Source of the DNA: SAR324 cluster bacterium
GTDB lineage: Bacteria > SAR324 > NAC60-12
Length of the DNA: 48,117 nt
Assembly: GCA_016764995.1 (NCBI GenBank)
Contig: JAESQU010000215.1
Location: 1-48,117, forward strand
Reading direction: 5' to 3'
Shown here: piece by piece, positions 1 to 48,117 of the stretch
How the letters are laid out: every line of letters starts with the position of its first letter
Position numbering within the stretch: position 1 is the stretch's first letter
The notes under the pieces: generated by a model
The model's database searches: none
Told to the model about the DNA's origin: nothing
The model's input: the letters and a program-made list of their open reading frames with translations, nothing else
Program-made: the position numbers and the translations under genes

Positions 1-1
1 G

Positions 2-613
2 CCGGTCAAAGAAGGTGCGGATTTAATGACCGGCTCGACTTACAAAAGTTTTGGCGGTCCGCCTTCCGGAATGATTTTGACCAATTCCGCGGAATTGGCG
101 CAGCGTTTAGATAAAATTGCTTTTCCCGGACTTACCGCTAATTTTGATCTCAGTCGTGCAGCCGCAATGGTTATATCCGTTTTGGATTTGCTGACCCACG
201 GAAAGGAATATGCGCGGATGTGCATCGCCAACGCCAAGTCACTAGCGGAATCTCTGCATTCCGGAGGGTGTGAAGTATTTCATGTTTCCGGAAAAGGGTT
301 CACGAACTCATAACATGTGGCCGTTCCCGCTGCAGTTTTTGGTAGAGGAGACATTGCGTCAAAGCAGCTGGAAAAAGCTAATCTCCTTACCAGTGGAATT
401 GGTTTGCCTTTACCAGCGGTTGCGGTAGACTTCAACGCGATGCGACTGGGAACCCAGGAAATTACACGCTGGGGTATGCGTCCGGAAATTATGGAAACGA
501 TTGCGGACTTTTTCTGTCGTGTACTTGTCCAAAAGGAAAATTCGGAAAAACTAAAATCCGCAGTGATTGAATTCCGGAAAGAATTTCAAAAGCTGCATTA
601 CATTCGTGCTTAA
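2..613 (+). pseudogene. Serine hydroxymethyltransferase-like gene, 5'-partial, interrupted by TAA
   Basis: The frame is open from the window edge and reads as the C-terminal half of a PLP-dependent fold-type I enzyme of the glycine/serine hydroxymethyltransferase group. The peptide TGSTYKSFGGPPSG (from about position 29) holds the expected Schiff-base lysine, and RLGTQEITRWGM (about 442-477) is the usual C-terminal signature. A TAA at 311-313 lies in frame between GKGFTNS and HVAVP, where homologues read straight through, and the same frame then continues to 613. This is a single nonsense codon, not a frameshift. It is either a true pseudogene, a sequencing error (a CAA codon would restore glutamine), or a split protein; a restart at GTG 317 would lack the PLP lysine. 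The gene is convergent with ybeY. Confidence 0.8.
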
Positions 614-645
614 AGAACTTCTGGAGATTTATAAAAAAAGTTTGA

Positions 646-1119
646 TTAGTATATGTTTTCATAGCCGACTTCTTTTAAAAGCGCAATTTCGAGTTCCAGC
701 ATTTCACTGGCTTCATCTGCGGAACGTTCGTGATCCCATCCGGCGATGTGAGCACAACCATGTGCTAAAAGGCGAATAAGTTCTGTTTCAAAATCCCATC
801 CGTTTTCCTCGGCCTGTTTCCGGACTCGTTCCACAGAAACCACTAAATCACCTGCCAGTTCAACATCTTCAGATTCGTCAATTTTCGGTAAACTCAATTC
901 AACATCATCTTCAGTATATGGCCAGGAAAGGATATCCGTGGGACTGTTTTTGCTGCGGAATTGCTGATTTAGTTTTTGGATTTCCGTATCATCGGTGACG
1001 TACAGTGAAATGCCGCGCTCACTTTCAAACAAGTGCCATAGAAAAACTTTTAAAATCTCCGCGAGCTGTTTTTGATTTATCAAACCTTGCCAGTCAGCAT
1101 CGCAGCGGATTTCAATCAT
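646..1119 (-). CDS. ybeY: Endoribonuclease YbeY (rRNA maturation, 157 aa)
   Basis: YbeY is a zinc-dependent single-strand endoribonuclease needed for 16S rRNA 3'-end maturation and late 70S quality control. The family motif HGxxHxxGxDH is present as HGCAHIAGWDH at residues 120-130, giving the three zinc ligands H120, H124 and H130. The upstream segment SPTDILSWPY at about 59-68 is also family-typical (usually TDVLSFP). The length of 157 aa is normal. Its ATG overlaps the rsmH stop by 4 bases (1116-1119), so translation is probably coupled. It is the last gene of the mutM-TAXI-rsmH-ybeY run, so two ribosome-maturation functions sit side by side. Confidence 0.95.
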   Translation of the reverse strand: MIEIRCDADWQGLINQKQLAEILKVFLWHLFESERGISLYVTDDTEIQKLNQQFRSKNSPTDILSWPYTEDDVELSLPKIDESEDVELAGDLVVSVERVRKQAEENGWDFETELIRLLAHGCAHIAGWDHERSADEASEMLELEIALLKEVGYENIY

Positions 1120-2066
1120 GAGGTAATTTCGGAAAAGGAAAAGACGCGTAAATGAGCACTGCGGCTTCTGGGGTTACAGGAGACTTCACTTGCCGAAGCA
1201 TTCACCGGACGTCTCGTGAGAACTCTTCCCAATGGTTTTTCGCCACAAATACAGAACGGCAAATCAGTTGGACAAACACAGGGGTTTTCCCATTTCCGGA
1301 ATTGGTGTTTGACCATCCTGTCTTCTAAGGAATGAAATGAAATTATGGCCAAACGGCCATCCGGTTTTAGCCTTGACGGTGCCTCTTTCAACAAAATCCC
1401 AAGTTCATTTAACTCGTCATTTACTGCAATTCTCAGTGCCTGAAAAGTTAATGTGGCAGGATTAAAACCTGGTTTTTTGAAACGACGGGGCATGATGTCG
1501 CTCACCATGTCGGCAAGTTCCTTTGTCGTTTCAAACAGTTTTTTCTCACGTTCAGCCAGAATGGTGCTGACGATTTTCCGCGCAAAACGTTCCTCTCCAT
1601 AAGAGCGTAATATTGTAAGCAATTCGTGTTCACTTGAATTATTTACCAGATCCGCCGCAGTGAGGTGTTGACGATCTGGATCCATGCGCATGTCCAGCGG
1701 ACCTTCATGCATAAAAGAAAAACCGCGTTCCGGACGTGCAAGCTGATCAGAAGAAAAACCGATATCTGCCAAAATATAATCAAATCGAGGTTCCTCCCAA
1801 TTCTCAAAACACTCAGGCAATTCCGAAAAAGCGGCTTGCTTCAACCGGGTTTGATTTTCAAAAATTTTCAGGCAATCGGTCGCTGCTTTTAACGCATGCA
1901 GATCCCGATCAATGCCATACAAAATTGCTTCCGGAAATTTTTCTAACAAACGCCTGCTGTGTCCACCGCCGCCAAGAGTGCAATCCAAAATTGTTTGGGT
2001 TGCTTGCGGCGCGAAATCTACGACTTCGGCGGCTAAAACTGAAATGTGTTCAAATTGCGTTTTCAT
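1116..2066 (-). CDS. rsmH: 16S rRNA (cytosine1402-N4)-methyltransferase RsmH (316 aa)
   Basis: RsmH (MraW) methylates N4 of C1402 in the ribosomal P site using SAM. The SAM motif LDCTLGGGGHS is at residues 27-37. Further signatures are DIGFSSDQLARPERGFSF, FQALRIAVNDEL, ISFHSLEDRMVK and a C-terminal NPRSRSAHLR. The length is normal. In many bacteria rsmH heads the dcw cell-division cluster after mraZ; here it lies between a TAXI-type binding protein gene and ybeY, with 4-base overlaps on both sides (2063-2066 and 1116-1119), and no ftsL or pbp gene follows. The ATG at 2066 fits the family N-terminus (HISVLAAEVVDF). Confidence 0.96.
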   Translation of the reverse strand: MKTQFEHISVLAAEVVDFAPQATQTILDCTLGGGGHSRRLLEKFPEAILYGIDRDLHALKAATDCLKIFENQTRLKQAAFSELPECFENWEEPRFDYILADIGFSSDQLARPERGFSFMHEGPLDMRMDPDRQHLTAADLVNNSSEHELLTILRSYGEERFARKIVSTILAEREKKLFETTKELADMVSDIMPRRFKKPGFNPATLTFQALRIAVNDELNELGILLKEAPSRLKPDGRLAIISFHSLEDRMVKHQFRKWENPCVCPTDLPFCICGEKPLGRVLTRRPVNASASEVSCNPRSRSAHLRVFSFSEITS

Positions 2067-2959
2067 TTGAAGCGAAACATTTTTTTTGCCGCAGAATGAT
2101 AGGGGTAAACTTTCCGGAAAGCAACGTTGTCAGAGCGAAGTAAATTTTGGAAAAGTATGTGAGGATTTAAGGCATCTTTTTGCGAGAAAATTAGTCTCAG
2201 CAAAGTTGTTGCCAAGCCCTCCGGAAAATCTCCACGCACGACTAAAACTGGATTCCATGCTACTCCGGCCAATGCTTCAGATTGATATGAAAATGAATTG
2301 GCCGGAAGTTTATGAGGCATTAGCCAAGGGTAATTTAATCGCAAAGAGCGTATCAGTTGCTGGTCCAATGCTAAAAGACGGATACCCGCAAATTGCTCAA
2401 GCCAGTTATTGATTTCCCGCAAAGGGACTGGACCTGAAACAGCCAGAACTTCTTCAGAAAAACCATCTGCGAAATCTGGAATTCTACGACCGTTGAACCA
2501 GTTTATTTCGGTTTGTGGCGCTAACTTTTTCCAGACTTGCACAAAATAGAGTGAATTATCATGCACCAGCAAAGTCTGTGTACTTTCGAGTGAAAGGAAT
2601 GGCCCCGGAACAGTACCTAAAACATACAACCAATTTTTCCAGAGTACAGACAAAACACGCAATCCAGGATGTTTTTTCAACTCTTCATGTGCGGATTTTG
2701 CGTCAATGATTGCTAGAGAAACCCTGTTATTTGAAAGTTGTGTCAGACGGTTTTCCGGTGAATTTTCCGTACCTATTTCAATTTTGGTTTTACTGGTTTT
2801 CCGGGATGATGCCCAGAGTCTGGACAGTTCATCAGCAAAAATATATGAACCTGTACCTGGAGAACCGGTCAGGATTATGTGTTGTGGTTTGCTCCATAAA
2901 GTCCCTGAAAAAGAACAAATCCAAAACAGTAGAAATATTTTTAAAATAACTTTCTTCAT
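2063..2959 (-). CDS. TAXI-family (TRAP-associated) extracytoplasmic solute-binding-like protein (298 aa)
   Basis: An N-terminal signal peptide covers residues 1 to about 24 (basic start, hydrophobic core, cleavage near LWS-KPQ). The next segment, ILTGSPGTGSYIFADELSRLW, matches the TAXI binding-protein opening (TGGxxGxYxxxGxxLAxL), and an internal NRVSLAIIDAKSA corresponds to the family's LAIVQSD region. It is therefore predicted to be a periplasmic solute-binding protein. No fused TRAP permease lies nearby, so the partner must be elsewhere or the protein has another role. The match is to the general fold, with weak conservation in the middle. It overlaps rsmH by 4 bases and sits 13 bases after mutM. 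Confidence 0.7.
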   Translation of the reverse strand: MKKVILKIFLLFWICSFSGTLWSKPQHIILTGSPGTGSYIFADELSRLWASSRKTSKTKIEIGTENSPENRLTQLSNNRVSLAIIDAKSAHEELKKHPGLRVLSVLWKNWLYVLGTVPGPFLSLESTQTLLVHDNSLYFVQVWKKLAPQTEINWFNGRRIPDFADGFSEEVLAVSGPVPLREINNWLEQFAGIRLLALDQQLIRSLRLNYPWLMPHKLPANSFSYQSEALAGVAWNPVLVVRGDFPEGLATTLLRLIFSQKDALNPHILFQNLLRSDNVAFRKVYPYHSAAKKMFRFK

Positions 2960-2972
2960 AAAACCTGCTTAG

Positions 2973-3791
2973 TCACTGTTGGCATTCTGGACAAAAAAAT
3001 GTGCTCCTTTGCTGTTGCACTATGCGTTGAATAGGAACACCGCATTCCGGACATGCCTGATCATTTTTACCATAGACTTGGAGAAATTGCTGGAATGTTC
3101 CGGTTTTGTCATCAACTCTGCGGAAATCGGAAATTGTGGTCCCGTTATTTTTGATAGCTTCTTCGAGAATATTTTGAGTATTTTTAATAATTTTAGTCCA
3201 ATCTTTTTTAAGAAGCTTTCCGGCCACGCTCTGAGGATGAATCCGTGAGCGAAACAAAATCTCTGAGACATAAATGTTGCCGAGACCAACCACTATCTTT
3301 TGATCCAGTAATACAGTTTTAATTTCACGTTTGGAAGATGCCATTCGTTTGATGAAAAAACTGGGCTTCATCTCTCCAGAAAGCGGTTCGATTCCCAGCT
3401 TGAGCAATGACTTTGAATCTGCCAGCTTATCATATACCTCCAAGGTTCCAAAGCAGCGTATATCATCGAAAATCATGAGCCGACCGCTTTTTAAGTGAAA
3501 CCAGACTCGATTATATTTCGTAGGTTCCGTAAGCTGATCACTGACTATGAATTTCCCCGTCATGCGTAAATGAGCAATTAAATATCTTTCCGGCTGTAAA
3601 TGAAAAATTAAAAATTTGGCTCGGCGTGTAACATCCAGAAAGGTCATTCCGCACAACTGCTCCTGGAACGCATCAAGGTCTCCCTGAACTATTGGATTAC
3701 TGCGGAAAATTTCAACTGATGAAATTGCGTCTCCGCAGATTTCTTCACGTAATTCTCTAACGACTGTTTCTACTTCAGGTAGTTCCGGCAT
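2973..3791 (-). CDS. mutM: Formamidopyrimidine-DNA glycosylase MutM/Fpg (272 aa)
   Basis: This bifunctional base-excision repair glycosylase/AP lyase removes 8-oxoguanine and FaPy lesions. The mature N-terminus PELPEVETV carries the catalytic Pro and Glu immediately after the initiator Met. RRAKFLI at about 56-62 holds the conserved Lys (K59), HLRMTGKF follows, and VGLGNIYVSEILFRSRIHP is the helix-two-turn-helix segment. The C-terminal zinc finger uses C247, C250, C268 and C271 (CPECG...CPEC). The length is typical. It is the first gene of the four-gene minus-strand run, and the upstream 570+ bases have no recognised gene, so the promoter probably lies there. Confidence 0.97.
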   Translation of the reverse strand: MPELPEVETVVRELREEICGDAISSVEIFRSNPIVQGDLDAFQEQLCGMTFLDVTRRAKFLIFHLQPERYLIAHLRMTGKFIVSDQLTEPTKYNRVWFHLKSGRLMIFDDIRCFGTLEVYDKLADSKSLLKLGIEPLSGEMKPSFFIKRMASSKREIKTVLLDQKIVVGLGNIYVSEILFRSRIHPQSVAGKLLKKDWTKIIKNTQNILEEAIKNNGTTISDFRRVDDKTGTFQQFLQVYGKNDQACPECGVPIQRIVQQQRSTFFCPECQQ

Positions 3792-4388
3792 TTAGGTTTT
3801 ATTCTGCTTTGAGTGGTTGCTCTTCATGAAGGATATTCTATCTGAGTCAGATTCGACTCTCAATCACTTTTAACATCTCAGTTGTTTTAACTGAACTATT
3901 TGTAGAAAAAATGTCGTGAAATAGAAATATAATATTACTCTGACCCTAATTAATAAACTGCCCTCAATACCACCGTTTTGTACTCTCGAAGAAGTGCAAA
4001 CGACGTTTGTTAAAATTAGATTCTACAAGGATTTATTTGACTGAATTTAAGTTGACATCAAGCTTTATGGATTGTAGTGTAAGCAGAAAATTTAATACTT
4101 TGAACATGTTCTTAGCACAAATAATAATTTTCAGTGGGCAATACGAGGGGACTCTATAATTATGGACAAATGTCTGATATCCTTGTCATAGACTGGTAAT
4201 AGTGAGAATCCTAAATTATATGAAGTGAAAATTTAGCTTAAATGCTGGATAATATCGCATAATGATGGCATATACATCTTATAATAATTATTCGGGATAC
4301 AAACCGCTTGGGGCGAGACGAATAGAGCTCCCCCCTGAACTGAGAGCTTCTCAACCATTGCTACTTGTCATCTTCATCAAAAGTGTGT
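3792..4388. other. Non-coding stretch between mutM and hicA
   Basis: This is about 600 AT-rich bases with no reading frame that resembles a known protein on either strand. It must hold the promoters for the divergent mutM run and the first hicAB pair, but no convincing -35/-10 pair stands out. Given the decayed genes just downstream, part of it may be eroded former coding DNA. Confidence 0.5.
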
Positions 4389-4589
4389 ATGATACACATA
4401 AAAAATAGTCGAGAAATTATAAGGCGGTTAAAAAAAGATGGATGGCAACTACACCATATTAAAGGTGACCACCATCAGTTCAAACATCCGGAAATATCTG
4501 GAAAAGTTACTGTGCCGCATCCTAAAAAAGATTTTCCTATAAAAACTTTAAAGAGCATATATCAACAAGCCGGTTGGAATTGGAGATAA
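4389..4589 (+). CDS. hicA: HicA-type mRNA interferase toxin, module 1 (66 aa)
   Basis: HicA toxins are small dsRBD-fold RNases that cut mRNA and tmRNA. This protein shows NSREIIRRLKKDGWQLHHIKGDHHQFKHP followed by VTVPHPKKDFPIKTLKSIYQQAGW, split here for description, which is the complete HicA pattern including the catalytic histidine region (GDHH; most members have GSHH). A TTG codon at 4365 would add eight residues, but the ATG at 4389 gives the usual length and N-terminus, so it was chosen. Neither start has a clear ribosome-binding site. The antitoxin gene hicB starts 3 bases after the stop codon. Confidence 0.9.
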   Translation: MIHIKNSREIIRRLKKDGWQLHHIKGDHHQFKHPEISGKVTVPHPKKDFPIKTLKSIYQQAGWNWR

Positions 4590-4592
4590 ACC

Positions 4593-4994
4593 ATGAAATA
4601 CCCAATTGTATTACACAAAGAAAAAGATTCTGATTATGGAGTTACTATTCCTGATGTTCCAGGGTGCTACACTGCAGGTTCGACGATAGAAGAAGCAATA
4701 GCAATGGCTCAAGAAGCGATACAGTGTCATCTTGAGGGACTATTGATTGACAAAGAGCCACTTCCCTTAAGCTCTTCAATAGAAGAAAATCAAAAAAACC
4801 CTGATTTTGAAAATGGCATATGGGCAATAGTAGATATTGATATTGCTAAGCTATCAATAAAATCTAAAAGAGTAAATATAACTATTCCGGAAACGGTACT
4901 TCATTCAGTAGACAAATATGCCAAACAACATGGGGAATCACGTTCCGGGTTGCTTACTCAAGCCGTAACAGAATATATGGAAGTTCACAATTAA
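4593..4994 (+). CDS. hicB: HicB-type antitoxin with C-terminal RHH domain, module 1 (133 aa)
   Basis: The N-terminal half has the partial RNase H fold of HicB: MKYPIVLHKEKDSDYGVTIP, then DVPGCYTAGSTIEEAIAMAQ and an acidic loop. The C-terminal part (about 90-133, KRVNITIPETVLHSVDKYAK...SRSGLLTQAVTEYM) is a ribbon-helix-helix DNA-binding domain, so the protein should both neutralise HicA and autorepress the operon. The toxin-first order is normal for hicAB. It differs from the HicB of module 2 (6068-6280), which lacks any DNA-binding domain, so the two modules are distinct families and not a tandem copy. Confidence 0.92.
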   Translation: MKYPIVLHKEKDSDYGVTIPDVPGCYTAGSTIEEAIAMAQEAIQCHLEGLLIDKEPLPLSSSIEENQKNPDFENGIWAIVDIDIAKLSIKSKRVNITIPETVLHSVDKYAKQHGESRSGLLTQAVTEYMEVHN

Positions 4995-5288
4995 CAATAT
5001 GAAAAACAATCACAACCAGTAGGACAGCAAAAAACCGATCTGTTTATTGGTTGCTAAGATGCTTTTGTGAAATGATTCCGGGGCTATTATCTACTTGTAA
5101 TGAATAATTGTAATGAATATCTATTATACAGGGAAGAGGTCTGATAATACCTAAGTCAGAGGTTTATACTGTTTAATTGACAGGATATTTTTTGTGAGTC
5201 AAAATTATCTGATTTACCGAATAATATCGGATTTTCAGGGGAAATGTAACTATTAATAATAAGATAACTCAATATTAAATGAGGGACA
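4995..5288. other. Non-coding stretch after hicB
   Basis: About 290 AT-rich bases separate hicB from a decayed lipoprotein gene. No reading frame, RNA gene or strong hairpin was recognised. A GAGGGAC at 5281-5287 would serve as ribosome-binding site of the following broken gene. Confidence 0.45.
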
Positions 5289-5596
5289 ATGAAAAAAATC
5301 CTCGTTTTAACATTAGCAACTATTGGCTTTACTGCTTGTAGTGTTACTTTGACTCGTGAGGGCCGAATGGTGTGAAAGATTCAAGCGGACTGGGCAAATC
5401 AGTGTAAATTTTAGGTACATCAGAATCTTCGAACGGGTCCGGTTTTATGGTGAAAGATGATATTAAAAACGCAAAGACTGAAATGAAGAACGATGTTGCT
5501 ATTCAAGGGGGAAACACTTATGTGATTACAGGGCAATATACAGATGGTTTCGGGACAACATTTGAATATGAAATTTTTAGATGTAAGGAGAGATGA
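5289..5596 (+). pseudogene. DUF4156-like small lipoprotein, broken by TGA and a frameshift
   Basis: The start codes for MKKILVLTLATIGFTACS, a classic lipoprotein signal with a lipobox ending in Cys17. The frame meets TGA at 5373-5375. Read past it, IQADWANQCKF follows until a second stop (TAG 5412-5414). Shifting by one base at the T run 5409-5412 restores a long frame (LGTSESSNGSGFMVKDDIKN, then AIQGGNTYVITGQYTDGFGT) ending at TGA 5594-5596. The joined product resembles the DUF4156 lipoprotein family (CKFLG... then GGNTYVI). Two independent lesions argue for decay over a single sequencing error. The family assignment is from pattern memory and is moderate. Confidence 0.6.
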
Positions 5597-5598
5597 TC

Positions 5599-5764
5599 AT
5601 GAGCATCAGAGGCATTGGAGCAGTTGTAATATTTTTATTTTGTTTTTTTAGGATTAATGTCAGTGGTTGGTAATGTACATGTCGCTGAGTTTTTTTGAAT
5701 ACTTGGCTTAGGTGCATTTGCTTCTGTTATTGCGTTCTTGAAATTACCAAAATCAAAAAAATAA
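5599..5764 (+). pseudogene. Small hydrophobic membrane protein gene, frameshifted
   Basis: From ATG 5599 the frame reads MSIRGIGAVVIFLFCFF and then stops early. Shifting by one base at the T run near 5641-5647 continues as GLMSVVGNVHVAEFF, then a TGA, then ILGLGAFASVIAFLKLPKSK to TAA 5762-5764. The joined peptide of about 54 residues would have two hydrophobic segments and a lysine-rich tail. The lesion pattern (T-run indel plus in-frame TGA) is the same as in the lipoprotein gene 2 bases upstream, so the two probably decayed together as a former operon. No family was recognised. Confidence 0.4.
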
Positions 5765-5807
5765 GTAGATAATACCAATTCATATAATCAGCACTAATTT
5801 TCAGTGA

Positions 5808-6065
5808 ATGAGTAAGTACAGCAAATTGATATTTAAAATTCTTCATGGGGAATCGGACACGAATATTTCCTTTAATGATCTTTGTCATTTACTCAAAAAA
5901 TTAGGTTTTGAAGAACGAATACGAGGAAGTCATCATCTTTATAGAAAGGAAGGAGTAGAAGAAAAGATAAATCTCCAAAGGGAAGGGGCACAAGCAAAAT
6001 CGTATCAGGTAAAACAAGTTCGAAATATTTTATTGAAATATCATTTAGGGAATCAAGAGGATTAA
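5808..6065 (+). CDS. hicA: HicA-type mRNA interferase toxin, module 2 (85 aa)
   Basis: This is a second HicA-family toxin, clearly different from module 1. It has an N-terminal extension of about 20 residues, then FNDLCHLLKKLGFEERIRGSHHLYRKEGVEEKINLQ with the canonical catalytic GSHH, and ends in QVKQVRNILLKYHL, the usual final helix. It belongs to the longer HicA subgroup seen beside short HicB proteins without a DNA-binding domain. ATG 5808 is used; no strong ribosome-binding site precedes it. The antitoxin starts 2 bases after its stop codon. Confidence 0.88.
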   Translation: MSKYSKLIFKILHGESDTNISFNDLCHLLKKLGFEERIRGSHHLYRKEGVEEKINLQREGAQAKSYQVKQVRNILLKYHLGNQED

Positions 6066-6067
6066 TT

Positions 6068-6280
6068 ATGGATAAATACGAAATTATTATTTATTGGAGT
6101 CAGGAGGACCAACTTTTTATATGTGAAATCCCGGAGCTTCCAGGGTGTTCTGCCCACGGGGGGAGTCAAGAAAAAGCATTGAAAAATATTAAAGACGCAA
6201 TGCAATTGTGGATTGATACCGCAAAAGAATTTGGAGATATAATTCCAGAACCTAAAAAACGAAGGCTGATGTTTGCATGA
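6068..6280 (+). CDS. hicB: Short HicB-type antitoxin, module 2 (70 aa)
   Basis: The HicB core is present: YEIIIYWSQEDQLFICEIPE, then LPGCSAHGGSQEKALKNIKDAM and a C-terminal IPEPKKRR. At 70 aa there is no RHH or HTH domain, so it can bind the toxin but probably cannot repress its own promoter. It follows hicA by 2 bases and looks intact, unlike the decayed genes just upstream. Confidence 0.88.
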   Translation: MDKYEIIIYWSQEDQLFICEIPELPGCSAHGGSQEKALKNIKDAMQLWIDTAKEFGDIIPEPKKRRLMFA

Positions 6281-6439
6281 CTATCCGATAATCCCCACCT
6301 TTTTTTCTTGCAGATTGTTCCACACTTTGCTTTTTGCCGAAGGGTATTTATGAAGTTAGTGTGCACACAAATGCCTGTTTTTATTTAGGTAATATCTTTG
6401 CGTCATCCTAAAAATATTCTGATTAGTATTGAGGGAATA

Positions 6440-6706
6440 ATGGCAGTTGGATGGGCCCGTGAGGGGGCTGTACAGGAGCAAATTGATGCTACTATAGCAG
6501 ATGCGGTTGAGTTGGCAAGAAGTCGTTTGACTGATGGGGAAAGCTATATTCAATGTGAAGAATGCGAATCCTTGATCCCGGAAGCGCGGCGCAAAGCAGT
6601 GCCCGGAGTTCGCCTTTGTGTTGGCTGTCAGTCAGAATTGGAAAAACATCAAACCTCGATCAATTATTTCAACCGCAGCGGCAGTAAAGACAGCCAGCTC
6701 AAGTGA
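6440..6706 (+). CDS. ybiI: DksA/TraR-family zinc-finger protein, YbiI-like (88 aa)
   Basis: The protein begins MAVGWAREGAVQEQIDATIA and contains CEECESLIPEARRKAVPGVRLC..C, the four-cysteine zinc finger of the DksA/TraR group, ending in NRSGSKDSQLK. Length and sequence pattern match the short DksA-like YbiI proteins, which lack the long coiled coil of DksA. The finger group binds RNA polymerase in DksA; the role of the short forms is unclear. The reading frame could be extended to 6398, but ATG 6440 is preceded by GAGGGA at 6431-6436 and gives the family N-terminus. Its stop lies 21 bases from the convergent permease stop. Confidence 0.85.
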   Translation: MAVGWAREGAVQEQIDATIADAVELARSRLTDGESYIQCEECESLIPEARRKAVPGVRLCVGCQSELEKHQTSINYFNRSGSKDSQLK

Positions 6707-6727
6707 ATGGATCTGAGAAGGTGCTGA

Positions 6728-7939
6728 TCACGAACGTATTTTACCCCAGGGAGTTCCCTTTAGTCTATGCGCAGCGAGCCACCAACCCAATATTCCGCAG
6801 ATGATTGCCGTAGCAATTGGCGCGGTTAACCAGAGAACAGGATCTATGCTCAAAGGCAAATTTGCTTCCACTGCAGGTGCGACATATTGACTACCTAAAA
6901 ACGCGGCCGGATCGTTGCTTTTTTGGAGACCGTTCGGTAGAGAAAATTTTAGAGTTGAAAGTCCAAGTGTGGCCAGCCAAGTCAGCAACACCCCAAGTGT
7001 TCCACCAAAAAATCCTTGAAACGCAGCCTCAGCAGAAAGCTGTTTCCGGACATGTTTACGACTACAGCCGATAGCACGGAAGACCGCTGCTTTGCGTTGC
7101 CGCTCCCCCATTGCTCCACGTAAAAAGATGATCAAAAGCAGTAATGCCAGCACAGCCGCAACCGAGGTGGTGACTTGCTGAAATTGTCCGGTTAAACGGG
7201 AAAGTGTTCCGAGCAGTGTTAAAAAAGAATCGGCGCTAACGACGCTGGAATTCGGAATTATTTTCTGGATGGAAACTTTTGCAACATCTGCTTTTGAAGG
7301 ATCGGAGACACGCAGGAAAAGCTGATTGACATGACCGTCCTCCATTTTTACCAACTGCCGCGCTTCGTTGATGTCCAGAAAAAATTTAGCGGAGGCGATT
7401 TGACTGCCTTTCTGAATATCCACGATGCCGGTTATGGTAAAAGTAGCACTGCCGATAGCTATAGTTTTTCCGGGTTTCAGGTTATAAAACGCACCATAAT
7501 GACGTTCGACCAATGCTTCATATTTTCCTGCTTTTGGCATGCGGCCTTTTATCAGCCATTCCTTGACTATCGCGGGGCCGATCAGGTTTTCCGGATTTGT
7601 CGTTTCATTTTCGTTTTCAATTGCGGATTGGAGGGGAATTCCACTAACGCTGAAAAATTTTCCAGGCGAAAAATTCCAGAGCAAAACCGTTCCCATGACT
7701 TCTGTCACACCTTCAATTGTACGCAGGGAATTCCAGTTTTTTTCAGCAATTAGCTGCGCGGAATACGGAATCATCAGTCCCATTGTTTCCGGCAGCGCGG
7801 ATTCTGTTCTGCCCTGTTGAACAACCAAATCGGCATCCAGATTTTTAAACGTGAGCTGTGCCAATGACTGAAAGCCCACACCGAGAACAGGCAGCAAAAT
7901 CACCATCCACCAATGCTTCCACAGGCAGAATTTCCGCAT
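6728..7939 (-). CDS. MacB/FtsX-type ABC transporter permease (403 aa)
   Basis: Topology matches MacB/LolC-type permeases. There is one N-terminal membrane helix (WWMVILLPVLGVGFQSLAQL), a periplasmic core domain from about 33 to 245 that starts NLDADLVVQ, then three C-terminal helices around 250-275, 310-335 and 370-392. The cytoplasmic segment GERQRKAAVFRAIGCSRKHV between the last helices is the coupling region. No ATPase gene lies nearby. The N-terminus is unusually short: it abuts directly on the remnant of another permease (7940-8356), as if a deletion removed the original start. ATG 7939 is the only in-frame start there and lacks a clear ribosome-binding site, so expression is uncertain. 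Confidence 0.8.
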   Translation of the reverse strand: MRKFCLWKHWWMVILLPVLGVGFQSLAQLTFKNLDADLVVQQGRTESALPETMGLMIPYSAQLIAEKNWNSLRTIEGVTEVMGTVLLWNFSPGKFFSVSGIPLQSAIENENETTNPENLIGPAIVKEWLIKGRMPKAGKYEALVERHYGAFYNLKPGKTIAIGSATFTITGIVDIQKGSQIASAKFFLDINEARQLVKMEDGHVNQLFLRVSDPSKADVAKVSIQKIIPNSSVVSADSFLTLLGTLSRLTGQFQQVTTSVAAVLALLLLIIFLRGAMGERQRKAAVFRAIGCSRKHVRKQLSAEAAFQGFFGGTLGVLLTWLATLGLSTLKFSLPNGLQKSNDPAAFLGSQYVAPAVEANLPLSIDPVLWLTAPIATAIICGILGWWLAAHRLKGTPWGKIRS

Positions 7940-8356
7940 CCAGCGGACTTCCTGAAATCAATTGTGAATTCAATCCGGGGATTCCTGAAGTACCTTTGGA
8001 GTCAACTCCCAACAGGGACTGGAATTTATTTTGAGACAAGTCCCATAAAAAAACAGCTCCGGTGGCCGGACGACTCCAGGAAGTTTGCTAATTTTCTCAA
8101 TCGCTGTTGCAGGAAGCTGTGCGGTGGGGTGTGGGAAAACGAGTCCTTCCAGCTTTTTCGGAATGTCTCCGGAAAGCTGTACGACAATATCCGCACCTAC
8201 ATTTTCAAGCGGAAGCCGCAATGCGTCTGACGATACGCGGCTGATTGCGGTCAACGTGACTGCCATGAAAACCACCAGCGCAATGCTGATCAAAGTGACC
8301 GCGCTTCTGCCGATGCGATAAAAAAGTTCTTGTTTGAGATAATTAAATCGACTCAT
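7940..8356 (-). pseudogene. Front half of a second MacB/FtsX-type permease, frameshifted and truncated
   Basis: The ATG at 8356 opens MSRFNYLKQELFYRIGRSAV with one membrane helix and then ENVGADIVVQ, the same layout as the permease downstream (NLDADLVVQ). At the seven-base T run (minus strand, 8046-8052) the frame is lost: ELFFYGTCLK replaces the expected ELFFLWDLSQNKF. The correct continuation, SLLGVDSKGTSGIPGLNSQL, is found one base out of phase and runs to about 7945 (SGSPLDAE). The rest of the core domain and all three C-terminal helices are missing, and the next permease begins at once. This is best explained as a pair of tandem permease genes, the first of which lost its 3' half. Confidence 0.75.
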
Positions 8357-8512
8357 TCCGGTTATCTTAAAAGTAAAAATTATTTGCTTGATTGAGCTTA
8401 AAGAGAATCAGAATAACAGAAGAATATGAAGAAAATATGAAGAAATTGTGGGAAAGTGGAGAAGGATGCGGATGCTGAAATTTTCTGGAATTGTTCCGGA
8501 AAAATCAGTCGA

Positions 8513-10912
8513 TCACGGTTTTTGCAGCCACTCCTCAACGGTTCTTCGATCTTGAGATTTAAGCATAAAATCTTCCTCCAAAATGGATAATATTTGCTGG
8601 GGCATAATTGTGCTGAGTGTTTTTGAGTCATCAAAACCGAGCAAAACTCTAAGCAAACGTTGGTAAACTTCCAAAGGAGAACCTGTGGAACTTGCATTGA
8701 GTTTAAGTTGTTTTTCGATTCCAGGTGGCACCTCGAATTGACGTTTTAAATCATTGTAATCAAAAGGAGTATTGTTGTTACTATAATATCCATGAGGCAA
8801 AAATTTCAATCTAGCAAAATTATTCAGAAATTCATGTGTTGTTTTGCTTTTAGCTAAATCCTGTTCAAGCTCAATTTCAATACCGACCCCCAGTTTAAAG
8901 GAACTTTCCATTTTGTTCAACAAGGTAAAAAATGTGTGAGTGTTTGTTAACACTTGATAGATCATTTTTCCCTCCGATGAAGACAATGATTTGCAGGTCT
9001 CTTTCAGGGCTTTCATTTGAAATGCTGGAAAAGGATCATAAACAGATTTTTTCCCACTTTTAGGCAATTTGGCGGATTTATCAATTTTTGTTGATTTATG
9101 CATTACGGTTTTTGTTTGCACAGGTGTCTGCACTGTTTTTTCAACCACACTTGCGAGTTCCGATTTCTGTAAAGCTGCTTTCATTTTCTGAGCCTGTATT
9201 CTGGCTCCAACAGGTCTTAACTCTGAGCGTAGTTCTTCGACAAAACGCTGTTCCTCTTTGGAGCCTTGACCTAACATTTCATCCAGCAGCCAATTTAGTT
9301 CCTCAACTTGTTCCGCACTTTTCCGCAAACTCTTTTCGGAAAATTTACCCTCACTTCCGAGCAGTGCTCTTGTTTGCTCGTACAAGGCTGCCGCATCAAG
9401 ATTTTGTTCGCGCAGTTTTGCTAGTTCAAGCCAAATTGATTCAACTTCCTTGATGGCACTCTTCAGCAAAGCACAGGTTTGGGTGACACTTCCAAAATTC
9501 AATGCCGCGGATGTTAATCTCGTGTTTTCATCATAAGCTTTCTGCAAAAAATTATAAGTTTCCCTGGAGTTCCATTCTGAAGCATTTGAAAGTGTTTCCA
9601 AAAATCCTTTGATTTGTTCACAATATTGCCGCATCTCCTTTTTACCCTCTTCCAGCAAATCAAGCGCGTATAACATTCCTTCGGTTATTGGAGCGTCAAA
9701 CAAATCAACATCTTTTAAGTTTTGCTGCAATTGATTTAGTTTTTGTGTTTTTGAGTCAGCAACACGTCCGCCTTTTTCCAACATTCCTTTGATCAAACCC
9801 AGGACTTTAAACAGGAAAGGACTGGTTATAGTATGTGTAGACGCATTGTGATAGATCTTGCCAAAGGAGATGGAAAGGTTTTGCAAGATGCCGGACACCT
9901 CCCGGAAAGTTTCGTCAACACCGCTTAAGGTCTTAATAAAAAGTTGCAGATGCTCCAACTCCTGTGTAGCATGGTCGTGGAATTGAGCAATGCATTTTTC
10001 TTGACCGTCACTTTCTTTTTGTTCCGAAAGTGTATTTAGATGTTTTTTGAAAATTTCCAAAGGTTCAAAAGGAATGCGGAGCAAAAACATGCGCAGAAGC
10101 ATGTCTGTACGGGACATTTCGTATAACTCAAGACCCCACTCCGGAATTATTTTTGAGGTTGGTATTTTTACATTCTTAAGATTTCTTTCAAAGCCGGAAA
10201 GTTTTTCCAGGATTTCATCTGGTGAAAAAGTTTCTGCGGTCGTTTTTTTTGCAAGAGCAACTTTCATAGCCTGCTTCTCCAAATCCTGGATTCGGCTGAC
10301 ACTTTGGAAATATTTATAAACGGATTGCACTTCCTCGATGGACATTGGGGGATCAAAGCTGCTGACATTTTTATTTTTCAGCAGTGTTTCAGCAAGTGGC
10401 GCGGCTTCCGAAAAGAGTTTTTCAACTTCTTTTTTTGCCGATTCATCAACAGCAGCGTCAATTGGCAAAAGCATCCATTTCCCTTGTTGAAGACCGTCAC
10501 GGGTACTCCTGATTTTTTTGAGGGATATTTCGATTGCTTTTCCTGCTGAAAATCCGAGGGGCTCAGTACCATAAAATCCCTGATCCAGACTGAGGTGAAT
10601 GCAATCAGCTTGACGCTTGATTTGATGGTTCATCTTCAGAAAACGATCAGCCTCTCTATTGAAATGTTCCGGACTGCGGCATTTATCGTAAAGCTCCTTG
10701 TTGGTCCGATTTATTTCTGTGAGCATGGAAAAAATACTTTCTGGTTCACCAGCTTGAAAAATCCAGCGGTTTTCTTTGCTCAGAGCTGTACGAACAAATT
10801 GAGTTATTTCTTTTGCTTCCCTTACAGCATCCTGAACTTGGGAAACAGGTTTCCTCTCAGCGTGCAGGGCCGCCTGGGCATGTTTTAATTGTTCAAGTGT
10901 ATTAGTGGACAT
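8513..10912 (-). CDS. Large helical cytoplasmic protein of unknown function (799 aa)
   Basis: No family was recognised. The protein has no signal peptide and no membrane segment. It is rich in Lys, Glu, Gln and Leu, with many stretches of heptad-like spacing, so it should be almost wholly alpha-helical with coiled-coil segments. A basic, Ser/Thr/Lys-rich linker at about 605-640 (repeated KSTKIDKSAKLPKSGKK-like text) separates a long N-terminal helical part from a C-terminal domain of about 150 residues. ATG 10912 is the chosen start, 165 bases from the divergent dxs. The frame is clean over 2.4 kb, which supports a real gene. It stands alone on its strand; 156 bases separate it from the permease remnant downstream. 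Confidence 0.75.
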   Translation of the reverse strand: MSTNTLEQLKHAQAALHAERKPVSQVQDAVREAKEITQFVRTALSKENRWIFQAGEPESIFSMLTEINRTNKELYDKCRSPEHFNREADRFLKMNHQIKRQADCIHLSLDQGFYGTEPLGFSAGKAIEISLKKIRSTRDGLQQGKWMLLPIDAAVDESAKKEVEKLFSEAAPLAETLLKNKNVSSFDPPMSIEEVQSVYKYFQSVSRIQDLEKQAMKVALAKKTTAETFSPDEILEKLSGFERNLKNVKIPTSKIIPEWGLELYEMSRTDMLLRMFLLRIPFEPLEIFKKHLNTLSEQKESDGQEKCIAQFHDHATQELEHLQLFIKTLSGVDETFREVSGILQNLSISFGKIYHNASTHTITSPFLFKVLGLIKGMLEKGGRVADSKTQKLNQLQQNLKDVDLFDAPITEGMLYALDLLEEGKKEMRQYCEQIKGFLETLSNASEWNSRETYNFLQKAYDENTRLTSAALNFGSVTQTCALLKSAIKEVESIWLELAKLREQNLDAAALYEQTRALLGSEGKFSEKSLRKSAEQVEELNWLLDEMLGQGSKEEQRFVEELRSELRPVGARIQAQKMKAALQKSELASVVEKTVQTPVQTKTVMHKSTKIDKSAKLPKSGKKSVYDPFPAFQMKALKETCKSLSSSEGKMIYQVLTNTHTFFTLLNKMESSFKLGVGIEIELEQDLAKSKTTHEFLNNFARLKFLPHGYYSNNNTPFDYNDLKRQFEVPPGIEKQLKLNASSTGSPLEVYQRLLRVLLGFDDSKTLSTIMPQQILSILEEDFMLKSQDRRTVEEWLQKP

Positions 10913-11077
10913 AAGAACATCTCCAAGATATACTTAGCTCGGTTAATAATTTATTTTTCTTCATGCAAAAACTTGTTTTGGTTAAACAGATTTGCTTGAA
11001 CGGAGTAATTAGCTGAAACACTTTATGCATTTACAATTTATTTCCCTTGCAGAATAAAGGGGTTTCCATAATCAAGA

Positions 11078-12997
11078 ATGAAATCAATATTGGCTAGTAT
11101 CTCACAACCTAAAGAGATACAAAACTTAAATTTAAAAGAGTTGACTCAACTGGCCGAAGAATGTCGGCAGAGAATTATTGAAGTCACCAGTCAACGCGGC
11201 GGACACCTTGCTTCTTCACTTGGAACTGTGGAGCTCACCGTTGCTTTGCTAAAGAATTTTGATTTTAGCATGGACCGAATTGTTTGGGACGTTGGTCACC
11301 AAGCCTACCCTTATAAAATTCTAACTGACCGTAATGAAAAATTTGATACACTTGGAAAGTCAGGCGGAATCAAAAAATTTCTCTCTCGAGACGAAAGTAG
11401 CTACGACCATTTTGGTGCGGGACATGCCTCAACTTCAATTTCCGCTGCACTTGGAATGGCCATTGGTCGTGATCTTCAACAAAAAAAACATCGGGTAATT
11501 GCTGTCATCGGTGATGGTGCAATGACGGGTGGTTTGGCCTTTGAAGCCTTGAATCACAATGGTTCACTCGACAAAAACATGCTTCTTATCTACAACGATA
11601 ACGGCATCAGCATTGACCCGAATGTTGGCGCAATATCAAAATTGCTGACACGTTTTGCCTCCTCCAGATTTTACAACAGTTTCCGTGAAGAAACACTTGA
11701 ATTCGCGGAGAAAGCACCTTTTTCAGAACGATTAGGTCTGAAAGTTACATTACAGAAATTACACGATTCCGCAAAGAGCTTTTTATCTCCGCCAAGTATG
11801 CTCTTTGAACAATTAGGTTGGCGATATTTTGGCACAGTTGACGGTCATAACCTGGCCGAATTACTGGATTTAATAAATCGTGTTAAGAGTTTAGATGGTC
11901 CAATCGTGATTCACGCTATTACTCAGAAAGGTAAAGGTTACCCCTTTGCTGAAGAAGATTCTCACAAATATCACGGCGTCACCCCCTTTGAACCGGTCGA
12001 TGGTAAATTTATCAAGAAAAAATCAACCGGCGACGCAATCAGTTTTTCTCAGGTTTTTGGCGATAAACTTGGAGAATTAATGGAACGAGATGAAAAAGTT
12101 GTGGTGGTGACTGCGGCCATGCTTAGTGGAACAGGAATTGTTAAACTCCAACCGAAATATCCGGATCGCGTGCTTGATGTCGGAATTGCGGAGGGACATG
12201 CTGTGACATGTTCAGCAGGACTTGCTACCACGGGCAACAAACCATTTGTAGCAATTTATTCTACATTTTTGCAGCGTGCACTTGATCACATAATACATGA
12301 TGTTGCGATTCAAAATTTGCCGGTGCGTTTCATGCTTGACCGTGCAGGATTTGTTGGTGCGGACGGTCCGACTCATCATGGTTTATATGATCTGACTTAC
12401 CTGCGCATGATTCCCAACATGACAATAATGGTCCCTCGCAATGGTGCAGAATTACGCAGCATGATGGAGTTTGCCTGTAATTACGAAAGCGGACCATTGG
12501 CTATACGTTACCCCAGAGGAAATACTGCTGAGCTTGATGATAAAAAGAGTCCCCCGCTGGAATTTGGGAAAGCTCACATTTCGCGCAAAGGAAAAGATGT
12601 TGCTTTGTTTGCAGTAGGTTTGATGGTCGATACCGCAGAACAAGTGGCGAAACTTTTGGAAAAAAAAGGCTATTCAACAGCTGTTATTAATGCTAGATTT
12701 GTCAAACCTCTTGATGAGGAAGTGATTGTCAAATTTGGACAAAAAGTGAAAATGCTGGTCACATTGGAAGAAAACACGGTTCATGGTGGTTTCGGAAGCG
12801 CTGTACTGGAAACTTTGAGTGAGAATGGAATTTGTTTGCCGACATTTCAAATTGGAGTTCCGGATCGTTTCTTTGCACAGGGTTCTCCCGAAGAACAACG
12901 GGAGTCAGCTGAATTGAATCCGGAACAAATTTATTATCGAATTCTAGAAAGACTCCCTGTAATGGTCAAGAAAATGAACACGAAACGAACAGCCTAA
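11078..12997 (+). CDS. dxs: 1-deoxy-D-xylulose-5-phosphate synthase (639 aa)
   Basis: DXS condenses pyruvate and glyceraldehyde 3-phosphate, with ThDP, in the first step of the MEP isoprenoid pathway. Motifs seen are GGHLASSLG at 41-49, DVGHQAYPYK at 71-80, FGAGHASTS at 112-120, the ThDP motif GDG 145-147 ... NDN 173-175, the catalytic Glu at 372 in IAEGHAV, and DRAGFVGADGPTHHG. The length is typical. The window also encodes IspD from the same pathway (26577-27266), but far away and on the other strand. ATG 11078 has only a distant AAAGGGG at about 11056-11062 upstream. Confidence 0.97.
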   Translation: MKSILASISQPKEIQNLNLKELTQLAEECRQRIIEVTSQRGGHLASSLGTVELTVALLKNFDFSMDRIVWDVGHQAYPYKILTDRNEKFDTLGKSGGIKKFLSRDESSYDHFGAGHASTSISAALGMAIGRDLQQKKHRVIAVIGDGAMTGGLAFEALNHNGSLDKNMLLIYNDNGISIDPNVGAISKLLTRFASSRFYNSFREETLEFAEKAPFSERLGLKVTLQKLHDSAKSFLSPPSMLFEQLGWRYFGTVDGHNLAELLDLINRVKSLDGPIVIHAITQKGKGYPFAEEDSHKYHGVTPFEPVDGKFIKKKSTGDAISFSQVFGDKLGELMERDEKVVVVTAAMLSGTGIVKLQPKYPDRVLDVGIAEGHAVTCSAGLATTGNKPFVAIYSTFLQRALDHIIHDVAIQNLPVRFMLDRAGFVGADGPTHHGLYDLTYLRMIPNMTIMVPRNGAELRSMMEFACNYESGPLAIRYPRGNTAELDDKKSPPLEFGKAHISRKGKDVALFAVGLMVDTAEQVAKLLEKKGYSTAVINARFVKPLDEEVIVKFGQKVKMLVTLEENTVHGGFGSAVLETLSENGICLPTFQIGVPDRFFAQGSPEEQRESAELNPEQIYYRILERLPVMVKKMNTKRTA

Positions 12998-13075
12998 CCA
13001 AAGGAACTTGCCTCCTAAAAACTAACAGATTCTAAAATAGTTATTTATAAAATATTTGTAAATATAATTTTATTA

Positions 13076-13103
13076 TTGACTGATTTTATATGATGTTTAT
13101 TCT
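13076..13103 (+). promoter_or_regulatory. Candidate sigma70-type promoter upstream of the ZapB-like gene
   Basis: TTGACT at 13076-13081 and TATTCT at 13098-13103 are 16 bases apart in a very AT-rich stretch. The -35 box is good and the -10 box is weak. It lies about 170 bases before ATG 13275, leaving a long leader that holds a possible folded RNA. Confidence 0.25.
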
Positions 13104-13140
13104 CATATTTTCTAAATTTCTATCTTTGTGAGTGGACAAA

Positions 13141-13226
13141 GTTGCCGCTTTATCACAGTGAATACTAAAATGTACGGCTCTTGCATTTGAGGTAGTGCTG
13201 AAAGTATTACCAGGGATCCGGGCAAC
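13141..13226 (+). ncRNA. Candidate structured RNA or leader before the ZapB-like gene
   Basis: Two nested complementary pairs are visible: GTTGCC 13141-13146 with GGCAAC 13221-13226, and AATACT 13161-13166 with AGTATT 13203-13208. Together they could fold an 86-base element with an inner loop of about 36 bases. It begins about 37 bases after the candidate promoter and ends 48 bases before the start codon. No known riboswitch or small-RNA consensus was recognised, and short nested pairs arise by chance, so this is only a candidate. Confidence 0.22.
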
Positions 13227-13274
13227 GAATTCCGCAAGGAAATTGTGTCAACCATTCATTTAAGGAAATTTAAC

Positions 13275-13682
13275 ATGTCAAACGATTTACTGAAACAGCT
13301 GGAAGAGAAAATCAACGCAGTGATAGAAATCATCGAATTGTCACGTATGGAAATTACTGAACTGAAAGAACAAAACGATGAGTTGGAAAATAGGTATGTT
13401 GATTGGGAAGATAGGCTATCTGCTTTGATTGAAAAATTTGAGCAGCTTGAAGATGGAGAAACAGTTGAAATTGAAGCAGAAGTTGAAGCATCAATTCAGA
13501 AAGTCGAGGAAGAAAAAATTGAAGATGTCGCTGCTGAAGAAGATGAAGCCGAGGAAGAGGCCGAGGAAGAAGAAGATTCCGAAGTAATTGTTGCAGAGGT
13601 AGATGAAACGGAAGGTACCGTTTTTGATACCAGTGCAGATTCATATACGGCAGCACCTGGATCCACTCAGCATTACGCATGA
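13275..13682 (+). CDS. ZapB-like coiled-coil protein with long acidic tail (135 aa)
   Basis: Residues 1 to about 65 (MSNDLLKQLEEKINAVIEII, then SRMEITELKEQNDELENRY) form a heptad-repeat helix resembling ZapB, the small coiled-coil factor that works with FtsZ-bound ZapA. The C-terminal half is low complexity and strongly acidic, with runs of Glu and Asp at about 85-112. ATG 13275 is preceded by AAGGAAA at 13262-13268, so it was preferred over an in-frame start at 13245. The last four bases overlap a possible ATG of the next gene (13679). Similarity to ZapB rests only on the coiled coil, so any short coiled-coil protein remains possible. No zapA was found beside it. Confidence 0.55.
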   Translation: MSNDLLKQLEEKINAVIEIIELSRMEITELKEQNDELENRYVDWEDRLSALIEKFEQLEDGETVEIEAEVEASIQKVEEEKIEDVAAEEDEAEEEAEEEEDSEVIVAEVDETEGTVFDTSADSYTAAPGSTQHYA

Positions 13683-13756
13683 CGCTGGCGCCGCGTTCCG
13701 GTTCCTTCAGTTATTTCTACATACTTGTTTTAGCTCCAAATTTTACTGCGAAGAAT

Positions 13757-15394
13757 ATGTTAAGTCAGTTTCTTCGCAATTTACTCACCTTATTTTTCAC
13801 ATGCTTAATTTTCGGTGGACTGTCATTTCCTCCGCTTCTACAGGCACGTCCCTCAGTCGGAGTCCTTTCTGCAGATGTTATCTACCCCTCAAATGGACTG
13901 AATTGGTTGGGGCTTTTTCTTCAAGAAGAACTTTCCCTTCAGTTGCAACTCACAGATCAATTTTCAATCATTTCTCCTGATACTATGCGCCGCTGGAATC
14001 AGCGTCTACGAAACTCCGGACAGCTTGTTTTTAGTTCCGCAGAATTGAAAAATTCAGAAATATACCAACTAAAACCGAATAGACTTCTCAAATTATCTAT
14101 CCAGAAAGTCCTCAACCAACTTTCTGTCACTTGGAGTGTCAGTAGTTTCGAAGAAAATAGCTCTCTTCAGAAAATTCAAAATATACATTCCTGGATTACT
14201 CCTGATAATCTGATAGCTTCGCTCTTGAATGATCTTGCTAAAGGAGATAAATTATTCCGGAATATCAAACACTTTCCTTTACACTACACATGGGAAGGAA
14301 TTAAGAGTTTTTATCAGTGGAAACTTAAACTGGTTCCTGTTCCAAATACCCCTAAATGGGAAGAACACAAAGATGAATTGGAGGCGTTATTGTTGAGCCA
14401 TCCCTCACTGTCGGCCTCGATCCATTTTCATAGAGCAGTTTTATTGATCATTGAAAGTAGCGTGATGCGACCTGCTCATGTTCCATCTCTGAATTCTGCG
14501 GAAACAGATATTTTGGCGGCAATGAAAGAGCATCCGGGAAGCGGTGAACATCACACCTTACTCTCCCTTTTGCACTTCCTCCGTAAAGAACCTTTGTTCT
14601 CCAAACAACAGGCAAACATTGCCAACAAGATAAATCCAGCCAATGGATTGGCATTGATTCTATATGGTCTAACAATCGGTAAAACTCCACAGGCAGGCGC
14701 TACTTACATTAAAAAAGGGCTCCGACTTTATCCATTTGTGGCTGAACCAAGTGCTGACGGCGGGCAACCTTATCATGTGCTGGTTAAAGATTTGGAACCT
14801 TGGCTGAATTCTTCCGTTTCGGAAAAACCCCCTAATTATGAACTATTAATACGTTCCGGCAAGGAGGATTATGATGCGCGACGCTGGACAGAAGCACGTC
14901 AGGCTTTTGAAGATGCATCTGTACTTGAACCGGAACTTCCGGAACCGCTTTTATTTCTGGCACAGTTGCGATTGGCCCAGCAGAATGTGGAAAGCGCTCT
15001 CTTACTGCTCGCAAAACTTCAAAAAAGATTTCCCAAACATCCTGAAATAAACCTCTATTTAGGCTATGCTCACGAAAAATTAAAACATTATATAAAAGCA
15101 GAAATCTTGTATCGTACAGTTCTCCAACTGAAGCCGGAACATCACAAGGCGCTTTTGAGGCTAGGCGCTGTTCTTATCAAACTTGGAAAACGAGAGGAAG
15201 CACGCAGTTTTTTGGAAAGTCTGACCCAAAAATATCCGATGTACACAGTGGCGTGGTGGAACCTGGGCATTGTCTATTATCAGCTTGGAGAATTGGAGTT
15301 GGCAGAATCTTCATGGGAAGAATCCTTGAGACTAGAGCCGGATAATAATCAGGTACGAGTACGTCTTGAACAACTGCGTGAAGAATTATTTTGA
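13757..15394 (+). CDS. Exported TPR-repeat protein with TolB-like N-terminal domain (545 aa)
   Basis: ATG 13757 gives a signal peptide (MLSQFLRNLLTLFFTCLIFG... cleaved near LQA-RPS). Residues about 30-150 begin SVGVLSADVIYPSNGLNWLG and resemble the N-terminal nucleotide-like fold of TolB-type and CsgG-like periplasmic proteins. From about 370 to the end there are at least four TPR units, with phrases such as ALLRLGAVLIKLGKREEARS and WWNLGIVYYQLGELELAE. It is therefore probably a periplasmic or membrane-attached scaffold. An upstream ATG (13679) overlapping the ZapB-like gene would put 26 residues before the signal peptide, which makes 13757 more likely. Confidence 0.75.
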   Translation: MLSQFLRNLLTLFFTCLIFGGLSFPPLLQARPSVGVLSADVIYPSNGLNWLGLFLQEELSLQLQLTDQFSIISPDTMRRWNQRLRNSGQLVFSSAELKNSEIYQLKPNRLLKLSIQKVLNQLSVTWSVSSFEENSSLQKIQNIHSWITPDNLIASLLNDLAKGDKLFRNIKHFPLHYTWEGIKSFYQWKLKLVPVPNTPKWEEHKDELEALLLSHPSLSASIHFHRAVLLIIESSVMRPAHVPSLNSAETDILAAMKEHPGSGEHHTLLSLLHFLRKEPLFSKQQANIANKINPANGLALILYGLTIGKTPQAGATYIKKGLRLYPFVAEPSADGGQPYHVLVKDLEPWLNSSVSEKPPNYELLIRSGKEDYDARRWTEARQAFEDASVLEPELPEPLLFLAQLRLAQQNVESALLLLAKLQKRFPKHPEINLYLGYAHEKLKHYIKAEILYRTVLQLKPEHHKALLRLGAVLIKLGKREEARSFLESLTQKYPMYTVAWWNLGIVYYQLGELELAESSWEESLRLEPDNNQVRVRLEQLREELF

Positions 15395-15903
15395 GGCCAA
15401 GACGCACTTTAGAATTATTTTTCATTATTTACATTTAGGCTTCACTATTGCAACTTTGTTAATGTAAGTTGTGAAACTTTAAAATATAATATACTTCCAT
15501 ACCGAAAATTGGCAGAATAATATTTACAATTTGCTCTAATAACAGTATGATACGTTGCTTCAAAGGATGTGTTACTAAATAATTAGTCTGCACAAAGGCG
15601 GAAGTTTCAGCAATTTTGAATTGAGCAAACGAATTGGGGAAATTGTAGATGTAATTCTTCATTTGACTAATGCCAAAAATACTGTAATTTGAAGCACAGA
15701 TTATTTTGAAAATTCAGTAAACAGATTAAAATGAAAATCTGTCTCAATTAATGTTAATTTTCTGTACTTTGTCTTAATAATAATATATCATTTAGGGTTT
15801 AGAGAATAAATAACTTGCGTTACACTTTTAAAGACCTTAGAATCTCACGCGAGACTGATAAAAGAGTCTCAAAGATCACTCAGAACAAAAGAAGGAATTG
15901 AAC
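15395..15903. other. Intergenic region before the small outer-membrane protein gene
   Basis: About 500 AT-rich bases. The last 90 hold the candidate promoter and leader hairpin described separately. The remainder shows no recognised gene; an open frame on the minus strand (15459-15662) is compositionally poor and was not accepted. Confidence 0.45.
15815..15870 (+). promoter_or_regulatory. Candidate promoter and 5' leader hairpin for the outer-membrane protein gene
   Basis: TTGCGT at 15815-15820 and TAGAAT at 15838-15843 are 17 bases apart, a good sigma70 layout. Just downstream GAGACT 15851-15856 and AGTCTC 15865-15870 form a perfect 6-base stem with an 8-base loop near the expected 5' end of the message. 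A competing short pair, TCTC 15843-15846 with GAGA 15851-15854, overlaps it. A 5' hairpin of this kind could stabilise the mRNA. Confidence 0.35.
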
Positions 15904-16473
15904 ATGAAAAATATAATAATTTTACTCATATCTATCTTTTTTTCTGTCCAGGTTTTAGCTCAAAGTCAGGAGGTTTTACCGACAGATGAAACTTCCAAGA
16001 CAAATTTGGCAGGCCAATACATTTACGCCGACTCATACTTTAAGAAATCCAAAACAGGTATTGTTTTGAAGTATGCACCCACACTGACAACAATGTTTTA
16101 CGGGTGGCGTTTTGTAGTCTACAACACAGAAAAGTTTTTTATCGGCGGTACCGGATTCACGGGTCAGTTTGGTGGACCAACAGAATTTGGTACTCTGACA
16201 ACCGCAGGGTTAACAGCTGGTTATGATTTTACCATCTTTGATGATATTTATGTAGACTGGGGCATAACTGCAGGTGGCGCGGGTGGTAGATCCAGCGGCA
16301 CAAAAACTATTTCTGAGGGTGGTGTGCTCGTAGAACCGTGGTTCGGATTTAATCATAAAGTTGGGGAAAATACAGACTTTAATTATTCCTTCTCCTGGTT
16401 CATGATGCCGAACAGTCTAAATTATAACAACGCTCTCTCATTTAATCTTCGCATTGATTTCATTATCAATTAA
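15904..16473 (+). CDS. Small outer-membrane beta-barrel-like protein (189 aa)
   Basis: A signal peptide (MKNIIILLISIFFSVQVLAQ, residues 1-20, cleaved after VLA) precedes a mature part rich in Gly, Thr, Phe and Tyr with alternating hydrophobic strands, such as TAGLTAGYDFTIFDDIYVDW and FNYSFSWFMM, and it ends on an aromatic/aliphatic strand (LRIDFIIN). This is the pattern of an eight-strand outer-membrane barrel. GAAGGA at 15891-15896 supports ATG 15904 over the in-frame TTG 15898. No specific family was recognised. Confidence 0.65.
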   Translation: MKNIIILLISIFFSVQVLAQSQEVLPTDETSKTNLAGQYIYADSYFKKSKTGIVLKYAPTLTTMFYGWRFVVYNTEKFFIGGTGFTGQFGGPTEFGTLTTAGLTAGYDFTIFDDIYVDWGITAGGAGGRSSGTKTISEGGVLVEPWFGFNHKVGENTDFNYSFSWFMMPNSLNYNNALSFNLRIDFIIN

Positions 16474-16793
16474 GTCCACTGCCTGACAATGCTACAACAG
16501 GCATTGTTTCTAAGAGTAAAAGCCAAGATTTGCCGATTTGTCTGTCCGAATCATCTATGAGCATTTTTTGGCTACTCCACTAATTTTCCACTCCAATATT
16601 CCATTTTTCCTCACACAAGTTAACCTTCTGTTATAATCAGCTGTATAAATTTGTGCGTTTTTCAGCTTTAAATAATGCGCAATTCTGTTAACATGTCCGT
16701 TTAGGAAGGCTTGGTGAATCACTAATTTTTCTCTACGAAAAAAACGCTTAATTTTCCTAAACCAACTTTTTAAGTTAATAACTGGGGACATAA
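16474..16793. other. Intergenic region upstream of the adenylate cyclase gene
   Basis: This stretch separates two plus-strand genes. A minus-strand frame (16555-16791) covers most of it but starts only two bases from the cyclase ATG, and its first codons lie over the cyclase ribosome-binding site (GGGGAC at 16784-16789). It is therefore doubtful, and no other signal was identified. Confidence 0.4.
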
Positions 16794-17981
16794 ATGAAAA
16801 ATTTTTTAAAGAATCAATATTTTAAGTTGCTCAGAAACCAGGGACGCAAAGCTGGTATTGTGCCAGTCGAGAATCCCGCAAATGAGGAACAGCGTTTAGC
16901 TGAAGTAAAGCGTCTTGGAATCATGGAACTCGACCTGAGCGGTGAACGTCGCTACAATTCCATGACTCAAGTTGCTACCTATTTGACCGGCTGTACACAG
17001 AGTTCTATTAACATCCTGGGATCCACCGTCCAGATTTGCAAGGCTAACTTTGGATTCAACAAGTTGGAAAACGTAATCATCAAAGAAGTTCCACGGGAAA
17101 TTACTGTGTGTCAATTTAGTTTGGACAATCCCGGACAACCGTTAATAATTGAAAATATTTTTGAAGACGAACGAACCAAGAACATGAAAAACATGCCTTT
17201 TGATCCAGGCATTCGCTTTTATGCAGGTGCGCCGCTGATCAGTTCCAGAGGTTTTTCACTTGGTACCCTTTGCGTCTTTGATCCAACACCAAAAAATCTT
17301 GCACATCAGCAGATTGAAGGTTTGCGCCTGCTTTCAGATCAGGTAGTACATATGTTGGAAAAGGAATCCATTTCATCAGGAGCAACAGCTCCTGAAGAGG
17401 AATCAGCAGAAGAATCGAGCCAATTACAAGGACAGTACTACTCGGTATCGAGTATACTTTTTGCGGATTTTGTCGGATTCACCAACATGGTTGAAAACTG
17501 TGAACCAGGCGAACTTCTGGACACACTCAATACTTTTTTTATGGGTTTCGACCGGATCATGTCAAAACACAATGTTCGCAAGGTCAAAACTGTCGGCGAC
17601 TGCTACATGTGTGTAGGCGGAATTCCCTCTCAGCATGGAACTCACGCTCATGAAGTTTGCTCTGCCGCAGTGGACATGCTCAAGTTTGTAGAAGGTACAA
17701 ACATACAGTTTGAAGCTCTGGGAAAACCCCGCTGGGAAATCCGGATAGGTATCCATTCAGGTCCGGTAATCGCGGGAACAGCTGGAAACACATTTGATAT
17801 TTGGGGAGATGCTGTGAATATTGCCGCAAGGCTGGAAAGCAGTGGTGAAAGCGGTAAAATTCACATCTCGGAAAAAACTAAAGACTATCTGGAAGGTGCT
17901 GGAAATTTTACTCCAAGAGGTGAAGTGGAACTTAAAAACAAAGGATCATGGTCAACATTTTTCCTGGACGAACTCAACTGA
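16794..17981 (+). CDS. GAF-domain class III adenylate cyclase (395 aa)
   Basis: Residues about 50-190 form a GAF domain (FYAGAPLIS 142-150 and LGTLCVFD 157-164 are its last strands). A short acidic linker (about 200-210) leads to a class III cyclase domain from about 215 to 394. The two metal aspartates are D225 (FADFVGFT) and D269 (TVGD). The purine-selecting pair is K265 and D335 (FDIWGD), which specifies ATP, and the transition-state residues N342 and R346 (VNIAAR) are present. It should be a soluble cAMP-forming enzyme controlled by a ligand or redox signal at the GAF domain. There is no membrane helix or HAMP domain. No cAMP-binding regulator is encoded nearby. Confidence 0.9.
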   Translation: MKNFLKNQYFKLLRNQGRKAGIVPVENPANEEQRLAEVKRLGIMELDLSGERRYNSMTQVATYLTGCTQSSINILGSTVQICKANFGFNKLENVIIKEVPREITVCQFSLDNPGQPLIIENIFEDERTKNMKNMPFDPGIRFYAGAPLISSRGFSLGTLCVFDPTPKNLAHQQIEGLRLLSDQVVHMLEKESISSGATAPEEESAEESSQLQGQYYSVSSILFADFVGFTNMVENCEPGELLDTLNTFFMGFDRIMSKHNVRKVKTVGDCYMCVGGIPSQHGTHAHEVCSAAVDMLKFVEGTNIQFEALGKPRWEIRIGIHSGPVIAGTAGNTFDIWGDAVNIAARLESSGESGKIHISEKTKDYLEGAGNFTPRGEVELKNKGSWSTFFLDELN

Positions 17982-18083
17982 CACAAAACAATTTGCTAAC
18001 TTGTAAATTAGCTGTTCAACTCAATTAAGAATTAGCCGGAGTTAGTTCAGGTTTTGTTGCTTCCCAGCGGTCGCAAAAGGTAG

Positions 18084-18115
18084 AATAAATGTTTGCAATT
18101 CTGCTAACATTTATT
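18084..18115. terminator. Bidirectional terminator hairpin between cyclase and gspN
   Basis: AATAAATGTT 18084-18093 and AACATTTATT 18106-18115 are perfect 10-base inverted repeats with a 12-base loop, sitting between the convergent ends of the cyclase gene and gspN and including the gspN stop. On the minus strand a TTTT follows within a few bases; on the plus strand the arm itself ends in T-rich sequence. The stem is AT-rich, so it may be a moderate terminator or protect 3' ends. Confidence 0.5.
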
Positions 18116-19000
18116 TCTTGTAGGAAAGTTGAGACGATTGAGAGACCCTTTTAAATTGACTTTAATTGTTTCACCGCACTGAAATGAGCGTAGCATTGTT
18201 GAAATACTGCTAATTTCTTCCTTGAGAGAAGCAGCAGGAGTGAGTTCAAAATTCAAATCAATTAATGACATTTGCGGACGTTTCTCATTTAGCCGAATTG
18301 TACCTTCAATTGTACCTTCCAAAGATCCTCTTAAATGAATCTTCTTTATGGCAATTAAGGGGCCGAGTTGCAGGTCAAACATAACTTCTGAAAAAACAAG
18401 TTCTGGAAATTGCAGATTAAAAAGCGCGGCTCCACCGGAAATGCGGATTTGCACATCATTTAGCTGACCCTTCAGATTGCCTTCCGGAAAGCGGGATTGT
18501 TGTTGCTGTATTGCCTTAATGTTATCAATTTCAGATGACAAAGAAAGACTCCCTGAGATAAATGCATATGGAAAAGCGGCAATTAAAGGAACTCGTTCAA
18601 GCTGCACACCATCAAGAGAGATATCCATTGTTTCCCAAGTCAGCAAGTCGGTAGATGCTTCGATTGTTCCCCCATGAAGTTGTCCAAGTATTCTTGCTTT
18701 TCCGGATGTGATAACGGAGGCAAAAGGAACCTCTATATTTTCAAGTATGAGCAAACGGACATCAGGTGTTCCCGCCAGCCATTTAGGAGTACGCAGGGTA
18801 ACTTCCGGAGTGCTTACTTTGAGCCATCCTAACTCAAAAGCTTCAATCTCAACGGGAATTCCGGTTTGATTAGTTAATCGTGTTTGTAGTGCGTCAGCGA
18901 TTGATTTTCCGGGAAAATTCTGTTTAAAACCCCAAAAGGCGAGCACTAAAATAAGAGCAAATCCAATGATAAATAGCACTAAACGCTTTATGAATAACAT
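18104..19000 (-). CDS. gspN: Type II secretion system protein GspN (298 aa)
   Basis: One N-terminal membrane helix (about residues 5-25, VLFIIGFALILVLAFWGF) is followed by a periplasmic beta-rich domain of the AsmA-like GspN type. Its start, KSIADALQTRLTNQTGIPVE, and the later TPKWLAG and LNDVQIRISGG segments follow the delta-type GspN pattern. GspN is an accessory inner-membrane component of some type II secretion systems. It is the last gene after gspM, 6 bases apart, and its 3' end lies in a strong hairpin. GspL, which usually precedes gspM, is absent here, since gltA occupies that place. Confidence 0.75.
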   Translation of the reverse strand: MLFIKRLVLFIIGFALILVLAFWGFKQNFPGKSIADALQTRLTNQTGIPVEIEAFELGWLKVSTPEVTLRTPKWLAGTPDVRLLILENIEVPFASVITSGKARILGQLHGGTIEASTDLLTWETMDISLDGVQLERVPLIAAFPYAFISGSLSLSSEIDNIKAIQQQQSRFPEGNLKGQLNDVQIRISGGAALFNLQFPELVFSEVMFDLQLGPLIAIKKIHLRGSLEGTIEGTIRLNEKRPQMSLIDLNFELTPAASLKEEISSISTMLRSFQCGETIKVNLKGSLNRLNFPTRNKC

Positions 19001-19006
19001 CTTTCG

Positions 19007-19492
19007 TCAACCTCCATGTTGCTTGTGTACCTGAAAAGAGGCACGTACCTGTCGGTTACCTGGGCTTATACTGATGCTTAAATGAGAAGTCCGTAAAACA
19101 GGACGATGATTTTCTAACTGATATAGCATAGACAATAAATGATCCAGTTTAAGTCTGTCTAAACCTACTTTGACACCCTCAATTCCCGCTTGAACGTTGG
19201 TCAATACGTTAAGTTGTAAATTATCCTGAATTTCAAGTGTGCGGGCAATGTTTTCTACAAAAGAGCTCAAGGCTTGTGGCATTACAGGCGCAGTTGGAGT
19301 ACGCCGTACTTGCTCCCATTCACTGGAGAGAGATCGTATTTGCTTGATTTGGAGTTCTTGCTTTTCAAGTTGTAGCAGCAACAATTTTTCCTCGCGGTTG
19401 AGATGCTGCACCCCCCACATTCCTGCCAGCACAAAAACGAGCAAAAACATGAAAGCAATAAGAAGCTGCTCCCTCATTGATAAATTTGACAT
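19007..19492 (-). CDS. gspM: Type II secretion system protein GspM (161 aa)
   Basis: The layout fits GspM: a short cytoplasmic start (MSNLSMREQLL), one membrane helix (about 10-28), a coiled segment rich in Leu, Glu and Gln (about 30-60), then a small ferredoxin-like periplasmic domain (VKVGLDRLKLDHLLSMLYQL ...VRASFQVHKQ). GspM links the platform proteins GspL and GspE in the inner membrane. It is directly upstream of gspN and 28 bases after gltA, so it may be cotranscribed with gltA. The assignment relies on topology and the gspN neighbour more than on strong motifs. Confidence 0.7.
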   Translation of the reverse strand: MSNLSMREQLLIAFMFLLVFVLAGMWGVQHLNREEKLLLLQLEKQELQIKQIRSLSSEWEQVRRTPTAPVMPQALSSFVENIARTLEIQDNLQLNVLTNVQAGIEGVKVGLDRLKLDHLLSMLYQLENHRPVLRTSHLSISISPGNRQVRASFQVHKQHGG

Positions 19493-19520
19493 GGGAAGCG
19501 TCTATTGAGGAAGGTAGAAG

Positions 19521-20804
19521 TCAGTGACGTTGGTCAAGAGACACATAATCCCGCTCAGTATGTCCTGTATAAATCTGGCGTGGTCGTCCTATTTTTGAGA
19601 TGCCATTCCGCATTTCCAGCCAATGCGCAATCCAGCCGGGTAGGCGTCCTATAGAAAAAAGCACTGTGAACATGTCTGTTGGAAAGCCAAGAGCTTTGTA
19701 GATGATTCCGCTGTAAAAATCCACATTAGGATATAGATTACGATCAATAAAATATTCATCTGTCAGCGCCGCTTCCTCAAGTTCTTTGGCAATATCCAAC
19801 AAAGGATCAGGTGTTCCCAACAAGGCTAATATTTTGTCGCAGTACTCTTTCAGTATTGTGGCACGCGGATCAAAATTTTTGTATACACGATGTCCGAAGC
19901 CCATCAAGCGAAAACCGGAATCTTTGTCTTTGCCAAGTTTTACAAATTTTTGTACATCACCGCCGTCATTATGAATTTGCTGCAACATTTCCAAAACAGC
20001 TTGATTTGCTCCGCCATGTAATGGACCAGAAAGTGCGGCAATACCTGCCGATATTGAAGCAAACAGATTTGCTTCGCTACTTCCTACCAGCCTTACGGTT
20101 GAGGTTGAGCAATTTTGTTCGTGATCTGCATGTAAGATGAAAAGTACATTCAGGGCTTGCACAAATTCAGCTGGAACTTCGTAATTTGTGGAAGGTACAC
20201 CAAACAACATATTCAGAAAGTTTTTTGCATAAGTAAATTCATTCATCGGATAAACAAAAGGCTGACCGATATTTTTTTTGTAGGACCATGCCGCAATGGT
20301 AGGAAGTTTCCCCATCAATCGCCAAATCGCCAAATCTACCATATCACTATCTGTTGCACTGAAATCCCGATAGAAGGTTGAAAGTGCACAGACAATGCTT
20401 GAAAGAATTGCCATCGGATGGGCTTCCTTGGGAAATGCCTGATAAATATGCCGAACATCTTCGTGCAACATTGTGTGCCGTTTCACATTATTTTCGAAGC
20501 CGTCCAGCTGCAGTTTTGTCGGCAATTCACCGTAAATCAATAAATAGCTGACTTCCAGAAAGTTTGATTTTTCTGCAAGTTGTTCAATGGGATAACCTCG
20601 ATAGCGTAAAATACCTTTCTCACCATTCAAGAAAGTGATACCACTTTCACAGGATCCGGTATTAACGAAACCCGGATCAAGAGTTATTGCTTGTGTTTGA
20701 GAGCGTAATTTACTAATATCAATGCCAATTTCACCTTCACTTCCCTTAATTAGCGGGAGATCAATAGCTTTTTGATTTAGTTCTAATTTTGCGGTATTTG
20801 ACAT
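19521..20804 (-). CDS. gltA: Citrate synthase (427 aa)
   Basis: This enzyme condenses acetyl-CoA and oxaloacetate at the entry of the TCA cycle. The catalytic triad is visible: H263 in GPLHGGANQAV, H305 in GFGHRVYKNFDPR, and D362 in NVDFYSG. The segment HADHEQNCSTSTVRLVGSS at 225-243 is typical. The N-terminal region of about 50 residues before the SCESGITFLNGEKGILRYRG segment is that of the type II, NADH-regulated, hexameric bacterial enzyme. GGTGAGA precedes the ATG. A 164-base gap upstream separates it from fxsA, so it probably has its own promoter, and gspM follows closely. Confidence 0.97.
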   Translation of the reverse strand: MSNTAKLELNQKAIDLPLIKGSEGEIGIDISKLRSQTQAITLDPGFVNTGSCESGITFLNGEKGILRYRGYPIEQLAEKSNFLEVSYLLIYGELPTKLQLDGFENNVKRHTMLHEDVRHIYQAFPKEAHPMAILSSIVCALSTFYRDFSATDSDMVDLAIWRLMGKLPTIAAWSYKKNIGQPFVYPMNEFTYAKNFLNMLFGVPSTNYEVPAEFVQALNVLFILHADHEQNCSTSTVRLVGSSEANLFASISAGIAALSGPLHGGANQAVLEMLQQIHNDGGDVQKFVKLGKDKDSGFRLMGFGHRVYKNFDPRATILKEYCDKILALLGTPDPLLDIAKELEEAALTDEYFIDRNLYPNVDFYSGIIYKALGFPTDMFTVLFSIGRLPGWIAHWLEMRNGISKIGRPRQIYTGHTERDYVSLDQRH

Positions 20805-20968
20805 ATTCTCACCATTTTTACAAAATTATTGTAAGTATTAGAAACAATTTCGTCGACTTCCAGCAGACACATTAGCAGATACAAACTAAAGAGCAAGATA
20901 TTCAGATTTAATAATAGTAATTTAAGGGAAAGAATTTTTGGAACTTAGCTGAAGATTGTCCGGATTTA

Positions 20969-21367
20969 CTACTGTTCTATAATGGTATCTTCCGGACGGG
21001 TTGACTTGTTTTGAGTCTCAATTTTACTCTTCAACCAGGATTTTATCGCATTTCTGGTGCTAGGAATCAGCAGGACAAATCCGAATGTGTCTGTTAAAAA
21101 ACCTGGAGTCAACAGCACAAGTCCGGCTACTCCGATTAACAGGGCATCAAGTAATTCCGCAGATGGCATCCGTCCCTCTCGTAAACTTTCCTGGATACGA
21201 AACAAGGTTTGCAAACCCTGTATTCGAGCCAAATATGCTCCCAAAAATCCGGTAAAAATTACCAGAGCAATTGAAGTGAATGCACCAAAAGCTGATCCAA
21301 TTTGTATCAACAGGTAGATTTCAACTACTGGAATGATGGTAAAGGCGAGGAATAATTTTAATAACAT
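20969..21367 (-). CDS. fxsA: FxsA family membrane protein (132 aa)
   Basis: The start MLLKLFLAFTIIPVVEIYLL and the segment GAFTSIALVIFTGFLGAYLA, with the conserved LLTPGFLTDTFGFVLLIP, are the FxsA signature. Three to four membrane helices are visible, followed by a charged cytoplasmic tail (SKIETQNKSTRPEDTIIEQ). In E. coli, FxsA overproduction eases phage T7 exclusion by the F plasmid; its normal role is unknown. It starts 41 bases after the CARDB protein gene on the same strand. Confidence 0.9.
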   Translation of the reverse strand: MLLKLFLAFTIIPVVEIYLLIQIGSAFGAFTSIALVIFTGFLGAYLARIQGLQTLFRIQESLREGRMPSAELLDALLIGVAGLVLLTPGFLTDTFGFVLLIPSTRNAIKSWLKSKIETQNKSTRPEDTIIEQ

Positions 21368-21407
21368 AAGATGACACCTTGAGTCTTTAGGGAATTGTCG
21401 CGAAAAA

Positions 21408-22691
21408 TCAGGAAGAGTCAGGACTAACCGGCGTTATGCTAAAACTGTTAATTCCGGAAATCGATTGTCGTCCACTAGCTTGACGTCCAATCACTCTCCA
21501 GTACAGTTTATTTTTCTCTTTTGCTCTCATCAATCCCATTGCCATTCCGGGCAGTTCACCTGCCAAGGGTACAAGTTCCTTGTCTGCAATCCAGCGGTTT
21601 CCCTGCGGCAAGTCGAAAAATGATCCGGAGTCTTCAAATTTTTCATCAACTCCAACTTGTATTTTGAACTCACTGAAGGCAAGACTGTCCCACTGAAAAA
21701 GGAAGAGTCCATTTTCCGCAAAAGAAAATTTGTCTGTCGGTAAAAGCAGCTTTATGTCACTGAGTTTGAAAACATTTGATTTTGCAATATTGTTATTTTC
21801 CTTCAGCTCTTCGATTTCATTTTCAGGATCAACTGTTGCGACAATTTGATATTTTCCCAACAGTTGATCATCAGGAAGAATGTATTCCAAGTTGAAAGTC
21901 GTAATTTCGCCAGGCGCCAAAACACGTGTGCTGGGCATGGCAATAACAGACTTTCTCATCGGTTGTTTTACATTGTAATATTGAATCTTTGTTGCAATGT
22001 CCTTCACAATATCTCCGCCTACATTCATTAAATTCAGGCGTAAGATGAGCTTCTCTCCACGAAGTGCGTGTTTAGGAAGAACCTGTACGGATTCCCAGCG
22101 TAAATCTGGAGGATCAAATTTCAGGGGGGTGATGATGCGTTTACCGGAAACTCTCACTCCAGTTGCTAATTGAGTTTTTGCGACTTCCAAGTCTTGAGGT
22201 GAAGCGATGTAGAAGTATCTTTCATCTCCTGCGGTTGTGTTAAGTAAAATACGTTTGAAACGAGAATCCCAAACTCGTACAGAAATTTGATAACGTCCCG
22301 TATTTTCCAAATTAATCTCATGCAGAACACGAGCTGTGTCATGAGCCTGAATCGTATAGACTTTGCGGTGACGCTTCTTTTTCAACTCCTGACCGTCCAC
22401 TCTCACTTTAATTTCAACACCTATTTCCTTCTGGACTTGACCTTGATTTGCGATGGCAGTTTGAACCAATTGTGTGTCACCGTGTTTTGGACAATCAGGA
22501 TTGCTCATTGATCTAAGAATGGAGTCTGGAGAGTCAATAGTCATGTCCGGACCATCCGGCAGAGGGCATGTTTTTGAAAGTACAATCGCGATGATTTTTA
22601 GTTCAGCAGACTGGGTTGCCGGTGACAAGGTGGGTAACAGAAGAGTAATTATTCCGGATAAAATCAGTTTCAGTAGTAAAATCCGGGACAT
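21408..22691 (-). CDS. Exported CARDB-domain protein (427 aa)
   Basis: A signal peptide covers residues 1 to about 28 (LLLKLILSGIITLLLPTLSPA). At least two Ig-like CARDB-type domains follow, marked by GQVQKEIGVEIKVRVDGQEL (about 88-107) and LRLNLMNVGGDIVKDIATKI with ENEIEELKENNNIAKSN (about 300). The C-terminal third begins LLLPTDKFSFAENGLFLFQW and looks like another beta-sandwich of the kind found in FN3-like or carbohydrate-associated modules. The protein is therefore periplasmic or surface-bound and adhesive or structural. A cysteine pair (CPLPDG...DCPKHG) sits near the N-terminus. It is separated from scpA by 228 bases and followed closely by fxsA. Confidence 0.65.
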   Translation of the reverse strand: MSRILLLKLILSGIITLLLPTLSPATQSAELKIIAIVLSKTCPLPDGPDMTIDSPDSILRSMSNPDCPKHGDTQLVQTAIANQGQVQKEIGVEIKVRVDGQELKKKRHRKVYTIQAHDTARVLHEINLENTGRYQISVRVWDSRFKRILLNTTAGDERYFYIASPQDLEVAKTQLATGVRVSGKRIITPLKFDPPDLRWESVQVLPKHALRGEKLILRLNLMNVGGDIVKDIATKIQYYNVKQPMRKSVIAMPSTRVLAPGEITTFNLEYILPDDQLLGKYQIVATVDPENEIEELKENNNIAKSNVFKLSDIKLLLPTDKFSFAENGLFLFQWDSLAFSEFKIQVGVDEKFEDSGSFFDLPQGNRWIADKELVPLAGELPGMAMGLMRAKEKNKLYWRVIGRQASGRQSISGINSFSITPVSPDSS

Positions 22692-22875
22692 TTTTACGAG
22701 GAAAATTGGGGTTGAAAGTTTTTCTGTTCGCTTGCTTTTAAAGAAAATTAATTCTGAAGCAGAAAAATATTATGCTAAAGAATCACAATTAGCACTATTC
22801 ATACTCATGAAAATTATTCTTCATTGCTAAATTAAAACAAGCTTTTAATTCAATATTAAGGATAAATGCTTGAAG

Positions 22876-22907
22876 AAGCTCTATTCAATCTGCACACTAA
22901 AGAGCTT
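22876..22907 (-). terminator. Weak hairpin downstream of scpA
   Basis: AAGCTCT 22876-22882 and AGAGCTT 22901-22907 are perfect 7-base inverted repeats just past the scpA stop. A second palindrome, GTCTTTAAAGAC, lies at 22908-22919. No T run follows on the minus strand, so this is at best an attenuator or processing site. Confidence 0.28.
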
Positions 22908-22919
22908 GTCTTTAAAGAC

Positions 22920-23789
22920 TTAACTTGCTTTAAGCAGAGCTTCTTCCACATCTTCATCAATGTTTTGCAAATTGTACCAGTAAATGATGTTTTTTTCAAA
23001 ATTCTCATGTGCTGTGCAGTGAATTGCTGCGAGCTGATCAACCTGTACAATAGTGATAATATGTAAACGCACCATTTCCAGAATAGACATGAAAGTAATG
23101 ATAAACCAGATTCTTGGTTTGTCTCTTTGAAACAATTCTTCAAAAAGGCAATGCGGTTGTTCTGCGAAACGCGCAATCAGTTCATCAATGCGATCTTCAA
23201 TTCGTACACTTTCTGTTTCAATTACATATCTATTTATTTTTGGAAGCCGCCTCATTACGCGCTCAAAGGCTTCCATCAACGCGGAAACAGAGATGTCTTC
23301 GTATTCCGGATCAGCTTCTTCTGTATCTGAAACCAACTCGACATTTTCCGGACGTTGAAAAACATCACGCCCCAAAATATCAAGTGAACCAAGTTCAAAT
23401 GCGGCGTTTTTGTAATGCTGATATTCTAGTAATCGGCGGCGCAGAATCTCTTCCGGATCCTCTTCTTCAAACTCTTCAATATCCACCGGAGATTTGGGAA
23501 GTAAACTGCGGGACTTGATTAAAATCAACATGGCTGCAATTTCTAAAAACTCTCCGGCCAAATCGAGATTGATCGATTGCAATTTTTCCAAATATTCCAA
23601 ATACGACGCTGTTAATTCGGAGAGCCGTACTTCTGCAATTGAAACTTCTTTTTTCCTAATGAGATGCAGCAGCAAATCAAGCGGTCCCTCAAACAAAGGG
23701 ATTTTGATTTCCAGGGGATTCTCCGGATTTGGAAAAATTGTGGATAGCTCCACGTTTTTATGCTGATCTTCCATTGTTTCCATTCTCAT
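22920..23789 (-). CDS. scpA: Segregation and condensation protein ScpA (289 aa)
   Basis: ScpA is the kleisin subunit that bridges the SMC heads in bacterial condensin. IPLFEGPLDLLLHLIRKKEV at about 30-49 and LTASYLEYLEKLQSINLDLA, plus LEIAAMLILIKSRSLLP, are the conserved N-terminal kleisin signature, and the C-terminal winged helix runs to the end. The middle is acidic as expected. Three in-frame ATG codons lie close together (23789, 23783, 23774), so the exact start is open. ScpB normally follows but is not here. The gene sits 45 bases after gspD, an odd partner. Confidence 0.92.
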   Translation of the reverse strand: MRMETMEDQHKNVELSTIFPNPENPLEIKIPLFEGPLDLLLHLIRKKEVSIAEVRLSELTASYLEYLEKLQSINLDLAGEFLEIAAMLILIKSRSLLPKSPVDIEEFEEEDPEEILRRRLLEYQHYKNAAFELGSLDILGRDVFQRPENVELVSDTEEADPEYEDISVSALMEAFERVMRRLPKINRYVIETESVRIEDRIDELIARFAEQPHCLFEELFQRDKPRIWFIITFMSILEMVRLHIITIVQVDQLAAIHCTAHENFEKNIIYWYNLQNIDEDVEEALLKAS

Positions 23790-23834
23790 CCATGAGTGGA
23801 GATTAGAGGAAATATTTTCCGAAACCCTCTCTGT

Positions 23835-26546
23835 TTAATCAGAAAGTTCGGGAAGCCCCATATCTTCCAGCACTTGATTGGATATTTTATCGAGTTCATT
23901 TGCTTTTTTGAAACGGGAACTGGCACGTTGATTAACTCTTTCCAAATCTGCTTTTGTCCGGATAATGGTTGGACGAATAAAAATGAGCAGGTTAATTTTT
24001 TCAAATCCATCTTTTTTGCTGCGAAATAACCATCCAATTAAAGGGATATCTCCAAATCCCGGAATTTTACTCCGTTCACGAACCATTTTTTCTTTGATCA
24101 AACCACCAAGTACAATAATCTTTCCATCTTCTGCAATCACAGAGGTTTTGATGGTACGTTTAAAAATCGTGATTGGGTTGGCTGCCGGGTTCACAACATC
24201 ACTGGACTCCTGGGCAATATCCAGTCGTATACTGTTTTTTCCACTGATCTGCGGTTTAATTTCAAGTTTGATACCAACTTCCTTAAATTGGTACTCTGTT
24301 GTGGTAATATTACTCGCGCTGGTAACAGTTTTTGGTGAAACAGGCACGACGGAAACAACACTAATGTTAGGTACTTCACCCTCTTGGGGATTGTTGATAA
24401 TCATCAACTGCGGATTTGCGAGGACATTTACATCATTGTTATTTTGGACTGCTTTGACAAATGCACCGAAGCTAAAAAATTCTTTTCCTCCAATACTGAT
24501 TGTATTGCCGTTCAAGACTCCAATTGTATTTTCAGCGGCAGTAGTTGCCGCGGTACCTCCTGTTGTGGCGTCTCCCGTGAAAGCTCCTCCTCCAGGGAAT
24601 CCACCCGTAATTATTCGATTTCCGCTAGTAGCTCCTGCGGCTTTCCAGTTTATGCCTAAATCTAAACTTTTTGAAAGCGTAACTTCCATGATAAGCGCTT
24701 CAACATAAACCTGCATTCTCGGCACATCAAGTTCAACTATAATCTGATCCAGAGTTTTGAAGGCGTCCGCCGGTGCAAAAATCAAAAGGGAATTTGTTGC
24801 CTCATCGGCGCTGATTGAAATGTCAGACTGTGTTCCTGAACCGGCAGTTTTGGACAGTGCTTTACTAAGTTGCGGCTTTTCATCTTTCCGGGAAACCTCT
24901 GAAATTCTTCCGGTAACTTCTTTAAGTAAAACAGCAATGTCTTTAGCTACCGCGTGCTGGAGATGATAAAGTTTAAAATTACTGCGAACTTTTCCGCTTT
25001 CCTGGAAAACATCGAGTTGTTTTATCAAAGATAATATTCGTTCGATCTCAAGCCGTCCCGCGATAATGATCAAAGAATTCAAACGTTCTTCTTCAATAAT
25101 TTTAACCGGACTTGCTTTTGCGGTATTACCCTCACCTTTTCCGGCAACAACTCGGTCCGAAAATATTTTTGTCAGGAGATTTGCCATTCTCTTGGCAGAA
25201 GTGTTTTTCAGCGGAATCAACTTGAGCTGTGTTTCACCGGAAGTTCCTTGTTCTGTGTCAAGTTTTGCGATCAGTAGGAGAACCCTGTCAGTTGCCAAAC
25301 GATCCGCGATGATGATCAGGGCATTCAGTCGAGGTTCCGCTATTATTTTAACCGGACTGCCTGTCGCGGTTGCTCCCTCTCCCTTACCAGCAACAACCTT
25401 ATCCGCGAATATTTTTGAAAGCAAAGGAGCCAATGTCGTGGCGGAAGCATAGTTTAATTGCTGCAGCATTATCTGACGGTTCCCTCGTGGAATATCAAGT
25501 TGATCGACCAAGTCGATAATTTGCTGAGTTGTAACAGGATTTGCAATAATAATCAGGGCATTAAAAGGGGCAAACGGAACAATTTTTATTGAAGTTGTTT
25601 TGGGGAAAACAGTCGTAATTAGCGGAACCAGCTTTGCCGCGTCAGAATATTTTAATTCATGAATAGTTGTTTTTGCGCCTTCTACAGGGACATCAACTTT
25701 TTCAATTAATTCAATAATTTCTTCCGTTGTTTCACGATTTGCGACGATGAACATGGAATTTAAGCGAGCCTCAATCAGCAGTTTGAATTGCGTCGGCTTG
25801 CCGTTACGTACTAAATTTGAAAACAATTCAGAAACGGTTTTGTGAATTTCTGTAACATCGTTGTGTAAAATTTTCTGTAAAGTAACAATCTGCTCCACCC
25901 CTTCCGGTGCGGAGGTGTCAAGCATCTCAATGAGTTCCACGATACGGCTTACGTTGGACTCAACATCGATTACAATCAACATGTTCATCGGCTCATAAAC
26001 GAGCAGAACTCCTGTCTTGGAGAAAATTGGCTGCAATGTTGACTGTATCCCCTTGAGGTCTGCATGAACAATGGGAATCAGACGCATCACATAGTTTCCA
26101 CCTTTAGCGCTGATCTTCCCGCCGTCCTTTGAAATCGGCAACCGCGAGAAACGTGCGTCTGCTGAAGGAAGTATTTCCACGACTTTACTCCCTTTTTTGC
26201 GCACCATTGCCAAACCTTGACTGGCCAGTATTTTTTCAAAGAAGAAAAATGCGTCTTGCGGAGTTACTTTGAAATTGCGTGGAGCCGTAATAGACATTTG
26301 TCCGCGCATATTCTTTTCTTCGTAAACAAAAACGGTTCCGGTATTTTCCGAAATTATTTTAATGAATTCTTTGAGGATGATTGTTTGAGGCAGGTTGATG
26401 CTGACCTTTGAGCTGGGTTTCTTTTTTGCTGCTTCAAGTTCAAAAGGCTGCGAAATATGAAACAGTAAAAGGCAAAGTAAAAAAAATCCGGACAACCAAT
26501 TATGTTTCCGGAGCGACTTGGAAATAGAGGTAAAAAAGAAAATCAT
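23835..26546 (-). CDS. gspD: Type II secretion secretin GspD with extended N-domain array (903 aa)
   Basis: This outer-membrane channel subunit has a signal/anchor region to about 38, an N0 domain (about 47-127), then N1/NolW-like domains at about 151-210, 220-287, 293-353, 358-431, 440-513 and 524-608, and a secretin core at 609-865 with VNVLANPQLMIINN and VLGGLIKEKMVRERSKIPGF. Usual GspD proteins have three N1-type domains and about 650-750 residues. The fourth and fifth domains share VVAGKGEG, SPVKII and RLN-LIIIA, which suggests a recent internal duplication (DNA 25008-25475). The core contains a Gly/Thr-rich loop at 640-672. It starts 30 bases after ispD. No gspC, E, F, G or pilot gene is in the window. 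Confidence 0.92.
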   Translation of the reverse strand: MIFFFTSISKSLRKHNWLSGFFLLCLLLFHISQPFELEAAKKKPSSKVSINLPQTIILKEFIKIISENTGTVFVYEEKNMRGQMSITAPRNFKVTPQDAFFFFEKILASQGLAMVRKKGSKVVEILPSADARFSRLPISKDGGKISAKGGNYVMRLIPIVHADLKGIQSTLQPIFSKTGVLLVYEPMNMLIVIDVESNVSRIVELIEMLDTSAPEGVEQIVTLQKILHNDVTEIHKTVSELFSNLVRNGKPTQFKLLIEARLNSMFIVANRETTEEIIELIEKVDVPVEGAKTTIHELKYSDAAKLVPLITTVFPKTTSIKIVPFAPFNALIIIANPVTTQQIIDLVDQLDIPRGNRQIMLQQLNYASATTLAPLLSKIFADKVVAGKGEGATATGSPVKIIAEPRLNALIIIADRLATDRVLLLIAKLDTEQGTSGETQLKLIPLKNTSAKRMANLLTKIFSDRVVAGKGEGNTAKASPVKIIEEERLNSLIIIAGRLEIERILSLIKQLDVFQESGKVRSNFKLYHLQHAVAKDIAVLLKEVTGRISEVSRKDEKPQLSKALSKTAGSGTQSDISISADEATNSLLIFAPADAFKTLDQIIVELDVPRMQVYVEALIMEVTLSKSLDLGINWKAAGATSGNRIITGGFPGGGAFTGDATTGGTAATTAAENTIGVLNGNTISIGGKEFFSFGAFVKAVQNNNDVNVLANPQLMIINNPQEGEVPNISVVSVVPVSPKTVTSASNITTTEYQFKEVGIKLEIKPQISGKNSIRLDIAQESSDVVNPAANPITIFKRTIKTSVIAEDGKIIVLGGLIKEKMVRERSKIPGFGDIPLIGWLFRSKKDGFEKINLLIFIRPTIIRTKADLERVNQRASSRFKKANELDKISNQVLEDMGLPELSD

Positions 26547-26576
26547 GTAAGTGTAGTGATCAAATTTCTTTGAATT

Positions 26577-27266
26577 TCAGGATAGTTTTTTTGAATTCAG
26601 CAGCCAATCTGCCAGTTCCAAATCAGCAGGAGTTGTGATTTTTAAATTTTGCGGATCACCTTCAACTGTTGTAATTCTTCCGCCGGCTTTTTCAACCATT
26701 GACGCATCATCAGTAACCGTCCACTTGTTTGCTGTTGCCTGCATTGAAGCATGCAGAAGTTGTTCAAAGAGAAATCCTTGTGGTGTCTGCACGGCAAATA
26801 ATTTACTCCGATCAACAACCTCAGTTTTTTCCTTAGTAACTCGTCGAATCGTGTCCACCAGTGGTATAACCGGAATCGCGGCTCCATGTTCAAGCGCAGC
26901 GTCCAATACACGGTCTATTATTTCTGCACGGCAAAACGGCCGTGCTCCATCGTGTACCAGCACAAGTTCCGGAACCGGTTTTTCCTGCAAAACTCTCAGC
27001 AAGGCATTATGCACAGAGTCTTGACGGCGCTTCCCGCCTTCAACCAAAACAACTTCCTTCGGGATAATTTTTTCAAAAACATGACGATCCTGAGCAGCAA
27101 CGGTCAAAAAGATTTTCCTGATTCCCGAGTGTTTTAAAAATAGCTCAAGGCTAAACTCAAGTATTGTACGTGTTCCTAATGGAAGAAGCAATTTATTGTG
27201 ATTCCCTCCCATACGTGTTCCTTGCCCTGCGGCAACAATCACGACAACTACATCTCGGTCAGTCAT
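26577..27266 (-). CDS. ispD: 2-C-methyl-D-erythritol 4-phosphate cytidylyltransferase IspD (229 aa)
   Basis: IspD transfers CMP from CTP to MEP in the third step of the non-mevalonate isoprenoid pathway. Motifs are VAAGQGTRMGGNHNKLLLPL (residues 11-30, the nucleotide-binding loop with the catalytic basic residues), LVHDGARPF at about 116-124, VTDDASMVEKAGG and GDPQNLKITTPADL. The length is normal. No ispF follows; the next gene on the strand is gspD, 30 bases away. The 250-base divergent gap upstream must hold promoters for this run and for the oxidoreductase operon. Confidence 0.95.
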   Translation of the reverse strand: MTDRDVVVVIVAAGQGTRMGGNHNKLLLPLGTRTILEFSLELFLKHSGIRKIFLTVAAQDRHVFEKIIPKEVVLVEGGKRRQDSVHNALLRVLQEKPVPELVLVHDGARPFCRAEIIDRVLDAALEHGAAIPVIPLVDTIRRVTKEKTEVVDRSKLFAVQTPQGFLFEQLLHASMQATANKWTVTDDASMVEKAGGRITTVEGDPQNLKITTPADLELADWLLNSKKLS

Positions 27267-27516
27267 TCTATCTCAATGTGGAAAGTTTGAAAAAATCAAT
27301 AGCTGGACAAACAAAAAAGCTAAATATCTCAACTGCTAAGGCTAAGAAATTTTGCTACTAAAAGTCCAGATAAAACGAGAACTTACGATAGTGTTACTAA
27401 TTGAGTCGCATATCAGACTTGTAAAAAAGATCACACAAACTAAACTAAGTGTGCACAAGTGGACAGAGAGTTTCAATTGTGAAGATTAACCGATAACAAT
27501 AAACAAAGAACTAAAT

Positions 27517-28407
27517 ATGTCTGAAAAAACAGCATTCATTGGACTCGGCGTGATGGGCTATCCCATGGCGGGCTTTTTAGCAAGTGCCGGAAATAAAGTT
27601 ACAGTCTATAACCGTACTACCAAAAAAGCGGAAAAATGGGTGAAAGAATATGGAGGTGAACTGGCCTTAACTCCTGCAGAAGCAGCTAAAGACGCGGATT
27701 TTGTCTTTTGCTGTGTGGGCAACGATAATGATTTGCGTTCTGTTACAATCGGTAATGGCGGCGTATTTTCAGGTATGACTGCCGGAACTGTTTTCGTGGA
27801 TCACACGACTGCGTCGGCAAAAGTCGCCCGTGAACTTGCGGATGCCGCGCATAAACTAGCTTGCACATTCCTGGATGCTCCTGTGTCCGGAGGACAGGCC
27901 GGTGCGGAAAATGGAGTCTTAACAGTGATGGTTGGCGGTGACGAAGGAAGTTTCACAAAAGCAGAACCACTCATAAGCAATTACGCGAAAATGACTAAGC
28001 TCCTGGGGCCGGTAGGTTATGGTCAATTGACAAAAATGGTCAATCAAATTTGTATAGCCGGAATAGTACAAGGTTTGGCGGAAGGGATTCATTTTGCCAA
28101 GGCAGTTGGTCTTGATGTTGAGCAAGTGATCGAAACCATATCCAAGGGCGCCGCTCAATCATGGCAAATGGAAAATCGTTACAAAACCATGAACGAAAAT
28201 TTTTTTGAATATGGTTTTGCCGTCGATTGGATGCGTAAAGATTTGGGAATTGCGCTTGAAGAAGGTCGCGCCAACCAGGCACATTTGCCTGTCACCGCAC
28301 TGGTTGATCAATTTTATTCTGAAGTGCAGGCACTCGGCGGAAGCCGCTGGGACACTTCCAGTTTGATTGCCCGATTGGAGGCAATGCGTAAGCTAAAAGA
28401 TAAATAA
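27517..28407 (+). CDS. 3-hydroxyisobutyrate dehydrogenase-family NAD(P)-dependent oxidoreductase (296 aa)
   Basis: The N-terminal Rossmann fold begins AFIGLGVMGYPMAGFLASAG with GLGxMGxxMA, then VYNRTTKK, the position that selects NADP in many members. FLDAPVSGGQAGAENGVLTV is the substrate-binding signature, and the catalytic lysine lies in GYGQLTKMVNQ at about 169-179. The beta-hydroxyacid dehydrogenase family oxidises 3-hydroxyisobutyrate, tartronate semialdehyde, glyoxylate or succinate semialdehyde; the substrate here is not fixed by sequence. It heads a three-gene operon with aldehyde dehydrogenase and SDR genes, 15 bases before the next one, which suggests catabolism of a small hydroxy or polyol compound. 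Confidence 0.9.
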   Translation: MSEKTAFIGLGVMGYPMAGFLASAGNKVTVYNRTTKKAEKWVKEYGGELALTPAEAAKDADFVFCCVGNDNDLRSVTIGNGGVFSGMTAGTVFVDHTTASAKVARELADAAHKLACTFLDAPVSGGQAGAENGVLTVMVGGDEGSFTKAEPLISNYAKMTKLLGPVGYGQLTKMVNQICIAGIVQGLAEGIHFAKAVGLDVEQVIETISKGAAQSWQMENRYKTMNENFFEYGFAVDWMRKDLGIALEEGRANQAHLPVTALVDQFYSEVQALGGSRWDTSSLIARLEAMRKLKDK

Positions 28408-28422
28408 ATACAGGAGAATAGA

Positions 28423-29871
28423 GTGAAAATAATTGAAGGAAAAGTCCTCATAGACGGTAATTGGCAAGATCCTGAATCCGGAGAAACCCTGCCGGTAATG
28501 GATCCAAGTGACGGCAGCGAATTTGGACGCATAGCCAGCGGTTCAGCTGCGGATATCGACCGTGCCGTTCAGGCAGCTCAAAATGCGATGGACGGTGAAT
28601 GGGGCAAAACAATTCCCGTGGAACGCGGCCGTTTGCTACAAAAGTTGAGTTCACTGATATTGGAGAATGAAACTGAGTTGACAGAAATGGAAGCTCGGGA
28701 TGTTGGAAAACCCTTAACGCAAGCCCGTGTAGATGTCAGGGCCTGTGCCCGATATTTTGAGTTTTACGGAGGTGCAGCGGACAAAGTGCATGGTGAAACA
28801 ATCCCGTATCTTGAAGGCTATACCGTACTTACTCTCCGGGAACCACACGGTGTTACCGGACACATTATTCCCTGGAATTATCCACTTCAAATAATTGGAC
28901 GCACAATCGGTGGTGCTTTGACAATGGGTAACGCCTGTGTGCTTAAACCTGGTGAAGAAGCTTCACAAACAGCGCTGATGATTGGTGAATTGTCAAGGCA
29001 AGCAGGTTTTCCTCCGGGAGTTTTCAACATAGTTCCGGGACTCGGAGAAGTTGCAGGAAATGCTCTCATACATCATTCCGGAGTAAACCATCTTTCTTTC
29101 ACAGGCTCCACAGAAGTTGGAGCTTTGGTTCAGCAAGCTGCCGCAAAAAACGCGATTCCGGTTACTTTGGAACTGGGCGGAAAATCTCCGCAAGTAGTTT
29201 TTGCCGACGCTGATTTGGAAAAAGCATTGCCTTTTCTGGTCAATGCCAGCATTCAGAATTGCGGACAAACCTGTTCCGCCGCCAGCAGGGTTTTGGTGGA
29301 AAGTTCAATTTACGAAGAACTAACGTCCCTTCTGGAAAATAAATTCAAAGAGCTGCGCGTCGGTCCTGCATTCCGGGATTTAAATTGCGGTCCGCTGATC
29401 AGTCCGGAACAAAAAAAACGGTTGGAAAAATTTTTAGCTCAAGCAAGAGCAGACGGATTAAACATTTCCGCAGAAGGTAAAATAATGGAGGATGCGCCTT
29501 CCGGAGGAAATTATGTAAAACCGATGCTGATCCGGGATGTACCTCCGGATCATGCTGTGGCGCAGGAAGAATTGTTCGGACCCGTGTTGGCGGTGATGCC
29601 GTTTGAAGATGAAGACGAAGCTGTCAAATTGGCAAATGGGACCCCTTTTGGTTTAGTTTCCGGAGTCTGGACAAGAGACGGCGCGCGCCAATTCAGGATG
29701 GCAAAAAGGATTAAATCCGGACAAGTTTTCATCAACAACTACGGTGCGGGCGGAGGAGTCGAATTGCCTTTCGGTGGAGTGAAACTCAGCGGTCACGGAC
29801 GTGAAAAAGGGTTTGAAGCGCTTTACGGTTTTTCTGTCACCAAAACAATTGCCATTCATCACGGAGAATAA
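28423..29871 (+). CDS. NAD(P)-dependent aldehyde dehydrogenase (482 aa)
   Basis: ALDH superfamily motifs are in order: IPWNYPLQ with the oxyanion Asn, FTGSTEVG, LELGGKSPQVVF with the general-base Glu, and NCGQTCSAASRVLV with the catalytic Cys. GREKGFEALYGFSVTKTI closes the protein, as in betaine/4-aminobutanal-type dehydrogenases. The start is GTG 28423, preceded by AGGAGA at 28412-28417. It lies between the hydroxyacid dehydrogenase gene and the SDR gene, and its stop is one base before the SDR ATG. The exact aldehyde is unknown; aminoaldehydes are a reasonable guess. Confidence 0.93.
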   Translation: MKIIEGKVLIDGNWQDPESGETLPVMDPSDGSEFGRIASGSAADIDRAVQAAQNAMDGEWGKTIPVERGRLLQKLSSLILENETELTEMEARDVGKPLTQARVDVRACARYFEFYGGAADKVHGETIPYLEGYTVLTLREPHGVTGHIIPWNYPLQIIGRTIGGALTMGNACVLKPGEEASQTALMIGELSRQAGFPPGVFNIVPGLGEVAGNALIHHSGVNHLSFTGSTEVGALVQQAAAKNAIPVTLELGGKSPQVVFADADLEKALPFLVNASIQNCGQTCSAASRVLVESSIYEELTSLLENKFKELRVGPAFRDLNCGPLISPEQKKRLEKFLAQARADGLNISAEGKIMEDAPSGGNYVKPMLIRDVPPDHAVAQEELFGPVLAVMPFEDEDEAVKLANGTPFGLVSGVWTRDGARQFRMAKRIKSGQVFINNYGAGGGVELPFGGVKLSGHGREKGFEALYGFSVTKTIAIHHGE

Positions 29872-29872
29872 A

Positions 29873-30619
29873 ATGCGTCTGCAGAATAAAATTGCACTTG
29901 TTACTGGAGCCGGTTCGGGATTCGGACGCGGTATTGCCACTCGTTTTGCCCAAGAAGGAGCAAAGGTAGTCATCGCGGATATTAACGAGCAAACAGCCAA
30001 AAAGGTTGCCCGTGACATTGGTGACAGTGCGATTGCGGTTGTTGCGGATGTTAGTGAAAATTCGGATGTGGAAGCAATGATTCAACAAACTGTTGAACAA
30101 TGGGGACGACTTGATATTTTGGTAAATAACGCCGGAACCACTCATCGCAACAAACCCATGACAGAAGTCACTGAGGAGGAGTTTGACAAGATTTTTGCAG
30201 TCAATGTTAAATCGGTTTTTCTGACGGCAAAACACGGAGTGCCGCTGATGAAAAAACAGGGGCACGGTGCAATCCTCAATGTCGCTTCTACAGCAGGTCT
30301 GCGTCCACGTCCGGGGCTGGCATGGTACAACACTTCAAAGGGCGCGATGATCACTGCGACTAAAGCCATGGCGATTGAGTTGGCTCCGGACAAAATTCGC
30401 GTCAATGCGATCAATCCGGTAGCAGGTGAAACGGGAATGCTGCATCTTTTTATGGGAGAAGATACTCCTGAAAAACGGGCTCAATTCGTTTCCAGTATTC
30501 CCTGGGGGCGTTTGAGTCTTCCGGAAGATATGGCAAATGCCGCTCTCTTTTTGTGTTCAGATGAAGCTGACATGGTGACAGGAACCTGCATGGAAGTTGA
30601 TGGCGGACGCTGTATTTAA
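29873..30619 (+). CDS. Short-chain dehydrogenase/reductase (248 aa)
   Basis: This is a classical SDR. TGAGSGFGRGIA at 10-21 is the cofactor loop, VVIADINE has an Asp that favours NAD, and NNAG is at about 85-88. The catalytic Ser is in NVASTAG, and Tyr and Lys in WYNTSKGA. The C-terminus reads VDGGRCI. A start further upstream would overlap the ALDH gene; ATG 29873, with CGGAGA just before it, gives the normal family length. It is translationally tight with the ALDH gene (one base between). It resembles 3-oxoacyl-ACP reductase or glucose 1-dehydrogenase-type enzymes, but the substrate is unknown. Confidence 0.92.
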   Translation: MRLQNKIALVTGAGSGFGRGIATRFAQEGAKVVIADINEQTAKKVARDIGDSAIAVVADVSENSDVEAMIQQTVEQWGRLDILVNNAGTTHRNKPMTEVTEEEFDKIFAVNVKSVFLTAKHGVPLMKKQGHGAILNVASTAGLRPRPGLAWYNTSKGAMITATKAMAIELAPDKIRVNAINPVAGETGMLHLFMGEDTPEKRAQFVSSIPWGRLSLPEDMANAALFLCSDEADMVTGTCMEVDGGRCI

Positions 30620-30662
30620 ATTAATGTTTCAAAAACAAATCCAATTTTTTCAGTCACGTATC

Positions 30663-30728
30663 TGATGATGCCTTCATAAAAAATCATCTAACCATGTCCG
30701 TTGCTTACGCAACGAGAAATTTTGCATG
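30663..30728. repeat. Dispersed intergenic repeat, copy A
   Basis: About 65 bases here align with a stretch at 39315-39379: TGATGC, an A run, CTAA and GTTGCTTACGCAACGAGAA line up with TGATGCACTC, TAAAAAGTC and ATTGCTTACGAAGCGAGAA. The TGATGCACTCxTAAAAAGTC head resembles a short repeat that recurs in deltaproteobacterial intergenic DNA. Copy A is the more degraded of the two. Confidence 0.4.
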
Positions 30729-30850
30729 AGTTAAAATCTCATATTTATCAGATTTTTCCCTATGGTCGAAATAACTGTGTTTATTCAAGATTTTTCAAGA
30801 GAACGTCAATGACAATTTAATAAATTTATTTTAACTTCGCGAAATTCTGT

Positions 30851-31471
30851 ATGTCCAACAACAAAAAAATGACTGTCGTCTGTCTCGATTTTGAAGGTGT
30901 TTTGATTCCAGAAATATGGAAAGGTTTGGCGAGTATCAGTCAGATTGATGAGTTGAATCTTACAACGCGTGATATTGCCGATTACGATGAATTGATGCGA
31001 CATCGTTTGAAAATTTGTGATCGGCACAAACTAACACTTAAGGACATTCATAAAGTAGTTGAACAAATAGAACCGTTGGAAGGCGCAGTTGAATTTTTAA
31101 CTTGGTTGAGGACACGTCATGAAGTGATAATCCTTTCTGATACTTTCAGAGAATTTATCGAGCCGTTGTTGCATAAACTGCAATACCCAACGGTATTTTG
31201 TCATTCACTGGAACTCGATGATGATTTGCGAATTGTCGATTATTGCCTCCGACAAAAAGATCAAAAAAGACATGCGGTAAAAGCTTTGAAAAATCTGAAT
31301 TATCATACCGTTGCAGTTGGAGATTCTTATAACGATATCAGTATGCTGAAAGAAGCAGATCATGGAATTTTTTTCCGCCCCACTAATAAAATCACCTCAG
31401 AGTATCCATCATTCCCTGTGACACATGAATTTGAGATGCTGAAAACTGAACTAGAACGGATTGTAAAATAA
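30851..31471 (+). CDS. thrH: Phosphoserine phosphatase/homoserine phosphotransferase ThrH-type (206 aa)
   Basis: This HAD-superfamily phosphatase has motif I as CLDFEGVLIPEIW (catalytic Asp at residue 13), motif II as LSDTFREFIEPL, a lysine in QKRHAV and motif III as AVGDSYNDISML. The EGVLIPEIW variant and the length of 206 aa point to ThrH, described in Pseudomonas as having phosphoserine phosphatase and phosphoserine:homoserine phosphotransferase activity, and not to classical SerB. Its stop codon TAA shares a base with the ATG of the following rRNA methyltransferase gene. Confidence 0.9.
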   Translation: MSNNKKMTVVCLDFEGVLIPEIWKGLASISQIDELNLTTRDIADYDELMRHRLKICDRHKLTLKDIHKVVEQIEPLEGAVEFLTWLRTRHEVIILSDTFREFIEPLLHKLQYPTVFCHSLELDDDLRIVDYCLRQKDQKRHAVKALKNLNYHTVAVGDSYNDISMLKEADHGIFFRPTNKITSEYPSFPVTHEFEMLKTELERIVK

Positions 31472-32370
31472 TGCGTAAAAAAGGATTCAGGATTCAAAAG
31501 GGAAAAAATAAACGGCAACAGTTCGAAAGAGAGCGTATAATTCTGACTGCGAACAAAGAAGGTAAAGGCGGAAATGCCGGGGGAACATCGAGTGAATTGC
31601 TCTATGGGATTCTTCCTGTACTTGGCGCGTTGCAGCATCGACGGAGAAAACTGGATCACCTCTACTTGAAATACAATTCGGATACTTCAGAACGCCTGAG
31701 AGAAATCCGGATGCTTGCTGATAAAATTCAACTCAAAGTTAGTGAAGTTCCTATAACTGAACTTGCTGAAATGTGTCCGGATACTGTTCATCAAGGTGTG
31801 GTGCTGCGTTGCAGGGCTTTGCCTGTCTCCTCATGGTCTGATCTTCCCAGAACCGCAGAAGGTCAACACACTTTAATTGTTGCGCTTGATCAAATTGAGG
31901 ATCCACATAATTTGGGTGCGATTCTTCGATCATGCGGGTTTTTTAATGTGAACGCGGTGGTCGTGCCGCAGGATCATTCTTCCGGTCTCACTCCCACAGT
32001 CTCAAAATCATCGGCTGGTGTATCAGAATGGTTTCCTGTAATATCAGTCCCTAACCTGGCCAGATTTCTTCAAGAACAAAAATCTAAAGGGCTTTGGGTG
32101 GTGGGTCTTGATGGAGAAGCTACTGAAAGTGTGGCGAATCTTGTACGAGACAGACCGTTGATTTTGGTGCTGGGTAACGAAGGTCGCGGTTTGCGTCAAC
32201 TTATCCGGAAACGTTGCGACTGGCTTGTGCGTATTCCTGGGAATCCGCAAGTATCTTCTTTAAACGTCAGCAATGCCGCCGCAGTATCGCTCTACCACTT
32301 GTCACATAAAAATATGGAAACGTCATCCAGTCATCTCAAAAATTCACGCAAAACTTGTGACCGATTTTGA
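31471..32370 (+). CDS. rlmB: TrmH-family 23S rRNA 2'-O-methyltransferase, RlmB-type (299 aa)
   Basis: This is a SPOUT methyltransferase. A basic N-terminal tail is followed by a substrate-binding domain (LLYGILPVLGALQHRRRKLD) and a C-terminal SPOUT knot with motif 1 ALDQIEDPHNLGAILRS, motif 2 LVLGNEGRGLR and motif 3 SLNVSNAAAVSLY. RlmB methylates G2251 in the 23S P loop. The fit to RlmB is good, but other TrmH paralogues cannot be excluded. It starts on the last base of the thrH stop, so translation is probably coupled. Confidence 0.9.
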   Translation: MRKKGFRIQKGKNKRQQFERERIILTANKEGKGGNAGGTSSELLYGILPVLGALQHRRRKLDHLYLKYNSDTSERLREIRMLADKIQLKVSEVPITELAEMCPDTVHQGVVLRCRALPVSSWSDLPRTAEGQHTLIVALDQIEDPHNLGAILRSCGFFNVNAVVVPQDHSSGLTPTVSKSSAGVSEWFPVISVPNLARFLQEQKSKGLWVVGLDGEATESVANLVRDRPLILVLGNEGRGLRQLIRKRCDWLVRIPGNPQVSSLNVSNAAAVSLYHLSHKNMETSSSHLKNSRKTCDRF

Positions 32371-32447
32371 GCTAGGAAATTGAAACAATTTTTAACAAAA
32401 CTAGACAGAATTCACAAATTATCAAAACAAATTGAGAAGCTTTAATC

Positions 32448-32475
32448 ACGACTTTGACGCAGTATCGTAAGTCGT
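32448..32475. terminator. Weak inverted repeat between rlmB and higA
   Basis: ACGACTT 32448-32454 and AAGTCGT 32469-32475 are perfect 7-base arms with a 14-base loop in the gap between the convergent rlmB and higA. No T run follows closely, so a terminator role is tentative. Confidence 0.3.
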
Positions 32476-32556
32476 TGAGTCAAGAATGTGTAACGGGGGA
32501 GTTGCGGATAAGCTGCCAAAGTTGAAACTTGTATTAAAAAAAATTAGGCGCTGTAA

Positions 32557-32850
32557 TCAAGCGAACGCTACTATTTTTTCAAGTTCTCCGGATTCGCTTT
32601 CTTTGATCAGGTCAATGTCATACTGTGTTTGGAGGCGCAGGAAATATCCTTCGGAAAGACCAAAAGATTTAGCCAGCCTCAAGCCGACTTTTGGGGAAAT
32701 CCGTCTTTTTCCTCTGAGAATTTCACTGATTGTCATATTAGAAATTCCAGTGTTTTTGGCCAATTTATAGGCACTCAGTCCCAGAGGAATCATAAATTCT
32801 TCCTTCAAGAAGATTCCCGGACATTCTAAAGGTATCAACTTTTTTGCCAT
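32557..32850 (-). CDS. higA: HigA-type antitoxin, XRE-family (97 aa)
   Basis: The protein opens with the HigA pattern PGIFLKEEFMIPLGLSAYKL, followed by an HTH (ISNMTISEILRGKRRISPKV) and LRLAKSFGLSEGYFLRLQTQYD. It binds its operator and neutralises the toxin encoded 9 bases upstream. Toxin-first order is characteristic of higBA. Both genes look intact. Confidence 0.92.
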   Translation of the reverse strand: MAKKLIPLECPGIFLKEEFMIPLGLSAYKLAKNTGISNMTISEILRGKRRISPKVGLRLAKSFGLSEGYFLRLQTQYDIDLIKESESGELEKIVAFA

Positions 32851-32859
32851 TGCTTCCTT

Positions 32860-33141
32860 TCAATGATAGTCAACGATTTCTACGAAACAGGCGTTTCCGT
32901 TTTTCCATTCAAAACAAATTCTCCATTGCTGATTTATCCGGATGCTGTTTTGCCCCGCCCGGTCTCCTTTGAGCCGTTCTAAATGGTTAGCAGGTGGTAT
33001 CTTTAAATCATTTAAAGAATCTGCTACTTGCAGAGAGATCATTTTTCTTCTGGCACGAGACTGAATAATATGCGGAAACTTTTTGGAAAATTCGCGATTC
33101 CAGATTTTTTCTGTTTCCTTACAGCGAAATGACTCAATCAC
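32860..33141 (-). CDS. higB: HigB/RelE-type ribosome-dependent mRNase toxin (93 aa)
   Basis: The RelE-fold toxin has a start typical of HigB (MIESFRCKETEKIWNREFSK), with ANHLERLKGDRAGQNSIRIN and QWRICFEWKNGNACFVEIVDYH at the end; the final His is commonly functional. It lies upstream of higA, and the pair is transcribed toward the convergent rlmB. The 490 bases between higB and fliJ have no intact gene, so the module may have been inserted in front of the flagellar run. Confidence 0.92.
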   Translation of the reverse strand: MIESFRCKETEKIWNREFSKKFPHIIQSRARRKMISLQVADSLNDLKIPPANHLERLKGDRAGQNSIRINQQWRICFEWKNGNACFVEIVDYH

Positions 33142-33199
33142 GTATTGTTAATCCACCTTCTGTTTGACGTAATTATATTGGATAAACCTTAACACTAGG

Positions 33200-33214
33200 C
33201 AATAGTATTGTCAA
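33200..33214 (-). promoter_or_regulatory. Candidate higBA operator and -35 element
   Basis: CAATA-G-TATTG at 33200-33210 is an odd-centred palindrome with 5-base arms. It overlaps TTGACA read on the minus strand (33214-33209), about 68 bases before the higB start. A HigA site placed over its own promoter would be expected here. The matching -10 box is weak. Confidence 0.28.
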
Positions 33215-33573
33215 ACGATAATAGATATTTTCTTATAGCAAGATAAAAGTCCATGGAATTTTCAAGGGGTAAGTCAACGGCTATATTCAAGACGCTTACA
33301 CCATCCGCACACTATACGAAGATCTCGGTGATTCCATATACATTGACCAGAGAGCAATTTTTGACATCATGACGTTTAACGTGATTCAGAAAGAACTTGA
33401 AAAGGTTGGAGTATTACAAAAGAGCCCCCCCTTCATAAACCAGTTGAAAAAATACCTACGATAACTCTCCTGTTAAATATTTTGCAGGGATATTGCACTA
33501 CGAAAAAAGTCAATATCTGCAGAGATCAACTGACAGTTTGACATTTTGCTTTAATTTTCATCTGGTTTTGATG

Positions 33574-33590
33574 CAGTTAATCGTTAACTG
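33574..33590 (+). promoter_or_regulatory. 17-base palindrome upstream of fliJ
   Basis: CAGTTAA-TCG-TTAACTG has perfect 7-base arms with a 3-base centre, 43 bases before the fliJ ATG. It has the look of an operator for a dimeric regulator of the flagellar run. No sigma54 or sigma28 promoter was seen around it. Confidence 0.4.
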
Positions 33591-33632
33591 GCTAAAACGG
33601 AACAAATTTAAAAATAACACCAAAAAAGAAAT

Positions 33633-34073
33633 ATGCCTCGTTTTAGTCTGGAGACGGCCCTGAAAGTACGGGAGCGTCTTGAAAAACTCTACCAGAAAGC
33701 ACTTGCGGAACAGGTGCAACTTGAACAGCAGCATAGAAATAGAAAAAAACTGATGCAGGATGCTTTAGAGATACATAACAATGATTTAGACAAAGCGAAA
33801 ACAGATGGTGTGACATTAAATCAACTCTTAATGGGAGGACATTTTCAGCAGAGAATTAAACAACATTTGGAGCTCACGCAAGATCAACTGAACGAGCAAC
33901 TGGAAGTTGTAGAATTGAAACGTCACGAATTAACTCAAGCAACACAAAAAAAGCGGGTGCTGGAAATTCTAAAGGAAAAAGAAATCCAAAAATTCAAAGA
34001 TGAAACGGAACGTCTGGAACGTTTGGAGGCGGATGAAATTGCCCAGAATTATAGACGATATACTCAGAACTAA
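33633..34073 (+). CDS. fliJ: Flagellar export chaperone FliJ-like (146 aa)
   Basis: It starts MPRFSLETALKVRERLEKLY, the usual FliJ opening (F-x-L-x-x-L-L-x-x-R), and is one long charged coiled coil of about 146 residues. FliJ is the stalk of the flagellar export ATPase and escorts empty chaperones. Sequence conservation in FliJ is always low, so the call rests on shape and on the flagellar genes that follow. The expected fliI is not upstream; a remnant and higBA are there instead. Confidence 0.8.
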   Translation: MPRFSLETALKVRERLEKLYQKALAEQVQLEQQHRNRKKLMQDALEIHNNDLDKAKTDGVTLNQLLMGGHFQQRIKQHLELTQDQLNEQLEVVELKRHELTQATQKKRVLEILKEKEIQKFKDETERLERLEADEIAQNYRRYTQN

Positions 34074-34138
34074 TCAAAATATTGCCTGGATTAAAAGAAT
34101 TATCGAACATATCAATATTGCTTCACAACAGAAATATC

Positions 34139-34738
34139 ATGAATAAAATATTAAATATTATCAATAAATTCAAATTCTTATATTTATTTATTGGAATTGT
34201 AATGCTGGCAAGGCCCGCTTATAGCATACCAACAAGCATCGACGAATTGAAACAATCCATCGGTGCTCTCTGTGCGGATTATGGAATTGAATTTTGTGCG
34301 GTTGCAGTGGATGTCAAAAAGAAAGCAAAGAAACCTCGAAAGTTTACAGAGACCGAGAAAAAAATTCTGACAAGGCTTGCTGAACAGCAAGAACGTTTAC
34401 GTTTGAGAAGTTTGGAATTGGATCGGAGAGAGGGACAGCTCAAGACACTTCAGGAAGATATTCAACGTCAAGTCACTTTGTTGGAAAAGCTGCAGCAAGA
34501 GATTGAAAAGGATATAGCTAAAAAGAAAATACAAGACAATGCGCAGCTAATAAAGGCTGTTGCCTTATATTCAAAAATGGATGCGGCAATTGCAGCACAA
34601 TCACTGGCAAAACTTGATAGAAAAACTGCTGTTAACATCCTGAAACAAATGAAAGAAAAACAAGCGTCATTAGTACTTTCCAGTATGGGGGCAGCTGAAT
34701 CTGCCAGCATTATAGAGGCAATAACAAGAAAAAAATGA
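34139..34738 (+). CDS. motE: MotE-like flagellar chaperone with MgtE-N domain (199 aa)
   Basis: A signal or anchor helix (about 10-28, FKFLYLFIGIVMLARPAYS) is followed by a coiled coil rich in Gln, Glu and Leu (about 75-145) and a small helical MgtE_N-like domain (AVALYSKMDAAIAAQSLAKL, then RKTAVNILKQMKEKQASLVL). MotE proteins of this layout are encoded next to FliJ/FliK and stabilise the stator in some bacteria. ATG 34139 places the anchor at the N-terminus; an in-frame TTG at 34082 is less likely. It lies 65 bases after fliJ and 7 before fliK. Confidence 0.8.
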   Translation: MNKILNIINKFKFLYLFIGIVMLARPAYSIPTSIDELKQSIGALCADYGIEFCAVAVDVKKKAKKPRKFTETEKKILTRLAEQQERLRLRSLELDRREGQLKTLQEDIQRQVTLLEKLQQEIEKDIAKKKIQDNAQLIKAVALYSKMDAAIAAQSLAKLDRKTAVNILKQMKEKQASLVLSSMGAAESASIIEAITRKK

Positions 34739-34745
34739 GATTGAG

Positions 34746-36788
34746 ATGATGGAACCAATTGGACAAAAAGCTGTTATGCCCACGACTGAAGAGGCAATAG
34801 TTGTTGCAAGTGAGTTGGAAGCAGATTCCGGAGAAAGTGGTGAGGATGGAATTTTTGATACTACTCTGAAAGAAATGCTGGCAGAAATTCCTCTGGAGGA
34901 AAACCTGCTTGAAGAATTGCTTGATGAAGATGGCTTGTCTGCCTCACTAAATTCTGCCATCCTGACCCAAAATCAGCTGGATACAGCAGTTGTTGATGCT
35001 AATTTTGGTGCAGTCGATAGCTCGACGATGCCCCTGGAAATGCTTGGAGACGATCTTTGGAAAGAAGATTTATCTTCATTAAAGACTCAGGTGTTGCAAA
35101 AATCAACTCCAATTGCAACAGAATTGATTGAAGTGCTTGATCCGAGGTTTGCCATCGAAGAAAGTAATTTTGAGATTCTTCCGGAAAAAGGTATCGCCGA
35201 AACGGGACTTCAAAACTTATTACAGGAGTCAGATACTGACTCATCCGGAAGTTTGCTGCAATCAGTATTTCATAATGCAAATCCTTCTCAAGCTGCCGGC
35301 GAATTTTCAGCAGATAATCTGCAGAATGTCTTACAAAAAAACGTCAGCCAGTCAATTCAATTGGGACCAGGTGAGATGGAAAATGAGGCGGAGTTCACCA
35401 CAAGTGACCTGAAAATAATCCTGCAAAAAACGGCCAGTCAGTCATTTCAACTGGAAGGTGAGTATGAAATTTCAAAAAGTGATCTTCTACCTGAGACGCA
35501 AAAAAATACTGTTCAACCGCTCAAACTTCAAGACGATAATGTCCTTGTACAAGATCTCAAATCAGTTCTGAAAAATCAGGAAGAAAGTCTTCAAGAGGAT
35601 TTACAAACTGTTTTTCGGCATGGTTCACAGGAAGAAGCGGAAGAGTTTGAAAAACTTGGAGATGATAATCTGCAAAAACTTAAAAGGGCAGAAGTACCGC
35701 TCACTCCAGAAAAGATTAAATTGATGGAAAGCCTTAAAATTGTAGAAAAGTTTAAAGCAACAGATGAAATACAAGTAACAGTGAAAAGTGAAGAAACAAA
35801 AAATTTTCAAGGCAAAGTAAAAAACAACAATATTGAAGGCTTACAAGTCACAGATAAATTTAAGGTCACAGAAGAGTTTCGAGGTGGAACAATTTCAAAA
35901 GTCGCTGCCGGATTTCAAGCCACTGAGAAATTTAAAGTCGCAGAAGAATTTCTAGGCGGAGCAAAAGAAAAAACAGCTGAAGGTTTGCAAGTCACAGATA
36001 AATTTAAAGTCGCAGAAGAATTTCTAGGCGGAGCAAAATCAAAAGTGGCTACCGGCTTTCAAGCCACTGAAAAATTTAAAGTCACGGAAGAGTTTCAAAG
36101 CGGAGTGAAATCAAAAGTGGCTGAAGGTTTCCAAATGACTGGGATAGAAAATACGGGTGATATTTCTGAAAAGGCATCCATACGCCCTTTGAATCAGTTC
36201 AGGACATTGGAGTCTAATGAAACTCAACTTACAAGTAATGCCAAATCTACCATGGATTCAGCCACTCCTTCAGCAATTAATTCCCTCTCCGAAGTTTCCG
36301 GTACGTCGTTAGTCAAGGGAGGCGAAACTACAAAAACCGCAGCAGAGATTTTGCGAGGTACTGACCTTCCATTTAACATGGAGCAGGTAGTGAGTAGGGT
36401 CAGGATACTGCGCGGCAATGGTGTTGAAGAAATGACTCTACGATTACATCCGGAAGATTTGGGCCAAATTACTTTGAAAATCCGCCAATCCGGAGGAGAA
36501 CTCTCGATAGACATGCGCGTTGATAATTTTCTTGCAAAACAATTGGTGGAATCCGGATTTGATGCTCTCCGCAGCAAATTATTAGATCAGGATTTTTCTA
36601 ATCAGGATTTGGCTCTAAACGTTGATATAAACGAACGTGATGCACAATACAGTGGTAATCGAAATAATTCTGAGTTCGAAGAGGATTTGTTTTCTGCAGA
36701 GAGAGGGAGAAATGAAGAAGTTGCGGCTGTGGAAGAAACACCTCGTACTGAACGCAGGACTGATTCAGGACTCAATCTCTACGTCTGA
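34746..36788 (+). CDS. fliK: Flagellar hook-length control protein FliK, repeat-rich (680 aa)
   Basis: FliK measures hook length and switches export from hook to filament proteins. The C-terminal domain (about 545-635) has the conserved MTLRLHPEDLGQITLKIR and VDNFLAKQLVESGFDALRSK. The N-terminal ruler part is long, acidic and low in conservation, as is usual, and carries two repeat types. An imperfect unit around residues 185-285 has the text LQNVLQKN/LKIILQKT. Four 24-residue units at 365-460 are described as a separate repeat. At 680 aa it is long for FliK (commonly 400-500). It is 7 bases after motE and 12 before flgD. Confidence 0.88.
   Translation: MMEPIGQKAVMPTTEEAIVVASELEADSGESGEDGIFDTTLKEMLAEIPLEENLLEELLDEDGLSASLNSAILTQNQLDTAVVDANFGAVDSSTMPLEMLGDDLWKEDLSSLKTQVLQKSTPIATELIEVLDPRFAIEESNFEILPEKGIAETGLQNLLQESDTDSSGSLLQSVFHNANPSQAAGEFSADNLQNVLQKNVSQSIQLGPGEMENEAEFTTSDLKIILQKTASQSFQLEGEYEISKSDLLPETQKNTVQPLKLQDDNVLVQDLKSVLKNQEESLQEDLQTVFRHGSQEEAEEFEKLGDDNLQKLKRAEVPLTPEKIKLMESLKIVEKFKATDEIQVTVKSEETKNFQGKVKNNNIEGLQVTDKFKVTEEFRGGTISKVAAGFQATEKFKVAEEFLGGAKEKTAEGLQVTDKFKVAEEFLGGAKSKVATGFQATEKFKVTEEFQSGVKSKVAEGFQMTGIENTGDISEKASIRPLNQFRTLESNETQLTSNAKSTMDSATPSAINSLSEVSGTSLVKGGETTKTAAEILRGTDLPFNMEQVVSRVRILRGNGVEEMTLRLHPEDLGQITLKIRQSGGELSIDMRVDNFLAKQLVESGFDALRSKLLDQDFSNQDLALNVDINERDAQYSGNRNNSEFEEDLFSAERGRNEEVAAVEETPRTERRTDSGLNLYV
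35838..36125 (+). repeat. Four 72-base (24-residue) tandem repeats inside fliK
   Basis: Units are at 35838-35909, 35910-35981, 35982-36053 and 36054-36125, with a partial fifth unit (GFQMTG) after them. Each reads G-(L/F)-Q-(V/A)-T-(D/E)-KFKV-(T/A)-EEF and then a GG-x-x-K-x-A tail. Units 1 and 3 share GLQVTD, and units 2 and 4 share GFQATE, so a 48-residue pair appears to have been duplicated. The length stays in frame and may tune ruler length. Confidence 0.9.
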
Positions 36789-36800
36789 ACAAAGGTAACT

Positions 36801-37580
36801 ATGAAAACTGTAAACAACGTTGAACAAGCCCTGCAATTTAACGCAACGAGCTTGCGCAATCATGCGGCAAAAAGTAGCAATGACGGCAAAGAGCTGGGGA
36901 AACAGGATTTTCTTAATTTGCTGATGACACAAATGTCAAATCAGAATCCTTTGGATCCGATGGATTCAGAAGGAATGATGCAGCAATTAGCGGCTTTGGG
37001 CACAGTAGAACAGTTACAGAATCTCAATAGCCTGACGGCAAAGATGATGGAAGTCCAGCTACAAATTGCTCGCGCCACTGCAGGGAGCTTGTTAGGTAAA
37101 GATGTGGAAGTTGGCGCAAGAGAAATTCCATTGAATAACGGGGATACTATTCCGGTTACATACAAGTTGGATGGTAGCGCCGACCGAGTAATGCTGCTTG
37201 TACGTGATTCAACGGGTGAGATGATTCGTGAAATTAATCTCGAAAGCAGAGCAGAAGGCCCTCATGAATTTGCCTGGGATGGACGTGACAATGATGGTGA
37301 TCTGATGCCGAATGGAAGTTATAGCTACAATGTATTTGCCAGAACAGACGGTGGCGAAGAGATTGGTGTTACATTGACCAAGTCCGGACAAGTCTCAATG
37401 GTTCGTTTTGAAGGTAGCAACCCGCTGTTGAAAATCAATGGTGAGTGGGTGGAGGCCAAAGAAATAGTCGGCATGGCTAACAAAACTAATTTACGTTATC
37501 AAAACGCAATACCTTTACCAGCGAGAACAGAACTGATGACTCGTAAAACTCCGTATTGGAGTTCTAATAGTTCAGAATAA
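36801..37580 (+). CDS. flgD: Flagellar hook-assembly scaffold FlgD (259 aa)
   Basis: FlgD caps the growing hook. The N-terminal signature is GKQDFLNLLMTQMSNQNPLD with MDSEGMMQQLAALGTVEQLQ (about 33-70). The FlgD/Tudor and Ig-like domains follow (VTYKLDGSADRVMLLVRDST, then HEFAWDGRDNDGDLMPNGSY). An extra C-terminal stretch of about 55 residues after VSMVRFEGSN, basic and Pro-rich, is longer than in E. coli FlgD. It is placed between fliK and flgE, as in many flagellar clusters. Confidence 0.95.
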   Translation: MKTVNNVEQALQFNATSLRNHAAKSSNDGKELGKQDFLNLLMTQMSNQNPLDPMDSEGMMQQLAALGTVEQLQNLNSLTAKMMEVQLQIARATAGSLLGKDVEVGAREIPLNNGDTIPVTYKLDGSADRVMLLVRDSTGEMIREINLESRAEGPHEFAWDGRDNDGDLMPNGSYSYNVFARTDGGEEIGVTLTKSGQVSMVRFEGSNPLLKINGEWVEAKEIVGMANKTNLRYQNAIPLPARTELMTRKTPYWSSNSSE

Positions 37581-37709
37581 AACTGGTTGAAGCTTAGAGT
37601 TTAGCCTCGAACAAAGAGTATTAACTTTTAACTTTTTTCATAATATCTATGCGAAGCAATGGAATGTATCGCCTGATATCTTTTCTAATTCAGTTTAAGG
37701 AGAAATAAA

Positions 37710-39194
37710 ATGGCGTTACTTGGATCATTAAATACTGGTGCCAGTGGGGTACAAACTCATGGCAAAGCCATGCAGGTTGTTGGTAATAATATTGCCAACG
37801 TCAATACTTTTGGCTTTAAACGCAACAGTGTTGCTTTTGAGGACTTAATGGGAAATGCCCAGCCACAAGGTGCTACCTTTACGAAGGCCAGTAATGGTGT
37901 GAAAATTGGTGGTGTGGAAATGGACTTTTCTCAAGGTGCATTTGAAACTACTACCCTTAGCACTGATATGGCAATTGCCGGCGGCGGATTTTTTACAATC
38001 GTGAGTCCTAGTACCGGCAAACAATCATATACTCGTAACGGTCAATTTTCTTATGACAAGGAGGGCTTTCTTTCTACCCTTCGTGGTGGACGTGTTCAGG
38101 CCTTGAAAGTAGACCGGATTACCGGTGAAAGTAAAGGTATTCCAGGAGCGCTACAAATTTTGGGACTTGTGGATGCACCTCAGCCGACAGGGACAGGACA
38201 CAAAGGAACCGGAATTAAGCTTGCCGCCAACCTTGATGCAAACGCCAGCATAAAAGATGTTCCAGTTGATCCGACAAATGTGACGGACAACATGTATAAT
38301 TTTGCCACGTCCACTACAGTTTATGATTCATTAGGTAACACTCACGCTGCAACTATTGCCATGCGAAGGAGACCAGACCTTCCTGAACAAATTGATCCTG
38401 CCACTGGCCAACCAATCGCTGGAACAGGTGTCAGCAATCAATGGGAATACTACATGCTGTTTGATGGTGCCTCATTGGGGCAAGTCCCGGGAACAATGGT
38501 CGCGGTCGGCGGTGGATTTATGCAGTTTACTGATGATGGAAAATTAATTGCCGCAACAGGTGGATCTTTTCAAGCACAGCCGGGAGGAGTTGATCCGGAT
38601 GGGAATCCTTTGCCGGAAGGGCCTCCTCGATTAATTCCACAACCCGTTGACCCTGACACAGGTATTCCACAATTTGCAATACCATTTGGTGGAGGAGCTC
38701 CTTTACTTATCGGTCTGCATCTTGGAGATGGTTTTAATCCGGACGATCCGACAGATCCCAGATCCGGGCTGGATGGAATTACTCAATTTGCAGGTCATTA
38801 TAATGTACTTCGAACAAGTGCTGACGGAAATCCTGCAGGAACTTTAGAGAGTATTTTTCTGGAAGACAACGGAACTGTCAATGGTGTTTTTGATGCCGGA
38901 TACACGCGAGCGATCGGTAGAATCGTTTTGACTAAATTTGATAATCCTGGAAAACTTGCTCAGGTTGGTGAAAACATGCTTGTTGAAACTTTAGGTTCCG
39001 GAAAGAAAGTGACCGGTGAGGCCGGTACAGCTGGATTAGGCGAAATTCGTAGTAAAAGTTTGGAACAATCAAACGTTGATCTCTCCCAGGAATTTGTCAA
39101 AATGGTAGAAACTCAACGTGCCTTTCAAGCAAGCGCTAAAACAGTGACTACTTCTGATGAGATGATTCAGGATCTGATCAACATGAAGCGGTAA
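37710..39194 (+). CDS. flgE: Flagellar hook protein FlgE (494 aa)
   Basis: The N-terminal rod/hook motif is MALLGSLNTGASGVQTHGKA with VVGNNIANVNTFGFKRNSVA. The C-terminal D0 motif is LEQSNVDLSQEFVKMVETQR with AFQASAKTVTTSDEMIQDLI. The variable middle has a Pro/Gly-rich insertion (about 285-345). AAGGAGA at 37699-37705 is a strong ribosome-binding site. It is separated from flgD by 129 bases, so it may have an additional promoter. A hairpin 14 bases after the stop should end transcription. Confidence 0.96.
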   Translation: MALLGSLNTGASGVQTHGKAMQVVGNNIANVNTFGFKRNSVAFEDLMGNAQPQGATFTKASNGVKIGGVEMDFSQGAFETTTLSTDMAIAGGGFFTIVSPSTGKQSYTRNGQFSYDKEGFLSTLRGGRVQALKVDRITGESKGIPGALQILGLVDAPQPTGTGHKGTGIKLAANLDANASIKDVPVDPTNVTDNMYNFATSTTVYDSLGNTHAATIAMRRRPDLPEQIDPATGQPIAGTGVSNQWEYYMLFDGASLGQVPGTMVAVGGGFMQFTDDGKLIAATGGSFQAQPGGVDPDGNPLPEGPPRLIPQPVDPDTGIPQFAIPFGGGAPLLIGLHLGDGFNPDDPTDPRSGLDGITQFAGHYNVLRTSADGNPAGTLESIFLEDNGTVNGVFDAGYTRAIGRIVLTKFDNPGKLAQVGENMLVETLGSGKKVTGEAGTAGLGEIRSKSLEQSNVDLSQEFVKMVETQRAFQASAKTVTTSDEMIQDLINMKR

Positions 39195-39207
39195 TTCATT
39201 GAAATAT

Positions 39208-39241
39208 TGAGGGCCGCGTTTGGCCCTCATAGTAAGCTTTT
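39208..39241 (+). terminator. Terminator downstream of flgE
   Basis: TGAGGGCC 39208-39215 and GGCCCTCA 39222-39229 form a perfect 8-base GC-rich stem with a 6-base loop, followed within eight bases by a T run (39237-39242). It lies 14 bases after the flgE stop and fits a rho-independent terminator for the flagellar run. Confidence 0.65.
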
Positions 39242-39314
39242 TCTCCCACTATTTTTACTCCTTTTTCTTCCCTTCTTCTTATCCTCTGATCAAATATATC
39301 TTTACTTCAACCAG

Positions 39315-39379
39315 ACATGATGCACTCTTAAAAAGTCCTAAAATCGTGTCATTGCTTACGAAGCGAGAACTCTTGTATA
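39315..39379. repeat. Dispersed intergenic repeat, copy B
   Basis: TGATGCACTCTTAAAAAGTC is followed after a few bases by GTCATTGCTTACGAAGCGAG, and copy A at 30663-30728 is about 70 percent alike by eye. The head resembles short repeats common in deltaproteobacterial genomes, and the tail resembles the GTCATTGC-type dispersed repeats. Both copies lie between genes, near 3' ends. Confidence 0.45.
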
Positions 39380-39482
39380 ATTCACCGGTAACTTGAAGCT
39401 TATAAATGCTGCGGCTGAAAGCGCTGCTTCAACTGTGGGAATAGTCTCAGGTGTTTTTTTATGAACTAGTCTGAGGCTATGC

Positions 39483-40139
39483 TTAGAATCCGTAATAGAA
39501 GCCGATAAATGACGCAGTGCCGCCGAGAGAGAGAGGTTTGTTTTCAGTGGCGACTTCTAAATCAGCGGAAATGTATTGCTGAGTGAAAACGAGACCCATT
39601 CCATTGAAAGGAATACGGAAGCCGAATTTGTAAAAAAATGATTTATCAACCTGTCCAAATACGGTTCCATAAGTTTTGGAACTTCCTGTAACTAATTCCT
39701 CCTGTACTTTTGCAGAATAATTTCCTGTGCCAAAACCTAGGAAGGGGAACCAGAAATCTCCTCGATAATAAAAATTTAATCCGTACAAAAGTCCAACTGC
39801 GGATATGTTTACAGAAGAACTGTCATTTTCAAAAGTGTATGACTTGTTGTAACTGTGTACTTCAAGGCCAAAACCACTGGCGAATGTTCCGGTAGTCTTG
39901 TAAAAGTCAAAGGATAAAACTTTCGGGCTAACCTGTCGGGTTTCTTTCAAAGCACCATGAGTATCAGCCAAAGTGGATAAGTATGAGTCTTTACTTCCAA
40001 CTACCGGCGCTGGGCTTCCAGTATCCTGTTCTCCGTATTGAATGGCCAGATAAACCACAGTTTCTTCCGCACACCATCCTGTTGTTACAAAGGAAAACAG
40101 GCACATTGTTGTCAAAATTAGTTTCTGAAAATGTTTCAC
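39483..40139 (-). CDS. Outer-membrane beta-barrel-like protein (218 aa)
   Basis: A signal peptide (VKHFQKLILTTMCLFSFVTT, cleaved near GWCA-EET) precedes a barrel-like mature part with strands such as VGLLYGLNFYYRGDFWFPFL and a terminal aromatic strand SFIGFYYGF, typical of BAM substrates ending in Phe. GTG 40139 overlaps the TGA of the upstream gene (GTGA, 40136-40139) and gives a clean signal peptide; an ATG at 40160 would add seven residues. The two genes are probably translated together. No family was recognised. Confidence 0.65.
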   Translation of the reverse strand: MKHFQKLILTTMCLFSFVTTGWCAEETVVYLAIQYGEQDTGSPAPVVGSKDSYLSTLADTHGALKETRQVSPKVLSFDFYKTTGTFASGFGLEVHSYNKSYTFENDSSSVNISAVGLLYGLNFYYRGDFWFPFLGFGTGNYSAKVQEELVTGSSKTYGTVFGQVDKSFFYKFGFRIPFNGMGLVFTQQYISADLEVATENKPLSLGGTASFIGFYYGF

Positions 40140-41281
40140 CAACTTACCCCCATTTCCCAAAAGAAGACGAAATCCGTTTCGTTACCAAAATTGTTATAAT
40201 CCTGGACAAATCCGGTTTCCCAAAAGATGCTTCCGGAAAGGAATTTGTAGCCGAATGCGGAAACACTTGTTGGTGTACTCAAGTTGGAGTTTCGTTGTTC
40301 CTGATTCTCTCCACTGGTTGAACGGGAACTTGCACCGGAATTCGGAAAAATGCTACTTTGCGAAACAGTTTGAAATACAAAAGAGTCTTCTTCCGCAAAC
40401 CGATACTCCATTGTCATGAAACGATGCGACAGTGAAGACGCAAATCCACGATTATTGCCGATTCTAGTTTGTCCATCGCCAAAATAGACAATCCAATTAT
40501 TGAATCCTTTTGAAAGAATTAAATAATGTCCCCAGTCTACCCCACCGCTGCGAATTAATTGTTGTTCTCCGCTGCGGTCGGTATTGGCAAATTTATAGCT
40601 TAGCTTCAAGGATGCGGCAGGCATTACCTTGCCACCTTCAGATAAGTTCCATTTTAGCCCCACGATTGGTTCGCCCCGCACATTGTAAATCTGCTGTGTA
40701 CTGGCGTAAACAAATTCTCCATCTTTGACCACATAATAAGCATATTGGTTGCGCTCAGACAGAGCACGATAAGCGCCTCCTTTTTTGAAGTTTGAAATAC
40801 CAATCATGCTATGAACACTTTCGATGGTGCTGTCCATGGTACCGCCGTCAAAGGATATGAAAGGTAATTCGAATTTGAATTCTAATGAATCCGATAACCC
40901 ATAACGGTATTTGATCTTTTTACGTTTGCTTTCAGCATCTAAATACAAACTGAATCCTTTGACGGTGTTCCCGTCTTTATCCAGAAAATCCGCAAGTGTT
41001 AACCCGCGTGCTACTTCAGTCTTTGTGATTTGCTCAGTCGGTCCCTGGGTGTTGACAAAGGTATTTGCGATATCAATTCCAAAAGACAAGCTTGCTTCAC
41101 CATTTTTCAGGGTTAAGGTGTTTTCAGGAGACATTGCCAAAAACGGCTGATTTACCAAAAATTGCGGGCGAATTTCCAAAGGTCCAAGACCAAAATTTTC
41201 TCCGCCTGCAATTGCTGATTCTTCTCCATAAAACAAAATGAGGAAAAATGCAAATAAGACTAATAACCCTTTTATTTTCAT
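40136..41281 (-). CDS. DUF3187-like outer-membrane protein (381 aa)
   Basis: The signal peptide is MKIKGLLVLFAFFLILFYGE... cleaved near IAG. The mature part starts GPLEIRPQFLVNQPFLAMSP, similar to the opening of DUF3187 family proteins (GPL..RNQ.P), with YGLSDSLEFKFELPF and repeating amphipathic strands, and ends in W. It is therefore probably a 12- or 14-strand barrel of unknown function. Its stop overlaps the start of the second barrel gene, which suggests the products act together. Confidence 0.65.
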   Translation of the reverse strand: MKIKGLLVLFAFFLILFYGEESAIAGGENFGLGPLEIRPQFLVNQPFLAMSPENTLTLKNGEASLSFGIDIANTFVNTQGPTEQITKTEVARGLTLADFLDKDGNTVKGFSLYLDAESKRKKIKYRYGLSDSLEFKFELPFISFDGGTMDSTIESVHSMIGISNFKKGGAYRALSERNQYAYYVVKDGEFVYASTQQIYNVRGEPIVGLKWNLSEGGKVMPAASLKLSYKFANTDRSGEQQLIRSGGVDWGHYLILSKGFNNWIVYFGDGQTRIGNNRGFASSLSHRFMTMEYRFAEEDSFVFQTVSQSSIFPNSGASSRSTSGENQEQRNSNLSTPTSVSAFGYKFLSGSIFWETGFVQDYNNFGNETDFVFFWEMGVSW

Positions 41282-41436
41282 AGACCTGAATTTAGACCAA
41301 AAACACGTTCGGCTGGCTTAAAATTTGGGAACATCCCCAGCGAAAGTGAATCCAAGAGTTATGCCTTTTACCTTATGAAAAAATTTGTCACAGTAATAGC
41401 ACGGAATTTCGAAAAAATTAGTGCATAGCCTGACTG

Positions 41437-41456
41437 ATGCAGTGCTTAAACTGCAT
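41437..41456. promoter_or_regulatory. Inverted repeat in the divergent gap 41282-41571
   Basis: ATGCAGT 41437-41443 and ACTGCAT 41450-41456 are perfect 7-base arms with a 6-base spacer between divergent genes, a suitable place for an operator. The remaining 290-base gap shows no gene. The transcription starts are unknown. Confidence 0.3.
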
Positions 41457-41571
41457 GTTATTTTGCTGGAAGTATCATTGTGTTTTTTTAACATCTGTTT
41501 CAACATCAGTCTTTTAGTCGTGGTTCTGAACTGCTAAACTTTGTTCAATCTATAATTAGAGGAGTTTCCTT

Positions 41572-42312
41572 ATGCAGCTTGAAAAAAAACTTGTTTCCTC
41601 AGGTTACTGGCTGTTTCGTTGGCGAAGTTATTTTCCAATTATCATAATTTTGATTTTCATTCCCGCCATGACGGAATATGAATATGTGGGAGGTAGTCGC
41701 GAGATGACCACTATGTGGGGCCTTTTTAGTATGTTTGTCGGATTGCTGGGTTTGTTTTCAAGAATTCTGGTTGTGGGTCATACACCTCAAAACACTTCTG
41801 GAAGAAATACCAGGGAACAAATTGCCGATGTTCTGAATACCACCGGTTGGTATTCTGTTGTTAGACATCCGCTGTATTTGGGGAATTACTTGATGGGACT
41901 CGGCATATCGCTCTTTCCATTTGTCTGGTGGATGCCTGTAATTTACACATTATCATTTGCGCTTTATTACGAAAGAATAATGATAGCCGAAGAAGATTTC
42001 CTCAGGGGTAAATTTGGCGAGGACTTTGAAAAATGGTCTGATGTTACTCCGGGATTCTTTCCGGCATTTTCGAAATGGGATAGTCCTTCACTGGAATTTT
42101 CATTCAAAAATATTTTGCGGAGGGAATATTCTAGTCTTTTCGCACTTGTGCTCTGCTTTACAATTCTGGATTTTATTGGGAATTATTTGGTGGTGCAAAG
42201 GTTCTATGTTGTGCAAATTTGGATTGATCTCTTCTGGATAACTCTGGTGGCATATTTAATTTTGAGAACCTTGAAACGGTATACAAAAATACTGGATGTT
42301 GAAGGCAGATAA
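41572..42312 (+). CDS. ICMT/PEMT-type membrane methyltransferase, LmtA-like (246 aa)
   Basis: The protein has about six hydrophobic segments. The conserved core GWYSVVRHPLYLGNYLMGLG with EEDFLRGKFGEDFEKW at about 143-158 is the SAM-binding signature of the isoprenylcysteine carboxyl methyltransferase/phospholipid methyltransferase superfamily. The phrase SGRNTREQIADVLNTTGWYS also recalls LmtA, which methylates the lipid A 1-phosphate in Leptospira, so a lipid phosphate methyltransferase is a specific possibility. AGAGGAG at 41558-41564 supports ATG 41572. It is followed 47 bases later by the triple-repeat protein gene. Confidence 0.75.
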   Translation: MQLEKKLVSSGYWLFRWRSYFPIIIILIFIPAMTEYEYVGGSREMTTMWGLFSMFVGLLGLFSRILVVGHTPQNTSGRNTREQIADVLNTTGWYSVVRHPLYLGNYLMGLGISLFPFVWWMPVIYTLSFALYYERIMIAEEDFLRGKFGEDFEKWSDVTPGFFPAFSKWDSPSLEFSFKNILRREYSSLFALVLCFTILDFIGNYLVVQRFYVVQIWIDLFWITLVAYLILRTLKRYTKILDVEGR

Positions 42313-42359
42313 TTTCGGACATTATCTCAAACACGGAAAATAAACAGCAGTAGCACACA

Positions 42360-43349
42360 ATGTCCAAACTGAATGAAATGATTCGTGAATTTCGCGAAGA
42401 CATCGGCCAGAGCACCGAAGGTTTAGCGTTACTGATGCAAATGGATCAGGAAGAGTATGCGCGTTTGGAAAAAGATTGGATTCCGCCGGATGACATTCTT
42501 CAGCGGTTGTGCGCACTCTTTGAATGGAATTATAAGGACATTAAACGGCTTGCCGATAATACTCCCTCCGTAAAAAATAAAAAATCAAATCCGGAAAATA
42601 AAAAAGCTTCTGTTACCGAAAATAATTCTGCCGAAGTTTCCACGACTCCTTTTGCAAAAATGATCAAGGAAGCCCGCAGTGCAGCCAAACAGGATGCGCG
42701 GGGCATTGCCATTTTGTTGGGTATCTCTGCTGATTATTACCAAGAGTTTGAAGCGGGCGTAATTCCTCCGGATGATTTGCTGCGCAAATTAAGTTCTTTG
42801 TTTGGTTGGAATTACAAACAAATTCTGCAAAAAATCAATACCCAGAGTACAGTTCTGTTTGGCAACCGGCAACCTCTGCTTCATGCCAAGGAAATTCGGG
42901 CGCGCTTGCCAAAGCTCGAATTACCGGATATTCCGGATGTTCCCGCACCTGTTTCTCTGCATGTGAAAATTCTAGAAGCGAGAACTGAGGCGAAACAAAA
43001 TGTGGACGGAATTTCCCTCTTATTGCAAATTAATCCTGAATTGTATGAGCAGATTGAATCCGGAACTGTGAATCCTGATCCGGATTTGTTAAAACGAATT
43101 TCTTCTCTTTTCGGTTGGAATTATCATGAATTGCTGAACCGTGAAAAAAATTCACAATTCAGTCAACTGCTTCCGGCAATCATTGCACGGGATTCTCCGG
43201 ACAATTCGCTGACTGAAATTAAACTCAGAAAAGTTCAGCAGGAAATTTCGGAAAATTGGCAGAAAATTTCCAAAGAGCAACAGAAAACACTGCTGACTCA
43301 ATTGGAATTCATTCGTGGTTCAATGGAAAACCTTGACAATGAGAAATGA
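42360..43349 (+). CDS. Protein with three tandem XRE-like helix-turn-helix repeats (329 aa)
   Basis: Three homologous units of about 61-63 residues are seen at 4-64, 98-158 and 200-262. Each has a first helix (MIREFRE, MIKEARS, ILEARTE), GLALL/GIAIL/GISLL, a small turn (MDQEEY, ISADYY, INPELY), E-x-x, IPPDD or NPDPD, and the closing LFEWNYKD, LFGWNYKQ or LFGWNYHE. The layout is that of XRE/Cro-type HTH domains, but the third helix lacks the usual Gln/Arg-rich recognition face. Linkers are Lys/Asn-rich (66-97) or Pro-rich (168-199), and the C-terminus (about 285-329) is a coiled coil (IKLRKVQQEISENWQKI). It could be a DNA-binding or a protein-scaffold repeat protein. No known family was recognised. 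Confidence 0.72.
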   Translation: MSKLNEMIREFREDIGQSTEGLALLMQMDQEEYARLEKDWIPPDDILQRLCALFEWNYKDIKRLADNTPSVKNKKSNPENKKASVTENNSAEVSTTPFAKMIKEARSAAKQDARGIAILLGISADYYQEFEAGVIPPDDLLRKLSSLFGWNYKQILQKINTQSTVLFGNRQPLLHAKEIRARLPKLELPDIPDVPAPVSLHVKILEARTEAKQNVDGISLLLQINPELYEQIESGTVNPDPDLLKRISSLFGWNYHELLNREKNSQFSQLLPAIIARDSPDNSLTEIKLRKVQQEISENWQKISKEQQKTLLTQLEFIRGSMENLDNEK

Positions 43350-43671
43350 GAGTTTTGGATTGGGGATTACGTTTTTGATAATGAATGGCAGAGTTATCAA
43401 ACTACCAAATACCTTTCCCCGGAATTGACAAGCACATTTAAAGATAGCCATTCAATGTGGTGTAAGATTGCAATGAAATTGGTGGATAGTCCTGGCAATG
43501 ATACTATAAAGGAGGTGTTGTTAGGTATATGAGCTAAGCCAAGAAGATAGAAGTGAATGCGCTGTTTATCAAAGAGTGTTTGGAGCTGACTGCTGAACAT
43601 CAATTAGAAAATAAAAATTTGGATCCAGTTTTTCCGGGGTACGAAAAAAACTATTCCTTAAAGAGAAACAT
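43350..43671. other. Gap before the decarboxylase genes
   Basis: About 320 bases without an accepted gene. The frame of the preceding HTH protein stays open for another 60 codons past its TGA (to 43532), but it shows no recognised motif and is probably accidental. No promoter stood out. Confidence 0.4.
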
Positions 43672-44184
43672 ATGACACTTTGGACAAATGATATTTTTCA
43701 AGTTTTGGTTAACCACCAAGTCCGTCAAGTGGCTTATGTCCCAGATGCTGGACATACCCATCTCATTAATCGATGCGGTCAGTACGGTGAAATGGTATCA
43801 GTGCCCTTGACGACTGAAGAAGAGGGAATTGCCTTATTGGCAGGAGCCTGGCTTGGGGGAGATCGAGGTGTGCTCCTGATGCAAAGCAGTGGTGTGGGAA
43901 ATTGCCTCAACATGTTTTCCTTAACACGAACCTGCCGCATGCCTTTACTGATGTTAGTGACGATGCGTGGAGAATGGGGAGAGTTCAATCCCTGGCAGGT
44001 TCCTATGGGACAAAATACAGAAAAATTATTGAAAGCTGCTGATATTCTAACCTTTCATGTTGATGAAAGCAATCGATTGGGAGAGACGACAGAGGCAGCA
44101 GCACGTATGGTCTTCGAAGGTCCTGCTGCCGCTGCTGTTTTGATATCACAGCGTATTCTTGGCACAAAAACATTTATGGAATAA
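43672..44184 (+). CDS. ThDP-dependent decarboxylase alpha subunit, sulfopyruvate/phosphonopyruvate type (170 aa)
   Basis: This is the PYR (pyrimidine-binding) domain of a two-subunit ThDP enzyme, like ComD of sulfopyruvate decarboxylase. The catalytic Glu is in TTEEEGIALLAGAWLGGDRG at about 47-66, and LLMQSSGVGNCLNMFSL is the conserved following segment. The product should be an aldehyde (sulfoacetaldehyde or phosphonoacetaldehyde) from a 3-carbon keto acid. It needs the PP-domain partner encoded next to it; the two genes are one base apart. The choice between sulfonate, phosphonate or another keto acid cannot be made from sequence. Confidence 0.82.
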   Translation: MTLWTNDIFQVLVNHQVRQVAYVPDAGHTHLINRCGQYGEMVSVPLTTEEEGIALLAGAWLGGDRGVLLMQSSGVGNCLNMFSLTRTCRMPLLMLVTMRGEWGEFNPWQVPMGQNTEKLLKAADILTFHVDESNRLGETTEAAARMVFEGPAAAAVLISQRILGTKTFME

Positions 44185-44185
44185 A

Positions 44186-44794
44186 ATGGATCTGGATCGT
44201 AGCAATCATTACTCCCTTCGTCGTCGTGAAGTTGTCAAAATGCTACTCGATCAGCGTGACTCAGGCATGCTGATTGTTGCTGGATTGGGTGCACCTACAT
44301 GGGATGTAACTGCGGCAGGTGACGAACCATTGAATTTCCCTTTGTGGGGAGCTATGGGAGGTGCAGTCTCGCTTGGATTGGGCCTTGCAATAGCCCAACC
44401 CACTCGGAGGATTTTAGTCATTACTGGTGATGGAGAGATGCTAATGGGACTTGGATCGCTTGCAACAGTCTCTATTCAAAGTCCATCCAACTTGGCAATT
44501 TTTGTACTGGACAATGAACGTTATGGAGAAACCGGCATGCAGGCTACACACACAGCAGGCAATGTAGATTTGGCTGCTGTTGCTCGAGCAACAGGTTTTT
44601 CTGAGTGCCACAACATTGCTGACAAAAAAAGACTCCGATCACTGTTACCTCAAATCCAAAACGGTGAGGGGCCTTTATTTTTCAACGTAAAAGTCCGTGC
44701 AGAAATTCTCCCCCTCGTACTTCCACCCAAAGACGGAGCTTTTCTCAAAGATCGTTTCCGTGTAGCTTTATTTGGGTCGGATCCAGTCCGTTAA
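44186..44794 (+). CDS. ThDP-dependent decarboxylase beta subunit, sulfopyruvate/phosphonopyruvate type (202 aa)
   Basis: This is the PP (diphosphate-binding) domain partner, like ComE. The ThDP/Mg motif is GDGEMLMGLGSLAT with NLAIFVLDNERYGETG about 26 residues later. The opening MDLDRSNHYSLRRREVVKML and AGLGAPTWDVTAAGDEPLNF match the ComE-type N-terminus. ATG 44186 was chosen over 44159, which would overlap the alpha gene. The TRAP permease remnant starts within 40 bases after it, so a linked uptake system may have been lost. The last part (FLKDRFRVALFG) is well conserved in the group. Confidence 0.82.
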   Translation: MDLDRSNHYSLRRREVVKMLLDQRDSGMLIVAGLGAPTWDVTAAGDEPLNFPLWGAMGGAVSLGLGLAIAQPTRRILVITGDGEMLMGLGSLATVSIQSPSNLAIFVLDNERYGETGMQATHTAGNVDLAAVARATGFSECHNIADKKRLRSLLPQIQNGEGPLFFNVKVRAEILPLVLPPKDGAFLKDRFRVALFGSDPVR

Positions 44795-44832
44795 TCGATA
44801 TCTCAAAACTTAGAAGTTCCTCTCCCTGGAGA

Positions 44833-45749
44833 GTGGTAAAAAAGATCAAATGGAGGGCTAAGGCCCCACTCGGCACCCTCGCAGGTTCCGGAACATTGGG
44901 TTTGTTGATCCCTCCTTCTATTATTTTGATTGTTTATGGTGTTGCCATAGAGGAATCCATCGCACAGCTTTTCGTAGCTGGTGTATTCCCTGGCATTTTA
45001 CTGGTTTTTCTGTTCATGGGCTATATTGTCTTCTGGTCTCTGTTCAACAAAGACCGAATGCCCCCCGCAGAGCCACGTACACCAATGTGGCAACGGATAA
45101 AGGGCACTCGCAGTTTGTTGCCGATCTTATTTCTAATTGGCGGTATTATTGGATCCATCTACGCCGGCTGGGCTTCTCCTACTGACGCGGCGGCGGTGGG
45201 CGTGGTACTGTCCCTGGTGCTTTCCTGGTACAATGGCAGCTTGAATCGATGAAGCTTTTTGGCAGCTTTGATGGTGGCAACCCGGACCTCCTGCATGATT
45301 GCCTTTATTCTGGCTGGCGCGCATTCTTGACTGTAGCCCTGGGTTTTACCGGTATTGCACGGTTCTTGGCTCAGTGGGTCGGCTCATTGGGATTGAGTCC
45401 TAATATGCTGCTTGTTACCCTGTCCATATTTTTCGTAGTCCTTGGTTGTTTTCTTGAAGGCATATCGATTGTGGTCTTGACCACAGCGGTGATCCAACCT
45501 ATCATAGAACAAGCGGGGATCGACCGGATCTGGTTCGGTATCTTCATTGTCATCGTTGTCGAGATGGCGCAAATCACCCCGCCGGTGGGATTTAATCTAT
45601 TCGTAATACAAGGTTTGACCGGTTATAATATACAGTATGTGGCGCGTGCCACCTTGCCATTCTTTATCCTGTTATTGGCCGCTGTTATAATTATTTCGGT
45701 TTTTCCGGAAATCGTTACCTACCTACCCGAACAGATGTCGAGGCGCTGA
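44833..45749 (+). pseudogene. C-terminal part of a TRAP transporter large permease (DctM), decayed
   Basis: The frame reads LGTLAGSGTLGLLIPPSIIL and then IVYGVAIEES, followed by several membrane helices, which is the middle of a DctM/SiaM-type permease. The first 150 or so residues are missing. The frame stops at TGA 45250-45252, but SFLAALMVATRTSCMIAFIL follows in the same frame, and near 45317-45323 one G appears lost, after which LTVALGFTGIARFLAQWVGS continues to 45749 in another frame. So there is a truncation, a nonsense codon and a frameshift. The GTG at 44833 is probably not a real start. The DctP and DctQ partners are absent. The product would have imported an organic acid, perhaps the substrate of the neighbouring decarboxylase. 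Confidence 0.85.
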
Positions 45750-45859
45750 AGCTAAAATCGTCGCAAGAGAATATAAGGGCTCATTTCAATTCAATGAACG
45801 GGTAAGTTAATTTCTGCGTAAACTTCTCTTTATATCCCGTTAATTTACTGATTAATTTT

Positions 45860-48117
45860 ATGACAGCACCTTCCTTCCGTTTTTCAATTGATCGTGGGGG
45901 TACCTTCACTGATGTTTATGCGGAAGTTCCGGGCGAGCCAGAATTCCGGGTGGTAAAATTACTTTCAGAAGATCCGCAAAATTATCCGGACGCTCCACGC
46001 GAAGGTATCCGCCGAATTCTTGAATCAGTAACTGGTGAAACTTTTCCAAAAGAAAGTTTTAATGCCGAAAAAATTGAGTGGATTCGGATGGGTACAACTG
46101 TCGCCACCAACGCTCTTCTGGAACGTAAAGGCGCGAAAACTGCGCTGGTTACAACTAAAGGTTTTCGGGATTTACTGCAAATTGGAAATCAAAGCCGAGC
46201 AAAAATTTTTGATCTGAAAATTCAGAAACTGGATTTGCTTTATGAAGAAGTAATTGAGGTTAATGAGCGTGTCCGGATTTTTAAGAATTCAGGGAATTCT
46301 AAGCTAGATTCCGGCTTAGAGATTGTTGAAGGCACAACCGGAGAGCAATTTGCTGTTTTGGCAAAACCGGATTTGGTAGTTGTACGTCAAGAGTTGAAAG
46401 CAGTTTTTGAAAAAGGTATCCGTGCGGTGGCAGTGGTGTTTTTGCACGCTTACGCATTTCCGGAACATGAACGCCAAATTGGTGTGATTGCACGTGAAAT
46501 CGGTTTTGAGCAAATTTCACTTTCGCATGAAGTTATGCCGATGGTCAAAATGGTGGCGCGTGGCGATACTACCACCGTTGACGCATATCTCACACCGCAC
46601 ATCCGGAATTATCTGGAAAGCTTCCGTTCCGGATTTTCTGATAATTTGGAAAAAACACAGTTGCTTTTTATGCAGTCCGACGGAGGTTTGACCGATTCCG
46701 GAAACTTCAAGGGCAGCAATGCCATTTTGTCCGGACCGGCCGGAGGCGTCGTAGGTTATGCCATGACCACAGATTTGGGACAACCGGTCATTGGCTTTGA
46801 CATGGGCGGCACCTCGACGGACGTTTCGCGTTACGGTGACGATTACGAATTGGTGCATGAAACCGAAACCGCCGGAGTGCGTATCCAAGCACCGCAAATG
46901 CACATCAAAACGGTTGCGGCCGGAGGAGGATCAAGACTGTTTCTTCGCAACGGACTTTTCGAAGTTGGCCCGGAATCTGCGGGTGCGCATCCGGGACCGG
47001 TCTGTTACCGGAAGGACGGATATTTGGCGGTCACTGACGCCAACTTGGTTTTGGGGCGTTTGCATCCGGAATATTTTCCTAAAATATTTGGTACAAACGA
47101 AAACGAAGCTCTCGACCTTGAAGCATCCAGAAAGTCTTTTGAAAAAATAACTACCGAAATTAATGTATATTCCAGAGAGCGAGACCTTCCGGAATTGTCG
47201 AAGGAAGAAGTCGCCCTCGGATTTTTGCGGGTCGCAAACGAAGTCATGGTGCGTCCCATTCGTGAAATTTCGGTCATGCGTGGCTTCGACATCAAGGAAC
47301 ACGTACTGGCCTGTTTCGGCGGCGCGGGTGGACAGCACGCTTGCAGCATTGCCAGAGAGTTAGGACTCTCCAAAATTTTCATCCACCGTTTTTCCGGCAT
47401 TCTTTCTGCTTACGGAATGGGGCTCGCCGACATTGTGGTAGAAAAACAAGAACCAGCGGCGTTGGTGCTAACTGAAGACAAAAAGGACAACGGGCTTAAA
47501 AATCTCTTAATAAATCTCGAAAATTTAGCCGCTGATGCAAAAACAGAATTGCTTGCTCAAGGCTACAAAACTGAACAAATTGAAATCAAGCGTTATCTTA
47601 ATTTGCGTTATCAAGGCACTGACACAGCGTTGATGATTCCGGAAGCGGATTCAGTTTCAAATTATGACACAGGAATTGCGAATTGTGAGTTAGGCATTTC
47701 AGAATCAAGTCCGGAATTGCAGAAAAACGCAAAGAAGTTTCCGGATTATGTCAGCACTTTTCGGGAAACTTACCGACGTGAATTTGGTTTCGAATTGACA
47801 GGACGTGAAATTATTGTGGACGATTTACGTGTGCGTGCGGTTGCAAAATCTCCTGGATTACAAAAATTTACTCTTGCGAAAAAAGACGGGACTCCGGAAG
47901 CAGTAGACCAAACTAAATGTTATTTCATGTCCGAAAGTTCTGGTTCCGGAAGTTGGCAGCAAACACCGATTTACCGCCTGGAAAATTTGGGTGCCGGACA
48001 ACACTTACAAGGTCCTGCGATTGTGATGCAGAATACTTCTACGATTCTTGTGGAACCAGGATGCACGGCTGAAATTACGGAATACGGCGATGTGGTTTTG
48101 AACGTCGAAACCAAAAC
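45860..48117 (+). CDS. ATP-dependent 5-oxoprolinase-type enzyme, 3'-partial (at least 752 aa)
   Basis: The frame from ATG 45860 stays open to the window end. It opens FRFSIDRGGTFTDVYAEVPG with the HyuA/oxoprolinase actin-like nucleotide motif, then RMGTTVATNALLERKGAKTA, FMQSDGGLTDSGNFKGSNAI, LSGPAGGVVGYAMTTDLGQP, FDMGGTSTDVSRYGDDYELV and IREISVMRGFDIKEHVLACF. The N-terminal LLSEDPQNYPDAPREGIRRI is typical of true 5-oxoprolinases that also fuse a HyuB half (about 1,250 aa in all); the visible part ends just at the HyuA/HyuB border. It hydrolyses 5-oxoproline to glutamate with ATP. A HyuB part in the missing 3' end is an inference. Confidence 0.9.
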   Translation, partial: MTAPSFRFSIDRGGTFTDVYAEVPGEPEFRVVKLLSEDPQNYPDAPREGIRRILESVTGETFPKESFNAEKIEWIRMGTTVATNALLERKGAKTALVTTKGFRDLLQIGNQSRAKIFDLKIQKLDLLYEEVIEVNERVRIFKNSGNSKLDSGLEIVEGTTGEQFAVLAKPDLVVVRQELKAVFEKGIRAVAVVFLHAYAFPEHERQIGVIAREIGFEQISLSHEVMPMVKMVARGDTTTVDAYLTPHIRNYLESFRSGFSDNLEKTQLLFMQSDGGLTDSGNFKGSNAILSGPAGGVVGYAMTTDLGQPVIGFDMGGTSTDVSRYGDDYELVHETETAGVRIQAPQMHIKTVAAGGGSRLFLRNGLFEVGPESAGAHPGPVCYRKDGYLAVTDANLVLGRLHPEYFPKIFGTNENEALDLEASRKSFEKITTEINVYSRERDLPELSKEEVALGFLRVANEVMVRPIREISVMRGFDIKEHVLACFGGAGGQHACSIARELGLSKIFIHRFSGILSAYGMGLADIVVEKQEPAALVLTEDKKDNGLKNLLINLENLAADAKTELLAQGYKTEQIEIKRYLNLRYQGTDTALMIPEADSVSNYDTGIANCELGISESSPELQKNAKKFPDYVSTFRETYRREFGFELTGREIIVDDLRVRAVAKSPGLQKFTLAKKDGTPEAVDQTKCYFMSESSGSGSWQQTPIYRLENLGAGQHLQGPAIVMQNTSTILVEPGCTAEITEYGDVVLNVETK

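Follow-up and report, generated by a model that had tools for sequence, protein, structure and literature searches.

The type II secretion system (T2SS) secretin GspD encoded in a stretch of 48,117 nucleotides from a SAR324 cluster bacterium (the whole stretch is called the window below) carries six N-type domains between its N0 domain and its secretin barrel. Judged from sequence comparisons, the six-domain array is a clade-wide derived trait and no quirk of one genome; among the other bacteria sampled, this layout is rare. The protein is most likely a secretin of the T2SS whose periplasmic tube has been lengthened, and its predicted function is the secretion of folded proteins as an outer-membrane oligomer. 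The features of the gene and of the nearby secretion genes, in window coordinates, are as follows.

23835..26546, minus strand: gspD, T2SS secretin with N0, six N-type domains and secretin barrel, 903 aa (TIGR02517, 498 bits)
26427..26546, minus strand: putative N-terminal signal peptide region, residues 1-40, without a lipobox cysteine (from the sequence; helix at 2-32 in the model)
26154..26399, minus strand: N0 domain, residues 50-131 (PF21305 at 58-119, sub-cut-off; PDB GspD matches at 58-219)
25911..26093, minus strand: N-type domain 1, orthologue of canonical N1, residues 152-212 (Pfam, HMMs, model; N1 clade, UFBoot 100)
25686..25892, minus strand: N-type domain 2, additional, residues 219-287 (Pfam, HMMs, model; N2-type lineage in the domain tree)
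25491..25676, minus strand: N-type domain 3, additional, with a short loop, residues 291-352 (Pfam, HMMs, model)
25254..25478, minus strand: N-type domain 4, with the loop VVAGKGEG...SPVKII, residues 357-431 (Pfam, HMMs, model)
25008..25235, minus strand: N-type domain 5, probable copy of domain 4, residues 438-513 (60% identity to domain 4; UFBoot 90)
24714..24977, minus strand: N-type domain 6, orthologue of canonical N3, residues 524-611 (Pfam, HMMs, domain tree, model)
23958..24452, minus strand: secretin barrel domain, residues 699-863 (PF00263, E 3e-39)
19007..19492, minus strand: gspM, T2SS inner-membrane platform protein (PF04612, 39.4 bits, cut-off 27.8)
18104..19000, minus strand: probable gspN, immediately after gspM (from position, length and general look only; no match in a Pfam search)

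A single open reading frame of 903 codons on the minus strand occupies the gspD interval, and the count of six N-type domains before the barrel is real. It had been proposed in a first-pass annotation made from the sequence alone, and both of the checks suggested there, by Pfam and by AlphaFold, bear it out. Pfam Secretin_N (PF03958) finds six stretches (total E 8e-62), followed by the Secretin domain (PF00263); a hidden Markov model trained exclusively on out-of-phylum GspDs with three domains recovers all six, at E values of 8e-9 to 1e-18 each; and the secondary structure of an AlphaFold model contains six consecutive beta-alpha-beta-beta-alpha modules (residues 152-209, 219-284, 292-350, 358-429, 440-511, and 522-606). 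The model is of a single chain, with 21 relatives as input; its mean pLDDT is 62.8, with the N domains mostly at 70-85. As a control, 501 shuffled or reversed copies were searched one by one with a related N-domain model; the 14 matches obtained at E ≤ 0.01 are about the chance level. The N0 domain is less distinct: PF21305 matches residues 58-119 (E 5e-6) at 26.6 bits, just below the curated cut-off of 27. The N0-N1 region of solved GspDs also aligns to it, and N0 was counted as present. Low N0 scores are found throughout the family to which the window belongs (f1; Pfam 18-27 bits, vs. 43-61 in SAR324 relatives with three, four, seven, or eight domains), suggesting that the inner-membrane end of these proteins has diverged too.

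The first-pass annotation had also allowed for a secretin of another class that only resembles GspD. Models for other classes do match, and the known secretin of comparable ring number, PilQ of Thermus, is not a GspD (PMC5745081). However, the only model whose cut-off is passed is the NCBIfam GspD equivalog TIGR02517, at 498 bits (cut-off 351); PilQ (TIGR02515, 195.6 bits, family cut-off 284.35), SctC (TIGR02516, 128.2 bits, family cut-off 238.45), and MshL all remain below theirs. The best structural matches are likewise to GspD, which accounts for all the top hits of a Foldseek search of the PDB with the model (E 1.9e-24). PDB GspD sequences align to residues 58-219 (N0-N1) and 436-899 (N2, N3, and barrel); between the two stretches, three domains are unspanned. 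In a tree of the barrel part, the protein groups with three-domain GspDs of its own phylum, and gspM lies close by. A PilQ, MshL, or SctC class secretin is therefore very improbable. What sets the protein apart is that six ring-building domains were counted in place of exactly three (N1, N2, N3), the usual GspD number; since the family model does not prescribe that number, the protein was filed as a GspD variant.

Besides the gspM in the window, other T2SS genes in the same genome include GspG, two GspF, and two GspE-type ATPases, and there is a second secretin gene. GspC-like proteins give NCBIfam matches below cut-off only, with weak PDZ-type candidates, and Pfam PF11356 found no GspC in five SAR324 genomes. 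The gspD gene is flanked by ispD and scpA in every f1 neighborhood examined, and likewise in one genome of the next family (G003, below). After scpA, downstream of gspD, lies a gene whose product has a CARDB domain and, apparently, a signal peptide (21408-22691, minus strand). It is kept in the genus of the window (79-87%, three loci) and in G040 (56%), and has no match in the gspD neighborhoods examined in other families; it may be an exported partner or cargo of the secretion system. On the window's other side (33633-36788, plus strand) are flagellar genes of FliJ and FliK type by Pfam.

For a survey of domain number, N domains were counted by a profile grown within the phylum, by Pfam (for eight examples), and by the outgroup-only three-domain profile; the three are concordant save for one weak domain in G041. 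In f1, all 21 full-length proteins have six domains, as do five partial ones with a complete array. The resulting 26 of 26 span eight genera, with identity down to 43%. The source assembly of the window is of metagenome type, in 224 contigs, and a misassembly or a faulty gene call might in principle produce such an array, but its recurrence with open frames in 26 independent genomes refutes this. Two genomes show irregularities of another kind. In the single-cell genome AG-439-L22 (G024, L033), gspD is interrupted near domain 2, giving two frames and a TAG, and the pieces jointly carry about six domains. The MAG SAR324-CTD7B (L016, same record set as L010) has a second gspD start at a contig end, with 81% identity over 121 residues, probably from a strain mixture.

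Elsewhere in the phylum three domains are the rule, with exceptions. In family f2, of the same order, seven genomes have three domains and G003 has eight; an AlphaFold model of the G003 protein (mean pLDDT 46) shows no more than a repeated strand-helix pattern. A further f2 gene, that of G004, lies in two pieces on separate contigs, with about seven domains as a provisional count: the assembly broke it within the N-domain array (L053 and L052, on contigs C411 and C347), and the contig ends are nearly identical, with few differences in some 87 bases, which indicates about seven N domains or more. Family f4, of the same class, has three in all genomes but G042, with seven, and four were counted in G041, the f3 genome. 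In a sample of 60 GspD-like proteins, taken from 58 genomes outside the phylum, 57 have exactly three. The sample was drawn from the GspD-like matches of a 383-genome search, best scores first and long frames preferred thereafter, and is thereby biased towards extra domains. The exceptions are one truncated frame with two domains and two paralogs of one genome (G362; L158 and L170) with five and four; G362 is the sole genome in this sample with extra N domains, and both of its secretins bear a long N-terminal extension. A search of plasmids added E. coli-type and similar GspDs only. The first-pass annotation had named, as something that would speak against its claim, a layout shared by most GspDs of the clade; this is the case in the family, and not in the order and class, which mostly have three domains, nor beyond the phylum.

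The arrays were enlarged between N1 and N3, most likely on several separate occasions. In the barrel-part tree all SAR324 GspDs fall together (support 0.994), as do those of f1 (1.0), but the neighbor of G003 is a protein with three domains, as are those surrounding G042. In a tree of single domains, the first domains (N1) form one clade with a bootstrap of 100, and the last ones also group, though without strict monophyly. In this tree the extra domains of f1 come from the N2 lineage, as do those of G042; those of G003 come from the N3 lineage. A single origin of all the expansions was considered and rejected: the AU test rejects an origin shared with f1 in the case of G003 (p 0.011). It retains one for G042 (p 0.22), but given the three-domain relatives of G042 an independent expansion is more likely. 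Overall, the extra domains derive mostly from N2, with the first (N1) and last (N3) orthologous to the canonical ones. The extra domains are as well conserved as the barrel core (0.87-0.91 vs. 0.89) and hence under constraint.

Domains 4 and 5 had been described as nearly identical products of a recent duplication. The sequence blocks on which this was based are present as claimed, at 25008-25478, but the description is wrong on both counts. In the window protein, 45 of 75 aligned residues are identical (60%). At third codon positions the agreement is 43%. Of the 45 shared residues, 17 have the same codon, where the codon usage of the gene predicts 16.1; with codon sharing at chance, the silent sites have reached saturation, and the duplication is old. 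In the other genomes of the three genera with a GKGEG loop, the two domains are 50-71% identical within a genome, whereas in the remaining f1 genera the fifth domain differs, with 27-43% identity to the fourth. Domain 5 of the three genera nests with domain 4 in the single-domain tree (UFBoot 90 and 96), and is probably a copy of it in the genus of the window and two related genera. It looks as if a copy of the fourth domain had taken the place of the fifth, with the count unchanged at six: the bootstrap values favor this, and the AU test, which has little power on single domains of 71 columns, retains the alternative (p-AU 0.14). The shared loop, VVAGKGEG..SPVKII, is disordered in the AlphaFold model. 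Its conservation (0.87 in domain 4 and 0.86 in domain 5) equals that of the surrounding domains; the corresponding loop in domain 6 scores lower (0.70).

As to what the extra domains are for, the explanation we lean towards is that the GspD tube was lengthened from three rings to six by tandem duplication, mainly of N2, in the ancestor of f1, and that the benefit was reach. The two outer domains, N1 (beside N0, towards the inner membrane) and N3 (joined to the barrel), would have stayed in place, with new rings inserted between them and six kept ever since. If each N domain forms one ring, as in other secretins, the channel would be a stack of N0 and six rings, and the added rings would give a longer tube and vestibule. 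The pseudopilus would push folded substrates along this longer conduit, and a wider envelope, or one of different build, would be bridged between the inner-membrane platform and the outer membrane. We infer the stacking, the added length, and its benefit by analogy with these other secretins. The wider periplasm envisaged in the first-pass annotation is possible, but it drew no support from three proxies for periplasm width, all of them weak and crude: MotB/ExbD-type stator frames are mostly 214-260 aa regardless of array size; GspC-like frames are about 348-381 aa in f1 and 332-354 aa in other SAR324, apart from a single outlying frame of 436 aa; and in f1 genomes the second secretins have just 0-2 weak N matches, with no sign of lengthening.

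Reach is preferred only slightly to two other explanations. The extra rings could instead give the vestibule a new job: a larger chamber, with room for big or multiple substrates; added constrictions of the lumen, for which the glycine-rich loops of domains 4 and 5 would be candidates, conserved as they are despite their disorder in the model and more so than the loop of domain 6; or docking sites for periplasmic or peptidoglycan partners. The CARDB-domain protein downstream of gspD in the genus of the window and one related genus would fit such a role, but the expansions of other SAR324 lineages employ different domains and loops, and on balance we consider it the less probable account. Drift in domain number is a less probable one again: if each domain forms a self-contained ring, tandem duplications might simply be tolerated, with six a frozen accident. 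The apparently separate expansions within the phylum (to eight, seven, four, and about seven), with their different source domains, are what drift might produce, as is the seeming replacement of domain 5 in three genera. On the other hand, all f1 members examined, across their eight genera, have retained six, the extra domains show the same conservation as the core, and expansions are nearly absent outside the phylum. SAR324 lineages could conceivably tune the secretin tube as a modular ruler, different N domains having been duplicated in separate lineages and six, seven, or eight rings fixed to fit the geometry of the envelope, but we regard this reading as rather doubtful.

T2SS secretins have been described as having N0, N1, N2, and the N3 of the C-module (PMC10550240). 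The window protein shares with canonical GspDs (PulD, XcpQ/XcpD, EpsD) the N0 domain, ring-building N domains, and barrel, orthologous N1 and N3, a passing score for TIGR02517, and a GspM neighbor; it differs in having, at 903 aa, six ring-building domains where they have three. The nearest precedent for six rings is PilQ of Thermus thermophilus, whose six-ring stack, 350 Å long, has been explained by a wide periplasm (PMC5745081). That protein, however, serves type IV pili and DNA uptake and has an additional gate formed by N0/N1 loops, whereas here N0 and six domains are found in a T2SS secretin scoring 196 bits with the PilQ model, for a cut-off of 284. The number of intermediate N domains also varies between machines in phage pIV and type III secretion secretins, with N0 and N3 constant (PMC8563730), although their N domains are fewer rather than more numerous. 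How many periplasmic rings there are is said to depend on the secretin machine, and to be fixed for the T2SS (PMC10550240, PMC8563730); no report of expanded GspD arrays was found in the open literature searched, most subscription journals lying outside it.

Related GspDs with three, four, six, seven, and eight domains in one phylum constitute a natural series for T2SS length. With it one can ask what determines that length, how the platform in the inner membrane and the pseudopilus adapt to a longer channel, and which rings cannot be dispensed with (the first and last are retained in every case). The series also indicates that the length of this secretin tube can evolve, a proposition that can now be tested.

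Follow-up and report, generated by a model that had tools for sequence, protein, structure and literature searches.

The gene at 42360 to 43349 on the forward strand of the window (the whole stretch of SAR324 cluster bacterium DNA that was analysed, 48,117 nucleotides) encodes a 329-residue protein, P0001, with three tandem helix-turn-helix (HTH) units of the XRE fold. It belongs to a real, conserved, lineage-specific family of repeat proteins rather than representing HTH motifs run together by chance, and in nearly every unit of this family the face with which an XRE domain would read DNA is acidic. Judging from sequence, we find it somewhat probable that P0001 is an acidic XRE-fold adaptor whose units bind a partner protein and not an operator.

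The open reading frame starts with ATG, and the three units, each with a length of ~62 residues and separated by linkers of ~30 to 40 residues, were delimited using AlphaFold2 and signature residues described below and, for unit 3, also VIA. Unit 1 comprises residues 3 to 66 (42366 to 42557), unit 2 residues 97 to 162 (42648 to 42845), and unit 3 residues 200 to 262 (42957 to 43145; the modelled helices span residues 200 to 275). They are followed by a C-terminal helical hairpin at residues 283 to 325 (43206 to 43334) that is kept in three-unit and two-unit homologues; all these features are on the forward strand. The motif LF(E/G)WNY occurs three times, i.e. as LFEWNY at residues 53 to 58 and as LFGWNY at residues 147 to 152 and 250 to 255. 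Pairwise alignments of the three units contain 0 or 1 gapped residue and have scores of 128, 114, and 156, while shuffles had mean scores near 22, and none of 500 shuffles matched the score of any pair. Scored as a whole, P0001 reached 58.2 bits with the Pfam model HTH_19 (cut-off 30.2) and also passed HTH_3 and HTH_31; among the single units, only unit 3 passed HTH_19 (34.3), with units 1 and 2 at 14.3 and 23.9. The AlphaFold2 model of the full chain, which the original prediction had proposed as a check and which was computed from an alignment of 12 sequences from the genus, has five helices in each unit in addition to the C-terminal hairpin, with a mean pLDDT of 67, 207 residues at 70 to 90, and low confidence in most of the linkers. 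These data support the original prediction of three XRE-like units of ~62 residues ending in LF(G/E)WNY.

The nearest solved folds of the protein are of the XRE type, i.e. SinR, DdrO, HigA, and P22 c2. For unit 3, VIA Z was about 9 to 11 against HigA, P22 c2, and DdrO; the VIA rows lie mainly over residues 196 to 288, with few on units 1 and 2, and Foldseek with the whole chain returned zero matches at E ≤ 0.001. P0001 is predicted to be soluble, and a membrane span is not likely in the family, in which the maximal 19-residue hydropathy is 0.81 for P0001 and 0.42 to 1.24 across 24 members. The computed pI is 4.8 to 6.5 in all 17 f1 homologues listed and from 5.1 to 9.8 in the f2 and f4 homologues, for some of which the start codons are uncertain (f1 to f4 denote families of the SAR324 phylum, and the genus of the window is in f1). 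Using Pfam, we recognised no added sensor or dimerisation domain in P0001 or its homologues, which have two or three units, and the earlier statement that the protein has no recognised regulator layout held up.

Searching with the family profile, we found strong matches (E below 1e-40) in 36 of 52 genomes of the SAR324 phylum, including 25 of 31 in f1, 10 of 10 in f2, and 1 of 1 in f4, but 0 of 10 in f3; the profile-search tally of 38 of 52 genomes counts two with weak matches alone. Proteins from f1 have three units and those from f2 and f4 have two, and all share the helical C-terminal tail. Thus, homologues with only one HTH domain, which would have spoken against the original prediction, are not what was found. 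The gene is present in a single copy in its own genome. It is missing from four f1 genomes of the same genus, which are 51 to 87% complete and in which draft gaps may be the reason, and from two f1 genomes of genus g4, which are 87 and 90% complete and look more like cases of true absence. Among relatives of the locus that carry a name, most are metagenome genomes of the SAR324 cluster. Origin from a phage or mobile element was considered and rejected: 66 pattern matches in viral contigs yielded no confirmed relative, and tblastn gave 0 matches in plasmids and phages. Because relatives were not detected on plasmids, phages, or viral contigs and because of the distribution in the phylum, we regard the family as inherited in part of the SAR324 phylum. 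A tree of the units (62 rows, 60 columns) did not recover the origin of the third unit. A description of the family was not found in listings of largely open-access literature on DUF3187, on three or tandem XRE HTH domains, or on SAR324 helix-turn-helix proteins.

The original prediction had offered two functions for three HTH domains in one chain, i.e. binding of long or bent DNA sites or service as protein docking repeats. The two were compared by counting charges on a face of 13 positions, which were chosen beforehand and which in the 434 repressor touch DNA or are next to it; we take these positions to be equivalent to the 434 repressor DNA contacts. Face charge is a sequence proxy for compatibility with DNA. 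The family units came from alignment A1, which has 24 rows and from which L052, L054, L065, L068, and all of G040 to G044 were excluded, and units gapped at more than 3 positions were omitted, which removed unit 2 of L064. As controls, we used 59 XRE domains (57 distinct) out of 91 HTH_3 matches in 21 genomes; 19 of 30 loci were taken for near full-length ungapped matches and 40 were hand-picked down the list.

The mean face charge was −2.77 for the family units (n = 61; range, −5 to 0) and +2.18 for the control domains from the same and related genomes (n = 57; range, −1 to +4), with an MWU p of about 4e-21 that is inflated since rows are related. With one protein per lineage, the mean was −2.54 and 36 of 37 units were below zero, compared to 5 of 57 controls. 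At the other 23 positions, off the face, the means were −0.77 and +0.54, respectively, a difference of 1.3, and only 1 of 2,000 random 13-position sets separated the two groups equally well. By this charge proxy, the family units lack the DNA-compatible recognition face that is a trait of XRE/HTH_19 regulators. The units also carry a four-residue signature: Q or H at position 10 (60/61 units versus 0/57 controls), L or M at position 18 (61/61 versus 10/57), D or E at position 24 in the recognition helix (52/61 versus 3/57), and Y or F at position 26 (60/61 versus 1/57). All units but one (60 of 61) have at least three of these four residues, a combination not seen in any of the 57 controls; the one unit that departs from this is unit 1 of L064, the f4 protein and most divergent homologue, and its face is neutral. 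With acidic DNA-reading faces in almost all units, binding of long or bent sites is not favoured, and canonical operator binding by the family units appears unlikely. The reversal of charge is centred on the face, and we therefore lean towards docking repeats.

XRE folds that contact proteins have precedents. The RodZ-type HTH is a well-known XRE fold that serves protein contact and not DNA (PMC6946637). The cytoplasmic HTH of RodZ (HTH_25) shares the XRE fold with the family, and RodZ-type proteins are the nearest outsiders by the family profile in the same genomes: the weak profile matches were RodZ-type genes in 6 of 7 cases in which both searches covered the genome. P0001 itself scored 13.9 bits with HTH_25, below the cut-off of 24.6, and 12 of 24 members matched at E ≤ 0.01 (best, 3e-7). 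RodZ, whose HTH binds MreB, carries a single HTH followed by a membrane span and also has a periplasmic part, whereas the SAR324 family has two or three units and no span. Moreover, unlike the family, RodZ-type HTHs of the same genomes have the signature in 0 of 20 cases at each of positions 10, 18, 24, and 26. Their mean face charge is −0.6 (n = 20), between the family and the controls, and their recognition helix alone is basic (+1.2); a docking HTH therefore need not be as acidic as the family units. As a separate observation, seven loci (L193, L198, L203, L204, L206, L207, and L208) encode an N-terminal portion resembling DnaJ (a J domain, judged by eye) fused to a RodZ-type HTH_25 domain, with the rest of RodZ missing.

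SepH of actinobacteria, which is annotated as DUF3071, offers a parallel by description in that it uses a single HTH motif to bind the protein FtsZ (PMC7968930). In the Xre-RES toxin-antitoxin complex of Pseudomonas putida (PMC12204516), several XRE domains are presented together, as in the SAR324 family, but from separate chains and for higher-order DNA binding; we found no RES domain in the neighbours scanned around the HTH loci. XRE/Cro-cI regulators (HTH_19, HTH_3, and HTH_31; SinR, HigA, DdrO, and P22 c2) have the same five-helix fold, and the family differs from them in the reversed charge of the DNA face, the tandem units, and the lack of a recognised dimerisation or sensor domain. We would place the family with HTH domains that have been adapted to contact proteins, from which it differs in its assembly from two or three units with inverted faces.

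We next consider a DNA-binding regulator whose three HTH units would together read a long asymmetric site between the divergent genes and control both the divergent DUF3187 pair and its own operon. Genes at the loci were called with codon scoring, and neighbours were counted by tblastn. On the opposite strand, the DUF3187 gene (40136 to 41281) is the divergent neighbour at each of the 17 loci examined in f1, drawn from 25 f1 genomes having the HTH gene, and it is paired in all 17 loci with a short gene (39483 to 40160, reverse strand; 225 residues, no Pfam match) that overlaps its end. In the genus, the gene for a methyltransferase lies between the DUF3187 and HTH genes; in other f1 genera, the latter two face each other over about 90 to 150 bases. 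An intergenic block of about 59 bp (41339 to 41397) is conserved in the genus, and its core, GGCATAACTCTTGG (41352 to 41365, reverse strand), is kept as GG-N8-TTG pointing to DUF3187 in 16 of 17 f1 loci, although the rest of the f1 intergenic sequence aligns poorly between genera. We rejected a genome-wide regulon for this element, given that the pattern YCAAGANNTRTRCC is about as common as a reversed control across the 52 genomes; a core that is not enriched elsewhere is, at the same time, what a local operator would give. Together with the XRE fold in every unit, these observations speak for a DNA-binding regulator. In addition to the acidic faces, two observations weigh against it. First, the core is also spaced as a −24/−12 promoter, and its conservation could therefore arise without the HTH protein. 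Second, the f2 homologues have other neighbours, and their upstream regions yielded nothing above background that resembles the f1 element except for one 11/16 match at −528 in L054. Taken together, we regard DNA binding of this kind as rather unlikely.

Sigma-54 promoters have GG at −24 and a TTGCA-type −12 part at a fixed spacing. In the f1 core, TTG is followed by A or G rather than C; hence, because the −24/−12 spacing fits but the −12 part is without the usual GC, we consider the core a candidate promoter only. In f2, GG-N8-TTGCA is present on the strand of the HTH gene 79 to 177 bases upstream in 10 of 10 loci (L054 to L063, ten genera), as compared to 0.02 to 0.07 per locus by chance in shuffled upstream regions, and in 0 of 1 f4 loci. 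This f2 element has the sigma-54 promoter pattern and spacing and may be a sigma-54-like promoter; a sigma-54 gene was found in 46 of the 52 genomes. In the genus, a GG-N8-TTGCA element directed toward the methyltransferase-HTH pair (41468 to 41482, forward strand) is strict in 5 of 10 loci, and in the window copy the −12 part has drifted to TTGTG.

In f2, a gene for a response regulator-SpoIIE phosphatase is located upstream in the opposite orientation in 8 of 10 loci (at a distance of some 1.7 kb in L054), and a Spo0M-like gene is located downstream of the two-unit gene in 8 of 10 loci, with a contig end accounting for one of the two misses. In f1, the short 225-residue gene product ends in FYYGF, like an outer-membrane barrel, and both divergent genes may encode such barrels; this reading draws on the aromatic C-terminal residues because the AlphaFold2 model of the DUF3187 protein has a mean pLDDT of 29 and is uninformative. 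An envelope theme is suggested by these C-terminal residues and the LmtA-type gene described below. Sigma-54 has been associated with envelope functions in a comparative study (PMC3162934), a link that would fit this locus but proves nothing here.

Several further observations concern the surroundings of the gene. In the window, flagellar hook genes (FliJ-, FliK-, FlgD-, and FlgE-like by eye; 33633 to 39194) precede the DUF3187 pair, a genus trait that is absent in the other f1 genera examined, and a second XRE domain (32641 to 32796, reverse strand; HTH_3 E 3e-10) lies near the flagellar genes in a frame of about 100 residues. Downstream of the HTH gene, two adjacent frames (43672 to 44794 and 44833 to 45749) resemble, by eye, the halves of a sulfo- or phosphonopyruvate decarboxylase and are followed by a TRAP-type large permease that is also split into two frames. 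In genome G005 (L046), the short gene downstream of DUF3187 is broken into two frames near 11817 to 12492.

A broader reading sees a SAR324 string-of-beads family in which every XRE face is inverted and acidic, so that the proteins would be DNA mimics or docking ladders for DNA-binding proteins, a multivalent antirepressor or co-regulator class made entirely of repressor domains put to a new use and linked to the expression of envelope genes; we consider this combined proposal improbable. The narrower proposal of a DNA mimic or decoy, in which the acidic XRE faces would capture basic XRE repressors, or some other protein that binds DNA, and remove them from DNA as an antirepressor, agrees with acidity concentrated on the exact face that would meet DNA and with host genomes rich in XRE proteins, as the 91 HTH_3 matches illustrate. 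Mimicry alone does not explain why position 18 is conserved as hydrophobic and position 26 as aromatic, and we regard a mimic as very unlikely.

The original prediction also suggested a link between the protein and lipid modification, based on the gene located upstream. That gene (P0002; 41572 to 42312, forward strand) encodes a membrane methyltransferase of the LmtA/ICMT type, and its stop at 42312 is separated from the HTH gene by 47 bases, as predicted. P0002 is LmtA-like along its length, matching TIGR04571 (LmtA, lipid A Kdo2 1-phosphate O-methyltransferase) over residues 2 to 246 of 246 with an E of 6.1e-71; the score of 239.1 bits is under the model cut-off of 325, and LmtA activity is putative. 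The methyltransferase gene directly precedes the HTH gene on the same strand in 13 of 13 genomes of the genus having the HTH gene (in G007, it is truncated by the contig end). The proposed pairing is therefore conserved inside the genus, and the link has support there. Outside the genus, the pairing is not conserved, an outcome that the original prediction had named as speaking against it: the two genes adjoin only in this genus, no match for the methyltransferase was found in 8 genomes representing other f1 genera, of which 7 contain the HTH gene, and in f2 a homologue with 38% identity is present in 2 of 10 genomes on a contig different from that of the HTH gene. Also, in G005 (L046, 9666 to 10403), the methyltransferase frame has two in-frame stops while the HTH gene and DUF3187 are intact. 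With the adjacency limited to the genus, a methyltransferase partnership is out as a general explanation; the arrangement is confined to the genus, and the neighbour probably misleads as to the function of the HTH protein; that P0001 is a partner or regulator of the adjoining enzyme is the least likely of the readings considered.

We return to the acidic docking adaptor. In this model, a soluble protein of two or three XRE-fold repeats and a helical tail would have retained the XRE fold, and its DNA-reading face would have been converted to an acidic, partly hydrophobic docking face, such that each unit would grip a partner protein instead of an operator. We infer that the acidic face binds protein. 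We guess that this partner is part of the apparatus that regulates the adjacent genes (the response regulator-SpoIIE phosphatase pathway is a candidate in f2); equally a guess, the C-terminal tail might dimerise the protein. Several observations count against docking. The divergent layout and conserved intergenic element are the classical arrangement of an autoregulating DNA-binding regulator, and the nearest solved folds and profile matches are mostly such regulators. Charge is a proxy, and some controls share the acidic character: position 24 is acidic in 3 of 57, and the face charge is negative in 5 of 57. Finally, the pI of the f2 and f4 homologues is widely spread, and the first unit of L064 combines a neutral face with the lack of the signature.

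Annotation usually assigns XRE domains to DNA-binding regulators, and this label would be applied to an entire family in a widespread marine phylum despite a face that looks unfit for reading DNA. If the docking model is correct, the family would be a repeat-built example of an HTH turned into a docking module, and the face charge together with the Q10/L18/D-E24/Y26 signature would provide a simple sequence test for finding other docking HTHs.
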